Part shown: piece by piece, positions 1 through 64,000 of the stretch | Layout of the letters: each line of letters begins with the position of its first letter | Numbering within the stretch: position 1 is the first letter of the stretch | Assembly: GCA_902591565.1 (NCBI GenBank) | Contig: CACJBC010000004.1 | Location: 1 to 64,000 of the forward strand | Direction: 5' to 3' | DNA from: an uncultured SAR86 cluster bacterium | GTDB taxonomy: Bacteria > Pseudomonadota > Gammaproteobacteria > Magnimaribacterales > D2472 | DNA: 64,000 nt | Notes under the pieces: model-generated | The model's input: the letters and a program-made list of their open reading frames with translations, nothing else | Database searches by the model: none | Told to the model about the DNA's origin: nothing | Program-made: the position numbers and the translations under genes

Positions 1-1
1 C

Positions 2-523
2 TCTTGGATTTATAAAGAACTATATAAATCTAGAAACTTTGGACCCTTTTTTCATAAATTTGGTGCATTAGTTGGAGCTATTTTTAATGCAATTGATCAA
101 TTTATATTTAGAGGGAATTTACCTATTACTCTTAATCACCCTACTCCTGATCATCAGTGTTTAAGAAAAGCTGATGAGATGCCAAAAATTGATTATCCAA
201 AGGCTGATGGGGTTTATTCATTTGATAAATTATCATCTGTATATCTTTCCAATACCAACCACGAAGAAGACCAACCTTGCCATCTTAAATTGAAAGATCC
301 TTCAATTCCAATATCAGTGAATTTACCTTTATATGATGAACCAGCACAAAGATATTGCCCTGCAGGAGTATATGAAGTTGTTGAAAAGGATAATGAAAAG
401 AAATTCGTTATAAATGCACAAAATTGTGTTCATTGTAAAACTTGTGATATTAAAGACCCTTCACAGAATATTAAATGGATTACTCCAGAAGGTCCTGGAG
501 GACCAAACTATCCAAATATGTAA
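2..523 (+). CDS. Electron transfer flavoprotein-ubiquinone oxidoreductase, C-terminal part (5' truncated by window edge)
   Basis: Frame is open upstream of the listed ORF (SWIYKELYKSRNFGPFFHKFGALVGAIFNAIDQF...); C-terminal 4Fe-4S ferredoxin-like motif YCPAGVYEV...NCVHCKTCDIKDPSQNIKW..PEGPGGPNYPNM is typical of ETF-QO. Confidence 0.93.
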   Translation, partial: SWIYKELYKSRNFGPFFHKFGALVGAIFNAIDQFIFRGNLPITLNHPTPDHQCLRKADEMPKIDYPKADGVYSFDKLSSVYLSNTNHEEDQPCHLKLKDPSIPISVNLPLYDEPAQRYCPAGVYEVVEKDNEKKFVINAQNCVHCKTCDIKDPSQNIKWITPEGPGGPNYPNM

Positions 524-531
524 TAAATAAT

Positions 532-2331
532 ATGAAATTTTTTAAACAAAAGATTAAATATATAGCTTTTGTAATATTATTTGTTAGCTCATGCCAAACT
601 AATCAAAATAAAATTGTAGAAGCTGATGTTAATGAAATAAGCATTAACGAAAATGAATTATTCGAAGAATATCTTGCTGCTCAGTGGGATAAAGATCTTG
701 AGGACAGACCAATATTTGCTTCACTCATAGGGGATAAAAGATTTAATCAAGACATTACACCTAATAATTTAGAATACTACCAAAAAAGAATTTCTAAACT
801 TCAAGAGAGAAAACAAGAATTAAATGCTTTTAATTTCAGTGAATTAAATTCTGAGAATAAATTAAATTACAAACTTTTAAACCTTAACCTTGATAATTCA
901 TTAGAAGCATCACGCTATCCATCTTATTATATGTCGCTAAATCAAAGAGGTGGAGTTCAAAGTTATTATGAAACAGGAGATAGGCTTGTATACTCATCTA
1001 AGACTGATTATGAAGATTGGTTGATTCGACTATCTAAATATTCAGATAACATAAATAATACAACTAGCAATCTAAAAAAAGGATTAGCTAACGGGTATAC
1101 TCAGCCAAAACTTGTAACCGAACAAGTCATAACTCAAATAGATAATTTATTAAGTAATGATCTAGATAGCCATCCATATTTAAAAATATTTTTATCAGCG
1201 AATGATGAATATTTTATGAATGATGAAAAAAATCAACTTATCAAAGATGCCAAAGAATTAATCATCAATAAAATAATCCCTGCATATCAGGAGCTTAATA
1301 CTTTTTTAAAAAACGATTATTTACCTAAATCTAGAGATTCAATTGGTTTAGATAGCGTTCCAAATGGTAAAGAATGGTATGAATATGTTGCTAGGTATCA
1401 CACAACTACAGATCTTACACCAGATGAAATTCATGCTATTGGTTTAAGTGAAGTAAAAAGAATTAGATCTGAAATGGAGCAAATAATTAAAGATTTAGAA
1501 TGGGAAGGAGATTTTAAATCCTTTTTAAATTATCTGAGAACTAGTCCAAGATTTTATTACGATAATGGAGAAGATTTATTAAATGCATATTTAATAATGG
1601 CAAAAAAAATTGATCCTCTTCTTCCAAAGATTTTTAAAGTTTTTCCCAGGGCACCTTATGGAGTAATACCTATTCCAGAAGAGTCAGCTCCATTTACAAC
1701 AACCGCATATTACAATGGACCAGCTAAAGGTAGACCTGGATATTTTTATGCAAATCTTTATAAGCCTGAATCTCGTCCTAAATATGAAATACCGGTTTTA
1801 ACTGTACATGAGGCAGTTCCTGGTCATCATTTTCAAATATCTTTAGCCCAAGAGTTAGAAAATGTTCCAACTTTCCGAAAATATTTAAGTTTTACAGCTT
1901 TTGTTGAAGGCTGGGGTTTGTATAGTGAAGAACTTGGAGATTTTATAGGAATCTATGATGATCCGTATGATAAATTTGGACAGCTAACATATGATATGTG
2001 GAGAGCTATAAGATTAGTTGTTGATACTGGAATGCACTATAAGGGATGGTCTAGAGATGATGCTATTAATCTCTTTATAGAAAATACAGCCAAATCTAAA
2101 TTAGATATTGAAAATGAAGTTGATAGATATATTGCATGGCCTGGACAAGCTTTGGCATATAAAATTGGACAATTAAAAATATTAGAATTAAGACAAAAGG
2201 CAGAACGAGTATTGGGTGATAAATATGATATTAAAGATTTTCATCATGAAGTTCTCAGGAGAGGTTCAGTTCCTTTAGATATACTTGAAAGCTATATTAA
2301 TGATTGGATATCTGAGACTTTGAATTCTTGA
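532..2331 (+). CDS. DUF885 family lipoprotein (putative metallopeptidase)
   Basis: [10 protein letters not shown] motif; lipobox-like leader [22 protein letters not shown]. The ATG at 532 is a better start than the ORF-track start at 475, which overlaps the ETF-QO gene. Confidence 0.85.
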
Positions 2332-2455
2332 AGTTTCTGCATCTTTCACTGCAATATTTAACATTATCCCAGTTTCTTTCCCACTTTTTGCGCCATGTAT
2401 ATGGCTTATTGCATACAATGCAAATTTTTGTTTCTAATTTAAGTTTCTTATGCAA
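2297..2455 (-). CDS. DUF2256 family small zinc-ribbon-like protein (52 aa, TTG start), not in the ORF track
   Basis: Manual translation: [52 protein letters not shown]; CxxC...TWRKKW...YCSxRCR signature of DUF2256. Confidence 0.8.
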
Positions 2456-2981
2456 TTTTACCTACCGGATAGCTTTTATTACCGCTGTTTATATATAGAA
2501 TGTCATCAACTATATTGTTCTTTTCTAATGCTAAATTAATTAAATTATAATACGTTGATCTATTAAAAAATCCTTTAATATTATCTCTGACATGAACTAA
2601 AGGGATTAAAGTGTCCTCAAAGTTGATAAGTTTAATTGAATTAACTTCATTTATTAAAAAAGAGTATTCAAAGTTTGTAACTAACTCAAGATATTCATCT
2701 TTAAAATTAAAATCTGTAATAACATATGGAGCTATCGCGGTTTTCACAGGCACCTTCTCATGAGGAGTAACCAAATAATATGAATCATAGTCTTTTCTTA
2801 AAACAGTGGAGAAGAGCTTAGTTAGCCTATAATTTTTAATTGGAGAGTTGTTATAAAACCACTCGCCCTCTCTATCTATGAAAAATTCCTGGCCTTCACA
2901 CAAATCTGGATTCCATTTATGAACTGGTGGGAATGTATTGCCATTTGATTTAATGTTATTGGCAATTTTAGAAATACTCAT
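2448..2981 (-). CDS. DUF1285 domain-containing protein
   Basis: 177 aa; [16 protein letters not shown]...[12 protein letters not shown] pattern typical of DUF1285. Confidence 0.8.
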
Positions 2982-3603
2982 AAATAGATTTTATAAAAAT
3001 GAATAAACCAATTAAACATAAAATTGCTGACAAAAAATAATTAATTAATTTATTTTTGTGGATATTTATTGTTTTTGATGCGGTAAGTAAAAAAGATAGC
3101 AACATAAACCATAATGCAGAAGTAATTGAAAAATAAATTGGATAAAGGTAAAAAAATATACCCTGAATTGAGTCTATTAGGATAGTAAATAATGAAACAA
3201 AAAATATAAAGGCTTTAACATTAAATATATTTGTGATTAAACCAGAGAAAAAGCTCCCATAAATTGATGAACTATTTTGTAAATTGTTTTGGTTATATTC
3301 AGCTACAGAATAAGATCTAAGCATTGATATGCCTAAATAAAATATATATGAACTACCTATTATGCTTATAGAAAATTTGTATAGGTCATTTTCTAAAATA
3401 AAAAGAGAAATACCATTTATAGCAAGAAAACAATGAACGTATATCCCAACTCCTATACCTATGGATGTAAAAATTCCAGCATTTCTTCCATATAAAGATA
3501 CTTGCCTTATAGTTACAGCAGTGTCTGGTCCTGGGCTTGTTAAAGCAATTAAGTGTGCAATAGATGACCAAATAAACATATTAAAAAATAATATTTGGTT
3601 CAA
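2968..3603 (-). CDS. LysE family translocator
   Basis: TSPGPDTAVTIRQ N-terminal motif and multiple TM segments. Confidence 0.85.
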   Translation of the reverse strand: MNQILFFNMFIWSSIAHLIALTSPGPDTAVTIRQVSLYGRNAGIFTSIGIGVGIYVHCFLAINGISLFILENDLYKFSISIIGSSYIFYLGISMLRSYSVAEYNQNNLQNSSSIYGSFFSGLITNIFNVKAFIFFVSLFTILIDSIQGIFFYLYPIYFSITSALWFMLLSFLLTASKTINIHKNKLINYFLSAILCLIGLFIFIKSIYEYF

Positions 3604-4576
3604 TTTCTAATTTGATATTAAATGTCTTATAAACTAAGTCTTGAATCTCAGAAGCATAATTTAATACATCATCTTGTGTTGCTTGACCATTAGTTATTAA
3701 TACTAATGAATGGTTTTCAAATAGAGATACATTTTTATGTGTAGAAATTTTATTTTTTATTAATTCTATTAATCTTGCTGCTCCAACTTTCACACGGACT
3801 TGATCATAATTCCAAATTATTAATTCTTCTTTTGAATGACTAGTAAAATTGATTGAATCTATACTAACTATAGGATTTTTAAAAAAACTACCAACATTAT
3901 TAACAATATTTGGGTTTGGTAATGCTTTTGACCTAATAATAGAAATAATATTTGCGACATCTCTAGTTGAATTAGCATTGATATTATTTTCTTTAATATA
4001 ATCTCTAATCGTTTGATAATTGATTGATATATTACTCACCTTATTAGTAATAAAATTTATATTGTATATAAGGCGATTTGAATTTTTTAATGAAGAATTT
4101 CTATATACAAAATCACATTCTGAGTTTGTTAAATTAATTTTTTTAAATTCTGTTAAACAGTAACAATCAATACTTTTTATTAATGATGATACTTCTGCTC
4201 CATAAGCTCCTATATTTTGGATTGGAGATGCTCCAACACTTCCAGGTATATCTATCAAATTCTCAAATCCATTAATATTTTTTGATATACAAAAATTAAC
4301 TAGAGCATTCCAATTATGGGCAGCACCAACTTTTAATATGTTATTTGCTTTATCTTCGATAAGGGTATCAAAATTAGCTCTGATAATAATGCCGTCATAA
4401 TAATTAGGTAAAACCAAGTTTGTTCCTTCACCAACAATATAAATCTTTTCATTATTATTAGATAAAAAATCTTTAAGTTCATCAAAGTCATTTTCACTAT
4501 CAAGTGTTAGTAGGTATTTGCATTTTGAACTTATGCCCAGGGAATTATTTATTGATGAATTTTTTTCAACAATCAT
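3581..4576 (-). CDS. murB: UDP-N-acetylenolpyruvoylglucosamine reductase
   Basis: VGEGTNLVLP, GFENLIDIPGSVGASPIQNIGAYGAEV, VGSFFKNP motifs. Confidence 0.95.
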   Translation of the reverse strand: MIVEKNSSINNSLGISSKCKYLLTLDSENDFDELKDFLSNNNEKIYIVGEGTNLVLPNYYDGIIIRANFDTLIEDKANNILKVGAAHNWNALVNFCISKNINGFENLIDIPGSVGASPIQNIGAYGAEVSSLIKSIDCYCLTEFKKINLTNSECDFVYRNSSLKNSNRLIYNINFITNKVSNISINYQTIRDYIKENNINANSTRDVANIISIIRSKALPNPNIVNNVGSFFKNPIVSIDSINFTSHSKEELIIWNYDQVRVKVGAARLIELIKNKISTHKNVSLFENHSLVLITNGQATQDDVLNYASEIQDLVYKTFNIKLEIEPNIIF

Positions 4577-5295
4577 TATATTTTTAGATATTCTTCAGCT
4601 CTTATAACATCTTCTTGTGTATCAATTCCTGGAGGAACCTCTCCTTTATATTGAGACATATATATTGAAAGATTGTTATCTAGGAATCTGAGTTGTTCAA
4701 GCTTATGCTCTAATTCATTCGGTGTTGGTTCTAGATTAATTATTTTAGATAATGTTTTATACGTATAACCATATATTCCAATGTGCCTCATAACACTATC
4801 ATCTAATTCTTTGGTAAGATTTCTTTCAAAGGCTTCAGCATAGCCTCTGCTATTGATAATGACTTTTACACAATTTTTATTTGAAACATCTTCATCATTA
4901 TAAATTGGATGGGAGGCTGATATCACATCACAGTCTTTATTTGTATAGTCATCAATCAATCTGGTAATTAAATCGTGAGGCATAAATGGCTCATCACCTT
5001 GAAGGTTAATTACAAGATCATCATCATTTATGTTTAGCTTTGTTGCAGCTTCAAAAACTCTATCAGTACCAGAAATATGTTTTGGGTTAGTCATAAGAAC
5101 ATTTTTTGTAAATTTTAATACATGTTCAAATATTTCATTTGAGTCTGTAGCTATGTATGTATCTAATTTTAATGAGTTTACGTTTGTATAAACTCTCTCT
5201 ATTAATGAGATTCCAGAAATATTAATAAGCGGTTTTTTTGGAAGCCTAGTAGAGCCAATTCTTGATGGTATAAGAATAAATGTTCTTTTATTCAT
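4576..5295 (-). CDS. kdsB: 3-deoxy-manno-octulosonate cytidylyltransferase
   Basis: IPSRIGSTRLPKKPL, NLQGDEPFMP, ISASHPI motifs; next to murB and lpxK. Confidence 0.95.
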   Translation of the reverse strand: MNKRTFILIPSRIGSTRLPKKPLINISGISLIERVYTNVNSLKLDTYIATDSNEIFEHVLKFTKNVLMTNPKHISGTDRVFEAATKLNINDDDLVINLQGDEPFMPHDLITRLIDDYTNKDCDVISASHPIYNDEDVSNKNCVKVIINSRGYAEAFERNLTKELDDSVMRHIGIYGYTYKTLSKIINLEPTPNELEHKLEQLRFLDNNLSIYMSQYKGEVPPGIDTQEDVIRAEEYLKI

Positions 5296-5297
5296 AT

Positions 5298-8057
5298 TTA
5301 CTTTAAAGACTTTAACTTTAAATCAAGTTCTGTAATGAACTTTTCAGATACATCAGCCTCAATTGTTAAATACCAAATTTTATTATTATCAAAACTTATA
5401 CATTTTGATGCATCTTTTTCAGTCATAATTATTGGCAAATGATCAAGAAAAGTTAAATCTTCCTCATCAAAGGTATGATGGTCTGGAAATGAATTCCTAG
5501 TAATATCAAAACCTAGTCTAGCTAATAAATCAAAGAATCTACCAGGATTACCTAACCCTGCTACCGCATGAACTTGTTTGTGCATGGGCCAGTCTTTAAT
5601 TAAATAGGATTTTCCAGTTTTTAAATGTATGAATTTAGAAGGACTAATGTTCATAAGATATTCATTATCCTTTGTAGGACCACTATTATTAACAACAAAA
5701 TCAACACTTTTTAATCTAGATTTTGATTCTCTTAAAGGACCAGCTGGAAAAGTAAGATTATTACCAAATCTTCTTTTACCATCTATAACAACTATTTCTA
5801 TATCCCTATTCATATTGTAATGTTGAAGTCCATCATCGGAGATAATGACATCACAATTATGGTTATTTACTATAGTTTTTACTGCTCTAACTCTATTTTT
5901 ATCAATGTAAAAAGGTAAATTTAACTTAGCTAATATTTGTGCTTCATCACCGGTTTGCTTTACAGAAGTTTGGTTAGTAACTTTTAGTGTTTCTCTAAAT
6001 TTACCTCCATAACCTCTACTGACTAGACCTGGTTTATATCCTATCTTGATTAATTCTTGAGCAATATATGCTACTAATGGTGTTTTTCCAGTTCCACCAA
6101 TCGTTAAATTACCAACAATAATAATTGGAATATCAGATTTATAGGATTGAAACTTACCTTGAATATATTTTCTTCTTCTTCTTTTTGTAAGATATTTAAA
6201 TAAAAATGAAAATGGTGTTAGAAGATACAACCATAAACTTTTCTTATACCAACTATCGACAACAAAACTTGCATTATCCTCTTCATCATATTCTGGTACA
6301 TAAATTTGTTTTGATTCCGATATTTCGACCTTTTCAGGTGCAGATTCTTCAAATTTATTTTGATATAAAGATTGATATATTCCTTTATTTGAAAGCAATT
6401 CTTTATGTGTACCTGTCTCAGATAAAATACCTTTATCTAAAACAAGAATTCTAGATGCATTTTCAATTGTTGATAATCTATGTGCAATTACAATAGTTGT
6501 TCTATTTGTAATAAGTTTTTCAAGAGCTTCTTGAACGATTAATTCAGATTCAGTATCTAACGATGATGTGGCTTCATCTAAAATAATTATAGGAGAATCC
6601 TTATAAAATGCTCTAGCAATAGCAAGCCTCTGTCGCTGACCGCCAGATAATAGCACACCATCATCTCCAATTTCAGATTCAAACCCCTCTGGCAATTGTT
6701 CAATAAAATCAATACAGCCTGCTTGCTTAGCAGATTCAATTAACTTTTGAGAATCAATAATGTCATCACCATAAGCAATATTCTTGGCAATAGTATCGTT
6801 AAATAATGATGGTGATTGATTTACTATTGATATAGAAGATCTTAAATATTTGAGAGAGTAATCATTAACTGATATACCATCAATTAATACCTCGCCTTTA
6901 GAATGATTATAAAAACGAGGAATTAGATTAACTATTGTAGATTTACCAGAACCAGATTTACCAACAATAGCAACTGTTTCATTTCTCTCGATTTTAAAAG
7001 ATACATCATCAATTATTAAACCACCAGTATCATATGAAAATGAGACATTCTTAAATTCAATATTACCAAGAATCTGTGATTCTATATTTCCAGAATTATC
7101 TTCATTTTGTTGATCTAATTGATCAAATATCTCATTAGCTGCTGCCAATCCTTTTTGAATAATAATATTAATATTTGATAATTGACGAATTGGTTTAGCC
7201 ATTAATCCGGCTGCAGTAAAAAATGCTACAAAAGTTTCAGCATCAAGAGCAATACCCAGTTGAGAACCAAGTGCAAAAAATGCAACTAGCGATAATGATA
7301 TTGATACTAATATCTGAATTATAGGCGTAGCTAAATTTCCAGTCGCTTCAAGTTTTAAATTTTGATTTTTATTTGATGCATTTGCCTCTAAAAATCTTCT
7401 GTTTTCATATTCTTCTGCATTAAAGCTTTTAATCTCTACATGTCCGTCAACTGCCTCTGATGCTATATGAGTCACATCACCCATGGCTGTTTGTATCTTT
7501 GTTGCTAATTTTTTTAACCTTTTACCAGCTACATAAACTATCAATGCAATCAAGGGAGCAGTAATAATTAATAGAAGAGTTAACTTGAAATTTAAAAACA
7601 TTAAATATGCGAATAAACCTACAAGTAAAAAACCTTCTCTAACAATTGTTTTTACTGCATCTGACGCCGCTGTTGAAACCTGAGTTGTAGTAAAAGTAAT
7701 TCGATTTATCAACTGACCTGATTGATTTGCATCAAAATATGATTTTGGCAAGTCATGTAACTTTTGGAATAATTCAGCCCTTAAATCATGAACAATGCCA
7801 AATCCTACCCTAGACATAAAGTAATTACCTATAAAAAAACCTAGGCCACGAATTACGGCAATAAAAATTAGAGACATTGCTAATATAGTATTTAAACTTT
7901 CATCATCTGAATCTATATAGGTAATAATTCTTCTTATCCACTCTACAGCTGCAATATCAGCTAATGCAAAACTTATAAAACCTAGAACACTGATGATAAA
8001 CGACCATTTATACCTATAGGTATAACTTAGAATACGTCTCAAGATGCCTGTTTTCAT
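5298..8057 (-). CDS. msbA-lpxK: Fusion protein: MsbA-type lipid A export ABC transporter (N-terminal, ~6265-8057) + tetraacyldisaccharide 4'-kinase LpxK (C-terminal, ~5298-6264)
   Basis: N-terminal ABC exporter with Walker A GKSGSGKST and signature LSGGQRQRLAIARA; C-terminal LpxK with VGNLTIGGTGKTPL, VSRGYGG, GDEAQILA, ISDDGLQHY. One uninterrupted 919-codon frame. Confidence 0.95.
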   Translation of the reverse strand: MKTGILRRILSYTYRYKWSFIISVLGFISFALADIAAVEWIRRIITYIDSDDESLNTILAMSLIFIAVIRGLGFFIGNYFMSRVGFGIVHDLRAELFQKLHDLPKSYFDANQSGQLINRITFTTTQVSTAASDAVKTIVREGFLLVGLFAYLMFLNFKLTLLLIITAPLIALIVYVAGKRLKKLATKIQTAMGDVTHIASEAVDGHVEIKSFNAEEYENRRFLEANASNKNQNLKLEATGNLATPIIQILVSISLSLVAFFALGSQLGIALDAETFVAFFTAAGLMAKPIRQLSNINIIIQKGLAAANEIFDQLDQQNEDNSGNIESQILGNIEFKNVSFSYDTGGLIIDDVSFKIERNETVAIVGKSGSGKSTIVNLIPRFYNHSKGEVLIDGISVNDYSLKYLRSSISIVNQSPSLFNDTIAKNIAYGDDIIDSQKLIESAKQAGCIDFIEQLPEGFESEIGDDGVLLSGGQRQRLAIARAFYKDSPIIILDEATSSLDTESELIVQEALEKLITNRTTIVIAHRLSTIENASRILVLDKGILSETGTHKELLSNKGIYQSLYQNKFEESAPEKVEISESKQIYVPEYDEEDNASFVVDSWYKKSLWLYLLTPFSFLFKYLTKRRRRKYIQGKFQSYKSDIPIIIVGNLTIGGTGKTPLVAYIAQELIKIGYKPGLVSRGYGGKFRETLKVTNQTSVKQTGDEAQILAKLNLPFYIDKNRVRAVKTIVNNHNCDVIISDDGLQHYNMNRDIEIVVIDGKRRFGNNLTFPAGPLRESKSRLKSVDFVVNNSGPTKDNEYLMNISPSKFIHLKTGKSYLIKDWPMHKQVHAVAGLGNPGRFFDLLARLGFDITRNSFPDHHTFDEEDLTFLDHLPIIMTEKDASKCISFDNNKIWYLTIEADVSEKFITELDLKLKSLK

Positions 8058-8458
8058 TTTTCTATAGTTCTTATTTGAACTTCATTAAATCCATTTTTAT
8101 TAAGAATATCCATTATACCTACTATCCATACATGAAGAGCTGCGGCTTCGGCACTTAATACTACTGAATCTGAGTTATTGTTTAAGCTAAAAATAGCTTG
8201 TTCAATTTTATCGGTATCATTAATGTTATATATGGTTCCATTTATATAAACATTTCCACTAGAAGTTACAGATATTTCATTATTAATATCGACAAGGTTA
8301 TATTCAAAAGATTCGGTTTTAGGAAGTTCTAATGATAAAAATTGTGAGTCTCCAACCTTAGACGTTACAACAAAAAAAATCACTAATAAAAACACAATAT
8401 CTATTAATGGAGTTATTTCTATTGAAAATGCAGATTTTTCTTGATTGATAAATTTCAT
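8054..8458 (-). CDS. exbD: ExbD/TolR family biopolymer transport protein
   Basis: ITPLIDIVFLLVIFFVVTSKV membrane anchor with conserved Asp. Confidence 0.92.
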   Translation of the reverse strand: MKFINQEKSAFSIEITPLIDIVFLLVIFFVVTSKVGDSQFLSLELPKTESFEYNLVDINNEISVTSSGNVYINGTIYNINDTDKIEQAIFSLNNNSDSVVLSAEAAALHVWIVGIMDILNKNGFNEVQIRTIEK

Positions 8459-9054
8459 TTATTTATGACATCAATAAATCTAGAAACTTCAATTTGAAGT
8501 GAAATTAAAAGGAATGAAACTTTTTGTTCAAAGTATTTATGAAGTACAAGACCTGGAACAGCTATAAATAAACCAAATGCGGTAGTAATCAAGGCCTGGG
8601 ATATACCTGACGCTAGCGCATCTGGATTTACCCCTGTTGCCTCACTTAAGCCTGTAAATGCAGTAATCATTCCTATAACAGTACCCAAAAGACCTAATAG
8701 TGGACTTATAGTTGCAATAGTTCCAAGCATGTTTAAATTTCTATCTAATAGATATTTTACTTCTATAGCTTTTTCTTCAATTTTTGATTCTAAATTTTCT
8801 CTTGGAAGGTCTTTATATTTAATACAGGATACAAGCAGGAAACCTAGCGAAGATAGTTCAGCAATTTCTTCAGCTTGTTTAGTGCTTATTAAATTTTTAT
8901 TAAATAGGTTAACTATTTGATTAGTTAATCCATTTGGGGAGACAAGCCTAACTTGCAAGAACCACAACCTTTCAATTGAAATAGTTATGATTAGTATGCT
9001 ACATGCAAGTAAAGGCCACATAAAGGGCCCACCTGCAATAATAAACTCCGTCAT
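8455..9054 (-). CDS. exbB: MotA/TolQ/ExbB proton channel family protein
   Basis: TISPLLGLLGTVIGMITAF and ISQALITTAFGLFIAVPGLVLHKYF motifs. Confidence 0.92.
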   Translation of the reverse strand: MTEFIIAGGPFMWPLLACSILIITISIERLWFLQVRLVSPNGLTNQIVNLFNKNLISTKQAEEIAELSSLGFLLVSCIKYKDLPRENLESKIEEKAIEVKYLLDRNLNMLGTIATISPLLGLLGTVIGMITAFTGLSEATGVNPDALASGISQALITTAFGLFIAVPGLVLHKYFEQKVSFLLISLQIEVSRFIDVINK

Positions 9055-9738
9055 TTATGCCTCAGTAAGATTCATATCTTGAATTTTATAGATTTTATCA
9101 AAATTTCTTATGAAGTTACTATCATGAGTGGCAGTAATTAGAGCAATATTATATTTACGAGAAATATCCAATAGTAACTTTTGAATAATTTCTGCATTAT
9201 CTTCGTCTAAATTACCTGTTGGCTCATCCAAAAAAATAAAATTAGGTTTATTAATTAAAGCTCTAGCAATGGCAACTCTTTGTTTTTCACCTCCTGATAA
9301 CCTCCAAGGATGATGATTTAATCTATGAGAAAGACCAACCTCATCAATAATGTTTAAAACTTCTGATTTATTTGTTGATCTGTTTAAAATTTCGAGTGGT
9401 ATAAGTACATTTTCCATTACTGTTAAATCTTCAAGTAAATGATGGAACTGATAAACAAAGCCAAAATTCTTTAATCTTAAAGAACTTAATTCACTATTAT
9501 TTAAAGATTCTATTGATGTGTCATCATATTTAATTAAACCAGAAGATGGTGTATCTAAAGATGCTAGTACTTGAAGAAGTGTTGATTTTCCTGCACCTGA
9601 TCTTCCAGAAAGAGCAACCAAATCACCTCTTTTTATAGAAATATTAATTTTATTTAAAACTTCAATTTCAATACCATCAATAAAAAAAGATTTACTTAAA
9701 TTAATTGATTGTATTTTATTCATGTCTAAGAATTTCAA
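9055..9738 (-). CDS. lolD: Lipoprotein-releasing system ATP-binding protein
   Basis: ABC ATPase: GRSGAGKSTLLQ, LSGGEKQRVAIARAL, FLDEPTGNLD; overlaps LolC/E permease gene. Confidence 0.92.
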   Translation of the reverse strand: MKFLDMNKIQSINLSKSFFIDGIEIEVLNKINISIKRGDLVALSGRSGAGKSTLLQVLASLDTPSSGLIKYDDTSIESLNNSELSSLRLKNFGFVYQFHHLLEDLTVMENVLIPLEILNRSTNKSEVLNIIDEVGLSHRLNHHPWRLSGGEKQRVAIARALINKPNFIFLDEPTGNLDEDNAEIIQKLLLDISRKYNIALITATHDSNFIRNFDKIYKIQDMNLTEA

Positions 9739-10939
9739 TTGGGTTTAACTTTATTACTCTTAAAGCTGGTAATAAAGAAGAAATAACACTGAAGATAAAA
9801 GAAAGTGAACAAATAAACAAAATCTGACTATAGTCAACATAATATGGAAAGTAATTTATAAAATAGGCCTCCAAAAGGTTTCTTTGAAGAAGTGATTCAA
9901 GCAAATATATAAAGTTATTTAAATTAAATGTTATTAATAATCCTATTAATAATCCAAAAATTAAACCTATCATGCTAACCATCAATCCTTGAAAGAAAAA
10001 TATCATAACAAGTTGATTATTATTTGCACCGATTGTCTTTAGAATACCGACCTCTCTTTCCTTAGATTTAACAGTCATAACTATTGTTGAAAGAACAAGA
10101 ATTGAAGCTACACCTACAATTAAAAACAACATCAGGCCAATTAGAAGTTTTTCAAATTGAATAGCCTCAAACAAAGTTCCGTGTGTTTCCTTCCAAGAAG
10201 ATGAAATATAACCAGTATTATCTGGAATGGATTCATAGGCAATTTTATCTGCAAGAAATAAATCAGATGTTTTAATTCTAATAGATAAAGTTTCATTATT
10301 TAATGATTTAAATTTTTGAGCTAAATCATGTGAAATCAAAGCCAAAGATTGATCAATTTCAGCTCTTAACTCAAATATACCAACTACTTTTAACATTACA
10401 GACTTTGGATATGAGCCAATTATCGAAGATTTAATATCAGAGGTTGTGATATTTATATTATCTCCAACAAATACACCTAAATAAGATGCTAACCATGATC
10501 CGATTATTATTGAATTATCTTTATTTAAATCATTTAAAGAACCATAGATCACATGATTTGGTAAAATTGATACTCTATTCTCAGACTCTACATCTATTCC
10601 ATTTATTGAAATTCCTTTACTAGCTGATTCATGAGTAGCCAAAGCTTGAAAAGATATATAAGGAACTGCTTCAAGAACATTTTTATTTTGTTTAATATCC
10701 GTTATTAAAGATTCATAATTATTAATTGGTTCATCAGAATATATGACAGCATGAGGAACCACACCCAATATTCTATTTTGCAATTCTTTTTCAAAACCAT
10801 TCATAACTGACATCACAATAATTAAACTCGCAACACCAATTGAAAGGCCTGAAACAGCTAAAAATGAGGTAAAAGAAAAGATACCACCTTTATTAGATCT
10901 AAAGTATTTAAAAGCTAATTTAAAAGGTAAGTTAAGCAC
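9716..10939 (-). CDS. lolC: Lipoprotein-releasing ABC transporter permease (LolC/LolE family)
   Basis: N-terminal FKYFRSNKGGIFSFTSFLAVSGLSIGVASLIIVMSVMNGFE; FtsX-like C-terminus; adjacent to lolD. Confidence 0.92.
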   Translation of the reverse strand: MLNLPFKLAFKYFRSNKGGIFSFTSFLAVSGLSIGVASLIIVMSVMNGFEKELQNRILGVVPHAVIYSDEPINNYESLITDIKQNKNVLEAVPYISFQALATHESASKGISINGIDVESENRVSILPNHVIYGSLNDLNKDNSIIIGSWLASYLGVFVGDNINITTSDIKSSIIGSYPKSVMLKVVGIFELRAEIDQSLALISHDLAQKFKSLNNETLSIRIKTSDLFLADKIAYESIPDNTGYISSSWKETHGTLFEAIQFEKLLIGLMLFLIVGVASILVLSTIVMTVKSKEREVGILKTIGANNNQLVMIFFFQGLMVSMIGLIFGLLIGLLITFNLNNFIYLLESLLQRNLLEAYFINYFPYYVDYSQILFICSLSFIFSVISSLLPALRVIKLNPIEILRHE

Positions 10940-10946
10940 AAGAGTA

Positions 10947-12377
10947 TTATTTTAATAATCCTTTTAGTAACTTTTCTATGCTCTTTGTGTAAGGAGGCCT
11001 AATACCATCAAACAATGCATCAAATTTAAATCCAACATCTTTATAAAATGATCTTGGATTTGAAAAATTTTTAAAACCATCAAATGATTGATATCTCCCC
11101 ATACCTGATGGGCCGACACCACCAAATGGCAAATCTTTTTGTTGAATATGGCCAACAACGTTATTAATCGTCACACCACCAGATGAGGTATTAGACATAA
11201 TTGTATTCTCTTCATTAGTATCATTTCCAAAATAATATAATCCCAAAGGTCTATCTTTTGAATTAATTGTAGACAGAGCATCAGTTAAATTTTCATATTC
11301 AAGAACAGGTAACACAGGACCAAATATCTCTTCGTTCATTATTTTCATATCATCAGAGGTATTAGTTACTATTGTTGGAGGTATTTTAAAGAATTCTTGT
11401 TGAGAAAAGTCTTCATTTGATGGATTGATTTGATTTATACAAGCACCCTTTTCTCTTGCGTCTTCAATAAAAGAATTTATTCTGTCAAAATGTCTTTGAT
11501 TTATAATGGATGAATAATCGTCATTATCTTTCATGGTTGGATAGTATTCATTTATTACATTTTCAACTTCAGTAATAAATTCATCTTTCTTTTCTTTGTG
11601 AACAATTACATAATCAGGAGCTAAACATATTTGACCTGCATTGAGTGTTTTACCAAACATAATTCTCTTAGCTGATACTTTAATATCAGCGGAATTTCCG
11701 ATAATAACTGGTGATTTACCACCTAATTCCAGAGTGACTGGAACAAGGTTATGGGATGCAGACTTCATAACTTGTTTGCCAATAGAACCTGAGCCAGTAT
11801 ACAGAAGATGATCAAAGTTAAGTTTTGTAAAAGCTTCACCAGTTTCAGGTCCTCCTAAAAAAGTTGCAAATTCATTTTCATCATATGCCTTATCACAAAG
11901 ATCTTTTATTAATGAGGCTGTTATAGGTGTTAACTCACTTGGTTTATGCATAACTTGATTACCAGCAGCAAAAATTGCAGCAAGTGGTTTAAAAGATATA
12001 TTAACAGGGAAATTCCATGGAGATATCATTCCAACTGTACCTAAAGGCTCATACTTAACATAAGATTTTGCACCAATTAAACCAAATGGAAAATTAGATG
12101 AACGTTTATCAATTTTGGTCCATTTTTTGATGTTTTTTATTGCGTTATTGATATCAGGGATTATCCCATAAGCATCAGAAAGCAAAGATATATTATTAGA
12201 TCTACTTCCATAATCTTCATTTAAAGCATCAACAAAATCGTATCTATTGTTCATAATTAGACTCTTTAGACGATTAAGTCTATCAATTCTTAATTCAATA
12301 GATGGTGAACCTTCTTCAATAAAAAAATTTTTTTGAGCCTCTAAAACTCTTTGCATTTCATTAAAATTACTTTCCAT
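10947..12377 (-). CDS. Aldehyde dehydrogenase family protein (coniferyl-aldehyde-dehydrogenase-like)
   Basis: ISPWNFPVNI, VTLELGGKSPVII, NAGQICLAPDYV, EEIFGPVLPV motifs. Confidence 0.92.
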   Translation of the reverse strand: MESNFNEMQRVLEAQKNFFIEEGSPSIELRIDRLNRLKSLIMNNRYDFVDALNEDYGSRSNNISLLSDAYGIIPDINNAIKNIKKWTKIDKRSSNFPFGLIGAKSYVKYEPLGTVGMISPWNFPVNISFKPLAAIFAAGNQVMHKPSELTPITASLIKDLCDKAYDENEFATFLGGPETGEAFTKLNFDHLLYTGSGSIGKQVMKSASHNLVPVTLELGGKSPVIIGNSADIKVSAKRIMFGKTLNAGQICLAPDYVIVHKEKKDEFITEVENVINEYYPTMKDNDDYSSIINQRHFDRINSFIEDAREKGACINQINPSNEDFSQQEFFKIPPTIVTNTSDDMKIMNEEIFGPVLPVLEYENLTDALSTINSKDRPLGLYYFGNDTNEENTIMSNTSSGGVTINNVVGHIQQKDLPFGGVGPSGMGRYQSFDGFKNFSNPRSFYKDVGFKFDALFDGIRPPYTKSIEKLLKGLLK

Positions 12378-12412
12378 AATTAATCTACCCCTTTATTGTT
12401 TATATCTATAAT

Positions 12413-13426
12413 TTATCTTTTATCTCCGAGGTTGGCTATGTCTATTAATGACTCTGCCCACATATCAGAAAAATTTAAAGAAGGAACATAATCTAAAATC
12501 TCTCCTCCAGCATCGATAAATAATTCTTGATATTCATCACCAATCTCTATTATTGTTTCCAAACAATCAGCTGTAAAAGCTGGTGAAAAAACTAGTACTT
12601 TTTTTTGATTTTTTGACGGCAATTTCTTTAAAACTTTATCAGTAAATGGATCTAACCATTTATTTGTTAGTCTAGATTGAAACGTGACTTCATATTGTGA
12701 ATCATCCAAGTTTAGTTTGTTTGCAATGAGTTTTGTTGTTTCATAAACAGTAGCTTTATAGCAATACTTATTTTTATTTGTAATTCCAAGCTCACAATCA
12801 TTATCTGAGCATAGACTATCTGAGTAAACATTATCTACGTGACTATTTGGTACCCCATGATAACTAAAAATTATTTTATCGTATGAAGCCATATCAAATT
12901 TTTTTGCTTTATCTACCCATGCATTGATAAATAATGGATTATCATAAAATTGATTAATAAAGGTTACATTTGGTATAACCCACTTTTCTCCTAAACATCT
13001 TGAAACTTCCTTATATACTGAACCAGTAGTAGCGGCTGCGTAATGAGGAAATAAAGGCAGAACTATTAATTCATCTGGATTATCGCTAAGAATGTCATCC
13101 AATACACTTTTAATTGATGGTGATTGATATCGCATTGCAAATTTAACACTAACATTAGGTAACTTTTTCTGTAACACTTGCGTTAACTGTTCCGTATTAT
13201 AAAGTAATGGCGATCCATATCGTTCACTCCAAACTTTTTTGTAAATCTTTGCAGAACTAAAGGATCTAAATGGGCAAATTATAAAATTAACTAATAAAAA
13301 CCTCAGTATTGGATTTATATCTAAAACCTTTTCATCAGATAGAAATTGTCTTAAATACTTAAAAACATGCAAATATGATGGGCTATCAGGCGTTCCAAGA
13401 TTTATGAGTAAAAGCGTTTTTTTCAT
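12413..13426 (-). CDS. hemH: Ferrochelatase
   Basis: LLINLGTPDSP, VLPLFPHYAAATTGS, FSYHGVP, FSPAFTADCLETIIEI motifs. Confidence 0.95.
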   Translation of the reverse strand: MKKTLLLINLGTPDSPSYLHVFKYLRQFLSDEKVLDINPILRFLLVNFIICPFRSFSSAKIYKKVWSERYGSPLLYNTEQLTQVLQKKLPNVSVKFAMRYQSPSIKSVLDDILSDNPDELIVLPLFPHYAAATTGSVYKEVSRCLGEKWVIPNVTFINQFYDNPLFINAWVDKAKKFDMASYDKIIFSYHGVPNSHVDNVYSDSLCSDNDCELGITNKNKYCYKATVYETTKLIANKLNLDDSQYEVTFQSRLTNKWLDPFTDKVLKKLPSKNQKKVLVFSPAFTADCLETIIEIGDEYQELFIDAGGEILDYVPSLNFSDMWAESLIDIANLGDKR

Positions 13427-13431
13427 ATTTT

Positions 13432-14616
13432 TTAATTTTTTCTAAAAATAGGATTACTAATTATAAATATAAAGCATATTAAACACAGAATCGAAGAAAA
13501 ATAATACAAATATGCTGGGTTATACGCATATATTGGCATAGCAACCACAGGTGTCAAAATATGACCTATAGGATAAACAGATCCCAAATATCCTGCTACA
13601 GACCCTTGATATTCAGGTGATTGCGCTAAAGATAATGAAGATGAAATTGCTGGACGCAACAATCCTCCACCTAGGCCATTAACAATAATTGACAAGTAAT
13701 AAATTGAAATCTTTGGATATAAAGCCATAACTGAATATGAAAAAGATAGTAATAAAATACCGTATATCAGTAATTTATTATTTGATAGTGGAAAAGCATC
13801 CGTAAAAATGTATTGACTGACTATTGTAGAGATAGAAAGTAAAGCAAAAGTGATACTAATTACAACAGGTAGATCATCAATATTAGGGAATGTATCAAAA
13901 AGATAAAAACCAATAGTTTGAATCAACGAAGCAAGACACAAGCTAGATATAGAAGCTATAAATAAAAATGGCCATACAGTATTTGATGTCCATGAAACTT
14001 TTATTGATTGATTTTTATTATTTAGTTTTAATGGGGTCTTATTATCTAGATTTTTATAAATTCCTATTGATGCAATTACTCCTAAAAAGCTAAAAATATA
14101 AAAAGGTGTTTCCTTTGATATAAGAATTAAAAAACCACCAATCAAAGGCCCTGCGACAGTACCAATTAAAAAACTTGATTCAAGTCGAGCAAATTTAAGA
14201 GTTCTCTTATCTTCAGATGATGTGTCTGCGACATATGCAAAAGAAGCCGGCCTAGTAGCAGACCCCAATAAACCATTCAACATTCGACCAAATACTAGTA
14301 ATGGAAAAAGATAAACTAAATCTAATAGATCTTTTTCAACTAAAAACAATGGGGTTATCATAGCTATTAATGATGCTGAGTAACCAAAAAGTCCCAAAAT
14401 AGCAATATTACGCCTTCCATACCGATCACTAGCCCTACCCCATGTTGCACTAGTTAAGGCCCAGCCAATAGCTGAGAATGCGAATATTGATGATGTTTGT
14501 ACCTCAGATAAACCTAACTCTCTAGCTAGAGGTGGAACAATGACAAAAACAAATGATTGGCCTAATCCAACTGTAAATAGGCCAAATTTAAGCCAGGAAG
14601 AGCCAGATTTATTCAT
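13432..14616 (-). CDS. MFS transporter
   Basis: 12-TM pattern; GRASDRYGRRNIAILG loop motif. Confidence 0.85.
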   Translation of the reverse strand: MNKSGSSWLKFGLFTVGLGQSFVFVIVPPLARELGLSEVQTSSIFAFSAIGWALTSATWGRASDRYGRRNIAILGLFGYSASLIAMITPLFLVEKDLLDLVYLFPLLVFGRMLNGLLGSATRPASFAYVADTSSEDKRTLKFARLESSFLIGTVAGPLIGGFLILISKETPFYIFSFLGVIASIGIYKNLDNKTPLKLNNKNQSIKVSWTSNTVWPFLFIASISSLCLASLIQTIGFYLFDTFPNIDDLPVVISITFALLSISTIVSQYIFTDAFPLSNNKLLIYGILLLSFSYSVMALYPKISIYYLSIIVNGLGGGLLRPAISSSLSLAQSPEYQGSVAGYLGSVYPIGHILTPVVAMPIYAYNPAYLYYFSSILCLICFIFIISNPIFRKN

Positions 14617-15608
14617 TAAGATATTTTTTTTATGCCTATACTATCTCTTATCGAAGATAACATTTCTTTTGCTATAGGCCTTACCTTATTAGAACCTTCA
14701 TTTAACAAATCATTAAGTAAATTTTTATCATTAACCAATGAATCATATTTATCTCTTATGGGACTCATTTCATTATTAACAACGCTGAATAATTTATTTT
14801 TAGCATCACCCCAGCCAATACCATCCTTATAATCGCTTTCAAATTCAGCAATCATTTCATCTGAAGCAAAATATTTATATAACTTAAATACCGTGCAATT
14901 TGATGGGTTTTTAGCTTCTCCTGGTTCTAATGAATTTGTAACTATCTTTGCTATAGATTTATGGAGTTGTTTTTCAGTAGATAATAATGGAATTATATTT
15001 CCATAAGATTTAGACATTTTTTGACCATCAGTACCAGGCACTGTGTCCTTTTTAGATTGAATAATAGCTTCGGGTAATTCAAAAGTTTTTTTGTATATAT
15101 GATTAAACCTAGCAGCAATATCTCTCGTCATTTCAAGATGTTGAATTTGATCAGCCCCGACAGGAACATGAGTAGCATTAAACATTAAGATATCAGCAGC
15201 CATTAATATTGGGTATGAAAAAAGACCCATTGTTATGCCTTTATCCTCATCTTCTTTATTATTGTTAATAGCAGCTTTATAAGCATGGGATCTATTCATT
15301 AAGCCCTTTGCCGTTACACAATTTAAAATCCAGCTAAGTTCCAGAATTTCTGGTATATCTGATTGACGATAAAAAAAAGATTTATCAACATCAAGACCTG
15401 AAGCAAGCCATGCTAAAGCAACATTTTTTACAGATTCAGATACTTCTTTATTATCAGAATTTTTGATAATTGCATGGTAGTCAGCTAAAAAATAATAAGA
15501 TTCATCATAATTCTTTGCTTGTTTTAAGGCAGGTTTTATTGCACCTAAATAATTTCCAATATGAGGAGTACCAGTTGTTGTAATACCTGTTAGAATTCGT
15601 TTTTTCAT
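14616..15608 (-). CDS. trpS: Tryptophan--tRNA ligase
   Basis: TGTPHIGNYLGAI (HIGH-like), GADQIQHLEMTRDIA, KMSKS motifs. Confidence 0.96.
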   Translation of the reverse strand: MKKRILTGITTTGTPHIGNYLGAIKPALKQAKNYDESYYFLADYHAIIKNSDNKEVSESVKNVALAWLASGLDVDKSFFYRQSDIPEILELSWILNCVTAKGLMNRSHAYKAAINNNKEDEDKGITMGLFSYPILMAADILMFNATHVPVGADQIQHLEMTRDIAARFNHIYKKTFELPEAIIQSKKDTVPGTDGQKMSKSYGNIIPLLSTEKQLHKSIAKIVTNSLEPGEAKNPSNCTVFKLYKYFASDEMIAEFESDYKDGIGWGDAKNKLFSVVNNEMSPIRDKYDSLVNDKNLLNDLLNEGSNKVRPIAKEMLSSIRDSIGIKKIS

Positions 15609-15641
15609 TTGATATAATTATAAACTTCAAAAGAGATTAAT

Positions 15642-17060
15642 GTGAAAACAAGTCAAGATTTATTTAAAGAATTAGATGAAGTAGAATCTTTATTTACAAA
15701 AGGTTCTATCAAAGTAGCTCAAAAAAAAGTTAGAGAAGTTATTACAAAGTCTAAAGAATTGGACAAAGTGCCAAACAAACTCAGGCATAAACTTAATTTT
15801 GCAATTGGTCAATCAAGATATTTTGATGATATGTCGTCTTTTGCAACTAATCCAAAAAGAGAAGAATTAATAAAAGAAATAACTACAATTATAGAAAGTC
15901 CACTCGAAAGCCCAAAAAAACAAGCGCACTTAATTCATGATCTTCAAACTAAGTGGCAACTTCTTGATTTATCAAGCAGACCTGCATCAAAAGAACAGTG
16001 GAATAGGTTTAACGAACTAACCAATAAAGCATGGGAACCATGCAATGAATATTTTGATGAGCTAAAACAAATAAAAATAAATAATGCTGCCCAAAGAATG
16101 GAAATCATTAATAATATTAATCAATACGTTCAAGATAATTCATCAAACTGGCCTCAACCTAAATTTCTAATTCAATTTTTAAGAAAATCTTTTAAAGAGT
16201 GGCAAAAATATGCACCGGTTTTAGATAAAGATCTTAATAAATTAAGAAATGCTTATTTTGAAGCTAAGAAACCTATCAATGATTCTATTAAGAAACAAGA
16301 ACAGATAGTCATAAAAGCTAAAGAAGCTTTAATAGAAAAAGTAAATGCTATAACAGATGAAGATAATGATATATGCATTAAGAAGTTCAATGATTTAAAG
16401 AATGAGTGGAAAAAAGCAGGATCCGCTGGCAGGAAAGCCGACAATAAACTTTGGGATAAATTTAATAAATCTGCAGATAGATTCTTTAATGCGAAGAAAG
16501 AAGTTATAGATGCTGAGCTTATAAAAGCTAACGAGCTATTAGCACAACTTAAGAGTGATGAGATTTCAATTAATGAAGTATTAAAAAGTTTAAATGATCT
16601 AAAAAATATTTCTAAAACAAGAGAATTCAATGCCATCCAAAAACTAATTAATGATAAAAGAAAAGTTCAAGAGTTAAAACTAAAACAAAATAAGATTGAT
16701 ACATATACCAATCTGCTCGATGCATTCTTAAATAATGAATTGGATAAAACTCAAGCACCCTCTTCTATAAAAAATAAATTAAACAAAAAGCCACAAGATA
16801 AATCTAATAATGAAGCATTAACTTATGCATGTGTAAAATTAGAGGCTCTTGCTGGAATTGATTCATTAAAAAAAGATTCTAAGTTAAGACAATCTATACA
16901 AATAGAAATACTCACAAATAAATTTAATAAGGTATCTAATCAACTCAATTCTGTAGATGATTTATTAATTCATTTTATTAATAATATTGCATCAAAGCCC
17001 ACTGCAGCAGAAAAAACACTTTGGAAAAGAGTTTCAAAGACGATCGAAATTCTTGTTTAG
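15642..17060 (+). CDS. DUF349 domain-containing protein
   Basis: Repeated W-containing helical units (KEQWNRFNELTNKAWEPC, KKFNDLKNEWKKAGSAGRKADNKLWDKFNKSADRFFNAKK) typical of DUF349; GTG start. Confidence 0.85.
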   Translation: MKTSQDLFKELDEVESLFTKGSIKVAQKKVREVITKSKELDKVPNKLRHKLNFAIGQSRYFDDMSSFATNPKREELIKEITTIIESPLESPKKQAHLIHDLQTKWQLLDLSSRPASKEQWNRFNELTNKAWEPCNEYFDELKQIKINNAAQRMEIINNINQYVQDNSSNWPQPKFLIQFLRKSFKEWQKYAPVLDKDLNKLRNAYFEAKKPINDSIKKQEQIVIKAKEALIEKVNAITDEDNDICIKKFNDLKNEWKKAGSAGRKADNKLWDKFNKSADRFFNAKKEVIDAELIKANELLAQLKSDEISINEVLKSLNDLKNISKTREFNAIQKLINDKRKVQELKLKQNKIDTYTNLLDAFLNNELDKTQAPSSIKNKLNKKPQDKSNNEALTYACVKLEALAGIDSLKKDSKLRQSIQIEILTNKFNKVSNQLNSVDDLLIHFINNIASKPTAAEKTLWKRVSKTIEILV

Positions 17061-17063
17061 TGA

Positions 17064-18467
17064 TCAAGCTCTTTCTTTAAGCTGTCTCAGTATCTCTGAA
17101 TGTCTTTTCTTATCAAGACTATAGAAGTGAAAAAATATTAAAGGTATTACCAATAAGACAGGACCAATAACACCTTGAACAAAAAATAATGAATATGCTT
17201 GATCATAGGTTGGTGTTTCTGATGTGATGTTTAATACCCAAAGAGTTAATCCTCCAGTTAACGCACCAAATGCTGTATTAACCTTTTGTACAAATGAAAC
17301 TGTTGAATATAAAACACCTTCTTGTCTTTTACCACTTTGCAAATCAACCTCATCTGCAATATCACCAATCATTGCATCCCTAGTCATGTTGCCAGCAATA
17401 CTAAGGGTAGAAATAAATATTAAAGGCATGCATAAAAATAGAACCAAAGCGTTAGTACCTTTATCAGGGGTTAAACCTAAGTTATAAAAAATAAATGCAA
17501 TTGGGCTAGATAATGCTACACCCGCAACACAAATTAAAACAAAATTTCTTTTACCAATAAAAGTTACAAACTTAGGTGTTATATAAAATGCTAAAAATGC
17601 AGCTCCAAAGTATATATATAAAAAAATACCTATCTGACTTCCTTTAAGTTGCCAAAAATCAGTATTTATAAACAACGTAAGACTGTTAAGAAGACCCCAA
17701 CATATTGATAAGGATAAACTTCCTAAAAAAAATAAGACAAAACTTCTATTTGATAGTGCAATTTTTAATTCAGATAAAATCTGTATTATTGATATTGCTC
17801 CTTTCCATGAGGATAAATTTTTAATTTCATTTCTAGTAATTAATGAGGAATATAAAATGCTTATTACCATAAAGATTGAACCTGTTAATGCAAGAGGAAA
17901 ATAGGCTTCTGGATTTAACTGTCCAAATGAAAATTTTTCAGTAGATTTAAAAAAAATATTATAAGCAAGAAATGCATTACAAATTCCTGCAGTCCAAGCA
18001 AACATTTCTCTCCAAGAGAATAATTTTGTTCTTTCTATATAATCCTTTGTTATTTCAGCTCCAAAAGATCTATGGGGCACTTCAAAAAAAGTCATACCTA
18101 TCCTAGTAAAACTTGCACAGACAAACATCCACCAAAACAATTGATTTTGAGATAAATTCCAATCAGGCATTGGAGTAAAAAGTAAAACATAAAAAATTGA
18201 AACAGGGATAAATGAAACAAACATAAATGGATGCCTTCTTCCATATTTAGAATTTGTTCTATCAGATATGGTTCCCATTAGAGGGTCTGTAAAAGAATCT
18301 ATAATGAGAGCCAAGCCAATTGCTAATGATGCAAGTAAAGGATCTAAACCAATTACCCTAGAATAAAAAAATAGTAAAAAAAAAGTAAACGTATCTGTTT
18401 TGATTCCGTTAGCTATAGCCCCAACAGAATAATTAAATTTAAAACCGTTATTAAGCATTATCTTCAC
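17064..18467 (-). CDS. MFS transporter, glycoside-pentoside-hexuronide:cation symporter-like
   Basis: DSFTDPLMGTISDRTNSKYGRRHPFMF motif of the GPH/MelB family. Confidence 0.85.
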   Translation of the reverse strand: MKIMLNNGFKFNYSVGAIANGIKTDTFTFFLLFFYSRVIGLDPLLASLAIGLALIIDSFTDPLMGTISDRTNSKYGRRHPFMFVSFIPVSIFYVLLFTPMPDWNLSQNQLFWWMFVCASFTRIGMTFFEVPHRSFGAEITKDYIERTKLFSWREMFAWTAGICNAFLAYNIFFKSTEKFSFGQLNPEAYFPLALTGSIFMVISILYSSLITRNEIKNLSSWKGAISIIQILSELKIALSNRSFVLFFLGSLSLSICWGLLNSLTLFINTDFWQLKGSQIGIFLYIYFGAAFLAFYITPKFVTFIGKRNFVLICVAGVALSSPIAFIFYNLGLTPDKGTNALVLFLCMPLIFISTLSIAGNMTRDAMIGDIADEVDLQSGKRQEGVLYSTVSFVQKVNTAFGALTGGLTLWVLNITSETPTYDQAYSLFFVQGVIGPVLLVIPLIFFHFYSLDKKRHSEILRQLKERA

Positions 18468-19431
18468 TTAAATGAGTTAGTAAATCATCTTTAAATAATT
18501 CAAAAACTGGTTCCTCTATTAAATGTCTCATTTTTGGAAGAACAATTAAATTACTATTTTTTATATATCTATTAGCTTGATATGCATTTTTAACCTGTAT
18601 CAAAGGATCTTCTTTACCATGAATAATTAAAGTTTTAGATTCAATAGATTTAACTTTTTGTATTCGATTTTCTGAACCTAATATAGCCATAAGTTGTCTA
18701 CTAAAACCACTATCATCAGGACCTGCTCTATTAATAGATTCAATAGATTTATTATAAAATTCTTCACTTTCAAGATCACTTTCATCAATCCCAATCAATT
18801 TAAAAATGCTTTTTGTTCTCTCTATTCTTTCATCGTTAGTTGCATTTGGATTTGCTGATCTGCTCATTAATAACTTCCTTACATCACGCCTAGGGCCATT
18901 TAATGGACTTGGTACTGAAACAGATGAGGCAATGAGTGTAAAAGTTTTAATTCTTTCAGGATGATTAGCTGCTAATATTTGAGCAATCATTCCACCCATA
19001 GAAATTCCGAGCAGATGAGATTTTTCAATATCTAAATGGTCTAATATTGTTACAGCGTCGTTGGCCATATCATCAAGCGTATAAGGAGCATTAATAGGTA
19101 ATCTTAAGTAGTATCTAAGATAAGTTCTATTTATTGTTTTAGCTTTATTATTTTCAGAAAAAAGATCATTGTTTAATCTTGAAGATAAACCTGAGTCTCT
19201 GTTATCAAAAACTATTGGTCTAAAGTTATTTTCTATTAAAAAATTAATTATATGATCTGGCCAATTTATTAATTGACCTCCAAGACCTTGAACTAATAGT
19301 ATTGGATCAGCGGAATTAGGGCCATAGTCTCTATAAACAATCTTTATATCATCGTTATAGACAAAAGATTCTTCATATGAAAATAAGGAAGTTGAGGTAA
19401 ACAAAATTAATAAAGCTTTATATAAAGGCAT
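18451..19431 (-). CDS. Alpha/beta hydrolase (secreted or membrane-anchored)
   Basis: LLVQGLGGQLINWP, FDNRDSGLSSR, LLGISMGGMIAQ nucleophile elbow. Confidence 0.88.
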   Translation of the reverse strand: MPLYKALLILFTSTSLFSYEESFVYNDDIKIVYRDYGPNSADPILLVQGLGGQLINWPDHIINFLIENNFRPIVFDNRDSGLSSRLNNDLFSENNKAKTINRTYLRYYLRLPINAPYTLDDMANDAVTILDHLDIEKSHLLGISMGGMIAQILAANHPERIKTFTLIASSVSVPSPLNGPRRDVRKLLMSRSANPNATNDERIERTKSIFKLIGIDESDLESEEFYNKSIESINRAGPDDSGFSRQLMAILGSENRIQKVKSIESKTLIIHGKEDPLIQVKNAYQANRYIKNSNLIVLPKMRHLIEEPVFELFKDDLLTHLSEDNA

Positions 19432-20512
19432 TTATTCTATCCTTTATATTTTTTCTTAAACACCCCCAAAAAAGCATAACGTCATAACTATGCAAGTCAC
19501 CATTAAAGTATCTTATTTTTTTATATCTATCAACTAATGGTCCTCGAGCTTCTAGAAGACCTGTTTTACTATTTAAAGCAGAAGTAAAGTCTTGCACACT
19601 ACTATATTGTATAGATTTATTTGATCTTGAGTGTAATGAGGAAAGTCTATCAGCAAAATCATAATTATCAGCCTTAGTAATTATTGAGCTATGGCATTCT
19701 GGTTGAGAAATCCACTCACTAGAGTTATTCCATGAAAATGGATTAATTCCATAAATTCTTTGATCCATGTATTCAAGACCCCATCCAGACGGTTTCCAGA
19801 AAATTGTTCTTTCACGAGCTCTTTTAAAGCCTTCAGCAACAGTACACCATGATAATAAACAATTAGTGTCATTAAAGTTAACTGATTTGGGAATAGATGG
19901 AAACAAAGTCTCATATTCTTTTTCAGGAATAATATATCCAATTACATACGCACAAATCATTCGTTTTTGAAGATCGGTATTTTGAATATACTTTGAAATT
20001 AAGCGTTGAGCATGCAGAGCACCTTGGCTATGTGACATTATGATGTAAGGTTTACTATCATTAAAATTTTCAATGAAATAATTAAAGGAATTAAGAATAT
20101 CTTCAAAAGCTAAATCATGAGCTTTGGTGCCATCAGAATCTTTAGCAAAATATGAATAGTAAGTAGCTTGCCTATATTCAGGAGCATAAATATTACATGA
20201 ATCATTAAATGGAGTTACTTGGTTAGATAACATTATCTCAGTTCTTTCATAAGTAGAATGATTTTTAGACATATCAGAATTCCAAGTTTGTTCAAAGCAA
20301 CCTGTTGGATGGATATAAAAAACATCAACATCATTCTTATTTCTATTAACTTTTAAGTTATTATCAGGAACAAAAAACTGATACCCATCTATATCTGGAT
20401 GAGCTGCCCATGAGTCTAAATTACTGTAATCAGGTGCTTTTGGGTGATCAGTGTCATCATAGGAATTAATAGGCTTTATTAGCTGTAAAAATTTTTCAAA
20501 AACCTCAGACAT
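19418..20512 (-). CDS. DUF3089 domain-containing protein
   Basis: VDVFYIHPTGCF, IYAPEYRQATYYSYF, IMSHSQGALHAQRLI characteristic of DUF3089. Confidence 0.85.
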   Translation of the reverse strand: MSEVFEKFLQLIKPINSYDDTDHPKAPDYSNLDSWAAHPDIDGYQFFVPDNNLKVNRNKNDVDVFYIHPTGCFEQTWNSDMSKNHSTYERTEIMLSNQVTPFNDSCNIYAPEYRQATYYSYFAKDSDGTKAHDLAFEDILNSFNYFIENFNDSKPYIIMSHSQGALHAQRLISKYIQNTDLQKRMICAYVIGYIIPEKEYETLFPSIPKSVNFNDTNCLLSWCTVAEGFKRARERTIFWKPSGWGLEYMDQRIYGINPFSWNNSSEWISQPECHSSIITKADNYDFADRLSSLHSRSNKSIQYSSVQDFTSALNSKTGLLEARGPLVDRYKKIRYFNGDLHSYDVMLFWGCLRKNIKDRINAFI

Positions 20513-20526
20513 TAAATGAGTATATC

Positions 20527-20943
20527 TTAGAATGGACTATCAACTATCTTATTGGTGGCAGATGAAGTAGCAATTACGGTATTATTTTGATACAACACAG
20601 CTTCAGTAAAACAGATTGATTTACCCTCTTTGGTAATTTTAGCAACTGTTTTTACAGGGCCTGGTGCGCATGGTCTTAAAAACTTTACATCAATATCTAA
20701 AGTTAATGGTATTTGTTTACCTTGAGCTTTATATATTAAAAATTGAGCCATACAACAATCTAACATACCTGTTACAAAGCCACCTTGAACAACCATACCC
20801 TTTGAATGAGTTAACTCTTCTCCAGGCATAAACTCAACTACAAAAGAATCATCTTTAGGATATGCACTTGTAATATTAAATACTTTTAAAAATGGTGGGA
20901 TTTCTCTAAAAAATTCTGATATATCCTTCTTACTATCTGCCAT
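20527..20943 (-). CDS. PaaI family (hotdog-fold) thioesterase
   Basis: VVQGGFVTGMLDCCMAQFLIY, DIDVKFLRPC hotdog pattern. Confidence 0.85.
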   Translation of the reverse strand: MADSKKDISEFFREIPPFLKVFNITSAYPKDDSFVVEFMPGEELTHSKGMVVQGGFVTGMLDCCMAQFLIYKAQGKQIPLTLDIDVKFLRPCAPGPVKTVAKITKEGKSICFTEAVLYQNNTVIATSSATNKIVDSPF

Positions 20944-20956
20944 TACAGTTACCGAT

Positions 20957-21048
20957 TGGCGGAGGGAGTGGGATTCGAACCCACGGTGCCGATGAAAGCA
21001 CGACGGTTTTCAAGACCGTTACAATAAACCAGACTCTGCCATCCCTCC
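20957..21048 (-). tRNA. tRNA-Ser(UGA), CCA encoded
   Basis: Reverse complement GGAGGGATGGCAGAGTCTGG...ACGGTCTTGAAAACCGT...GGGTTCGAATCCCACTCCCTCCGCCA: 7-bp acceptor stem, TGA anticodon, long variable arm, T-loop TTCGAAT. Confidence 0.96.
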
Positions 21049-21121
21049 TGATTCTGAAGTAGCTATTTTATAGGGTTTTTTAAGTTTCGCAATTACTTTA
21101 ACTAATTCAGTTTTAACATAA

Positions 21122-21223
21122 TTAAGTATTATCTGAATCTTGATATTCTAAATCTGATTTATCAAAAATTTTCCTTTTCGATCTATTAAAAATTTTATTA
21201 AATAAATTTAATAACCATTTCAT
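21122..21223 (-). CDS. Hypothetical 33-aa peptide (MKWLLNLFNKIFNRSKRKIFDKSDLEYQDSDNT)
   Basis: ATG-stop frame in an intergenic gap with basic amphipathic N-terminus; no homology evidence. Confidence 0.35.
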   Translation of the reverse strand: MKWLLNLFNKIFNRSKRKIFDKSDLEYQDSDNT

Positions 21224-21469
21224 AACTTCTCCAATAAACAATGTTCTTATATTTTGACATAATTAAGAATCAATAAATACAATCCAATTTTGGTTTGATA
21301 AAATTCACAATATGAGCAAAGATTACGAAGAATTCATAGAAAAGAATATCAAAAGCAAAAATTTAGACCTTAATTCAGTTGAAGTGACTATCGATATTAG
21401 TTAAAAGTTGGTATTTAAACAGAATGGAATGGCTTGATAGCGCATTTAAAAACTTATAAATATAATTTA

Positions 21470-22291
21470 TTATCTTTTTATTAATATTGTAATGCCCAAA
21501 AATATTGGCCATAATCCAAGAAAAATTTCTCCAACATAAATTAGATTATATTCAGTTCCGTGTATAAGCACTGCAGTAAGATTAAAAATTGCTGCACATA
21601 TATAAATTATTCCTGCAGAAAAAAACCAGGTTGGATTTAGAGTAACCACACCAAGTAACGCAAATATTAATGTTGCAACAAAAAAAGATGTAAAGTCTTT
21701 TAGTAGTGCATTTTGAGCATTATCAGCTAAATCTTTTAAAATAAAACCAAAATCAGCTGCTGCAGTGTCAGGTGTAAATATCCAGTTCAAAGAAAATCCT
21801 AGAATTATATATGCATATAAGACACCTAAATATCTTATGATAAATGTGTAATCGTAGTTTTTTGATATTAAAAAGTAATAAAAATAACCACCAAAAAATC
21901 CAGCTAACCAATGTAATATTTTTCCTATAATTGTTCTGTTACCTCCTAGTAATTCCGATTCAAAAAGCAAAACAACCATTAAATACATAGCGATGCCAAT
22001 TGCACATGCGCCAGCAAATGCATATAAATACTTAGCATGAAAATTTATATATTTAGTTAGCAATCCTGTTACGCTAAAAGCTACTGCAAAACCAATTATT
22101 ACAACTCCATAAAGAAGTATGCCTAAACGCTGAAAATCAAATAGCAAAACCTCAAGTGACTTGAATATTCCGATAGGCATGTTTACTGAATTTAACCAAA
22201 TTAAATTTGATATGGATGAAATTGGTGTTATTAACATAACAGTGAATAAGGCAGCTGATAGAACAGCAAATGGATATTTTGCTATTTTCAT
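21470..22291 (-). CDS. Polytopic membrane protein of unknown function; C-terminal half related to the protein at 31704-32081
   Basis: 273 aa, multiple hydrophobic segments; shared pattern DFTsFF...WFFSAGIIYICAAIFN. Confidence 0.75.
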   Translation of the reverse strand: MKIAKYPFAVLSAALFTVMLITPISSISNLIWLNSVNMPIGIFKSLEVLLFDFQRLGILLYGVVIIGFAVAFSVTGLLTKYINFHAKYLYAFAGACAIGIAMYLMVVLLFESELLGGNRTIIGKILHWLAGFFGGYFYYFLISKNYDYTFIIRYLGVLYAYIILGFSLNWIFTPDTAAADFGFILKDLADNAQNALLKDFTSFFVATLIFALLGVVTLNPTWFFSAGIIYICAAIFNLTAVLIHGTEYNLIYVGEIFLGLWPIFLGITILIKR

Positions 22292-22293
22292 TA

Positions 22294-23370
22294 CTATTTA
22301 GGTAAGATTTTAATTAATTTATTATTTGGACCGTCAGTAAGGAGATAAATATACCCTTTTGGTGAATCTTGAATATTTCTAAGTCTAAAATTCAAATCTG
22401 TAAATAAAGATTTTTGTATTGTTAAATCATTTATATTAATTTGTTTAACATCTTTAGATACCAATGCGGTTATTAAAAAATTATTTTTTAGTTCAGGATA
22501 AAGATCTTTTTCATAAAAAATCATATCAGATGGTGCTATTGATGGAATCCAGGTAAATAATGGCTGTTCCATACCCTCTTTCTCAGTAAATGGACTTATA
22601 ACAGCGCCTGAATAATCAATGCCGTATGTAATTGCAGGCCAACCGTAATTTAATGATGGTTTTATTATATTAAGTTCATCGCCTCCTTTTGGACCATGTT
22701 CGTGTTCATATATCTCGCCAGAACTTGTAATTACTAAGCCTTGCATATTTCTATGACCATATGAATATATGTCTGATAATGCATTTTTATATGATATAAA
22801 TGGGTTATCTTGAGGAATCGAACCATCTCGATTGATTCTAATAATTTTACCAAAATGATTATCTAGACTTTGCGCCTTCTCTCTATGATCATAACCATCG
22901 CCACTAGTTAAAAGTAAGGTCCCATCATTTAAAAAAGCAATTTTTGCACCCATATGTGCTGGCGATCTTCTATAAGCATTAGCTTCAAAAATAATCTTTC
23001 TATTTACCAGTTTATTATCTTTAAGTTCGGCTGAAGCTAAATAAAGAGTAATTTTTTTATTATCCTTTTTTGCAGAGTAGCTTATGTAAATTTTATTATT
23101 GGTATTAAAATCAGGATCTAAAACGACTTCTGAAAGACCTCCTTGACTTGAATATGCAACTTCTGGAATATTTGTAACATTAATAATAGATTTATTAGTC
23201 AGTGAAGCGATTCTTAATTTTCCAGGCATTTCAGTAAATAATATTTTATCTTCACTGAGAAAAACAAAGCTCCATGCATCATCTAAATTATCGAGAACAG
23301 TCTCAAACTTATATTCAGCAGATGAATGAATTGAGAATAAAAATAAAAATGAAGATAAATAAAATTTCAT
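22294..23370 (-). CDS. PQQ-dependent sugar dehydrogenase (soluble aldose dehydrogenase-like beta-propeller)
   Basis: LLTSGDGYDHREKAQSLDNHFGKIIRINRDGSIPQDNPF, YGHRNMQGLV, EHGPKGGDELNIIKP, NYGWPAITYG motifs; signal peptide. Confidence 0.93.
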   Translation of the reverse strand: MKFYLSSFLFLFSIHSSAEYKFETVLDNLDDAWSFVFLSEDKILFTEMPGKLRIASLTNKSIINVTNIPEVAYSSQGGLSEVVLDPDFNTNNKIYISYSAKKDNKKITLYLASAELKDNKLVNRKIIFEANAYRRSPAHMGAKIAFLNDGTLLLTSGDGYDHREKAQSLDNHFGKIIRINRDGSIPQDNPFISYKNALSDIYSYGHRNMQGLVITSSGEIYEHEHGPKGGDELNIIKPSLNYGWPAITYGIDYSGAVISPFTEKEGMEQPLFTWIPSIAPSDMIFYEKDLYPELKNNFLITALVSKDVKQININDLTIQKSLFTDLNFRLRNIQDSPKGYIYLLTDGPNNKLIKILPK

Positions 23371-23534
23371 AATACTTATAATAAATATATATATTATAAA
23401 TTATATTAAAAACCTATAAATAATCTTATAAAGATAACAGGTATAACCAAGGATAAAAATAATAGTAATAAGAATTTCCATTTATTCATAACTCATAATA
23501 ATAGTATAAAAAATCTAGGTATAATTAACTTATA

Positions 23535-23618
23535 ATGGATTATACGACTTATTTAATTGGGAATATTATTTTTATAGCCCTTCTATATTGGGTAGTAAAA
23601 AATAAAAATAAGTTTTAG
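23535..23618 (+). CDS. Putative 27-aa single-TM peptide
   Basis: MDYTTYLIGNIIFIALLYWVVKNKNKF*; hydrophobic core with basic tail; no homology evidence. Confidence 0.35.
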   Translation: MDYTTYLIGNIIFIALLYWVVKNKNKF

Positions 23619-23646
23619 TATCAACTAAACTATATAAAATATTATT

Positions 23647-23820
23647 ATGGAAACTGTTTTTATATATTCGATTATTTTTCTATTTATTGGCGGAATAATG
23701 TGGTCTTTTGAAGGTAGTAAATTCACCAACTATACTCAAAATATGGGTATGTTGCTTTTTTTTAAATTTAGTAAATGGTTTTTTGTAATCCTTGCATTTG
23801 GGCTTCCATTTATGAACTAA
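23647..23820 (+). CDS. Putative 57-aa small membrane protein, not in the ORF track
   Basis: METVFIYSIIFLFIGGIMWSFEGSKFTNYTQNMGMLLFFKFSKWFFVILAFGLPFMN*; two TM-like segments. Confidence 0.55.
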   Translation: METVFIYSIIFLFIGGIMWSFEGSKFTNYTQNMGMLLFFKFSKWFFVILAFGLPFMN

Positions 23821-23833
23821 CGGATATGTATCA

Positions 23834-24175
23834 ATGAAAAAATTATTATCATTATCGTTTCTACTATTTTCTTTTAATGTATGGGCAGAGTATGATACAA
23901 AATGTTCTATTCTAATAACTAAAAGACTTCAATCAGCTGAAGATGCATATAAAGATGCTATAAATAAGATAAATTTGTGCAAAAAATATGACATTTTGTC
24001 TATTACAAGCTTTTTAGAGGAACCAATTTCAAAAGTTTATATCACAGACCTCATTCAAACTTATTGTATGTTTAATCATGAAATAATCACTCTGTTGGAT
24101 AAAAATACAAGTAATCTAAGTTGTGTTCATCGCGGTTTTCCACGAAATGAAAGAAAACTTATAATTAAAAACTAA
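23834..24175 (+). CDS. Hypothetical secreted protein
   Basis: Signal peptide MKKLLSLSFLLFSFNVWA; 113 aa with several Cys. Confidence 0.6.
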   Translation: MKKLLSLSFLLFSFNVWAEYDTKCSILITKRLQSAEDAYKDAINKINLCKKYDILSITSFLEEPISKVYITDLIQTYCMFNHEIITLLDKNTSNLSCVHRGFPRNERKLIIKN

Positions 24176-24250
24176 ATTTTATTTAACATAAATGTTGCTT
24201 TATGTAACATCTAGTCAATATTAACTTCATATGTGGCTACTATATTTGCA

Positions 24251-24325
24251 AATGAAAGTACTCCTCAACATCTAATAGATACTTTCATTTGATGGCAGGA
24301 ATAATCCCCTTACCTGCCATCAAAA
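24251..24325 (+). ncRNA. Twin stem-loop element with C-rich loops (candidate sRNA/3' structure; strand uncertain)
   Basis: Stem 1 AATGAAAGTA (24251-24260)/TACTTTCATT (24280-24289), loop contains CTCCTC; stem 2 TGATGGCAGG (24290-24299)/CCTGCCATCA (24313-24322), loop AATAATCCCCTTA. No U-tract on either side. Confidence 0.4.
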
Positions 24326-24326
24326 C

Positions 24327-24719
24327 TTAAATACATAAATTACAGCCCATTAACACAAGAATTACTATTGATGGTAACCAAATTATTGGTCTAATCAGCT
24401 TATATTGATACAAATTTAAGATGGCTCCTATAAGATATAAAACCCTTAAGCCAAACCAAGCTTGAGCTAAGACTAAATTATCAACATTTAATATTATTGA
24501 TAATAATGCAAATGCAAGAAAGATAGGCAGCGATTGTCTTAGATTGTCGCTAGCCGAAGCCATTCGGGATGACAAAGATGTCATATTTGAAATGTCACCA
24601 CCAGTATAGGTCCACTGAATAAATGGAACCTTGTGTAGCGATAAGGTCATAGTTAAAAACAAATGGATTAAATAAAAAAATCCAACACATATGATTAAAT
24701 CAGACATAAACTCTCCCAA
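24327..24719 (-). CDS. MAPEG family protein
   Basis: RMASASDNLRQSLPIFLAFALLSI...AQAWFGLRVLYLIGAILN pattern of MAPEG proteins. Confidence 0.85.
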   Translation of the reverse strand: MGEFMSDLIICVGFFYLIHLFLTMTLSLHKVPFIQWTYTGGDISNMTSLSSRMASASDNLRQSLPIFLAFALLSIILNVDNLVLAQAWFGLRVLYLIGAILNLYQYKLIRPIIWLPSIVILVLMGCNLCI

Positions 24720-24750
24720 ATTATGTTTTAAATATTATTTTATATTAATT

Positions 24751-26706
24751 TTAATATTTTAGATGTTTTTTAAGTTCATCTAAATAAGGATCATAATTTT
24801 TCCAATAATCCAAACCAGATGTATAAATAGGTTGACGAACCTGTTGAGCACTTGGAGTTTTTACAGACCTTTTACTTTTATAAAATTCTATACATGCATC
24901 TTCAAAAGGCAATTTACAATAATCTAAAATTACCTTAACTGTATCTTCGAAATTATTTATTAGATCTTCATAATTTACGGATAATATTTGATTTGGTAAA
25001 ACTTTATTCCAATGATCCATAAGATCAACATAATTATTGTAATAGTTACCTAACCTTTCAAGGCTATAAGTAAATTCTTGACCCTCTGCAAACAACTGTT
25101 TGTAACAAGAAAAACAAGCTGACATAGAATTTCTTCTAATATCTATAATTTTTGCATTTGGTAAAATTAGTTTAATTAAGCCAATATGTCTAAAATTATT
25201 AGGCATTTTATCTATAAAATAGACCCCATCTTTTCTAAATACCTCTGAATCATTTATGTAGTTTTCACCTATCATCTTTAGTTGTGGCGCAGATAAAGAT
25301 AACAGTATATCCGGATAGCGAGATTCTTTATTTTGAGCCTTTCTTAAGTTCAATTTATGCGAGATTGCTAAAATATTAGGTAATTCATGTGTTGCATCTA
25401 CCTTGCTATGAGAGGCGAGTATTTGTTCAACCAAAGTAGAGCCTACTCTTGGCAAACCTAGAATAAATATTGGCTCATTTGATGAGTGACCCCAATTATT
25501 TTTAACTTCAAAGAGATCACTAGTACAGATTTCTATTTGATTAATACATTCGTTAGTAAAATCTTTAGTTTTATATTTAGTGTATGGAAGTTTTAAATCA
25601 TTTCCTTGTTTGTAATGATTAAAAGATTTTTTATAATCAGAAATATCTTCATAAGCCTTTCCAAGAGCAAAATGCATATATATTTTTTCTTCTTGATCAA
25701 GGTACTCATCTAATACCATCTCCTCAAGTTTTATAATTTCATTATCATCAAATTTATAAGTTTTTAGATTTGCTAAGCTCCAATATGCATCTCCACAAAA
25801 ATTGTTTATCTTATAGGATTTTTTATATGCATTTATTGAATTATCTATCTCCCCAAAATTTTTATATAAATGACCGCACGATAGATGCAATTGATAATTA
25901 GAGGGATTATTGTTAAGAATGTTTTTATATAAGTTTAATGCATCTTGTTGGTTGTCAGTTTGTTGAAGTGTTACAGCATAAGTAATTTGAGCATTTATAT
26001 CATTTGGAAATTTTTGATGCATTTTTTCTGCAAATTCAAGCGCTTGACCATATTTTTGTCGTTTAATTAAAATATTTATATATTGGATCAAGGTATCTAG
26101 ATTATTAGCATCAAATTCTAAACAACTTTCAAGTAAAAATTCAGCATCGTCATAAACATGCAATTCAGAGCATATAGTTGCTAATAATTTCATTCCTTCA
26201 ATATGATGAGGTGTATTTTGCAAATAATATCTACAAAGATCATCAGCTTTTTTTAGTTTACCTTCATGTATGAAGCTCAGAACTGATTTAAGTTCAGGAG
26301 GTAAATTTTTTAAATAAATTATATTTTTATCAGCTACTTTTATTATCTCTTCTGAAGCATTTTCTAACCCCAGAATACCAAGCCATGAAGCTTGAAGTGA
26401 AGGATTATACTTAACAGCTCTTAGATATGCCTTTAATGCTAGTTCTTTATTATTAAGTTTAAAATAGTTATGACCAAATTCTTGGTACGCTCTTCCATAA
26501 GTGGTATTTATTTTTAATAAGTTTGATAATGAATTTAATGCTTCTTCATATCTTTCTAAATATCTGAGATTAACGGACAAATAAAACCAATAATCTAACT
26601 CACTTAATTTTTTTTTATTTGATTCAATATAATTAAGAGAAACCTTGAACTCTTTTGAAGATATTAATTCTCGTATTTTATTATTTACTTTAGTATCTGA
26701 TTTCAT
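24751..26706 (-). CDS. TPR-repeat sulfotransferase family protein (copy 1)
   Basis: N-terminal tandem TPRs; C-terminal sulfotransferase fold: PIFILGLPRVGSTLVEQILASH (PAPS 5'-loop), FIDKMPNNFRHIGLI, IIDIRRNSMSACFSCYKQLFAEGQEFTY. Confidence 0.9.
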   Translation of the reverse strand: MKSDTKVNNKIRELISSKEFKVSLNYIESNKKKLSELDYWFYLSVNLRYLERYEEALNSLSNLLKINTTYGRAYQEFGHNYFKLNNKELALKAYLRAVKYNPSLQASWLGILGLENASEEIIKVADKNIIYLKNLPPELKSVLSFIHEGKLKKADDLCRYYLQNTPHHIEGMKLLATICSELHVYDDAEFLLESCLEFDANNLDTLIQYINILIKRQKYGQALEFAEKMHQKFPNDINAQITYAVTLQQTDNQQDALNLYKNILNNNPSNYQLHLSCGHLYKNFGEIDNSINAYKKSYKINNFCGDAYWSLANLKTYKFDDNEIIKLEEMVLDEYLDQEEKIYMHFALGKAYEDISDYKKSFNHYKQGNDLKLPYTKYKTKDFTNECINQIEICTSDLFEVKNNWGHSSNEPIFILGLPRVGSTLVEQILASHSKVDATHELPNILAISHKLNLRKAQNKESRYPDILLSLSAPQLKMIGENYINDSEVFRKDGVYFIDKMPNNFRHIGLIKLILPNAKIIDIRRNSMSACFSCYKQLFAEGQEFTYSLERLGNYYNNYVDLMDHWNKVLPNQILSVNYEDLINNFEDTVKVILDYCKLPFEDACIEFYKSKRSVKTPSAQQVRQPIYTSGLDYWKNYDPYLDELKKHLKY

Positions 26707-26711
26707 TTTTA

Positions 26712-26742
26712 ATAAAAAAAGGCCAGTATAAACTGGCCTTTT
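26712..26742 (-). terminator. Rho-independent terminator of the TonB receptor at 26760-29249
   Basis: Minus-strand AAAAGGCCAGT-TTAT-ACTGGCCTTTTTTT: 11-bp stem with T-tract. Confidence 0.85.
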
Positions 26743-26759
26743 GATTCTAAATGTTTTTC

Positions 26760-29249
26760 TTAAAATTTACGAGAAATTCGAACACCAATATTTCTTGGTC
26801 TGTTAGTCGTAATTCTAGGAATATCATCCTGATCGTTATAGTATAGATTTGCTCTTTCATCAGTAAGATTTCTTACAAAGAATTCTATATCAGTTTCATT
26901 GGCTGTCATTCCAAATGCTAAATCCATTGTTTGATATCCATCTTGCTCTAACACTTTTGCTGATTCAAATGAATTATATGTTTCATTTGCACTTTTATAA
27001 GCAAATTGGACATATGCTGGATTACCTTTATATGACATATCCTTTCTTAATCTAACATTAAATTGTCGAGATGGTGACAATGGTAAAGGACTTCCAATGT
27101 CGACAATAGGAACTGTTTGTGAAACATCTTTTACGATCTCAGTATCATTTAATGAAACAGCAGCATTCACTGTCCAGTCATCAGCAGGATACCACAGCAT
27201 ATCAGCTTCAAAACCACTAATTTCCGCATCTGCTGCATTTTCAACAAATGTAAGAATTGATATATTTGTTGGATCAAACTGAGATACTTGAATATCTGTC
27301 CAGTCAACCATGTAATATGTTGCATTAAGCCTCATTCTTCCATCATCAAGAACTGTTTTAATACCGAGTTCAGTATTTAAAACCTCATCTGATTCAAAAG
27401 TTGTAGCTACATTTGCTCTGAAATTATCGCCAGCTCCTTCACCACAATAACCTTCTGCAGATGGGTCTTTTTTGGCACATGAATTAACAAGTCCACCACC
27501 TCTATTATATCCACCAGGTCTGTAACCCTCAGATTGAGTTAAATAGACTAATGTATCGTCATCGACTTTATAACTTGCTGTAAATTTAGTAATAGTATCA
27601 GATAGATTCAATGGATCAGCTGTATGACCACCTGAAGTATCATAATTTCTACCCCATTCGTCTTGAACTATTAAACCACCAAATTTAGATTGACCTTTAT
27701 AATCAATATCTAAATCATAATTACGAGCACCAAATAATAAATCTAGTTTTTCAGTTAATGGAAATGTTAACTCAGCAAAGTATGCTGTTTGCTCATCATT
27801 TCTTTCAATATCATTAAAGAATCTATACTCTGGATCTCTAGGATTAGGATTGTTAGCATAAACACCAGTAATTATAGGGTTAGGACCAACTGTTGGATAT
27901 GAATCTAGGAATCCAAGATATCCATAATCATTTTGAGTTTTAAGGTTACTCTCCTCAAGGAATACACCTGCTGTATATGAGAATGGTAAATTGCTGAGTT
28001 CATTTGATGAAACTCTAAATTCGTGAGTAGTTCTTTCATTGTTATCTAATAAATCTACCTGAACTGTACCTCTACCGCATGAACCAGCTACACCTGCTGT
28101 AGCATCTGCATATATACAGGTATAGTAAGGCATATAACCACCAACATTAATATAACCAGAATAATCAACTGTTTGTTCAGCTTCTCTATCTAAAACAGAG
28201 CCTGTATAAACAACATCTAGCTTACCCATTCTTCCTTCTAAAGTTAAAGATGTTTGTGAAAATGAATCTTCTAATGTATCAGGAACATATCTCTGTACCT
28301 GAAGATCTCCAACAGCTGGATCATAGTCCCATACACCGTCAGCTTCAATTGTTTGATCCATGTGACTAATTAATAAATCCCAATCATCATTGATAGTATG
28401 TGCAGATGAAAGTCTAAATCCTTCATACGATGAATCATTAAAATCTGTTTCAACCAAATGAGTATTTGGAGTCTCAACATAGGTAGCTGCATTTGCATAA
28501 TTTCCTAATGGACCACCGAATGCACCTTTGCCTTCAGAACTCCATACGCCCGCAACATTATCAATATAGCCACCGTTATTTGCATTATATAATACACCTC
28601 TTATAGCCCATGTATCACTCATAGGTACGTTTATAAAAGCATCAAATGAAGAACTCATATCTCCGTTAGATGTATTAAATAGTGAGCCATTAAAACCACT
28701 TTCAGAAACTTCAAATTTAGGCTTATTTGTTATAAGTCTTACAGTACCAGCTTGAGAACTTGCGCCAAAGAGAGTTCCTTGTGGTCCAGGAAGAACCTCA
28801 ATACGTTCCATATCGGCTACATAAACATCCAAATTACGACCAGGTACTTGAACTGGTTGTTCATCTAAATAAAGAGCAACATTCGGAGCAGAACCTTGAG
28901 CTGCTGATAAGAAAACATTTACTGGATCTACTGCAAGACCTCTAATATAAATTGTAGACTGACCAGGCCCTCTACCACCAGAAGTAACATTTGGTAAGTA
29001 CTCAATATACTCATCAAAATTAGAAACATTCATTTCTTTTAGCGTTTCTTCGGTAAGTGCAGTAACTGTTACTGGTATGTCTGATGCGCTTTCATCCTTT
29101 TTTGTAGCAGAAACTACAACTTCTTCAATTTGTCTATCTTGTGATTCAGCAGTTTGTGGAACAATAGCTGCAACTGAACCAAGAATGCCAATGGATAGTT
29201 TATTTGAATATTTAGTAAATTGTTCTTTTACTTTATCTAAATTAAACAT
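26760..29249 (-). CDS. TonB-dependent receptor (copy 1)
   Basis: IEEVVVSATKKDESASDIPVTVTALTEETL TonB box/plug; ...YQTMDLAFGMTANETDIEFFVRNLTDERANLYYNDQ...RNIGVRISRKF C-terminal beta strands. ATG at 29249 preferred over the TTG start at 29315. Confidence 0.93.
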   Translation of the reverse strand: MFNLDKVKEQFTKYSNKLSIGILGSVAAIVPQTAESQDRQIEEVVVSATKKDESASDIPVTVTALTEETLKEMNVSNFDEYIEYLPNVTSGGRGPGQSTIYIRGLAVDPVNVFLSAAQGSAPNVALYLDEQPVQVPGRNLDVYVADMERIEVLPGPQGTLFGASSQAGTVRLITNKPKFEVSESGFNGSLFNTSNGDMSSSFDAFINVPMSDTWAIRGVLYNANNGGYIDNVAGVWSSEGKGAFGGPLGNYANAATYVETPNTHLVETDFNDSSYEGFRLSSAHTINDDWDLLISHMDQTIEADGVWDYDPAVGDLQVQRYVPDTLEDSFSQTSLTLEGRMGKLDVVYTGSVLDREAEQTVDYSGYINVGGYMPYYTCIYADATAGVAGSCGRGTVQVDLLDNNERTTHEFRVSSNELSNLPFSYTAGVFLEESNLKTQNDYGYLGFLDSYPTVGPNPIITGVYANNPNPRDPEYRFFNDIERNDEQTAYFAELTFPLTEKLDLLFGARNYDLDIDYKGQSKFGGLIVQDEWGRNYDTSGGHTADPLNLSDTITKFTASYKVDDDTLVYLTQSEGYRPGGYNRGGGLVNSCAKKDPSAEGYCGEGAGDNFRANVATTFESDEVLNTELGIKTVLDDGRMRLNATYYMVDWTDIQVSQFDPTNISILTFVENAADAEISGFEADMLWYPADDWTVNAAVSLNDTEIVKDVSQTVPIVDIGSPLPLSPSRQFNVRLRKDMSYKGNPAYVQFAYKSANETYNSFESAKVLEQDGYQTMDLAFGMTANETDIEFFVRNLTDERANLYYNDQDDIPRITTNRPRNIGVRISRKF

Positions 29250-29453
29250 ATATAAATTCCTATTTATAATTAATATAAATTGCGAATAAATAAAGATGTC
29301 CCCTGTTTCCCCCAAGAGAAGTTTAGCTTTATTTAACGACCAGCAATTTCTGTAAATCGGTCTAAATTATATGATAACAGCAAAATTTGAGTATGCAAAT
29401 TAATTAAGTCGATAAAAATTCTAGATAAATATTTTTTTTTATGTTTCACTTAA

Positions 29454-30953
29454 TTGAATATTTTTAAAAAAATGAAAAATTTAAATAAACCAAGATTTCT
29501 TATATCTGTATTCTTATTACTATTCATAACAACAGTTGTATATTTAAATTTAGATGCGTCTTCAGCATTTTTTTCATCAACTCAACTTTTATTATCAGAA
29601 TATTTGGGATGGTTAATAATAATTATTGCTAATGGTTTTTTAATATTTTCAACCTATTTAGTATTTAGTAGATTTCAACATATCAGGCTTGGTGGTTCTA
29701 GTGCCAGTCCTGCATACTCATATAGAACTTGGATAGCAATGCTATTTAGTGCTGGTTTAGGTATTGGTCTTCTATTTTATGGTGTCGCAGAACCTATCGG
29801 CAATTTAAACGACTATCCAGGAATGATTGAAGGAAACCTTTCTTATAATGCAAGTAAAGCATTAAGTTTAGCTAATCTTCATTGGGGTCTTCATGGATGG
29901 GCTATATATTCTGCTCTAGGGCTATGTATTGCATATACAACCTATAACAAAAATAAACCCTTCAGAGTAAGCTCTTTGTTAGGACAATCTGTTGAAAATA
30001 ATAAACTCTTGGCAGCTACAATAGATATCATTGCAATTCTAACTACTATTACCGGCATTGCTACATCATTAGGTTTAGGAGCATCTCAGATTAGCGGTGG
30101 TTTAAATTATGTTTTTAATTTAAATGTTAGCGAAATGATATTAATAGCTCTAATTACAATTTTAGGATTAGTAAGTGTTTTATTAGGTTTGGATAAAGGT
30201 ATTAAAAGACTTTCTCAATTAAACATGACAATTGCAGGCGTTTTACTTTTAGCTATTTTAATTCTCGGACCAACATTATTTATTCTAAATTCTATAATTC
30301 AAAACGCGGGGGTATATCTAAATCAATTAATTCAAATGGCAACTTGGACAGAAGCTTATGATTCTTCAGTTTATCAAAATGCCTATACGTTATTTTACTT
30401 TAGTTGGTGGTTTGCTTGGGCGCCTTTTGTTTCCTTATTTATAGCAAGAATTTCATACGGTAGAACCGTTAAAGAATTTGTAGTTGGTGTTTTATTTGTT
30501 CCGTCTTTGATTGTTTTTATATGGATGGGGGTATTTGGAAATGCAGCTATATATCAAGTTCTAAATAATATTGGAAATATAGCTTTAGCTGTTAGTGAGG
30601 ATGTTACAACAGCATTATTTGTTTTATATGATGCATTTTCATTTTCACTAACTCTTTCTACTTTAACTTTATTTGTAATTGTTACCTTCTTTGTAACTTC
30701 ATCTGACTCAGGTGCTTTAGTAGCATCAATGCTCTCTTCTAAAAAAGGTGCAGAAATAGATGGGGATTCGCCATTAATTTCAAGAGCTACATGGGCAATA
30801 CTTTTGGGTGTTCTAGCAGCAGTATTGTTAAAAGCTGGAGGATTGGGAGCGCTTCAAACTGCAGTTGTAATATTTGGAATACCTTTTTCAATAATTACTG
30901 TATTTGCATGTAGAGAGCTTTATAAATCTTTTAAAGAAGAAGTAATTAATTAA
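29454..30953 (+). CDS. BCCT family betaine/carnitine/choline-type transporter (copy 1)
   Basis: MLFSAGLGIGLLFYGVAEP, FYFSWWFAWAPFVSLFIARISYGRTVKEF motifs of BCCT. Confidence 0.93.
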   Translation: MNIFKKMKNLNKPRFLISVFLLLFITTVVYLNLDASSAFFSSTQLLLSEYLGWLIIIIANGFLIFSTYLVFSRFQHIRLGGSSASPAYSYRTWIAMLFSAGLGIGLLFYGVAEPIGNLNDYPGMIEGNLSYNASKALSLANLHWGLHGWAIYSALGLCIAYTTYNKNKPFRVSSLLGQSVENNKLLAATIDIIAILTTITGIATSLGLGASQISGGLNYVFNLNVSEMILIALITILGLVSVLLGLDKGIKRLSQLNMTIAGVLLLAILILGPTLFILNSIIQNAGVYLNQLIQMATWTEAYDSSVYQNAYTLFYFSWWFAWAPFVSLFIARISYGRTVKEFVVGVLFVPSLIVFIWMGVFGNAAIYQVLNNIGNIALAVSEDVTTALFVLYDAFSFSLTLSTLTLFVIVTFFVTSSDSGALVASMLSSKKGAEIDGDSPLISRATWAILLGVLAAVLLKAGGLGALQTAVVIFGIPFSIITVFACRELYKSFKEEVIN

Positions 30954-31105
30954 TCTATTTCTTCATCTAATTTTTTTAGTTCTTCATTATCCATGTCATC
31001 TTCAAAAATAAGTTGATCAGAATAATTATCGGTACTTCTATATTTTTTACCGATAATTAAAGCTATGACGACTAAAATTAAAATCAAACCAATTTGATAC
31101 ATCAT
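30950..31105 (-). CDS. Putative 51-aa single-TM protein, not in the ORF track
   Basis: MMYQIGLILILVVIALIIGKKYRSTDNYSDQLIFEDDMDNEELKKLDEEID*: N-terminal TM plus acidic tail. Confidence 0.55.
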   Translation of the reverse strand: MMYQIGLILILVVIALIIGKKYRSTDNYSDQLIFEDDMDNEELKKLDEEID

Positions 31106-31157
31106 ATGAATATCCTATATATAATTAGAAGAACTAATATATATAACAAAACTACAC

Positions 31158-31709
31158 ATGGATGCAATAGATAATATATTAAATAGAGTTTCAGCAAGAA
31201 CATTAAAAGAGCCTTTTCCATCCGAAGATGAAATGTTCAAAGTTTACAAGGGAGCCTTGCGAGCTCCTGATCATGCTTGGTTGAGACCAAGTAGTTTTAT
31301 TCAAGTAACAGGTGATGGTATTAATAAACTCTCAAAAATTTTTGAAGAATATGCTAAAACAATTCCAGAGATTAAAGATGAGATTTTGACTAAGTATAAA
31401 AATGCTCCATTCAGAGCTCCAATGATTATTATTCTAGTAAATACAATTAAAAATCATCCAAAAGTTCCTAATATAGAACAAAAATTATCAACAGCAGCAT
31501 CTGCACAAAACATTCTTCTATCTTTAAATGCACTTGGATACTCTGGTATATGGAGAACTGGAAAATTAGCATTTAACCCATTTATAGCATCGAAATTAAA
31601 TCTTACTGAAAACCAAGAAATTCTTGGATATCTTTATGTGGGTACTCCAGATGGTACGAATAAAAAAATACCAGAATTAGAAATTGATGATTTTGTTAGT
31701 TATTTATAA
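31158..31709 (+). CDS. Nitroreductase family protein
   Basis: NILNRVSARTLKEPFPS, GALRAPDHAWLRPS, LSTAASAQNILLSLNALGYSGIWRTG as in YdjA-like nitroreductases. Confidence 0.88.
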   Translation: MDAIDNILNRVSARTLKEPFPSEDEMFKVYKGALRAPDHAWLRPSSFIQVTGDGINKLSKIFEEYAKTIPEIKDEILTKYKNAPFRAPMIIILVNTIKNHPKVPNIEQKLSTAASAQNILLSLNALGYSGIWRTGKLAFNPFIASKLNLTENQEILGYLYVGTPDGTNKKIPELEIDDFVSYL

Positions 31710-32081
31710 ATTATTTTGTTTATAAATATAAGCGGCTGTAAATGCCATGAATGTAAATATTATTTCTGATATCAATGAAGCAACTGCAATATTAGTGTCA
31801 TAATTAATTGATGTAAGGACATTAAAAATAGCTGCAATTAAAAAAACTATTCCTGCACTAAATATCCATTGATATTGTTTGGTTATATATGAAAGAAATG
31901 ACATTATAGTTGTACCAAGAAAAAAAGCAGTAAAGTCTCTTACTTGAGTATTCCTTGCATCGCCCTCCATATATATCATGCTTAATGAATTTGCTGCAGC
32001 TTCGGGTGAGAATATCCACTGAGCTGAAATTATTCCAAGAATTAAAGTTAAAACTATTGATAATATATTTGCTATTTTCAT
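31704..32081 (-). CDS. Small membrane protein related to the C-terminal half of 21470-22291
   Basis: WIFSPEAAA...VRDFTAFFLGTTIMSFL...WIFSAGIVFLIAAIFNVLT aligns with WIFTPDTAAA...LKDFTSFFVATLIFALL...WFFSAGIIYICAAIFNLT. Confidence 0.7.
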   Translation of the reverse strand: MKIANILSIVLTLILGIISAQWIFSPEAAANSLSMIYMEGDARNTQVRDFTAFFLGTTIMSFLSYITKQYQWIFSAGIVFLIAAIFNVLTSINYDTNIAVASLISEIIFTFMAFTAAYIYKQNNL

Positions 32082-32779
32082 ATTTTTATTTTTTTTACTC
32101 CTAATAAGTTCTTGTGGAGTATTTCTTTATTATTATTGAATACTACATAATGCGTATCTGCATTATTTTTGAAGCAAATAGAAAATTTTGGTAAATCATT
32201 AATTAAATGAAGTGCACAATATCCATCAATAGCAATACATTCATCAATTTTATTAGTTTCAAGTATTTCTTTTACAAAAGGTACTCGCTCAGGCTCTTCA
32301 TCATAATGAGGACAACAAATACCTTTGACAAAACCAAGACATGGGATAATTGCTTGATGATGTTTCCATGAATCTGTAATACCTTTTTCAAACCAGCATA
32401 TGGCACCAGCACTTACACCGCTCATAATAATATTCTTTTCATATGCCTCTTTTAAGATGCTATCTAACTCCCATTCTCTCCATACAGCAAGCATACTTTT
32501 AGTATTACCACCTCCGACATAAACAATATCTTGATTAAGAATATGTGTTCTAAGATCAATTGTTCTTTTAAAGAAATCAATATGAGACGTAAAACAATCT
32601 AAAGAATTGAAAGCTTTATAAAAATTATCTATGTAACCTTGATCATCACCAGTGGCAGTTGGAATAAAACAAATTTTTGGTTTAATTTTATTTGCTTGTT
32701 GAACAATATATTTTTCAATCTTAAGGTCACCAATCTCTCTTCCAAACCCACCTCCACCGATTGCAATAATTTGTCTCAT
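32078..32779 (-). CDS. Peptidase E / type 1 glutamine amidotransferase-like (peptidase S51)
   Basis: IAIGGGGFG, PKICFIPTATGD, VYVGGGNT, MSGVSAGAICWFE motifs. Confidence 0.88.
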   Translation of the reverse strand: MRQIIAIGGGGFGREIGDLKIEKYIVQQANKIKPKICFIPTATGDDQGYIDNFYKAFNSLDCFTSHIDFFKRTIDLRTHILNQDIVYVGGGNTKSMLAVWREWELDSILKEAYEKNIIMSGVSAGAICWFEKGITDSWKHHQAIIPCLGFVKGICCPHYDEEPERVPFVKEILETNKIDECIAIDGYCALHLINDLPKFSICFKNNADTHYVVFNNNKEILHKNLLGVKKIKI

Positions 32780-33669
32780 AAAGTGTCTACAATTTTTTTA
32801 ATTGATTTAATGTGTTCAGTAGTTGTTCTGCAACATCCCCCAACTACTGATGCCCCTTTATTAATCCAATCAATAACATAATCTTTATATTCATCTGGTC
32901 TAATTGGTTGATGGTTGTGATAATGCCATTCATCTGAGTCGCTAACAAAACCCTCTAATTTATTTTTTTTATATATTGATGAATTAGCATAAATACCAAA
33001 ACTTTTTTCTTTTAGAAGCTTATCAATAGCAAGGCTTGCTGTATCTGCATGAACACAATTTACTAATTGACAATTTATATCTAATTTTAAACCCTCTTCA
33101 ATCGCCAAATCTAATAACTCAGTACTTGGCAATCTATTTAATTTATTTCCTCTAGTGGTCCAACTTAACCAAACGGTATCAGAGTAGTTTTTTGCAGTTG
33201 ATGCAGCTATTGTGCCTTCATAAATTGATGCCATAGTTTCACAAATAATTAAATCAACACCATCATGATATATAGAACCTAAAGTTTTATAAAATTTTCT
33301 TAAAGTTTTCTCATTAGCACTTAAATCTGGTCTAAAAGTGACATGAATTGGAGGATAACAACCTGCAATTTTAGTATTGGTACCAGCTTTTATTACCGCT
33401 TCCTGGCAGAGCTCTAAAGACCGTTTAGCCAAATCCTCATATGAAGGTGCAGTAGGCTCTCTCTTAAGAAGTTCTGGAGTTGCTTGATAATTAGATGTAG
33501 TTATTACATCTGCACCAGCTTCTATGTTGTCTATATGAATTTGTTTAATTACTTCTGGATTATGTATTAAAGAATAAGCAGACCAGATGGATGTTTTAAA
33601 GCTTGGAAGATATTCACCTTTATTTTCTAGCTCTGTACCGAGAGCCGAGTCTAGAATTAATGGTTTCAT
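32776..33669 (-). CDS. Homocysteine S-methyltransferase family protein
   Basis: DSALGTELENKG, ADVITTSNYQ, QLVNCVHAD, VVGGCCRTTTEHI (Zn-binding CC) motifs. Confidence 0.9.
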   Translation of the reverse strand: MKPLILDSALGTELENKGEYLPSFKTSIWSAYSLIHNPEVIKQIHIDNIEAGADVITTSNYQATPELLKREPTAPSYEDLAKRSLELCQEAVIKAGTNTKIAGCYPPIHVTFRPDLSANEKTLRKFYKTLGSIYHDGVDLIICETMASIYEGTIAASTAKNYSDTVWLSWTTRGNKLNRLPSTELLDLAIEEGLKLDINCQLVNCVHADTASLAIDKLLKEKSFGIYANSSIYKKNKLEGFVSDSDEWHYHNHQPIRPDEYKDYVIDWINKGASVVGGCCRTTTEHIKSIKKIVDTL

Positions 33670-33687
33670 TATGTATATGTATAAAAG

Positions 33688-34368
33688 TTAAACATTATAC
33701 TTCTTATCAAATTCAATAAGCCTATTTTTCCATTTTTTAGTCAGATAATTAAACTCAGTGGGTCTAACAATAAATTCTTGAAAAATAGCATTTCTGTCAA
33801 CCATCAAGATTACAACTTGTTTAATATCTGTACCAAACATAACATTATGGGCATTTGCATAAGCGCATCCTTGTAAAAAATAATCTTCGATCCATTCCCT
33901 TTTTTTTATTTTTTTTGCAGTCTTAAAATCTATTAATGAAGGTATATCTTCATATATACCAACACAGTCTGCAGTACCGGCATATAGATTATCCAATATA
34001 AGGCCCACCTCCAAACCCCATATTTCACTTATTCCATTTAAACCATTATTAATAAATTTATGTGCAATTTTTTTTGCTATCAACTGATCTTCTGAATCAC
34101 TAAAATGGTCCCAGTTTTCATTGGATAAATATTTTTCGATAGATTCATGGACAGCGGTACCAATATCAGTGCTTTGTTTAATTATTCTCTCAGCCTCTTC
34201 ATCTCCAACCCTATTTCTCCACTCTATTAAACCATCTTTAGATTTTGAAGTACCACTAAGAACTGTTGTAACACTAGGAACTGGTATCCGGTTAGAGTCC
34301 AAATAATATCTGCCATGTTCTTTATCAATTCTTTCAAGAACTGGATACATAAATTTTTTTTTAATCAT
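33688..34368 (-). CDS. PD-(D/E)XK nuclease superfamily protein (RecB-like/phage-type exonuclease)
   Basis: PSVTTVLSGT, GTAVHESIEKYL, E-x-G...AGTADCVG...LIDFKTAKK...QGCAYANAH motif order. Confidence 0.75.
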   Translation of the reverse strand: MIKKKFMYPVLERIDKEHGRYYLDSNRIPVPSVTTVLSGTSKSKDGLIEWRNRVGDEEAERIIKQSTDIGTAVHESIEKYLSNENWDHFSDSEDQLIAKKIAHKFINNGLNGISEIWGLEVGLILDNLYAGTADCVGIYEDIPSLIDFKTAKKIKKREWIEDYFLQGCAYANAHNVMFGTDIKQVVILMVDRNAIFQEFIVRPTEFNYLTKKWKNRLIEFDKKYNV

Positions 34369-36320
34369 TTTAAGAAATGCTCTTTAAGAACTGATAAGTG
34401 ATTATCAAAATTCTTCCAATAATCCACTCCGGATTTATAAATAGGCTGCCTTACCTGTTCTGAGCTAGCAGTTTTAACTGGTCTTTTAGATTTATAAAAA
34501 GACATGCAAGATTCTTCAAATTCAAGACCTAAATACTTAAATAATAGCTTTACCTCATGCTCAGGATTATTAATAACATTTTCGTAATTTACTGTATAAA
34601 TTGAATCTGGATATAGTTCATTCCAAAAAAGCATTATTTTTTGATAGTCCTTGTAATATCTAGCTATATCATCCAAATCATATGTAAAATGCTGACCTTT
34701 AGCAAAAAATTGTTTAAAACAACTAAAACAGCCATCTAATGGATTTCTTCTAGCATCTATAATTTTTGCATTTGGTAATATCATTTTAATTAAGCCAATG
34801 TATGGAAAATTATTTGGCATCTTATCTATAAAAAAATTTGATTCTTTCCTTGACCAGAGGGTTTCATCAATATATTTCGTGCCAAAGTTATATATGTCTT
34901 CATTTGAAAGTTTAAATAAGTTATCTGTGTAGTTATCTGAATTATTAAATGAACGAATTTTTCTTCCAATTGTCATAATGTTGTGGTGCTCTTGAGTACC
35001 TTCTATCAAAGAATGAGATGAAAGAATTTGTTCAATCAAAGTTGAACCAGCACGAGGAAGACCAAGAATAAAAATAGGATCTTTTGTTTTATTGCCAACC
35101 TCATAATTAAATTTGTTAGAATTTTTATCAAAAAAATCTATAGTTTTATTAATTAATATTGAGTTTTCTTCAGCATTATAATCAAGGGTTTTTCTATGCA
35201 TCCAATTACCCTCTTCATAATATTTAAATGACTTATCATAGTTTTCTATTAATTCGTGTGCTTTCCCTAAAGCAAAGAGCATTTGAGTCTTTTCTATATC
35301 ATGCATATCAGCGTTAAGTGCAGATTCCATTGTTTGAATTTGTTTTTCTGAAAATTTATAAGTTTTTAAATTAGCTAAACTCCAATATGCCTCACCGCAT
35401 AATGGAAAGTATTTAATTGCATTTAAATAAGATAGTTCACTGTCTGTCCTGCTTCCTACAGTTTTTTGGGCATGCCCCAAGCTTAAATGTACTCTAGGAT
35501 TTTTTTCATTAAATGTTAGTAACTCTTTATATATTCTTATGCCTTCATCAAAATCTGACAATCTAACATGAATAGTACCGAGTGCTCCCATGGCTTCATA
35601 ATTATGAGGATCAAGTTTTAATAAATTTTGAAAAGCTTTTTTTGCTTGGATAAATTTATTTTGCAATCTATAGCATTTGGCTAAGTTCTCCCATAGAAGC
35701 TTGAAATTTGGATTTAATTTAATAGCTCTTACAAATAAAGTTTCTGCTATCGGATAGTTATTTTGTTTGAAAGCCAATAGACCTAATAATCTCAGAGCAT
35801 CAACGTTATTTTTGTCTTTTTTTAAAACGTTTTTATATGACTCCTCAGCAAGGTTATTTCTTCCAGCTTTTACATGTCTTATACCTTTATATAGTTCAGA
35901 ATAAGTTTTATCAGATTCAAAAAATTCCTGAATAACTTTTTCAGATTCCTCATAATTAGATTGATCTGCGTATATATTTGAAATTTCTCTAACATAGTCA
36001 ATTGAGGGATACTTTTTATGGAGCGTTTTAATACAATCTAACGCGTGATTATGGTCACCAATAAAGATTAGTATTTTATATTTTTGTTCTAAATATAATT
36101 TGTTGTCTTGAAAAAAATGAATTGATTGATTGATGTATTTGAGAGCATTTATTGGATCATTAATTTTTATATTTATTGAAATAATTAATTCAAGAGCCTC
36201 TTTATTATCAGGATAAACCTTTAATATTTCTTCAAGTTGTTCCAATGAACTATTTACATTATTATCGTTAAATAACTTAAGCGCATTTGTAAGAGCAAAT
36301 TTTGTATTATCTGAAGACAT
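34365..36320 (-). CDS. TPR-repeat sulfotransferase family protein (copy 2)
   Basis: Same 651-aa length and architecture as copy 1; PIFILGLPRAGSTLIEQILSSHS, FIDKMPNNFPYIGLI, IIDARRNPLDGCFSCFKQFFAKGQHFTY. Confidence 0.9.
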   Translation of the reverse strand: MSSDNTKFALTNALKLFNDNNVNSSLEQLEEILKVYPDNKEALELIISINIKINDPINALKYINQSIHFFQDNKLYLEQKYKILIFIGDHNHALDCIKTLHKKYPSIDYVREISNIYADQSNYEESEKVIQEFFESDKTYSELYKGIRHVKAGRNNLAEESYKNVLKKDKNNVDALRLLGLLAFKQNNYPIAETLFVRAIKLNPNFKLLWENLAKCYRLQNKFIQAKKAFQNLLKLDPHNYEAMGALGTIHVRLSDFDEGIRIYKELLTFNEKNPRVHLSLGHAQKTVGSRTDSELSYLNAIKYFPLCGEAYWSLANLKTYKFSEKQIQTMESALNADMHDIEKTQMLFALGKAHELIENYDKSFKYYEEGNWMHRKTLDYNAEENSILINKTIDFFDKNSNKFNYEVGNKTKDPIFILGLPRAGSTLIEQILSSHSLIEGTQEHHNIMTIGRKIRSFNNSDNYTDNLFKLSNEDIYNFGTKYIDETLWSRKESNFFIDKMPNNFPYIGLIKMILPNAKIIDARRNPLDGCFSCFKQFFAKGQHFTYDLDDIARYYKDYQKIMLFWNELYPDSIYTVNYENVINNPEHEVKLLFKYLGLEFEESCMSFYKSKRPVKTASSEQVRQPIYKSGVDYWKNFDNHLSVLKEHFLK

Positions 36321-37798
36321 TAAAAAAAAATATTAACCCTGAATGGAATCTTTCAGTTATTAGTATAACTATTTTATTATCAGTATTGTTGTCAATTTTT
36401 GTTCTTGCTAATCCAGAGACGACATCAAAGGCGCTTGCAAATATTTATACGATATTATCAATTAAGTTTGAAACAATCTTTTTGTACGGCAGTTTCTTAA
36501 TTCTATTTTTCTTATTGATTTTAGCTATATCAAGATACGGATCAGTGAAAATATCGATTAAAAATAAAAATAACTACAGCATGATATCTTGGTGTTCAAT
36601 GTTATTTGCAGCTGGCATTGGAGCGACTCTTTTATATTGGTCAACAATTGAATGGATAGAGTATTTTAATATTCTTTCAAATGATCCTTTATACGATAAG
36701 GATAAGGTTATGCAATACTCTCGAACCTATCCAATATTTCATTGGGGGCCAACTGCATGGGCTATTTACTGCCTACCAGTCGTAGCATTTGGATTGGCTA
36801 TTACCAAAAAACCAAATTCTTCTCTTACATTTTCAGGAATTTTAAACATTAAAAACATTTTTTTTAAAACTATATTTGATGTGATATTTATTGGATCAAT
36901 AATATGCGCTGCAGGTGTCGGATTGGGGCTTTCATTTCCATTAATTTCATCTGTAATATCAAAAATTTTTGAAATTAACAGAAGCATTACATTAGATATG
37001 ACAACTATAATTTTGTGTTCATCTATATTTGCAACAAGTGCTTATATTGGTATTCAGAATGGTATTAAACGATTAAGTAATATAAATATATTTATTGTAT
37101 TAATATTTTTATTCCTAGTATTAATTATTGGTCCAACTAGTTATATTTTAGATAATTCAATTAAAACTATTGTCTTTTATAGTTTTGAATATCTAAATTT
37201 AAGTTTATCTTCCGGTACAAAAATAAGTATTGATTGGACAGTTTTTTACTGGGCTTGGTGGTTTGCCTTAGCACCAATGGTTGGTACTTTTTTGGTAAAT
37301 ATTTCAAATGGTAAAACATTAAGGCAAATTATTTTAGGCACAATTTTTATTGGTAGTGCTGGTTGTGCTTTGAGCATGCTTATTTTATCGAATCTATCTA
37401 TTTTTCAATTTGAATCAGGAATACTTAATGCGCCTACAATGATTTATGAAAATGTAATTACCAGAGATGCATTGGTAGTTACAACTATTGGTAATTTACC
37501 TTATGGTGAGTTTCTATTAGTTATATTTGCACTAATATTAATTATATTTTTATGCACAACCTATGACTCTGCTTCATACGTTCTTGCTTCAGCCTCTATG
37601 AAAAAATCATCAATAAAAAGCTCAAAATCATTAAGATTATTATTTGCATTTATTATGGTCATACAACCTACATTATTAATGTATTTAAATGGAGTCGACT
37701 CATTTAAATGGATAATGGTAATATGCTCCATTCCTCTTATATTTATATTTGCTTTATTAATTTATTCAATCATAAAAAATGTTCATTCAATTAAATAA
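36302..37798 (+). CDS. BCCT family transporter (copy 2)
   Basis: MLFAAGIGATLLYWSTIEW, HWGPTAWAIY, FYWAWWFALAPMVGTFLVNISNGKTLRQI. Start codon uncertain (TTG at 36302). Confidence 0.9.
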   Translation: MYYLKTLKKNINPEWNLSVISITILLSVLLSIFVLANPETTSKALANIYTILSIKFETIFLYGSFLILFFLLILAISRYGSVKISIKNKNNYSMISWCSMLFAAGIGATLLYWSTIEWIEYFNILSNDPLYDKDKVMQYSRTYPIFHWGPTAWAIYCLPVVAFGLAITKKPNSSLTFSGILNIKNIFFKTIFDVIFIGSIICAAGVGLGLSFPLISSVISKIFEINRSITLDMTTIILCSSIFATSAYIGIQNGIKRLSNINIFIVLIFLFLVLIIGPTSYILDNSIKTIVFYSFEYLNLSLSSGTKISIDWTVFYWAWWFALAPMVGTFLVNISNGKTLRQIILGTIFIGSAGCALSMLILSNLSIFQFESGILNAPTMIYENVITRDALVVTTIGNLPYGEFLLVIFALILIIFLCTTYDSASYVLASASMKKSSIKSSKSLRLLFAFIMVIQPTLLMYLNGVDSFKWIMVICSIPLIFIFALLIYSIIKNVHSIK

Positions 37799-38660
37799 TC
37801 ATAAAGCTCATATCTTTACTAAGAATCCTATAGATTCATCTAAAAAAAGTATTGTATTTTTACCAGGTGCAGGTATGGACCATAGAATTTTATCAATGTT
37901 TAAATTGTCTAAAATTGAAACTACATATAATGTCATAGCGATTGATCTTCCTGGACACGGCTACACCAGTGGTCCACTTTTTTATGACGTTGAAGAACAT
38001 AGTCAATTTTGTATTGAGTTATTTGAAATAATAAAACTACCTAATCCAATTATTATTGGGCATAGTTGGGGTGGTTTAATCGCATTGGATTTATCTACTA
38101 AATTTCATGCTGAAATGACTGTGTGTATGAATATTGCTTATCCTTTTCTAGTTGGTGAAATGCTACTTGATTTTGCAAAAGGCAATCTTGATCAAGCAGT
38201 TGAATTCCTTACTAAATATGGTGTCTATAAGTTTCCTGATGTAGAGATTAAATCTCAAGGCTTCGGTGTTAAAGGCTCAGGATTCTATGGAAGAACAAAG
38301 GGTGAGATTAAATCACCCTATGGCACTAAAGTTGTTGAATCTGATCCTGAAAGAGAAATAAAACTATATCCATTAAAAAGATTATTTAATCAGACTCAAA
38401 AGGAAATTAGCTCAATAGATTTAAAATCATGCAATAAGTTTAGACTAGATGAAAGTCAGATTTCTAATTTATCAAATGTAAAATATATATTCTGTGATAA
38501 AGACAAGCTTGCTAGATACAATCCAGAAAGTGAAATACTTAACAAATTAGAGTTAGATAAGGATATTTTTACCCTAACTGAATCAGGCCATTTCCCATTT
38601 TATGAGGACCCTGATCAACTTGAAGAAGTATTAAATAAAATTTTTAATATATCTATCTAG
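37779..38660 (+). CDS. Alpha/beta hydrolase
   Basis: VFLPGAGMDHRI, DLPGHGYT, IIGHSWGGLIALDL motifs. Confidence 0.88.
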   Translation: MFIQLNNHKAHIFTKNPIDSSKKSIVFLPGAGMDHRILSMFKLSKIETTYNVIAIDLPGHGYTSGPLFYDVEEHSQFCIELFEIIKLPNPIIIGHSWGGLIALDLSTKFHAEMTVCMNIAYPFLVGEMLLDFAKGNLDQAVEFLTKYGVYKFPDVEIKSQGFGVKGSGFYGRTKGEIKSPYGTKVVESDPEREIKLYPLKRLFNQTQKEISSIDLKSCNKFRLDESQISNLSNVKYIFCDKDKLARYNPESEILNKLELDKDIFTLTESGHFPFYEDPDQLEEVLNKIFNISI

Positions 38661-41065
38661 TATCTATATCTTATTCGCATTCCAACAACTCTTGGCTTGC
38701 TACCTGTTCTTCTTACACCAAAACCTGTGTAACCAGAGCTTCCTTCAGCAGAAAAGTCATCATATCTTGATAAATATGCATCTTCATCAGTAAGATTGGT
38801 AATATAAAGTTCCACAGAAGTATTTTCATTATCAATCCCAGCTCTTATATTTGAAATAGCATAAGATGGTAACTCAATTGCTCCATTTTCATATGAAGTG
38901 TTTCTTTCTCCAGTATAGGAATGATCAAATATAAGATATGCTGGTTTACCCATTAAATTAAAATCTTTATCTAATGAAATATAATACGAGAGCTCTGGCA
39001 TGCTTGCTAATTTGTTACCAGCATTAGCGCCTAATTCACCAGAAACGTAATAATAATCCTCACTTAGTGTAGGATCCATTTTATTTAAATAAAAATTTAG
39101 GCTTGTTGAATCATTCACCATCAATATTGAATTAAGCTCAACACCTGTTATTTCAGCATTACCAACATTTTCAGTATAAGCAACTGAGGTAATATCTGTA
39201 TTGTAAGTTGAAGTTTGATAATCCTTCCAATCCATTGAGTAATAAGCGCCATTGAGTATTAATCTGCCATCACTCCAAGTTGATTTAAAACCAAGCTCGA
39301 TACTATCTAGATAATCAGGATCATATGTTTCAGGAACACTAAAGCCATTTGCATTAGGTCTAGGTCTGTTTACACCAGAAGGCCTAAAACCTTCTGAATA
39401 ATTACCATAAATCATAACATCATCATTAATATTATGTTTAAGAGATAGTTTTTTAATATTACCTCTCTCATTTGATTTAAAATCTCCATCAGTTAAACCA
39501 AATTCTAATGCACCATAATATCCATCTTTTGCTTTCAGGTTCATTGTTTGATCATAATTTCTTAAACCGACTGTTAAAGAGGTTTTGTCGTTAATGTCAT
39601 AGTATAACTCACCAAAAATTGCGTCTATATCCCCTTTTCTATCTAAGTCTGCTTCCCACCAAGTACCGCTTGTACCATTGGGAAATGATGCACCAGGTTG
39701 AAGATAATCCACATCTGTGATCTTTTCATTTGATTCTTGGAATGCACCAAGAACCCAATTAAATCCATTATCATAGTTTGATTGAAGCCTTAATTCAGTA
39801 GATTTTCTATCAATATCATTAGATTGAGCATATGTCATTCTTGGGTCTCTGCAATCATTTACGTCTGCATAATAATAACCATAATATTCATAAAGATTGC
39901 AAACATAATAAGCATATGCAGCATAATAGTAATACTCAACATAACTTGCATAATCATATGTATATGCTGTGTCTCTTTCAAAAATAGATGTATTGAGAAC
40001 GAAATCTATATCGTCATTTATGCTACCGCTGATTGTTGCTGAAATTTGTTCAAACTCGTCATCATATCTTTCTTGAGAAAAACGAGTATTGGATCTAGGT
40101 GGCATAGCTGATGATTGATCATCAGTTAATACGTCGGTTTCATATGAACCGTTATAGTATGATTCCTGAGTTAAAAATGATAAATCAATATTTACATCCT
40201 TAATATCAGCCGAAATTCTTAAACGTGACCCCTCTTTCCTTGAGTCATTATAATCATCTTTAGCTACATCATAGGGAGCTGTTGTGTTGTCAATCGTATA
40301 GCCTCTTGCATTTTGATATGAATAAGTAGCTTCTTTATTATCAATCCAACCACCATCTTTTACATCATACATGCTCAGTCTTGCAGCTACATTCGAGCCG
40401 ATGGGAATATTAATAAATGCTTCGAGTGATTTATCTTTATCACCATCATAGATTTTACCTATTTCGTAGTCAGCTCCGTAGTCAAACTCACTAGGATCAG
40501 GCTTCTTTGTTATGATTTTAATATTTCCAGAAGTTGAACTTGCGCCATACAAAGTACCTTGGGGCCCCATAAGAACTTCAACTCTCTCAATATCATAAAT
40601 ATGAAGATCTGGGGTAAGACTAGCAGCAGTTAAAGGCTGTTCATCAATATATAAAGCGGTTGTAGCTTCAGGTGAAGCATAGCTATTCATGATAGCGCCA
40701 TCTGAAACTCCCCTTATATAAAAATTAGACTTTCCTGGGCCTACATTATTAAAAGTTACAGCAGGTGAAACGCTTGAAATATCCTCTAAGTTTTTAATAT
40801 TTTTTTTATCTAGTTCCTGAGATCCAATTGCTTGAACGCTCATTGGGACATCTTGAATATTTTCTTCTTTTTTTGTTGCAGTAACAATAACTTCTTCAAT
40901 GCCTTCTTCAGCTTGAGCTGAATTAACATTAGACACGCCTAATCCAACAGACAATGCTCCCAAGAAAGATAAAGCATAATTATTTTCTTTAAAAATATCT
41001 TTAATTAATGCAGTTAGTGGATCTCTCTTTTTTTCAAAAAGAGGTTTTAATAAAATTTTTGACAT
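38657..41065 (-). CDS. TonB-dependent receptor (copy 2) with a tyrosine-rich segment
   Basis: IEEVIVTATKKEENIQDVPMSVQAIGSQEL TonB box/plug; LYITNLTDEDAYLSRYDD...PRVVGMRIRYRY C-terminus. Confidence 0.93.
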   Translation of the reverse strand: MSKILLKPLFEKKRDPLTALIKDIFKENNYALSFLGALSVGLGVSNVNSAQAEEGIEEVIVTATKKEENIQDVPMSVQAIGSQELDKKNIKNLEDISSVSPAVTFNNVGPGKSNFYIRGVSDGAIMNSYASPEATTALYIDEQPLTAASLTPDLHIYDIERVEVLMGPQGTLYGASSTSGNIKIITKKPDPSEFDYGADYEIGKIYDGDKDKSLEAFINIPIGSNVAARLSMYDVKDGGWIDNKEATYSYQNARGYTIDNTTAPYDVAKDDYNDSRKEGSRLRISADIKDVNIDLSFLTQESYYNGSYETDVLTDDQSSAMPPRSNTRFSQERYDDEFEQISATISGSINDDIDFVLNTSIFERDTAYTYDYASYVEYYYYAAYAYYVCNLYEYYGYYYADVNDCRDPRMTYAQSNDIDRKSTELRLQSNYDNGFNWVLGAFQESNEKITDVDYLQPGASFPNGTSGTWWEADLDRKGDIDAIFGELYYDINDKTSLTVGLRNYDQTMNLKAKDGYYGALEFGLTDGDFKSNERGNIKKLSLKHNINDDVMIYGNYSEGFRPSGVNRPRPNANGFSVPETYDPDYLDSIELGFKSTWSDGRLILNGAYYSMDWKDYQTSTYNTDITSVAYTENVGNAEITGVELNSILMVNDSTSLNFYLNKMDPTLSEDYYYVSGELGANAGNKLASMPELSYYISLDKDFNLMGKPAYLIFDHSYTGERNTSYENGAIELPSYAISNIRAGIDNENTSVELYITNLTDEDAYLSRYDDFSAEGSSGYTGFGVRRTGSKPRVVGMRIRYRY

Positions 41066-41157
41066 AACTTTTCCCCGCTTTTAAGTTATATAAAATACAT
41101 TAATGTAAAGTATTTACAAAAACAAGCCAAATTTTAATTTATGTATACAGTTTTTAG

Positions 41158-42165
41158 TTATAAATTAAACAATATATCTAATAATAAGTCATTACCCCAA
41201 TCATTATTAACTTCAATCTTACAATCAGGAGAAATAATATTGTTTTGAGCTCCAGTATGGCAATATCCTCTATCAGAATTATTAATACCAGGCCAAGTAT
41301 GTCCAGCGTCATCGTTTAATAAGGAGATGATCTTAATATTTCCATTACAGCCATAGGATACTTTTTTTGTAATATTGTTATGGGTGTCAATTTTATTCAG
41401 TTCAATAAATTTACATTTAAATTTGTTCGACCATGAGTTAAAGGTATTATCCATAGGTTCATAAAAATAACCATCATATGATTGAATGTTAATCGGAGGA
41501 GTCACTCTATCAAGTGCTCCACCATAAATAATAAAATTTACAGGCATATCAGGAATACAACTTGCTCCTAAGGGTTGCATACCAACTACATTAATAACAC
41601 CAGAAAATAAATTAGGATATTTACAAGCAAGAGCTTGTGCCATCATCCCGCCGTTACTCATTCCAATAACAAAGACTTTATCTATTAGATAATTCTCTTT
41701 TGAAATATCAATAATTTTTTTTATAAAACCAAGATCATCTCTACAACTTGTCCATGTGCATCTACTAGAATTTTTACAATTAGGATATTTTGGATAAATA
41801 ACAGCATCTAATGAACAAAATTCTTTATTTGGTTTTATATTTGGAAATGCATTCCAAGATGAAATAAATGGATAATCTTTATTTGCATCATTGTAAAAAT
41901 ATTCGCCTTGGGGATAAATAGCTAAAAATTCATATTTTTCAGCTGATTTATTGAACATACCTGTGGTCTCTTTTTCAAAACCTGATGCTGATCCAGAATA
42001 TCCATGCAATCCAATAACCAAATTTATCGGAGCTTTTATATTGTGATTAGGTGGAAAGAATTCTAAATATGATCTCTTAACATCATCATATATGAAACTT
42101 TTCTCTACCATTGATGCTGAAACAAAATTTACAGATAAAATAATAATTATTAAAAGCTTTAACAT
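41158..42165 (-). CDS. PHB depolymerase/feruloyl-esterase-like secreted esterase (alpha/beta hydrolase)
   Basis: Signal peptide; LVIGLHGYSGSASGFE, FVIGMSNGGMMAQALACKYP, DDAGHTWPG motifs. Confidence 0.82.
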   Translation of the reverse strand: MLKLLIIIILSVNFVSASMVEKSFIYDDVKRSYLEFFPPNHNIKAPINLVIGLHGYSGSASGFEKETTGMFNKSAEKYEFLAIYPQGEYFYNDANKDYPFISSWNAFPNIKPNKEFCSLDAVIYPKYPNCKNSSRCTWTSCRDDLGFIKKIIDISKENYLIDKVFVIGMSNGGMMAQALACKYPNLFSGVINVVGMQPLGASCIPDMPVNFIIYGGALDRVTPPINIQSYDGYFYEPMDNTFNSWSNKFKCKFIELNKIDTHNNITKKVSYGCNGNIKIISLLNDDAGHTWPGINNSDRGYCHTGAQNNIISPDCKIEVNNDWGNDLLLDILFNL

Positions 42166-43049
42166 CTTGATATAAATTCTTTAAGTTGTTTGTAGGTATT
42201 GTGTTTAGCAATGTCTGTAAAAACTTCATGTCGTGTGTTTTTAACTAAAATGATTTGTACGCTTTTAAAAATTTTATTTAAAAAAAGATAAAGTTTTTTT
42301 GCATACTCTCCGTTAGCATTCGCTTTATCCTGTTCTCCTGAAATAATTAAAATTGGTATATCTGAATTACTGGCGATATAAAAATTTTTTTTAAAAATAT
42401 TTAACATACAAATACAAACATCGTGCCACAAACTATTTGTAACAATAAAACCACATAGTGGGTCATTTGTATAATTATCTACACTCTCCATATCTCCTGA
42501 TATCCAATCATTGTCAGTTCTAATGGGAGCAAAAGAGTTGTTAAATTTACGTATTGTTAATGCATCAATAAGTTTGCTTTGAGCTTTGTGTCCTTGTCTT
42601 AAGATTTCAATCTTAATTATTAATAATTGCAAATAAATTAAAGAATGAGGAACCTTTGATGAGCCTGATAAAATAAGTCCATCAATATCAAGTTTTTTAT
42701 TAAGTAATGACAGTGCTATCCAAGAGCCCATACTATGCGCTAATAAAAAACACGGTATCATCGGATATTTTTTTTTAACATCATCTACTAAATCATATAA
42801 GTCATCTCTCACCGTAATCCAACCATTTTTTTTAGCAAAAAAACCTGGCAATTCTCCATTTTTAATATTTTTTCCATGTCCCTTGTGATCTCTTGCTATA
42901 ACATGATAACCATCATCATTTAATTTTGAGATTAGCCATTGATATCTACCAATGTGCTCAGCCATGCCATGACTTAAAACAAAAACACCTTTTGGATTAG
43001 GTATGGATGATATGTAATGATAAAGACTATTAGTCATATTTATATTCAT
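42159..43049 (-). CDS. Alpha/beta hydrolase, monoacylglycerol-lipase-like
   Basis: VFVLSHGMAEHIGRYQWLI, ARDHKGHGKN, LLAHSMGSWIAL motifs. Confidence 0.87.
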   Translation of the reverse strand: MNINMTNSLYHYISSIPNPKGVFVLSHGMAEHIGRYQWLISKLNDDGYHVIARDHKGHGKNIKNGELPGFFAKKNGWITVRDDLYDLVDDVKKKYPMIPCFLLAHSMGSWIALSLLNKKLDIDGLILSGSSKVPHSLIYLQLLIIKIEILRQGHKAQSKLIDALTIRKFNNSFAPIRTDNDWISGDMESVDNYTNDPLCGFIVTNSLWHDVCICMLNIFKKNFYIASNSDIPILIISGEQDKANANGEYAKKLYLFLNKIFKSVQIILVKNTRHEVFTDIAKHNTYKQLKEFISRC

Positions 43050-43088
43050 AACTTATAATAAACACATATCAAGAAAATTTAAATTAAT

Positions 43089-44204
43089 ATGCATAATGTA
43101 TTTATTGCTGGTACAGGTATATGGCATCCTGAATCTAAAGTTTCAAACGAAGAGCTTGTTAATTCTTACAACTCATATGTAGAAAATTTTAATACAATTA
43201 ACAAAAAATCTATTGATGATGGCTCTGTTTTGGCTATGGAATATTCATCGGCAGAATTTATTGAAAAAGCTTCTAATATCAAATCAAGATATGTAATTGA
43301 TAAAGAAGGCTCATTAGATATAGATAGAATGAAGCCAAGAGTGAACAATGAGCACCCTGATCGATTATCACTTCATGCAAAAGTTGGTATTGAGGCTGCA
43401 AATAAAGCGTTAAAGCAAGCTGGCATTTCATCTAATGAAATTGATGCAGTTATAGTTGGTACTTCTCATGCTCCAAGAAATTATCCAGCCGTAGCTATTG
43501 AAATCCAAAATGAGATGGGAATAAATGGCTATGCATATGACATGCTTGTTGGATGCTCTTCTACAACTTTTGCAATTAATAATGCTTACAGTGATATAGC
43601 ATCTGGTTTAGCTGACACCATACTAGTAGTTAATCCAGAAATTAATACGCCACATGTAAATTTTACTCACAGAGATAAGCATTTTATTTTTGGCGATGGT
43701 TGTGCTGCTACTGTTGTTCAAAAAGATAGTAAATCTGAACATGCATTCAAAATTCTTGATAGAAAACTATTCACTAAATTTTCTAATAATATTAGAAGTA
43801 ATTATGGATACCTAAATAGAGCGGCAGTAGATGCAACCTCTGAAGATAATTTATTATTTCATCAAAATGGAAGAGGTGTTTTTAAAGATGTATGTCCTTT
43901 AGTGGCTTCTTTAATTTCCGATCAGTTAGAGAAGAACAATATTGAACCTGATGACATCTCAAAGTTTTGGCTTCATCAAGCTAATGGGAAAATGATAAGG
44001 TTGATAACTGCAAAGATACTTGGAACAGATGACTTTGATGAAAACATAGCTCCTATGCCTATTACTGAATTTGGTAATCTTGCATCAGTTGGATCACTTT
44101 TTTCTTTCAACCTAAATAATAACCTAGATTCTGGACAAAAAGGTGTGATCTGTTCATTTGGAGCTGGCTACTCAGTTTGCTCAATAATTGTTGAAAAATT
44201 ATAA
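43089..44204 (+). CDS. Beta-ketoacyl-ACP synthase III-like protein (long FabH-type, 371 aa)
   Basis: DAVIVGTSHAPRNYPAVAIEIQ, DMLVGCSSTTFAIN (active Cys), FWLHQANGKMI, TEFGNLASVGSLFSF motifs. Confidence 0.88.
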   Translation: MHNVFIAGTGIWHPESKVSNEELVNSYNSYVENFNTINKKSIDDGSVLAMEYSSAEFIEKASNIKSRYVIDKEGSLDIDRMKPRVNNEHPDRLSLHAKVGIEAANKALKQAGISSNEIDAVIVGTSHAPRNYPAVAIEIQNEMGINGYAYDMLVGCSSTTFAINNAYSDIASGLADTILVVNPEINTPHVNFTHRDKHFIFGDGCAATVVQKDSKSEHAFKILDRKLFTKFSNNIRSNYGYLNRAAVDATSEDNLLFHQNGRGVFKDVCPLVASLISDQLEKNNIEPDDISKFWLHQANGKMIRLITAKILGTDDFDENIAPMPITEFGNLASVGSLFSFNLNNNLDSGQKGVICSFGAGYSVCSIIVEKL

Positions 44205-44244
44205 ATTAAAGACATAAAGGACAATAAAAATATTATAATAAGCC

Positions 44245-44388
44245 ATGGGTGAATATGACGCAGTTTGGGTATTTATAATCAGTGCAATTTTTGTTGGATT
44301 TTATATATTCATAGAAGCCAGACCCAAAGGTTCAACCTTTTTAAAATCAATATCTAATACTGTTTCAAGATTTTTTAGAAAAAGATAG
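44245..44388 (+). CDS. Putative 47-aa single-TM protein, not in the ORF track
   Basis: MGEYDAVWVFIISAIFVGFYIFIEARPKGSTFLKSISNTVSRFFRKR*; TM plus basic tail, upstream of tspO. Confidence 0.55.
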   Translation: MGEYDAVWVFIISAIFVGFYIFIEARPKGSTFLKSISNTVSRFFRKR

Positions 44389-44390
44389 CC

Positions 44391-44834
44391 TTGTTATTAT
44401 CAAGCAAATATCTAATTTTTCCTTTAGTTATAGCAGCCTTAATATTAGGCGGGCTATCTTCTTCAGATGCTGCAAATGATGTATGGTATCTTGAATTAAA
44501 TAAATCCTCTCTAAACCCTCCAGGATATATTTTTGGAATAGTTTGGCCAATCTTATATTTACTAATGGCAATTTCAGCCTATAGAACCTTTCCTGTATCA
44601 ACCAATGTTTTTTATTTGCAGTTATTTTTCAATGCGATTTGGTCATGGTTATTTTTTGCATTTCAGCTACCACTAATAGCTTTGCTATGTATATGGTTAT
44701 TAATATTTTTAAACTTTAAAGTAAATATTGATATGTATAAATATGACAAGCTTGCTGGTTATTTGTATACACCATATATAATCTGGCTATTGTTTGCTTC
44801 GTATTTAAATTTATTTATTGTTTTAAATAACTAG
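44391..44834 (+). CDS. tspO: TspO/MBR family protein
   Basis: WYLELNKSSLNPPGYIFGIVWPILYLLMAISAYR and FFNAIWSWLFFAFQLP motifs. Confidence 0.9.
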   Translation: MLLSSKYLIFPLVIAALILGGLSSSDAANDVWYLELNKSSLNPPGYIFGIVWPILYLLMAISAYRTFPVSTNVFYLQLFFNAIWSWLFFAFQLPLIALLCIWLLIFLNFKVNIDMYKYDKLAGYLYTPYIIWLLFASYLNLFIVLNN

Positions 44835-46081
44835 ATAAAACAGCCTACAACCAATCCAGTCATACATGATGCCAGAGTTGCTGCAACAAGTGCTTTAAAT
44901 GACACGCTAATAAGATCATCTTTTCTTTCTGGTGCCATAGACCCAATACCAGATATTAATATTCCTACAGATGAAAGATTAGCAAATCCACATAAGCCAT
45001 AAAAAATGATTAATTTAGATTTATCTGATAATGCGCCCTCTTCAAGCGCAGCCAAAGCAGGATAAGCAATAAATTCATTTAATGTAGTTTTAATTCCTAA
45101 TAGTTCTCCAGCAATTAAAGCTTCATCCCATGGAATGCCCATTAACCATGCAATAGGTGCAAATATATAAGCAAGTATTTGTTGGATAGATAAATCAACT
45201 CCAACGAATGAGCCAATAAACCCTAAAAAAGAATTAGCAATATAAACCAAAGCAATTACAGCAATTAATATAGTTCCAACACTTACAGCTATATTTGAAC
45301 CCTGAGCAGTTCCGGTAGTAATAGCATCCATAGTGCCTTTATAAACTTTGGATCTTTTATCAGTATCAGCATCTGTAATTTGATTCGAAGGTATCATAAT
45401 GTTTGCATACATGATGGCCGCAAAAACAGATAAAATTGAGGCAGTCAGAAAATGTTGAATTAAATTCTCATTTATAAACTGAACCTCTAGGATTGATATT
45501 AATGCCACCATCACTGAGCCAGCAACAGTTGCCATGCCTGCAGTCATTAAGATTAGTAATTCTTTTTTAGATAACTTATTAATATAAGGCTTAATTAATA
45601 GCGGTGCTTCAACTTGGCCGATAAATACGTTAGCTGCCGCTCCAAGACCAACAGGGCCTCCTATATTAAATAATTTTTGACACCCTTTTGAAATAATATT
45701 TACTATGTATGGCAGAATACCCCAGTGCCATAAAATGGCTGAAATACAAGACATTACAATAATGTACGGTAAAACACCAAAGGCAAATGTTTCTAGTAAT
45801 GATCTATAGGCAAATTCAGTATCGGTTGGCGGATAACCAAAAACAAAATTTGCACCCTCTACTGTTGCATTTTGTAATATGGTGACACCATTACCTAAAA
45901 TTTCAAAAAAATTAATAATAAATGGTAGTTTTAATAAAATCGCTGCAAGAACAAATTGTGAAACAATTCCATATAAAACATATTTATAATTTATTTGTTT
46001 ATAGTTGTCTGAAAACGGAATAGCAAGAAGAACTAAACCAATAAAACCAATTAAAATTTGTAAGTAATTTTGAATTTCCAT
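44831..46081 (-). CDS. NupC/CNT family concentrative nucleoside transporter
   Basis: GAAANVFIGQVEAPLLIKPYI, ATVAGSVMVALI, GFANLSSVGILISGIGSMAPERK motifs. Confidence 0.92.
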   Translation of the reverse strand: MEIQNYLQILIGFIGLVLLAIPFSDNYKQINYKYVLYGIVSQFVLAAILLKLPFIINFFEILGNGVTILQNATVEGANFVFGYPPTDTEFAYRSLLETFAFGVLPYIIVMSCISAILWHWGILPYIVNIISKGCQKLFNIGGPVGLGAAANVFIGQVEAPLLIKPYINKLSKKELLILMTAGMATVAGSVMVALISILEVQFINENLIQHFLTASILSVFAAIMYANIMIPSNQITDADTDKRSKVYKGTMDAITTGTAQGSNIAVSVGTILIAVIALVYIANSFLGFIGSFVGVDLSIQQILAYIFAPIAWLMGIPWDEALIAGELLGIKTTLNEFIAYPALAALEEGALSDKSKLIIFYGLCGFANLSSVGILISGIGSMAPERKDDLISVSFKALVAATLASCMTGLVVGCFI

Positions 46082-46086
46082 AGCTG

Positions 46087-46983
46087 TTAGTATAGCTTAA
46101 TTGCTTTGAGCCTCTCGTCTAAAAAGTCATGCGCAAGCACACCATCATCTGATGAATCAAAAACAGATTTAAGCATAGTATCAGGTGACGGATGTAAGAA
46201 AAAAGGTATGCTATAGCGTGATTTTGCCTCCTCATCCTCGTACTTTACAACCCTGTGAGGAGTACTCTTTAATTTACCTTCTGTAACAAGTTGAAGCATA
46301 TCACCTATGTTACAAACAATATCATTTTCATCTGCTGAAATTTTTATCCATGAGTTGTCTTTATTTTTAACTTCAAGTCCCTTTTCTTGAGCGCCAATTA
46401 AAAGTGTAATTAAATTAATATCAGCATGCTCTCTAGCCCTGTAAATATTTGTATTATCAGCTGGAGGATAGTGAATCATACGTAATAATGAATTACCTTT
46501 ATCAACCCAGGGGTAGAAATAATCTTTATCAAGTCCAATAGTAACCCCGATACATGATAGAACGTTTATAGCTAAATTGTTTAGCTCGTAAAATAACTTA
46601 TCAAAAGTAATATTAAATTGTTGGACTTCATCTACTTCAATATTTTTGTGAATCCTCAGATCATATGAACCATCAATCAATGGCCCATGATGCCAAAATT
46701 CTTTTAAATCAGGAGTTTTTTCTCCTAGGGCTGTCTCCTTTCCAAATGGTGTATAACCTCTAGCACCAGCTATGTGAGGATTAGCGTATTTATTTTTCTT
46801 AGAGGTATCTAAATTAAAGAATTCTTTAGATTTTTCATAACATTCATCAATTAAAGTTTGATCAATGTTATGTTCACATAATGAAAAAAAACCATGGAGT
46901 TCAAGAGCTTCTTGCAATTTACTAATAGAATTTAAATTATTTATATTTAAATTATTTAGTGAAATTCTTGGTATAGATGTCAT
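46087..46983 (-). CDS. Isopenicillin N synthase-like 2OG-Fe(II) oxygenase
   Basis: HADINLITLLIGAQEKGLEV, NIGDMLQLVTEGKLKSTPHRVV, RYSIPFFLHP (HxD...H...RxS). Confidence 0.9.
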   Translation of the reverse strand: MTSIPRISLNNLNINNLNSISKLQEALELHGFFSLCEHNIDQTLIDECYEKSKEFFNLDTSKKNKYANPHIAGARGYTPFGKETALGEKTPDLKEFWHHGPLIDGSYDLRIHKNIEVDEVQQFNITFDKLFYELNNLAINVLSCIGVTIGLDKDYFYPWVDKGNSLLRMIHYPPADNTNIYRAREHADINLITLLIGAQEKGLEVKNKDNSWIKISADENDIVCNIGDMLQLVTEGKLKSTPHRVVKYEDEEAKSRYSIPFFLHPSPDTMLKSVFDSSDDGVLAHDFLDERLKAIKLY

Positions 46984-47002
46984 GCTATAAATTTTAACAA
47001 AA

Positions 47003-47027
47003 AAAAGGGCAGATAAACTGCCCTTTT
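47003..47027 (-). terminator. Rho-independent terminator of the TonB receptor at 47042-50101
   Basis: Minus-strand AAAAGGGCAG-TTTAT-CTGCCCTTTTTTTT: 10-bp stem plus T-tract. Confidence 0.85.
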
Positions 47028-47041
47028 AAATTTAGATCATA

Positions 47042-50000
47042 TTAATATGAATATCTAAAGCCTACTTTTATATTCCATATAGAAGCTGATCCAATAACAG
47101 CATTAACTGCTGGTGAATTATAATCTGAATATGAAACATTTCCATCTGCATCAAATGATGCTGTAACAATACCATTTGCAGATGAGCTTCTGTAATATGC
47201 TCCATTATCACCGTCAATAAGATTACCAAGATTTTTTACAACCATATATAAATCTAAATTATCCATAGGATTATGTGTAACTTTCATATCAAGTCTTGAT
47301 GATCCATCAGTTGTAAAAACATTTCTTTCATATAAGCCTGGCTCCATATTTGCTATTGCAATTCCAGTCTCATCATATGAAGCATTTTCACCTACATATA
47401 GAGGAATTGATGGAAAATCTTCAGTTCTCCAGCCTGGCTGGATACCTAATTCTGTCCATCCACCATATGCTGATAAAGAATATGGATTACCACTAGCATA
47501 TTGATAGAATAATGAAACATTAGTTCTATCTGATGCAGCCCAATTTAAGGTAGTAATAAACTTATGTTTTATCTCCCAATCAGATGTAGCAGGAGTTGGA
47601 TCATTAGGGTTAACTGTTACTAAATTCTCATTAGCATTAGTGTAAGCAACACTTGAAGCCATTGGATGCACATCATTTGCATCAGTATATGTATAACCAA
47701 AAGTTACATCCACATCATTATCAAATGACCTTGAAGCAATTGCTGATAAAAGAGATGTTTTTGGTGAGTATTTTGAGTTAGCTAAATTATAATCACCTGT
47801 ACAACATCCATTTGAAGCCATAACTGCGTGTCCAGTATTAGTAAATCCACTCACAGTATTTGCAAGATTATAGACAAAGAAAGGATTTTTATTTTTTGAA
47901 TACATGTAATCAATAGTTACATCATATTCGCCAACCTGTCTTTTCATACCTATCGAAAGTTTTTTATGAGTAGGCATTTCTAAGTTTGGATCAAATGAGT
48001 TAGTATCACCTGATGCTGAACCACCTTGTACTTTAGCGATAGCAGCACAAGGAATTGCATAACCAGGTCGTGGATCTTTTGCAGGAGATCCATCAGCATC
48101 ACAATAAGTGATAGGTGCGGCAGGATCAAAAAGATTATAGTTACCATCACCATCTTGAATCGTAATACCATTGTTTGAGTAATTATTTGAGAACCATACT
48201 GCAGGATTACCTCCTGAGAATACTCCATAACCACCATAGAACTCAGTATCATTAACTCTATAGCTAAATGAAATTCTAGGCATAATTACTTCAGCACCAT
48301 CAAATGTTGCAGCATTTGAAAACCCATATGTACTTACAAAACCTGGATTTTCTAATGGGCCCTCATCAACACCATATGTCTCATATCTTACTCCGTATGA
48401 AATATCTAAATTATCTGAAACAGCCACTTCATTTTGAACAAACAAAGTTGTTACATCATATGTCCACTCTTTTGAAGCATCTTCAGGTACTAAAGTTGCT
48501 GTGTTTTGGAAATCTAAGGCAACAATACCGGCCTCTAAATTAGCTATACTTGAAAAATCCCACTCACCACCAATGGATTCTTGCATGAACATATTAAATA
48601 TAGTGTTTTCTTGATGCTCATAACCAAAAGTTACAAGACTATTATCCATTTGAAGATCACCAATCAAGGCAATATTAGTCGCATCATAGTTAAGTTTATT
48701 ATTTTGTCTTGAATCATCAGTTCCACCAAAATAAACCTTACCACCATTCACGCCAGAAATTTGAAAATCGCCAAATGACCCACCAAGACCAACTTGAGTG
48801 TTCTTTAATTCTGTAGTTCCGTATTTAAATTGTGTATTTACGTTGCCAATAGATGAGAAAACCTGAAGCATGTATGATTCAGAATCATTACCTCTTTTAT
48901 AAAAATGATTTGCAAACTCAAATTCAGTTGGCGATGCATCTGATGGTTGGTTTGTAAAGCCCTCACTAGAGTTAAATGTTAATACAGCTCTAGTTTTATC
49001 ACTAAAATAATAGTCAATCTTAGCCAATAGCTTTTCACTTTCAGAATCTAATGCTGATGGCAAACCACCTGGATCAAAACCATATACATCATTTGCTATT
49101 CTTACAATATCATCATAGGTTGCTTTAGTTAACCAACTTAGTTCTGTGGGCATGCCTGAGCCAACATAACCATATTCACCTAAATCTTGGTCATCATATT
49201 GCTCGTATGCAACAAAAAAGAACATCTCACCATTAACTAATGAATCTTTTAAAATTGGACCACCGACAGTAAATCCATATTTTTGTTCATCATATTCAGG
49301 AATAGTAACTGACTCTCCTGAAGCTTCGTCACCAGTTAAACTATCATTTGTCATCTCATAGAAAAAATTACCAGAGAGCTCACTTGTTCCTGATTTTGTA
49401 ACAGCATTAATAACACAAGCTGAGAATCCACCGTATTGAACATCGTATGGAGCAAACTCAACTGCAACTTGATCAATAGCATCATATGAAAATGGCATTC
49501 TTTCTGCTGGATAACCATTTGCATTTAATCCAAATGTATCATTGAGTGCAATTCCATCTACTGTTAAACCATTATATCTTGGATTATTACCAGCACATTG
49601 CATAGCTTTATTATTTGAATCATCGATATAGATAGATGGATGTTGTGCTAACACCTCTTTAATATCTCTATCAAAAGCTGCAGTATTTTCTAGGTCAGCA
49701 CTTGTAAATACAAAACTTGGACCAGAAGTTGTTTCAACAGTATTTAATCTAGATGCTGTAACAATCAAGTCTTCAACTGAAGCTCCGGATGCAATAGTCA
49801 AAGAAACATTTGTAGTTTTACCAATAGTTAAGAAAACATCAGAAACTGAGGATCTTCCTGACGAAACAGTATAAGGTCCCCCAGGCTTTAAGTTTGCAGC
49901 ATAGAAATTTCCATTAGCATCAGCTATAACAGTTTTTGAGGTGTTTGTTGCCTCATAGGTTACTGTTACTTCAGCTCCTGATAAACCATCACCACTTCCG

Positions 50001-50101
50001 TCTACAACGCTACCCTTGATATCAGATGTTGTTGAATTTGCAAATACAGATGAAGTGAAAAGAAAAAATACAGAAACTGTAAATTTTGTAAGATTATTCA
50101 T
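47042..50101 (-). CDS. TonB-dependent receptor with N-terminal carboxypeptidase-regulatory-like domain (Oar-like)
   Basis: Signal peptide; SDIKGSVVDGSGDGLSGAEVTVTYEATNTSKTVIADANGNFYAANLKPGGPYTVS; plug region IDQVAVEFAPYDVQYGGFSACVINAVTKSGTSELSGNFFYE. Confidence 0.93.
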   Translation of the reverse strand: MNNLTKFTVSVFFLFTSSVFANSTTSDIKGSVVDGSGDGLSGAEVTVTYEATNTSKTVIADANGNFYAANLKPGGPYTVSSGRSSVSDVFLTIGKTTNVSLTIASGASVEDLIVTASRLNTVETTSGPSFVFTSADLENTAAFDRDIKEVLAQHPSIYIDDSNNKAMQCAGNNPRYNGLTVDGIALNDTFGLNANGYPAERMPFSYDAIDQVAVEFAPYDVQYGGFSACVINAVTKSGTSELSGNFFYEMTNDSLTGDEASGESVTIPEYDEQKYGFTVGGPILKDSLVNGEMFFFVAYEQYDDQDLGEYGYVGSGMPTELSWLTKATYDDIVRIANDVYGFDPGGLPSALDSESEKLLAKIDYYFSDKTRAVLTFNSSEGFTNQPSDASPTEFEFANHFYKRGNDSESYMLQVFSSIGNVNTQFKYGTTELKNTQVGLGGSFGDFQISGVNGGKVYFGGTDDSRQNNKLNYDATNIALIGDLQMDNSLVTFGYEHQENTIFNMFMQESIGGEWDFSSIANLEAGIVALDFQNTATLVPEDASKEWTYDVTTLFVQNEVAVSDNLDISYGVRYETYGVDEGPLENPGFVSTYGFSNAATFDGAEVIMPRISFSYRVNDTEFYGGYGVFSGGNPAVWFSNNYSNNGITIQDGDGNYNLFDPAAPITYCDADGSPAKDPRPGYAIPCAAIAKVQGGSASGDTNSFDPNLEMPTHKKLSIGMKRQVGEYDVTIDYMYSKNKNPFFVYNLANTVSGFTNTGHAVMASNGCCTGDYNLANSKYSPKTSLLSAIASRSFDNDVDVTFGYTYTDANDVHPMASSVAYTNANENLVTVNPNDPTPATSDWEIKHKFITTLNWAASDRTNVSLFYQYASGNPYSLSAYGGWTELGIQPGWRTEDFPSIPLYVGENASYDETGIAIANMEPGLYERNVFTTDGSSRLDMKVTHNPMDNLDLYMVVKNLGNLIDGDNGAYYRSSSANGIVTASFDADGNVSYSDYNSPAVNAVIGSASIWNIKVGFRYSY

Positions 50102-50214
50102 AGATATACCCTCTTATATTAGAAATAATATTCTTATGAACAGATAATACAGGTCTTTGGTCTAAATGAAAACTTTTTTTGAGTTATTTTAATGAAACAA
50201 TTTTGTTAACTTTT

Positions 50215-51465
50215 TTAGATATTTATATAATCTTTATCAAAATATTTTTGCAATGCCTTCGGAATTGAAATAAGTTTCTTATCAGAATCATAATTATTTT
50301 CAATTAACGCTATTAATGTTCTTCCAAGAGCTAAACCAGAGCCATTTATTGTATGAGCTAACATTTTTTTATTATTTTCATCTTTAAACTTAATATTAGA
50401 TCTTCTAGCTTGGAAATCAGAGAAATTAGAACAAGATGAGATTTCTCTATATTTGTTTTGTCCTGGCATCCAAACTTCAATGTCATATGTTTTACATGAT
50501 GAAAATCCAAGATCACCACTACATAATTCAATCACTTGATAAGGTAACTCAAGTAAGTCAAGAATTTCTTTTGCATTATTAAGCAGTCCTTCTAGGTCAT
50601 CCATTGATTGATTTGGGTGACAAACTTGCATTAATTCTATTTTTTCAAACTGATGCTGTCTTATTAAACCCTTTGTGTCTCTTCCATAACTTCCTGCTTC
50701 AGATCTAAAGCATGGAGTATGGGCGGTAACCTTAATTGGTAGGTCGTTATGATTAATTGTTGTACCTCTAAAGATATTTGTTAAAGGCACTTCTGCTGTT
50801 GGTATTAGGTATAAGCCATCTGTAGTTTTAAATAGATCTTCTTCAAATTTAGGCAGTTGACCAACACCAGTTAGAGAGTCTTTATTAGCCATGAAAGGAA
50901 CATAGTATTCTTGATATCCATTTTTTATTGCTATATCAAGCATTAATGAAATTAATGCTCGCTGAAGTTTAGCCATATCACCTTTTAAAACTGCAAACCT
51001 TGGCCCTGCTATCTTAGTTGCCATATCTGTATCTATTTCATTAGTAATAGATAGATGATCTTCTTTCCGTTCAGAATTTACTGAACCATATTTTTTTATA
51101 ACAATATTATCAGTTTCATCTACTCCTTCAGGACATGTGGAATGAGGTATATTAGGAATATCTAAAAGAAATATATTTAATGATTCTAGAATTTTATCTA
51201 ATTCATTACTTGCTTTTTTAAGATCATTATTTATTTCATCTATGCGGACTTTTAAATTGGTAGTATCATCACCTGATGACTTAAGTTTTCCAAATTCCTC
51301 TGATAATTTTTTTCTTTGAGATTGAAAGTCTTCAACCTTAACCTGAAGTAATTTTCTATCCGAATCAAGTAGTTTAAATTTCTTGACGTCTAAAGAATAT
51401 CCTCTTTTTTCAAGTTCAATTTTAATACGATCTATATCGTCTCTTAATAATTTAATATCTAACAT
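50215..51465 (-). CDS. serS: Serine--tRNA ligase
   Basis: N-terminal coiled coil; YLIPTAEVPLTN, TPCFRSEAGSYGRDTKGLIRQHQFEKIEL, NGSGLALGRTLIALIEN. Confidence 0.97.
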   Translation of the reverse strand: MLDIKLLRDDIDRIKIELEKRGYSLDVKKFKLLDSDRKLLQVKVEDFQSQRKKLSEEFGKLKSSGDDTTNLKVRIDEINNDLKKASNELDKILESLNIFLLDIPNIPHSTCPEGVDETDNIVIKKYGSVNSERKEDHLSITNEIDTDMATKIAGPRFAVLKGDMAKLQRALISLMLDIAIKNGYQEYYVPFMANKDSLTGVGQLPKFEEDLFKTTDGLYLIPTAEVPLTNIFRGTTINHNDLPIKVTAHTPCFRSEAGSYGRDTKGLIRQHQFEKIELMQVCHPNQSMDDLEGLLNNAKEILDLLELPYQVIELCSGDLGFSSCKTYDIEVWMPGQNKYREISSCSNFSDFQARRSNIKFKDENNKKMLAHTINGSGLALGRTLIALIENNYDSDKKLISIPKALQKYFDKDYINI

Positions 51466-51467
51466 GT

Positions 51468-51821
51468 CTACCTTGAAAAATTTAACCCTATGTATGTTGC
51501 AAAAATACTTAACAGTAAAGTAATAATTATATAGGAACTTCCATGTAAAGGATTATTATTAAAAAGTTCGATGCTTTGATAGGTAAAAGCTGACATAGTT
51601 GTAAAAGATCCTAAGAAACCAACAACAAAAAAATAATAATTATTATCTTTTATGGTAATTAATGAGCCCATTAACAATCCAATTAAAAAACAACCAACAA
51701 TGTTTACAGAAAGAATACCTAATGGAATTTGAAATGGTAAATATTTTGATATTAACTCATTAACAATATATCTAAGAACTGCGCCAAGAGCTCCACCAAA
51801 ACCTATCAATATGATATTCAC
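51468..51821 (-). CDS. crcB: Fluoride efflux channel
   Basis: GGALGAVLRYIVNE, GILSVNIVGCFLIGLLMG, GFLGSFTTMSAFTYQ motifs. Confidence 0.93.
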   Translation of the reverse strand: MNIILIGFGGALGAVLRYIVNELISKYLPFQIPLGILSVNIVGCFLIGLLMGSLITIKDNNYYFFVVGFLGSFTTMSAFTYQSIELFNNNPLHGSSYIIITLLLSIFATYIGLNFSR

Positions 51822-52306
51822 TGTTTATTAGTAGATTTTAAATTAATAGTATTTCTAAAATTCATATTATCTTCATAAGAAATAATAAATTCGTTTTCTG
51901 ATTTAAATTCAACTTGAACAGATTTATTCATGTTATCGATAATAAAAGTATTACCACTTTTTATTTTAACATTGTTAGTATTAATGCCATTTTTAAGAAT
52001 GCTTAATATGGAAGAATTTTGGTCATTTATATCTATATAACTTATCTGATTAAAGTCAAAGTCATGAACCTCTATTAGATTATCTTTGATAATGTATTTT
52101 TCTATAGATGGTTTTAAAATTTCAACTTGTATAAAGTTATTTTTTCTATAAATTTTACCAACTGATTCATCTATTTTTGAGTTAATATTTGTTTGTTGCA
52201 CAAACTCCATGTCATTCAAAATTAAGTTGTTAAAACTAGAAATAAGATCATTAGAGTAAATGTTGATTGACCCTATTAGTAATAAAATCTTTAGGTTGAG
52301 ATTCAT
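51818..52306 (-). CDS. lolA: Outer-membrane lipoprotein carrier protein LolA-like
   Basis: Signal peptide; GKIYRKNNFIQVEILKPSIEKYIIKDNLIEVHDFDFNQISYID; located between ftsK and serS as in many gammaproteobacteria. Confidence 0.8.
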   Translation of the reverse strand: MNLNLKILLLIGSINIYSNDLISSFNNLILNDMEFVQQTNINSKIDESVGKIYRKNNFIQVEILKPSIEKYIIKDNLIEVHDFDFNQISYIDINDQNSSILSILKNGINTNNVKIKSGNTFIIDNMNKSVQVEFKSENEFIISYEDNMNFRNTINLKSTNKQ

Positions 52307-54598
52307 TTAATCTCTTTTTGGAACTAAAACTTCTCGAGAACCATTGCTACTCATTTCTGAAACTAGTCCAGCCTCTTCCATAGATTCAATTAAACGTGCA
52401 GCCCTGTTATAACCAATTCTCAATTTTCTTTGTACAGCTGAGATTGAAGCTCTTCTTGATTCTAATACAAAATTTACTGCTTCGTCATATAAATCATCAG
52501 CATCTTCGGATGATGATTCAGAGCCCGACCATCCCGGTATAGGTCCTGTCTCTTGAGAAGAAGAAACTATATCATCTATATATTCAGGTTCAGCTCTTGA
52601 TTTCCAATCATTGACAACCCTATGAACTTCATCATCTCCAACAAACGCACCATGAACTCTAATAGGAACACCAACTCCTGGAGGTAAATAGAGCATGTCA
52701 CCATAACCAAGTAATTGTTCAGCACCTCCTTGATCTAATATAGTTCTTGAATCAATTTTGGTTGATACTTGAAAGCCAATTCTGGTTGGAATATTTGCTT
52801 TAATTAAACCGGTGATTACATCTACTGATGGTCTTTGAGTGGCAAGTATTAGATGAATTCCTGCAGCTCTTGCTTTTTGAGCAATTCTTGCAATTAAATG
52901 CTCAACTTTCTTTCCAACCAACATCATCATGTCAGCAAATTCATCAACAACAACTACAATAGATGGTAATACTTCTAAATATTCCTCATCCTCTGGGTGT
53001 AAAGGATTGATGAGCTGTTTTCCATTTGCAGCTGCCTCTTCTACTTTTTTATTAAAACTCGCAAGGTTACGGACCCCCATTAATGACATCAATTTATATC
53101 TTCGGTCCATCTCAACAACACACCATCTCAAACCATTTGATGCATCAGTCATATCTGTAATTACTGGAGTTAATAGATGGGGAATACCGTCATAAACTGA
53201 GAGTTCTAACATTTTAGGATCAATTAAAATTAATCTAACATCCTTGGGATCAGATTTAAAAAGCAAGCTTAACAACATAGCATTTACCCCAACTGACTTA
53301 CCGGAGCCAGTTGTGCCAGCAACTAACAGATGCGGCATTTTTGCAAGATCAACAACCACAGGGTTTCCAGAGATATCATGACCAAGTGCAAGTGCAAGAT
53401 TAGATGGAGATTTTTTAAATGCTTGAGATGATAAAATCTCAGTTAAACGAACCATTTTCCTATTTGTATTAGGTATTTCTATTCCAACATAAGATTTACC
53501 TTCTATGACTTCTACAACCCTTACGCTGCTGACTGATAATGATCTAGCAATATCTTGTGCAATATTAGTTATTTTACTAGCCTTTGTTCCTGGCGCTGGT
53601 TGAATTTCAAATCTTGTAACAACCGGTCCTGGTAAAACAGATTCAACACTAGCTTCAATACCAAACTCTTCAAGCTTGGTTTCAAGCAATGATGCAATTT
53701 GTCCTAACTCTTCTTCTGATAAAGATGACCCATCATCAAGTGCCCTATCAAGAAGTTCTGTGCTAGGCATGACTGTTTTTTCTTCAGATATTTCAACAGG
53801 CTCACTTAATTCAACTTCTTTGATAGTTGTTTCTGCTGTATTGGGTAAGTCAGGTTGATGAGCCGCATTTAATGATTTACTTTTTTCTTCTGTCTCATCT
53901 TTGGCCTTTTTTGATGAAACAATTTTTGATTTTAATTTAGTATCTTCTTCCTTTTTAACTCTCTTTTCTTCTCTTATATTTTTTAAGCTATTAACTACTC
54001 TAGAGGTGTTACTTGAAATAAAAGTAAATATGCCAGTGGTTAATGATATGACCTTTTTAAAAATTTTTATCAAGATCATACCAATTAAATCTAATGTTTT
54101 AATCCATGAAAAATTATAAGAAAACGACAAAGCTGGGATGATAAAAATAATTAAAAAAATTAAGCTGCCAATAAAACCTAAGGTATTTGAAATAGCCCTA
54201 AAAAATATTTGTCCTAATGAACCACCACTATTATTGTCAAAATAATATTCTAGAACTGAACAAAAACTTATAACCAATATAACCGTGCTTACTGCCCTTA
54301 TAGTTATTTTGATTTTTGAATTATATGGATCTTTAAAAAAGATAGATTGCAAGGCCCAAATAAAACCAACCGATAAGACAAGATAAGACCCTAGTCCAAA
54401 AATAGTAAATAAAAAATCTGATATATTTGCACCAAGTGGCCCCCCTAAATTATTGATAATATTTGAAGAGCTCTTATAAAAAAAAGCAGAATCAGTAGGG
54501 TCATAAGAAATCAAAGCGATCAATATATATAAAGAAAAAGCTATTAAGAAAAAACTTAAAAAGTTTAATAAGGTATTTTTAACGTAATTTGATAGCAC
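52307..54598 (-). CDS. ftsK: DNA translocase FtsK
   Basis: N-terminal TM domain; [58 protein letters not shown]-terminal gamma winged helix. Confidence 0.97.
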
Positions 54599-54626
54599 GA
54601 TGTTATTTAAAAGTTTTTATTTATAA

Positions 54627-55613
<987 letters not shown>

Positions 55614-55622
55614 GAAAAATAT

Positions 55623-56606
55623 ATGAAGTATAAGGCTTATCTTATCGAAGAAAATGATGGATCTTACAATGGATCAATTAAAGAGCTTGAAATGGCTGAT
55701 ATACAGCCCGGCAATGTAATTGTTAAAGTCCACTACTCTTCACTTAATTATAAAGATGCTTTGGCTGCTACCGGTGTCAAAGGTGTTGCTTCTTCATATC
55801 CATTTGTTCCAGGAATTGATGTTGCTGGAGAAATTCTTAAATCCTCAAATGAAAATTTTAAGATTGGTGACAAAGTTATAGCTACTGGTTACAAATTGGG
55901 TATGTCAGTACATGGAGGATTTGGGCAATTAGTTCAAGTACCAGAAAAATGGGTTATACCTCTTCCAAATAATTTAACCTTGTTAAATTCCATGTCATTA
56001 GGAACAGCAGGTCTAACTGCTGGAGCGTGTGTAAAAAAAATATTAGATGCCGGTCCATCTTTAAATAATCCAATATTAGTTTCGGGAGCTACTGGTGGTG
56101 TTGGATCTGTTGCTGTAAATTTACTTTCAAAATTAGATTTTGAGGTACACGCAATCACCGGAAAACCTAATGAGACTGAAATTTTAAAAAAGATGGGGGC
56201 TTCAGAAATTATTGATAGACATAAGTTTATGGCCGATCCAGTAAAACCACTTGATAAAGCAATATATTCGGCAGGAGTTGATACAGTTGGCGGTGATATA
56301 TTGTCAAAAATGCTCTCAATGATATTAAGTCATGGTAGTGTTGCTTGTTGTGGAAATGTAGGAGGAATGAAATTTACATCATCAGTTTTCCCATTCATTT
56401 TAAGAGGCGTTTCCTTGATTGGAATTGATTCTGCTGAATCAGATATTAATTTTAAGAAACAAATATGGAATCTTTTTTCAGAAAACTGGTCACTTAATTT
56501 GGATGATTATAGTAAAGTAGTACAACTCGATGATATTGAGAGTGAAATTACAGCAATTTTAAATGGCGAGCAAATAGGTAGAGTTGTTATAAAACACGGA
56601 GATTAA
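55623..56606 (+). CDS. YhdH/YhfP family quinone oxidoreductase (AcuI-like acryloyl-CoA reductase family)
   Basis: SSLNYKDALAATG, PFVPGIDVAGEI, VSGATGGVGSVAVNLLSKLDFEVHAITGK, FILRGVSLIGIDS. Confidence 0.9.
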   Translation: MKYKAYLIEENDGSYNGSIKELEMADIQPGNVIVKVHYSSLNYKDALAATGVKGVASSYPFVPGIDVAGEILKSSNENFKIGDKVIATGYKLGMSVHGGFGQLVQVPEKWVIPLPNNLTLLNSMSLGTAGLTAGACVKKILDAGPSLNNPILVSGATGGVGSVAVNLLSKLDFEVHAITGKPNETEILKKMGASEIIDRHKFMADPVKPLDKAIYSAGVDTVGGDILSKMLSMILSHGSVACCGNVGGMKFTSSVFPFILRGVSLIGIDSAESDINFKKQIWNLFSENWSLNLDDYSKVVQLDDIESEITAILNGEQIGRVVIKHGD

Positions 56607-56608
56607 CT

Positions 56609-56743
56609 ATGAATAATGATGATTTTGAAAAATACTATGAATCACAAGAAGCAAATGAAGATAGCAAGTCAGACGCTAATGTTATTTTATTTCTTGTAAT
56701 TGTATCCGTAATTGCAATGACCTATTGGGTTGCAGGTCAATAA
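56609..56743 (+). CDS. Putative 44-aa C-tail-anchored peptide, not in the ORF track
   Basis: MNNDDFEKYYESQEANEDSKSDANVILFLVIVSVIAMTYWVAGQ*; starts 3 nt after the upstream stop codon. Confidence 0.6.
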   Translation: MNNDDFEKYYESQEANEDSKSDANVILFLVIVSVIAMTYWVAGQ

Positions 56744-56747
56744 AAAG

Positions 56748-57518
56748 TTATTTAGCTTCCATTCTCATTGCTGAATCAAGTCTAATGGTTTCTCCATTTA
56801 GATAGGTATTATTAATAATGTGTTCAGCAAGCTGGGCATACTCTTTTACATCTCCAAATCTGTGAGGGAACTGGGTTGACTTTAAAAGAGCTTCTTTGTT
56901 CTCTTCTTTTGCCAATGACATAAGTGGTGTATCAAAGATACCAGGTGCAATAGTGCAAACTCTTATACTATGTCTGGCTAAATCTCTTGCTGAGGTTATA
57001 GTCATGCCTATAACACCAGCTTTTGAGGCGGCATAAGCTGATTGACCAATCTGTCCTTCATAACCAGCAATAGATGCTGTATTAATAATTACGCCCTTTT
57101 CTCCTTTTTCATCTGGTTCATTAATATCAATTAATTCTGCTCCTAATCTCATAACATTAAATGTACCAACTAAATTTAGGTCAATTATGAATTTAAAAAT
57201 ATCCAATGGATGTGGGCCATTCTTTCCAAGTATTCTCGCGCCATAACCTGTACCAGCACAATTCACAATAAAATTGAGTTTTCCATAGGTTTGTTTAATT
57301 TCTTTAATAGCATTTGTTACTGATTCTTCACTCATAACATCTGTTTTAACATATGTAACATTTTCAGAACCAAGTAAATCAATGACTTCTTTGGCTTTGT
57401 CATCATTAATATCTAAAATAGCAACTTTACATCCTCTTGAAATGAAATGTTCAACAGTACCTCTTCCTAAGCCAGAAGCTCCGCCTGTTATTAATGCAAT
57501 GTTATTTTTAAGATTCAT
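56748..57518 (-). CDS. SDR family oxidoreductase (3-hydroxyacyl-CoA dehydrogenase type-2-like)
   Basis: ALITGGASGLGRGTVEHF, NCAGTGYG, INTASIAGYEGQIGQSAYAASKAGVIGMT, APGIFDTPLM. Confidence 0.92.
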   Translation of the reverse strand: MNLKNNIALITGGASGLGRGTVEHFISRGCKVAILDINDDKAKEVIDLLGSENVTYVKTDVMSEESVTNAIKEIKQTYGKLNFIVNCAGTGYGARILGKNGPHPLDIFKFIIDLNLVGTFNVMRLGAELIDINEPDEKGEKGVIINTASIAGYEGQIGQSAYAASKAGVIGMTITSARDLARHSIRVCTIAPGIFDTPLMSLAKEENKEALLKSTQFPHRFGDVKEYAQLAEHIINNTYLNGETIRLDSAMRMEAK

Positions 57519-57574
57519 GTATAACCTCCGTTTTTAATAAAATTATACTCTTTATACATACTAAAAAATATTTT

Positions 57575-57590
57575 TGGCACCTAAATTGCA
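57575..57590 (+). promoter_or_regulatory. Sigma-54 (-24/-12) type promoter upstream of the TorF-PII-amtB-1 unit
   Basis: TGGCAC-C-TAAA-TTGCA matches the sigma-54 consensus TGGCACG-N4-TTGCW with correct spacing, ~44 nt upstream of the ATG. Confidence 0.75.
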
Positions 57591-57633
57591 TTAGTAAAAG
57601 CGAATATAAATTTTTCATATTAAGGAGAAAAAA

Positions 57634-58221
57634 ATGAAAAAATTGTTTTTACTTGTAGGGATCATATCTTTACCAACTTTTGCAGGAGTTAGTGCAAATG
57701 TTAGTTTTGCCTCAGATTATATCTGGAGAGGAATGACACAAACTGACGGCCCAGCAATGTCAGGTGGTTTTGATTATGAATCAGAAAGTGGATTCTACGC
57801 AGGGATCTGGGGTTCAAATGTAAACTTTAGTGATGGTGCGGGTAGTGAGTTAGATTACTATTTTGGATATGCTTTTGATTTTGGTTCAATTGGAGTAGAT
57901 CTAGGATATGTTGCATTTGATTACCCAGAAGCAACTGATTTAGATTTTGAAGAGGTAGTTCTAGGTTTATCTTATGGTGACGTAGGTCTTACTTTTGCAC
58001 TTGGTCAAGACAGTGCTCCAGACTATACAGAAGTTTCTTATGCATTAGGTGCTGTAGGTTTTGCTTATGGTCAGTACGACGATTATGGTGACAACTTAGT
58101 TATTTCATATGGATTCTCATGCGGATCATATGATTGTGGTTTAGCTTACACTGATTTCTCAGCAGATGCGGCTGGCGCAGATGATGATTATTTAGTGTTT
58201 TCAATTTCAGCAAGTCTTTAA
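57634..58221 (+). CDS. TorF family putative porin
   Basis: Signal peptide; VSANVSFASDYIWRGMTQTDGPAMSGGFDYESESGFYAGIWGSNVNF typical of TIGR02001-type proteins. Confidence 0.88.
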   Translation: MKKLFLLVGIISLPTFAGVSANVSFASDYIWRGMTQTDGPAMSGGFDYESESGFYAGIWGSNVNFSDGAGSELDYYFGYAFDFGSIGVDLGYVAFDYPEATDLDFEEVVLGLSYGDVGLTFALGQDSAPDYTEVSYALGAVGFAYGQYDDYGDNLVISYGFSCGSYDCGLAYTDFSADAAGADDDYLVFSISASL

Positions 58222-58228
58222 TTCTTAA

Positions 58229-58585
<357 letters not shown>

Positions 58586-58595
58586 GGAGTAAAAG

Positions 58596-59837
58596 ATGGA
58601 AGAAATTGCATTTGCTTTAGATACATTTTACGCAGTAATGGCAGGAGCTCTTGTTATGTTTATGGCAGCTGGTTTTACCATGCTTGAAGCAGGACTTGTA
58701 CAAAAGAAAGATGTATCAGAAATTGTAACGAAAAATATAGGCTTATACTCAATAGCTTGTATTATGTACTTAGCTTGTGGCTTTGTGATTATGTACCCTG
58801 GTTCATATATTATTGAAGGAGTTTTACCGTCAATTCTTGGAACAAGTTCATTTGGGTTATCTACTTCATTACCTAATGAAGATATAGGTATGCCATATGG
58901 TATGGATTATTCACAACAAGCTGACTTCTTTTTTCAAGTAGTTTTTGTTGCTACGGCAATGTCGATAGTATCAGGAGCTGTTGCTGGAAGAATGAAACTT
59001 ATACCTTTCTACTTATTTGCTATCGTATTAACAGGTTTGATATATCCTATTCAAGGCGCATGGAATTGGGGTGGTGGTTTCTTAAGCGGAACTCTCGGCT
59101 ACTCTGACTATGCAGGATCAGGAACAGTGCATTTATGTGGTGCAGCTGCAGCATTAGCAGTTGTAACGGTTTTAGGACCAAGAAATGGTAAGTATGCTCC
59201 TGATGGTACATCTTTACCTATGCCTGGGTCTAATATACCAATGGCTGCATTAGGTGTATGGATTCTTTGGTTAGGTTGGTTTGGATTCAATGGCGGATCT
59301 GAGTTAATTGTAAGCAACGAAGCATCTGCTATTGCTGTTAGTCAGGTATTTATGAATACAAACATGGCTGCATGTGGTGGTGTTGTTGCTGCAATCTTAG
59401 TTAGCTTAATTAGAACAGGTAAAATGGATGTAACAATGGCTATGAATGGAGCTATTGCTGGTCTAGTAGCAATCACAGCTGGTCCAAGTGCCCCATCTGG
59501 TGGTGCTGCAATCTTAATTGGAGCATTAGGTGGTGTCTTAGTATATTTCTCAATCTTATTTTTTGACAATGTACTAAAACTTGATGATCCAGTAGGCGCT
59601 ATTTCAGCTCATGGTACTGTTGGTATTCTAGGTGTTATGGTTGTTCCATTTACATCTGATGCTTCATTCTTCGCACAATTCATTGGTGTAATTGCAATTG
59701 CTGGATTTACGTTTATTGCTAGTTTGTTAACAATCTATGCAATTAACGCTGTATTGCCAATTAGAGCAAGTGATGACGAACAGTATGCTGGTCTTGATAG
59801 TTCTGAGATAGGAGTTGAAGCTTATCCAGAATTTTAA
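58596..59837 (+). CDS. amtB: Ammonium transporter (paralog 1)
   Basis: FTMLEAGLVQKKDV, GAWNWGGGFLSG, DYAGSGTVHLCGAAAALA, LGWFGFNGGSEL, DDPVGAISAHGTVGILGVM. Confidence 0.95.
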   Translation: MEEIAFALDTFYAVMAGALVMFMAAGFTMLEAGLVQKKDVSEIVTKNIGLYSIACIMYLACGFVIMYPGSYIIEGVLPSILGTSSFGLSTSLPNEDIGMPYGMDYSQQADFFFQVVFVATAMSIVSGAVAGRMKLIPFYLFAIVLTGLIYPIQGAWNWGGGFLSGTLGYSDYAGSGTVHLCGAAAALAVVTVLGPRNGKYAPDGTSLPMPGSNIPMAALGVWILWLGWFGFNGGSELIVSNEASAIAVSQVFMNTNMAACGGVVAAILVSLIRTGKMDVTMAMNGAIAGLVAITAGPSAPSGGAAILIGALGGVLVYFSILFFDNVLKLDDPVGAISAHGTVGILGVMVVPFTSDASFFAQFIGVIAIAGFTFIASLLTIYAINAVLPIRASDDEQYAGLDSSEIGVEAYPEF

Positions 59838-59841
59838 GTTT

Positions 59842-59931
59842 ATGAGTTAGGTTCATATCTCCCCCTTTTATACCTAACTTATAAAAACACGAAAAGAGCC
59901 GTTATCTCCCCCTTTAACGGCTCTTTTTTTT
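59842..59931 (+). ncRNA. Tandem stem-loops with identical C-rich loop motifs; the second doubles as a Rho-independent terminator
   Basis: SL1 AGTTAGGT (59845-59852)/ACCTAACT (59872-59879), loop TCATATCTCCCCCTTTTAT; SL2 AAAAGAGCCGTTA (59892-59904)/TAACGGCTCTTTT (59915-59927), loop TCTCCCCCTT, followed by a T-tract. Confidence 0.7.
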
Positions 59932-59964
59932 GCACCCATTTTAAACATTTTTATTAAATATACA

Positions 59965-59980
59965 TGGCATATAAATTGCA
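59965..59980 (+). promoter_or_regulatory. Sigma-54 (-24/-12) type promoter upstream of amtB paralog 2
   Basis: TGGCAT-A-TAAA-TTGCA, same spacing and core as 57575-57590; flanked by inverted repeat ATACATG/CATGTAT. Confidence 0.7.
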
Positions 59981-60024
59981 TGTATGAATTGAATGTAATA
60001 AATATATATATTTTTTAGGGAGAT

Positions 60025-61308
60025 ATGATGAATAAGATATATTTAATCTTTGGCAGCCTTTTGGCTACTCAATTTGTTCAGGGAGATGAAATTAATTCTG
60101 GTGATGCTGCTTGGATTTTAACATCTACTGCATTGGTTCTTTTGATGACATTACCTGGACTAGCATTGTTTTATGGTGGATTAGTTCGATCAAAAAATGT
60201 TCTTTCTGTATTGATGCAATGTTTTACAATTGCTTGTTTAATGTCAGTTTGTTGGGTTGTATATGGTTACAGCTTAGCTTTTAAGGGTGATGGTTTATTT
60301 ATTGGTGATCTTAGCGCACTATTTTTAAATGGTGTAGAAAGAGACTCGATTTCAGGAACACTACCTGAGTCAGTATTTATAACTTTCCAAATGACTTTTG
60401 CAATTATAACTCCAGCTCTTGTAGTAGGTGCATTTGCAGAAAGAATGAAATTTACTGCTATGTGTATTTTTTCAGTTGCATGGTTTACTTTTGTATATCT
60501 TCCAGCATGTCATATGGTTTGGGGCGGTGGATATCTAGGCAGCATAGGTGTTATTGATTTTGCAGGCGGTCTTGTTGTGCACGCTACATGTGGAATTGGA
60601 GCGCTAGTAGCAGCAATCTACTTAGGCCAAAGAAATGGATTCATGAAATCACCAATGCCACCGCATAACAGAACAATGGTCATGATTGGTGCATCAATGC
60701 TATGGGTTGGCTGGTTTGGTTTTAATGCTGGTAGTGCTGTTGCTGCAGACAGTTCAGCAGGTATGGCTATGCTAGTAACTCATATTAGTGCTGCAACAGG
60801 TGCATTAACTTGGATGGCCATTGAATGGATTAAATCAGGTAAAGCAACAATGATTGGTATAGCTACAGGTATGGTAGCTGGTTTAGCTACTATCACACCA
60901 GCTTCTGGATCTGTTGGTCCGGCTGGTGCATTATTAATTGGATTCTTAGCAGGATTAGTATGTTTTTATTCCACTCAGGCAGTTAAATCTTACTTCAAAA
61001 TTGATGATTCGCTAGATGTATTTCCTGTTCATGGTGTCGGCGGTATTCTTGGAATTATTATGATTGCCTTTGTTGGTAATCCTGATGGTTTTCTTGGATC
61101 AGGAGCTGCTGGTATTTCTGAAGATGGTGCAATTGCACAGTTAATGATTCAACTTCAAGGAGTTATAGTTATCTCAGCTTATACAGCCATAGTTACATAC
61201 GTAATTCTAAAATTAGTTAGCACAGTAACTGATCTTAGAGCATCAGAAGAAGATGAGGATGTTGGTTTAGATATGAGTGAACATAACGAACAGGGTTATA
61301 GTTTATAA
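60025..61308 (+). CDS. amtB: Ammonium transporter (paralog 2)
   Basis: GLALFYGGLVRSKNVLSVLMQ, GGYLGSIGVIDFAGGLVVHATCGIGAL, VGWFGFNAGSA, FPVHGVGGILGI; signal-like N-terminus. Confidence 0.95.
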   Translation: MMNKIYLIFGSLLATQFVQGDEINSGDAAWILTSTALVLLMTLPGLALFYGGLVRSKNVLSVLMQCFTIACLMSVCWVVYGYSLAFKGDGLFIGDLSALFLNGVERDSISGTLPESVFITFQMTFAIITPALVVGAFAERMKFTAMCIFSVAWFTFVYLPACHMVWGGGYLGSIGVIDFAGGLVVHATCGIGALVAAIYLGQRNGFMKSPMPPHNRTMVMIGASMLWVGWFGFNAGSAVAADSSAGMAMLVTHISAATGALTWMAIEWIKSGKATMIGIATGMVAGLATITPASGSVGPAGALLIGFLAGLVCFYSTQAVKSYFKIDDSLDVFPVHGVGGILGIIMIAFVGNPDGFLGSGAAGISEDGAIAQLMIQLQGVIVISAYTAIVTYVILKLVSTVTDLRASEEDEDVGLDMSEHNEQGYSL

Positions 61309-62412
61309 AACAGAATTACTATATTGCTTTAAAAGAAAAGGATGCATTTCTTCTGGAATTAAATGCATCCTTTGATTCAAATACTCCATGGCTTCATCTA
61401 TCTCATTTTCAGTGAATTCATGATTAGGTACGTTAATGCCTTGCATAATACATGCAGCTATATTAGTTGAATGGTTTTTATATGAGGTTTTAATTTTATT
61501 TGTTATTAACTCGGCTAGGTCATCATAGCTGTCTGATGCAAATTTCATTGGCTTACCAATATACAAATGAACGTTACCCTTATTTCCAGTAATACCATCT
61601 GAGATACTTAAAAGATCTTCTCTAGGCTCTTTTTCATAAACACTATTTATTGAGGTTAAATATAATTCCTTTGCTTTCAAAAGGTCATTTGGATCCTTTT
61701 CATAGGATATTGCGACAGGAATTAAAGAAATGTTATTAAAAAATTCACTTACTGACGTGTTTTTTCTTGCATTTAAATGAATCATTTTTAATACAGCTGA
61801 ATCAGTATAATCAATACCGTCTTTAGACCTCCCCTGTTTTTGTGCAATCCATACTGACTGACTATTGTTTAAAATGGAATGAATAATAAATTCAGAAGCT
61901 AGATGTAAACTTTTATATATATCTTTTTTTGATTTACCAGATCTATCAATTATGAAACTTTTATTGAGTCTCATTAAATCTGAAGCCCATTTTTCATTCA
62001 TCAAGTTATTACCAACAGCATTATTAGTAGTATTTATTCCACTTTGATGGAGTTTTAAATTTAACAAGGCAGAATCTAGAGTAATATCTCTATGGTTAGA
62101 CAAAAATAGATAACCTTTCCCAATTTCGAGATTCTCAATTCCTTCAATTGAAAAATTATCAATAGTTTTATTAACAACATCTAATACTATTGACTCAAAA
62201 AATTTTTGATAATCTTTTATTGTTTTAATATTTTTTGTTTTACGTCTTAAGAAAAATGCTACTAATTTCTCGATCATCGGAATCTTCTGTAGCCAGTTAT
62301 TTTTATTGACCGTTAAAATAGTTTTTATAACGTCTTTATCTTTGGTTAGATCTAATAAAACTTTTTCAACTTCATGATCTTCGTAGGGACGTATAGAATC
62401 AAATTTACTCAC
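61303..62412 (-). CDS. PlsC/GPAT-like acyltransferase family protein
   Basis: GYLFLSNHRDITLDSALL (HxxxxD-like), FIIDRSGKSKKDIY, WIAQKQGRSKDG, IPVAISYEKDP. Confidence 0.82.
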   Translation of the reverse strand: MSKFDSIRPYEDHEVEKVLLDLTKDKDVIKTILTVNKNNWLQKIPMIEKLVAFFLRRKTKNIKTIKDYQKFFESIVLDVVNKTIDNFSIEGIENLEIGKGYLFLSNHRDITLDSALLNLKLHQSGINTTNNAVGNNLMNEKWASDLMRLNKSFIIDRSGKSKKDIYKSLHLASEFIIHSILNNSQSVWIAQKQGRSKDGIDYTDSAVLKMIHLNARKNTSVSEFFNNISLIPVAISYEKDPNDLLKAKELYLTSINSVYEKEPREDLLSISDGITGNKGNVHLYIGKPMKFASDSYDDLAELITNKIKTSYKNHSTNIAACIMQGINVPNHEFTENEIDEAMEYLNQRMHLIPEEMHPFLLKQYSNSVL

Positions 62413-62476
62413 AGCTATAAAGTACTCAATATAGTTTCCTTATATTTTACATTATTAATGTATACAATACTTTGAC

Positions 62477-63217
62477 ATGAAAGCTTATCTTAATTATTCA
62501 GGAGTTGCTGTTTTAGCTCATAGAGGTGGTTCTATTGAGTCTTTTGAAAATACTATTGAATCATTTTATTACTCACAATCGCTTGGGTGTAAATTTATCG
62601 AAACTGATGTTCAGGTATCATCTGATGGTATTCCTTACATATTTCATGATGAAACTCTCACTAGATTATTAAATAAAAATACTTTATTCAGTGACTTACA
62701 TTCAAATGAAATAGATAATTTAAGAATATTTGATTCTCATAAAATACCAAGACTTCATGAAACACTTCAGGCTTTTCCTGATATGTATTTTCAAATTGAT
62801 GTAAAAACTGATGCAGTTGCCATGCCAGCGCTTGAAGTTATCTATCAATGTAAGGCTGAAGATAGAGTTTGTATAGCTAGTTTCAATAGCTCTAGACTGT
62901 CTAGAGTAAATAATAAATATCCTGAATTATGTTTATCCATGGGTCCAAATGAGGTTGGTAAAATGCTTTTATCAAGCTTTGGTTTATATAATAAAACTAT
63001 TATTGGAGACTGCTTGCAGGTGCCAATGTACTACTATGGAATTAAGGTGGTAACTAAAAGATTTGTAGATTTTGTCCATAGCAAAGGACTAAAAATATGT
63101 GTATGGACAATAAATGATGAAAAAACTTTTAAAAAATTAATAGATATGGGTGTTGACGGGATTATTACTGATAAACCCAAATTATTATTTGAAATTTTAA
63201 ATTCAGAAACTAATTAA
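62477..63217 (+). CDS. Glycerophosphodiester phosphodiesterase family protein
   Basis: VLAHRGGSIESFENTIESF, ETDVQVSSDGIPYIFHDETLTRL, VWTINDEKTFKKLIDMGVDGIITDKP. Confidence 0.93.
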   Translation: MKAYLNYSGVAVLAHRGGSIESFENTIESFYYSQSLGCKFIETDVQVSSDGIPYIFHDETLTRLLNKNTLFSDLHSNEIDNLRIFDSHKIPRLHETLQAFPDMYFQIDVKTDAVAMPALEVIYQCKAEDRVCIASFNSSRLSRVNNKYPELCLSMGPNEVGKMLLSSFGLYNKTIIGDCLQVPMYYYGIKVVTKRFVDFVHSKGLKICVWTINDEKTFKKLIDMGVDGIITDKPKLLFEILNSETN

Positions 63218-63398
63218 TAAATTTTACTAACAGTCTTTTAGCAATAATATAAATTGGAATAATTATCGAAGTAGTTATAAGTATTTCGATTGGTGTGGAA
63301 AAATCTATTAGACTTCTAATAAAAGGAGCAAGAATAAAGGCCGTAACTGCACCTAGAATGCTGTAAAAAATAATAGATTCTTTACTAAGCAATTTCAT
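63210..63398 (-). CDS. Small hydrophobic protein of unknown function (62 aa)
   Basis: Two TM-like segments; overlaps the 3' end of the MFS gene upstream of it. Confidence 0.5.
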   Translation of the reverse strand: MKLLSKESIIFYSILGAVTAFILAPFIRSLIDFSTPIEILITTSIIIPIYIIAKRLLVKFIN

Positions 63399-64000
63399 TT
63401 TTAACCCTTGTTAACAACAATCCACCAATAATAAATAAAATTGCTATTGGTAATAAAGCGATTCTCACATTTCCGTATAAGGTTAAAAGAGTACCTACCA
63501 GAAGAGGTCCTAATATAGCACCTGCCCTACCCATTACGTTGTACAAACCAAAAAACTCACCAGCTTTTTCTTTTGGAATTAATTTACCAAAATAACCTCT
63601 TGAGCTACCTTGAATTCCACCTTGAACACAGCCAACCCATGCAGCTAAAAGGTAGAATTCAAGAGCACTTGATAAAGTAGTGCTGTAGATGATTATAAAA
63701 ATATAGGAAGAAATAGTTACATATAAAACTAGCTTATCTCCAAATCTGTTAGCAACGTATCCCCATATTAATGTTGCAGGAAAGGCAACAAGTTGAACAA
63801 GAATTAAAGCTTGAATAATAGAACTAGTTTCTAATCCAAGATTTAGTGCAAAAGTTGAAGCAAGGTATATTACAGTATGGGCTCCATCAATAAATAAAAA
63901 AAATGCAATCAAAAAAAGAAAAGCATTCTTATACTGATAAACAGACTTTAATGTAGTGACAATATTTTTTAATGATGAAAGAGCAATGCCTTTAGATTTA
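63385..64000 (-). CDS. MFS transporter (UMF1/Atg22-like), C-terminal part; truncated at window edge
   Basis: Frame stays open to the window end (KSKGIALSSLKNIVTTLKSVYQYKNAFLFLIAFFLFIDGAHTV...); ...GSSRGYFGKLIPKEKAGEFFGLYNVMGRAGAILGPLL. Confidence 0.85.
   Translation of the reverse strand, partial: KSKGIALSSLKNIVTTLKSVYQYKNAFLFLIAFFLFIDGAHTVIYLASTFALNLGLETSSIIQALILVQLVAFPATLIWGYVANRFGDKLVLYVTISSYIFIIIYSTTLSSALEFYLLAAWVGCVQGGIQGSSRGYFGKLIPKEKAGEFFGLYNVMGRAGAILGPLLVGTLLTLYGNVRIALLPIAILFIIGGLLLTRVKNEIA

Follow-up and report, generated by a model that had tools for sequence, protein, structure and literature searches.

The sX13 RNA of Xanthomonas carries apical C-rich loops on stable stem-loops, represses mRNAs with G-rich motifs near their start and is described as Hfq-independent (PMC3771888). 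In Rhizobiales, NfeR1 / alpha-r14 (“cuckoo”), which has its own promoter, displays the same CCUCCUCCC in all three of its loops; it is linked to nitrogen stress and blocks the ribosome-binding site (RBS) of ntrB (PMC10746234). Other regulatory RNAs come from the 3'UTR of an mRNA, such as CcsR1-4 of Rhodobacter sphaeroides, four RNAs located behind ccaF1, matured by RNase E and targeting C1 metabolism and pyruvate dehydrogenase (PMC8625941), and GlnZ of Enterobacteriaceae, a small RNA from the 3'UTR of the nitrogen assimilation gene glnA, which pairs with another mRNA (PMC9731577). Finally, in icaR of Staphylococcus aureus, a C-rich 3'UTR motif pairs with the Shine-Dalgarno (SD) sequence of its own mRNA (PMC3868564).

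The locus studied here lies in a 64,000-nt stretch of DNA (hereafter, the window), for which the closest named matches of AmtB1 are found in SAR86 single-cell genomes, and which thus comes from a SAR86-cluster gammaproteobacterium. SAR86 is an abundant uncultured bacterium of the surface ocean.

Gene order and promoters

Throughout the locus, gcw, glnK, amtB1, two hairpins and amtB2 follow each other on the + strand. The genes and promoters are as follows:

57575..57590, + strand: sigma-54-like promoter TGGCAC-N5-TTGCA, 5' of the gcw-glnK-amtB1 operon (pattern search)
57634..58221, + strand: gcw, first operon gene, encoding an outer-membrane-like protein of the Gcw_chp family (Pfam PF09694, 2.7e-18)
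58247..58585, + strand: glnK, PII signalling protein (Pfam PF00543, 7.5e-31)
58596..59837, + strand: amtB1, ammonium transporter, with the hairpins in its mRNA tail (Pfam PF00909, 6.8e-92)
59965..59980, + strand: sigma-54-like promoter TGGCAT-N5-TTGCA of amtB2 (pattern search)
60025..61308, + strand: amtB2, second ammonium transporter and proposed regulated gene (Pfam PF00909, 3.2e-117)

In a pattern search, TGGCAY-N5-TTGCA has four sites in the assembly and none in the reversed control. Related genomes carry a sigma-54-like motif about 35-45 nt upstream of the gcw start, and most of their amtB1-amtB2 intergenic regions contain the same element. With such elements before both gcw and amtB2, and a terminator-like hairpin in between, the two units probably share nitrogen control while being separate transcripts.

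Several side observations were made on these genes and promoters. First, glnK has no SD but CCCCCC a few bases upstream of its ATG instead (ATTCCCCCCTTTATATTATG, window 58233-58246), a C-rich stretch that is kept in most relatives of genus g1 (the genus of the window) and in those of g4, and not in those of g9. Second, several SAR86 genomes encode, 26-55 nt downstream of a sigma-54-like promoter, a conserved protein of 128-134 aa without any Pfam match (L435 on contig 15 of G000, L418, L412, L427, L414, L434, L417), possibly the product of a new nitrogen-stress gene. Third, TonB-receptor-like proteins are found behind sigma-54-like promoters in G055 (L437), G062 (L426) and G076 (L420), which suggests that outer-membrane uptake belongs to the same regulon. 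Finally, the glnK-amtB1 region of G055 exists in two copies (L189, L216) about 5 kb apart and with identical 3' hairpins; one of them is followed by an N gap, and an assembly artefact is possible.

Two hairpins downstream of amtB1

Folding of the 96 nt downstream of the amtB1 stop yields two neighbouring stem-loops with a minimum free energy of -33.5 kcal/mol (z = -9.85, with none of 200 shuffles equally stable), so that the pair of stem-loops with a shared C-rich motif pointed out by the initial annotation is real. The elements of interest are:

59839..59885, + strand: hairpin 1, the conserved C-rich seed hairpin, with a 14-bp stem and a 19-nt loop (fold, exposure, compensatory changes)
59853..59863, + strand: seed UCAUAUCUCCC in loop 1 (duplex energy, covariation test)
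59891..59931, + strand: hairpin 2 and U-tract, terminator-like (fold)
60018..60028, + strand: target GGGAGAUAUGA, RBS and start of amtB2 (uniqueness of GGGAGATAT as RBS)

Stem 1 (59839-59852/59872-59885) encloses the loop UCAUAUCUCCCCCUUUUAU, while stem 2 (59891-59904/59915-59928) encloses the 10-nt loop UCUCCCCCUU and is followed by the U-tract, which agrees with its earlier description as a terminator; a simple terminator scan of the window, confined to loops of at most 8 nt, therefore did not flag hairpin 2. The hairpins (59839-59928, with the U-tract to 59931) sit between the amtB1 stop (59837) and the end of the terminator, i.e., at the location expected of a 3'UTR-derived small RNA, and a stable hairpin presents the C-run unpaired in its loop, as in sX13-like C-rich-loop antisense RNAs. 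The two loops read AUAUCUCCCCC and UCUCCCCCUU. The motif ATCTCCCCCTTT has exactly two copies in the 1.07-Mb assembly, both in these hairpins, and none in the reversed control, while AUCUCCCCCUUU or its core is present in both loops, this 12-mer having no other copy in the assembly. Moreover, the noncoding DNA of the window (31% GC) contains just three runs of at least five C on either strand: loop 1, loop 2 and the one directly upstream of glnK. No Rfam family reached its gathering threshold, the best scores being those of ES056 (26.4 bits vs. 43) and LhrC (26.1 vs. 110).

Conservation of the hairpins

The region downstream of amtB1 was gathered from 108 genomes of the searched family. A C-run is present close behind the amtB1 stop at 52 loci from 51 genomes (g1, g2, g3, g4, g6, g8 and most of g9) and, when each locus is folded alone, it is unpaired with a probability of at least 0.95 in 45 of them; among the 108 genomes, no C-rich element was found after amtB1 in g5, most of g7, G107, G077 and G080. 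The stem sequence of hairpin 1 differs from genus to genus, while the C-run is kept. Within g1, both bases have changed with pairing preserved at three of the six aligned stem pairs; these are the compensatory changes around a kept loop that the initial annotation had proposed to look for. The outer stem of g9 is for the most part invariant. As for loop 2, it is C-rich as in the window only in the sister genome G099, and elsewhere partly or not at all.

The initial annotation had taken variable stems with conserved loops as the mark of a functional RNA, and loops as variable as the stems as a reason to abandon this idea. Hairpin 1, with its rewritten stem and its lasting C-rich loop, supports a functional RNA with an anti-SD-like loop, whereas loop 2 varies freely beyond the nearest species. 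The twin loops are thus rejected as a conserved unit, and the “twin” is better seen as a single conserved hairpin that has been elaborated locally, since a C-rich loop 2 is limited to the closest species. In the window species only, the loop UCUCCCCCUU could provide a second, shorter contact.

Separately, several g9 genomes possess a further hairpin with a C-rich loop downstream of amtB2 (L168, L169, L184, L206, L156, L221, L222), the loop being, for instance, AAAUCUCCCCCUUUC in G077/G080 and GCACCCCCCUAAAG in G088. It also occurs in genomes with a gcw-glnK-amtB2 arrangement that are devoid of amtB1.

Loop 1 and the amtB2 ribosome-binding site

The seed UCAUAUCUCCC of loop 1 and the RBS/start region GGGAGAUAUGA of the adjacent amtB2 are perfectly complementary over 11 contiguous bp (-18.7 kcal/mol), a match that the earlier reader had overlooked, along with the covariation described below. 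Only 0.145% of random 37-mers drawn from the window form an equally good duplex. When the 57 gene starts of the window are ordered by duplex energy with loop 1, amtB2 comes second, the only better one looking mis-called and internal to an ORF. Accessibility is predicted for seed and RBS alike. Of the 11 copies of GGGAGATAT in the assembly, only that of amtB2 serves as the RBS of a long ORF. The G-rich match at the translation start thus exceeds chance, as in target sites of the sX13 type.

Complementarity is also observed where both partners are unlike those of the window, with loop AAAAUGCUCC matching RBS GGAGCAUUUU in G075, AGUGCUCC matching GGAGCACU in G066, AAAAAUGCUCC matching GGGGCAUUUUU in G065 (one G-U), and CCUAUAUGUAA matching UUACAUAUAGG in G014. 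In G073, GUACUC-C-CCC pairs with GGG-A-GAGUGC, while in G044, where glnK2 precedes amtB2, the loop CUCCCUAUU matches AAUAGGGAG, a site upstream of glnK2. Pairing is modest in G001, G012 and G054, and poor (-5 to -9 kcal/mol) in the subclade of the close relatives G089/G092/G102/G104.

The complementarity is partly trivial. Because any C-run pairs with any SD, each loop was tested against the RBS of its own clade and those of other clades, and only the excess in matched pairs counts as evidence. The pattern was noticed by eye first and tested afterwards, on 24 genomes from 11 clades (following our own grouping), the RBSs being permuted among clades. Own pairs have a mean duplex energy of -14.86 kcal/mol vs. 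-11.69 (sd 0.71) for swapped clades, a value equalled in 1 of 200,000 permutations. The p-value stays at or below 2e-4 whichever clade is left out, and the covariation survives trimming to the loop core; when both the C-run and the SD core are masked, it is weaker (p = 0.0016). In g9 alone, the true pairing is the best of all 120 arrangements, while the clades other than g9 alone yield p = 0.044. In the same permutation test, no own-pair advantage was found with the RBS of amtB1 (p = 0.92) or gcw (p = 0.99) as partner. Likewise, neither the terminator hairpin against the amtB2 RBS (p = 0.44), nor five other sections of the target leader or coding sequence (p = 0.18-0.95), nor a mock loop taken from the amtB1 coding sequence (p = 0.96) showed any effect. 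For a study based on sequences only, this is strong evidence that the loop and the amtB2 RBS have coevolved across lineages. Such coevolution tests antisense pairing in nature with unusual clarity, evolution having already made the compensatory changes in seed and target.

Proposed mechanism and alternatives

On balance, we consider it probable that the glnK-amtB1 operon, which would respond to nitrogen, yields a 3'UTR RNA that blocks amtB2 translation in trans. The end of the gcw-glnK-amtB1 transcript would be a discrete, terminator-ended small RNA of about 95 nt, either kept as the 3' end of the mRNA or cut from it, in which hairpin 1 would display the C-rich seed in its large loop. The amtB2 mRNA would be made from its own sigma-54-type promoter, located 30-50 nt upstream. 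By pairing in trans with the amtB2 RBS and start codon region, the seed would bar ribosome entry on this mRNA. As nitrogen limitation would induce both transcripts, more amtB1 operon RNA would mean less AmtB2, i.e., an incoherent feed-forward link fixing the AmtB1:AmtB2 ratio.

Hfq (PF17209) was not detected in 10 SAR86 genomes (including G000, G054 and G062), nine of which are at least 90% complete; the same search matched its controls in E. coli and others, though a divergent Hfq may be missed. The host Hfq expected for an Hfq-dependent small RNA was thus not found in these genomes, and RNA stability and pairing would need another route. This apparent absence would fit a stable loop-seed design like that of sX13.

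The C-rich loop is not restricted to genomes in which its presumed target was found. At least 16 g9 genomes and all g3 genomes keep it without a detected amtB2, so amtB2 cannot be the sole target; where amtB2 is missing, the seed probably pairs with other mRNAs. Beyond the searched family, the amtB1 3'UTR of the sister SAR86 family f2 carries a C-rich motif before the terminator (UUUCUCCCUAA, UUCUCCCCCUAA, UAUCCUCCCCCCUAA, UUUUCCUCCCGC), as does that of some f4 genomes (UUUUCUCUCCCC); these motifs are mostly unstructured and lie just 5' of the terminator (L441-L451 for f2, L456-L460 for f4), g11 and G131 having a C-rich motif in the terminator loop too. No such motif was found in the amtB1 3'UTR of four f3 genomes. 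The seed therefore probably predates both its display in a hairpin loop and its link to amtB2. In the f2 genus g12, the region downstream of amtB1 contains a glutamine riboswitch (Rfam RF01739, 39-41 bits, above threshold; L028:4318-4457 and L058:4317-4457), about 300 nt upstream of a 296-aa phytanoyl-CoA dioxygenase-like ORF.

This distribution bears on the most serious alternative, in which the element would be a general anti-SD small RNA with many targets, amtB2 being one of several and the others driving its conservation. C-rich seeds do occur in the amtB1 3'UTR of f1, f2 and partly f4, including genomes without an adjacent amtB2, and known C-rich-loop RNAs, sX13 among them, act on many targets (PMC3771888). 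We nonetheless find this reading rather unlikely, given that the flanks of the seed follow the amtB2 RBS lineage by lineage and that no second conserved target was found. Among g9 genomes without amtB2, GGAGCAC or GGGAGCAC before a start was rejected as the mark of a second target, the recurring matches being coding or antisense sequence. RBS matches seen in a single genome (DUF3450-like protein, TonB receptor, BI-1-like protein) are not conserved, the seed has no match in the RBSs of other genes behind sigma-54-like promoters, and a target search in the f2 genus g11 returned no conserved match. As for metY (O-acetylhomoserine sulfhydrylase), it seemed to covary with the loop in G065, G057 and G081, but the permutation test gave p = 0.049 over all clades and p = 0.45 within g9; this case illustrates how easily an SD-like match misleads, and that the test can reject one.

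A second alternative dispenses with a separate small RNA: in a read-through amtB1-amtB2 transcript, the loop would fold onto the amtB2 RBS and silence it, so that only transcripts from the own promoter of amtB2 would be translated. Loop and target are on the same strand and about 160 nt apart, and since all pairs of the covariation test are adjacent, covariation cannot tell cis from trans. Yet loop and target are separated by a terminator-like hairpin and a sigma-54-like promoter, and the loop persists in genomes without a downstream amtB2, which makes such insulation improbable. Less probable still is an ordinary 3'-end stabilising hairpin with a terminator, or a protein-binding C-rich site, the RBS match being a coincidence; hairpins of this kind are common at 3' ends and binding of a protein would likewise keep the C-run, but neither predicts that loop flanks match the amtB2 RBS in a lineage-specific manner. 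Autoregulation as in icaR, where the 3'UTR motif UCCCCUG pairs with the SD of its own mRNA (PMC3868564), is very improbable here, considering that the RBSs of amtB1 and gcw gave no own-pair advantage and that glnK has no SD at all in the genus of the window.

Extending trans repression of amtB2 to the whole order, we tentatively suggest a SAR86 family of Hfq-independent amtB1-tail RNAs, in which seed and RBS of the neighbouring paralogue would coevolve in each lineage, the message of one transporter thereby setting how much of the other is made, and which may be kept for other targets after the loss of the paralogue. Our text search found no published SAR86 regulatory RNA of this kind, which, given its incomplete coverage of the literature, is weak evidence of novelty. 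The comparisons made here point to a so far unreported RNA switch between two ammonium transporters; if true, nitrogen uptake would be controlled post-transcriptionally in a streamlined genome seemingly devoid of Hfq.

Comparison with known systems

Like icaR, the SAR86 element sets a C-rich 3'UTR against an SD, except that icaR acts on its own mRNA, whereas the RBSs of the SAR86 operon itself do not covary with the loop. It shares its origin in an mRNA 3'UTR with CcsR1-4 and, more specifically, in the 3'UTR of a nitrogen-assimilation mRNA with GlnZ; in contrast, GlnZ depends on Hfq and RNase E, targets sucA far upstream of its start and has another parent gene (PMC9731577). The resemblance to cuckoo and CcsR RNAs proposed by the initial annotation holds for the structure, as NfeR1/alpha-r14 also combines unrelated stems with conserved anti-SD loops, but not for membership: identical CCUCCUCCC loops are absent, the seed being instead rewritten by lineage, and the host is a gammaproteobacterium rather than an alphaproteobacterium, so the element does not belong to the cuckoo/alpha-r14 RNAs.

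S. aureus RNAs with UCCC loops are C-rich-loop RNAs too, and it is these and sX13 that the SAR86 element resembles in its proposed mode of action. With sX13, it has in common the C-rich loops, the G-rich targets at start sites and a gammaproteobacterial host. However, sX13 is encoded by a gene of its own at the polA locus, has three hairpins and acts on many targets, whereas the SAR86 element lies in an mRNA 3'UTR and has a single conserved seed hairpin, whose target lies next to it and covaries with it.

Follow-up and report, generated by a model that had tools for sequence, protein, structure and literature searches.

The window analyzed here, a 64,000-nt stretch of DNA from an uncultured SAR86 cluster bacterium, belongs to an AT-rich genome of 1.07 Mb that is 83% complete. 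Two successive units are of interest, and all features described below lie on its forward (+) strand. The first unit is preceded by a -24/-12 (σ54-type) promoter, TGGCACCTAAATTGC (57575..57589), an exact match to the pattern and functional presumably on that basis. It opens with the gene for a TorF-family putative porin (57634..58221; TIGR02001, 87.8 bits, above cut-off), which is followed by glnK, encoding a P-II nitrogen regulator (58247..58585; the top matches were P-II families, under their curated cut-offs), and by amtB-1 (58596..59837), a marine-subtype ammonium transporter gene (TIGR03644, 557.7 bits, above cut-off). glnK has no recognizable Shine-Dalgarno (SD) sequence (58229-58249); a C-run, TTCCCCCCTTTATATTATG, occupies the SD position, and 3-6 C's are retained there in most relatives. 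The second unit has its own -24/-12 promoter, TGGCATATAAATTGC (59965..59979), again an exact pattern match, upstream of amtB-2 (60025..61308), which encodes an ordinary AmtB-type ammonium transporter (TIGR00836, 441 bits, above cut-off). In a comparison of relatives this promoter was found to be kept in the window's genus, g1, in g2 and g4, and in several g9 genomes, and an RpoN gene is present in the window's genome. Transcription of amtB-2 would be expected to start near 59991, giving a 5'UTR of about 34-37 nt. The short leader ATATATATATTTTTAAGGGAGATAT (59991-60028) is nearly invariant in genus g1, unlike the spacer 5' to the promoter, which varies freely. The two transporters had been described in an earlier note on this DNA as paralogs, but their identity is only about 31% and they are of different kinds, a marine-subtype Amt and an ordinary AmtB.

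Immediately 3' to amtB-1 there are two predicted hairpins. The 3'UTR element that they form runs from the amtB-1 stop codon to the U-run of hairpin 2 and shares the terminator of the mRNA; the relatives are alike in this respect. Hairpin 1 (59839..59885) has a 14-bp stem, 59839-59852 with 59872-59885, and a 19-nt loop (59853-59871) that contains a C-rich pairing sequence. Hairpin 2 and its U-run (59891..59931) constitute a putative intrinsic terminator, of which the fold is predicted and the T-run is seen directly; the terminator scan admits loops of at most 8 nt, and hairpin 2 was therefore not listed by it. A hairpin with a T-run was present at this place in nearly all the relatives read. 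The loop 1 bases had been taken to be single-stranded, and the predicted fold agrees: 59853-59871 form the loop and the C-run is almost wholly unpaired, with an unpaired probability of 0.60-0.70 at 59855-59857.

The loop segment TCATATCTCCC (59853..59863) is, as originally reported, an exact 11-nt reverse complement of GGGAGATATGA at 60018..60028, and within the window the 11-mer occurs exactly at these two places only. Its target site is open in the predicted fold (unpaired probability about 0.9 over 60018-60025), and pairing of the two is predicted to yield a net -13 to -16 kcal/mol after both sites are opened. The match was said to cover both the SD and the start codon of amtB-2. The true start is probably the second ATG, at 60028, since it aligns with the start conserved in relatives (ATAATGAATAAG) and gives a normal SD spacing. 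Pairing would thus cover the SD and the spacer and extend just one base into the likely start codon. Among the genomes read, only the window and a close relative, G011, have the match at its full 11-nt length.

A second pairing site in loop 2 had also been proposed, with 8 nt (59903-59910) directed at the same target. The loop of hairpin 2 (59905-59914) does contain CTCCCCC, and about 6 nt of the proposed site are free, but T59903 and A59904 belong to the stem. The window alone was found to have CTCCCCC in this loop (in G011 the loop is ATCCCCCC), and loop 2 was rejected as a conserved second site, its sequence varying freely among relatives. One subclade of genus g1, g1b, has ACCCAAAA in loop 2, which might base-pair with TTTTGGG in the ribosome binding site (RBS); at p about 0.02, this may be chance. 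A genome-wide repeat was ruled out, as TCTCCCCCTTT was found just twice in the genome, in loops 1 and 2. The exact doubled loop motif was likewise discarded as a family marker; a scan of contigs gave 13 records, from unrelated groups by title.

The strength of the match was then judged against the rest of the genome, using 1.05 of the 1.07 Mb, assembled from stretches, and simple ORF calling. With up to four starts considered per gene, the pairing of loop 1 with amtB-2 (-18.7 kcal/mol) ranked 3rd of 1041 predicted genes, two other start sites scoring better. When the comparison was confined to same-strand neighbors in which a 3' hairpin is predicted for the upstream gene, amtB-1/amtB-2 was 1st of 130 pairs and the next reached -14.2; in a second genome the best of 176 neighbor pairs reached only -14.6. 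The shuffled-loop control favored the pairing, the value being attained by 0.02% of shuffles (p=0.0002), or by 0.3% when CTCCCCC was retained and the flanks alone were shuffled (p=0.003). Against strong-SD RBSs only, the single-genome p was about 0.02, and given that value a single genome alone would not be convincing. Several TonB-receptor-like genes have GGGGG-type SDs that rank high among matches to the C-rich loop (L142-L241 of G079; G000 contigs).

Of 108 family genomes searched for amtB-1, 90 had a match, each possibly amtB-1 or amtB-2, and the amtB-1 3' regions were read in some 75 genomes. Hairpin 1 with an exposed C-rich run was found in g1, g2, g3, g4, g6, g8 and most of g9, although in g3 the C-rich loop is mostly in a second hairpin. 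The stem sequences are unrelated between genera, and the C-run is unpaired in nearly all predicted folds. Among the 3' regions read, hairpin 1 was absent from g5, g7, g10 and two g9 genomes (G094 and G097); g5, G094 and G097 retain amtB-2. Conversely, amtB-2 was not found in 18 g9 assemblies that keep the loop, 17 of them as TGCTCCCCC, and g3 likewise keeps a C-rich loop with no amtB-2 detected; some of these amtB-2 absences may be assembly gaps. On a quick single-gene tree of the amtB-1 protein, 3 changes account for the distribution of the C-loop and at least 14 for that of an adjacent amtB-2. The distribution of amtB-2 is patchy across the family, and close pairs such as G083 and G093 differ. 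In one g9 genome (G072:C1), amtB-1 is present twice on one strand, at a distance of about 4 kb, and both copies have the same hairpin 1 (L098, L102).

Since the loop is retained in genomes where no amtB-2 was found, amtB-2 cannot be the sole reason for its existence. Attempts to find targets other than amtB-2 and glnK2 did not establish any. In G003, G006 and G008, a stretch of 10-11 bp in the RBS of a glutamate-dehydrogenase-like gene (GDH) is complementary to the loop, and matched pairs exceeded swapped ones (p=0.013), but this gene was picked post hoc and its SD is G-rich also in genera lacking the hairpin (upstream regions L303-L332). In a search of g9 for other conserved targets of GGGGGAGCA, 30 loci were read; these were either the hairpin again or, for the most part, coding sequence, and no start site recurred among them.

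When loops and RBSs were compared between genera, both proved to differ, and in several clades they differed together. The loop and RBS are ATCTCCC and GGGAGAT in g1, CCTATATGTAA and TTACATATAGG in G031 of g4 (an 11-bp match), CTCCCTATT and AATAGGGAG in g6 (9-bp), and, in g9, AGTGCTCC and GGAGCACT in G083 and AAAATGCTCC and GGAGCATTTT in G092. In g2 the match is in two parts of 7 and 9 bp, TTACTCC and TTAAACTAA against GGAGTAA and TTAGTTTAA. A glnK2-amtB-2 unit follows in g6 and in two g9 genomes (G076 and G090), and there the loop matches the RBS of the first gene, glnK2. From these sequences it appears that, where a σ54-driven amtB-2 or glnK2-amtB-2 unit follows, the loop tends to match the RBS of its first gene.

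This tendency was evaluated by swapping loops among eight clades. Own loop-RBS pairs gave a summed energy of -100.4, against a mean of -80.5 (sd 5.7) for swapped pairs (p=0.00064, an approximate value, since clade blocks share some ancestry, and one obtained with loop boundaries set by hand from the folds). Fixed 22-nt segments centered on the loop gave p=0.0005, and shifted targets and other 3'UTR segments, used as controls in the eight-clade test, gave null results. The own loop was strictly the best of the eight in g1a, g2, g4 and g9 with amtB-2, and second or third in g6 and in g9 with glnK2; it was poor in g1b and g8, and the match in g8 was no better than chance. In g1b (G001, G004, G014 and G016) the RBS keeps GGGAGATAT and the C-run remains in the loop, but the loop 1 match has been lost, only 4 bp being left. 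The co-variation that the earlier note had suggested looking for is therefore present between genera but fails in g1b and g8. That note had also counted independent change of loop and RBS in relatives against its own proposal, and the loss of loop 1 complementarity in g1b is a change of this kind. Across the eight clades a conserved, exposed seed complementary to the target RBS was found, with g1b and g8 as exceptions, and the compensatory divergence between genera supports the loop-RBS pairing as a selected feature.

Our preferred reading, which we hold with somewhat better than even confidence, is that the tail of the amtB-1 mRNA is a base-pairing regulatory RNA that represses the next nitrogen-uptake unit through its RBS. 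The 3' end of the porin-glnK-amtB-1 mRNA (about 59838-59931, with both hairpins) would act as an sRNA processed from the 3'UTR or, still uncleaved, as the tail of the message. Ribosome entry on the gene that opens the following σ54-driven unit, which is amtB-2 in the window and glnK2 in some relatives, would be blocked by pairing of its RBS with the C-rich loop of hairpin 1. Occlusion of the SD has been established for sRNAs with UCCC motifs (PMC4132741), and by analogy it would be the natural effect of such pairing. The tail hairpin is thus probably an undescribed RNA switch that limits translation of the second gene. Under nitrogen limitation both promoters would be turned on, and the first transcript would reduce or postpone translation from the second, so that amtB-1 comes first and amtB-2 is held back; this incoherent feed-forward logic is likely because both promoters are of the σ54 type. 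What the data show is the sequence, its predicted structure, its conservation and the co-variation of loop and RBS between genera; that such an RNA builds up in the cell, works chiefly in trans and is a repressor is our inference. Counting against this reading are the failures in g1b and g8, the modest single-genome p against strong SDs, the loops kept where amtB-2 was not found, the retention of amtB-2 without the hairpin in g5, G094 and G097, and the failure to detect Hfq or ProQ as helpers.

The earlier note had left the choice between a cis and a trans route undecided. Of the two, trans fits better, for two reasons. A conserved -24/-12 promoter of its own serves amtB-2 and lies beyond a terminator that is conserved as well, so that cis read-through is unlikely as the main route. 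In addition, the loop is kept in the 18 g9 assemblies without a found amtB-2, which is consistent with an RNA that acts in trans and has additional targets. An explanation confined to cis would have loop 1 fold back, whenever the terminator is read through, on the amtB-2 RBS in the same molecule, leaving amtB-2 to be translated only from its own σ54 transcript. In its favor, one strand carries both sites at a distance of about 155 nt, and it is invariably the opening gene of the following unit that is matched. With a terminator hairpin and T-run between them, an independent promoter for amtB-2, and loops that persist where amtB-2 was not found, we consider this cis-masking improbable.

Of about the same low probability, or very slightly higher, is the explanation that the C-rich loop is maintained by something else, perhaps interaction with other mRNAs that have G-rich SDs (for example that of GDH), binding of a protein that recognizes C-rich RNA, or mRNA stability, any CUCCC loop being able to fit an SD. 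Its conservation in g3 and in the 18 g9 genomes, the C-run that g1b holds with a mere 4-bp match, and the GDH matches all agree with this. It accounts for the C-run, however, and not for the flanks, which track the RBS of the neighboring gene: the match outside CUCC/GGAG co-varies by clade, and the swap test is significant. Simple coincidence, in which an ordinary stabilizing 3' hairpin and terminator happen to carry a loop complementary to an SD, draws on the ease with which C-rich loops complement SDs, on the modest single-genome probability against strong SDs and on the two start sites that score better. The first rank among neighbor pairs and the cross-clade result (p=0.0006) with its null controls make it very improbable. 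The regulatory tail remains the reading that we prefer.

The protein partners of such an RNA were also considered. Hfq, which the Hfq-dependent sRNAs of enterobacteria need in the organism, was detected in 0 of 108 genomes of the window's family, including 0 of 19 that are near-complete, whereas control genomes were positive; ProQ was detected in none of 18 genomes of the genus. RNase E/G was present in 19 of 19 near-complete family genomes, so that processing of the tail is possible. It was not found in the window's assembly, where its absence is probably an assembly gap, although several other g1 members also had no match.

Little is known of post-transcriptional control in bacteria with tiny genomes, and the candidate RNA, in a family with no detected Hfq, has a comparative signature open to checking against further genomes and public metatranscriptomes. 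If the proposal is true, a 3'UTR RNA sets the order between two ammonium transporters, uptake systems needed for growth at low ammonium. A broader version is more doubtful than otherwise, and we offer it tentatively: an Hfq- and ProQ-independent 3'UTR RNA of a streamlined lineage would co-evolve with the RBS of the adjoining nitrogen-uptake unit, have a wider regulon (with glutamate dehydrogenase as a candidate), and, through base pairing alone, place two types of ammonium transporter in a hierarchy.

A search of the literature on SAR86 and on amtB sRNAs found nothing on this element, and in Rfam 15 no family reached its gathering score for the amtB-1 tail, the only hit in the window being a tRNA elsewhere. 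A weak covariance match to the ES056 sRNA (RF02752) at 59835-59931 (26.4 bits, E=0.011; gathering score 43) is most likely a chance match of two hairpins. Three described sRNAs are comparable. GlnZ, from the glnA 3'UTR of Enterobacteriaceae, represses sucA and regulates in response to nitrogen (PMC9731577). Like the amtB-1 tail, it is a 3'UTR RNA of a nitrogen-assimilation mRNA; it differs in its parent, glnA, and its target, sucA, any sequence relation having been compared through Rfam only. NarS, derived from the narK 3'UTR of Salmonella, is released by RNase E and targets nirC, an internal cistron of nirBDC-cysG (PMC9438474, review). As proposed for the amtB-1 tail, an RNA from the 3'UTR of a transporter mRNA for a nitrogen compound there represses another transporter of the same pathway. 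The genes and organisms are different, however, the parent being narK rather than an ammonium transporter gene, and the target here would be the first gene of the adjacent unit, in a family where no Hfq was found. LhrC of Listeria monocytogenes has CUCCC...UUUU repeats in a stem-loop and in the terminator loop that bind the SD and block translation, and Hfq is not needed (PMC4132741). The C-rich motif in a stem-loop and terminator loop that fits an SD site is shared with the amtB-1 tail. In contrast, LhrC is a free-standing sRNA gene in five copies with cell-envelope targets, whereas the element described here is an mRNA 3' end, its motif is confined to the two loops of one 3'UTR, and its loop sequence follows the RBS of the neighboring gene. 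The amtB-1 tail is thus nearest to NarS in logic and nearest to LhrC in chemistry and belongs to neither; it appears to be a putative variant of the 3'UTR-derived SD-binding RNAs.
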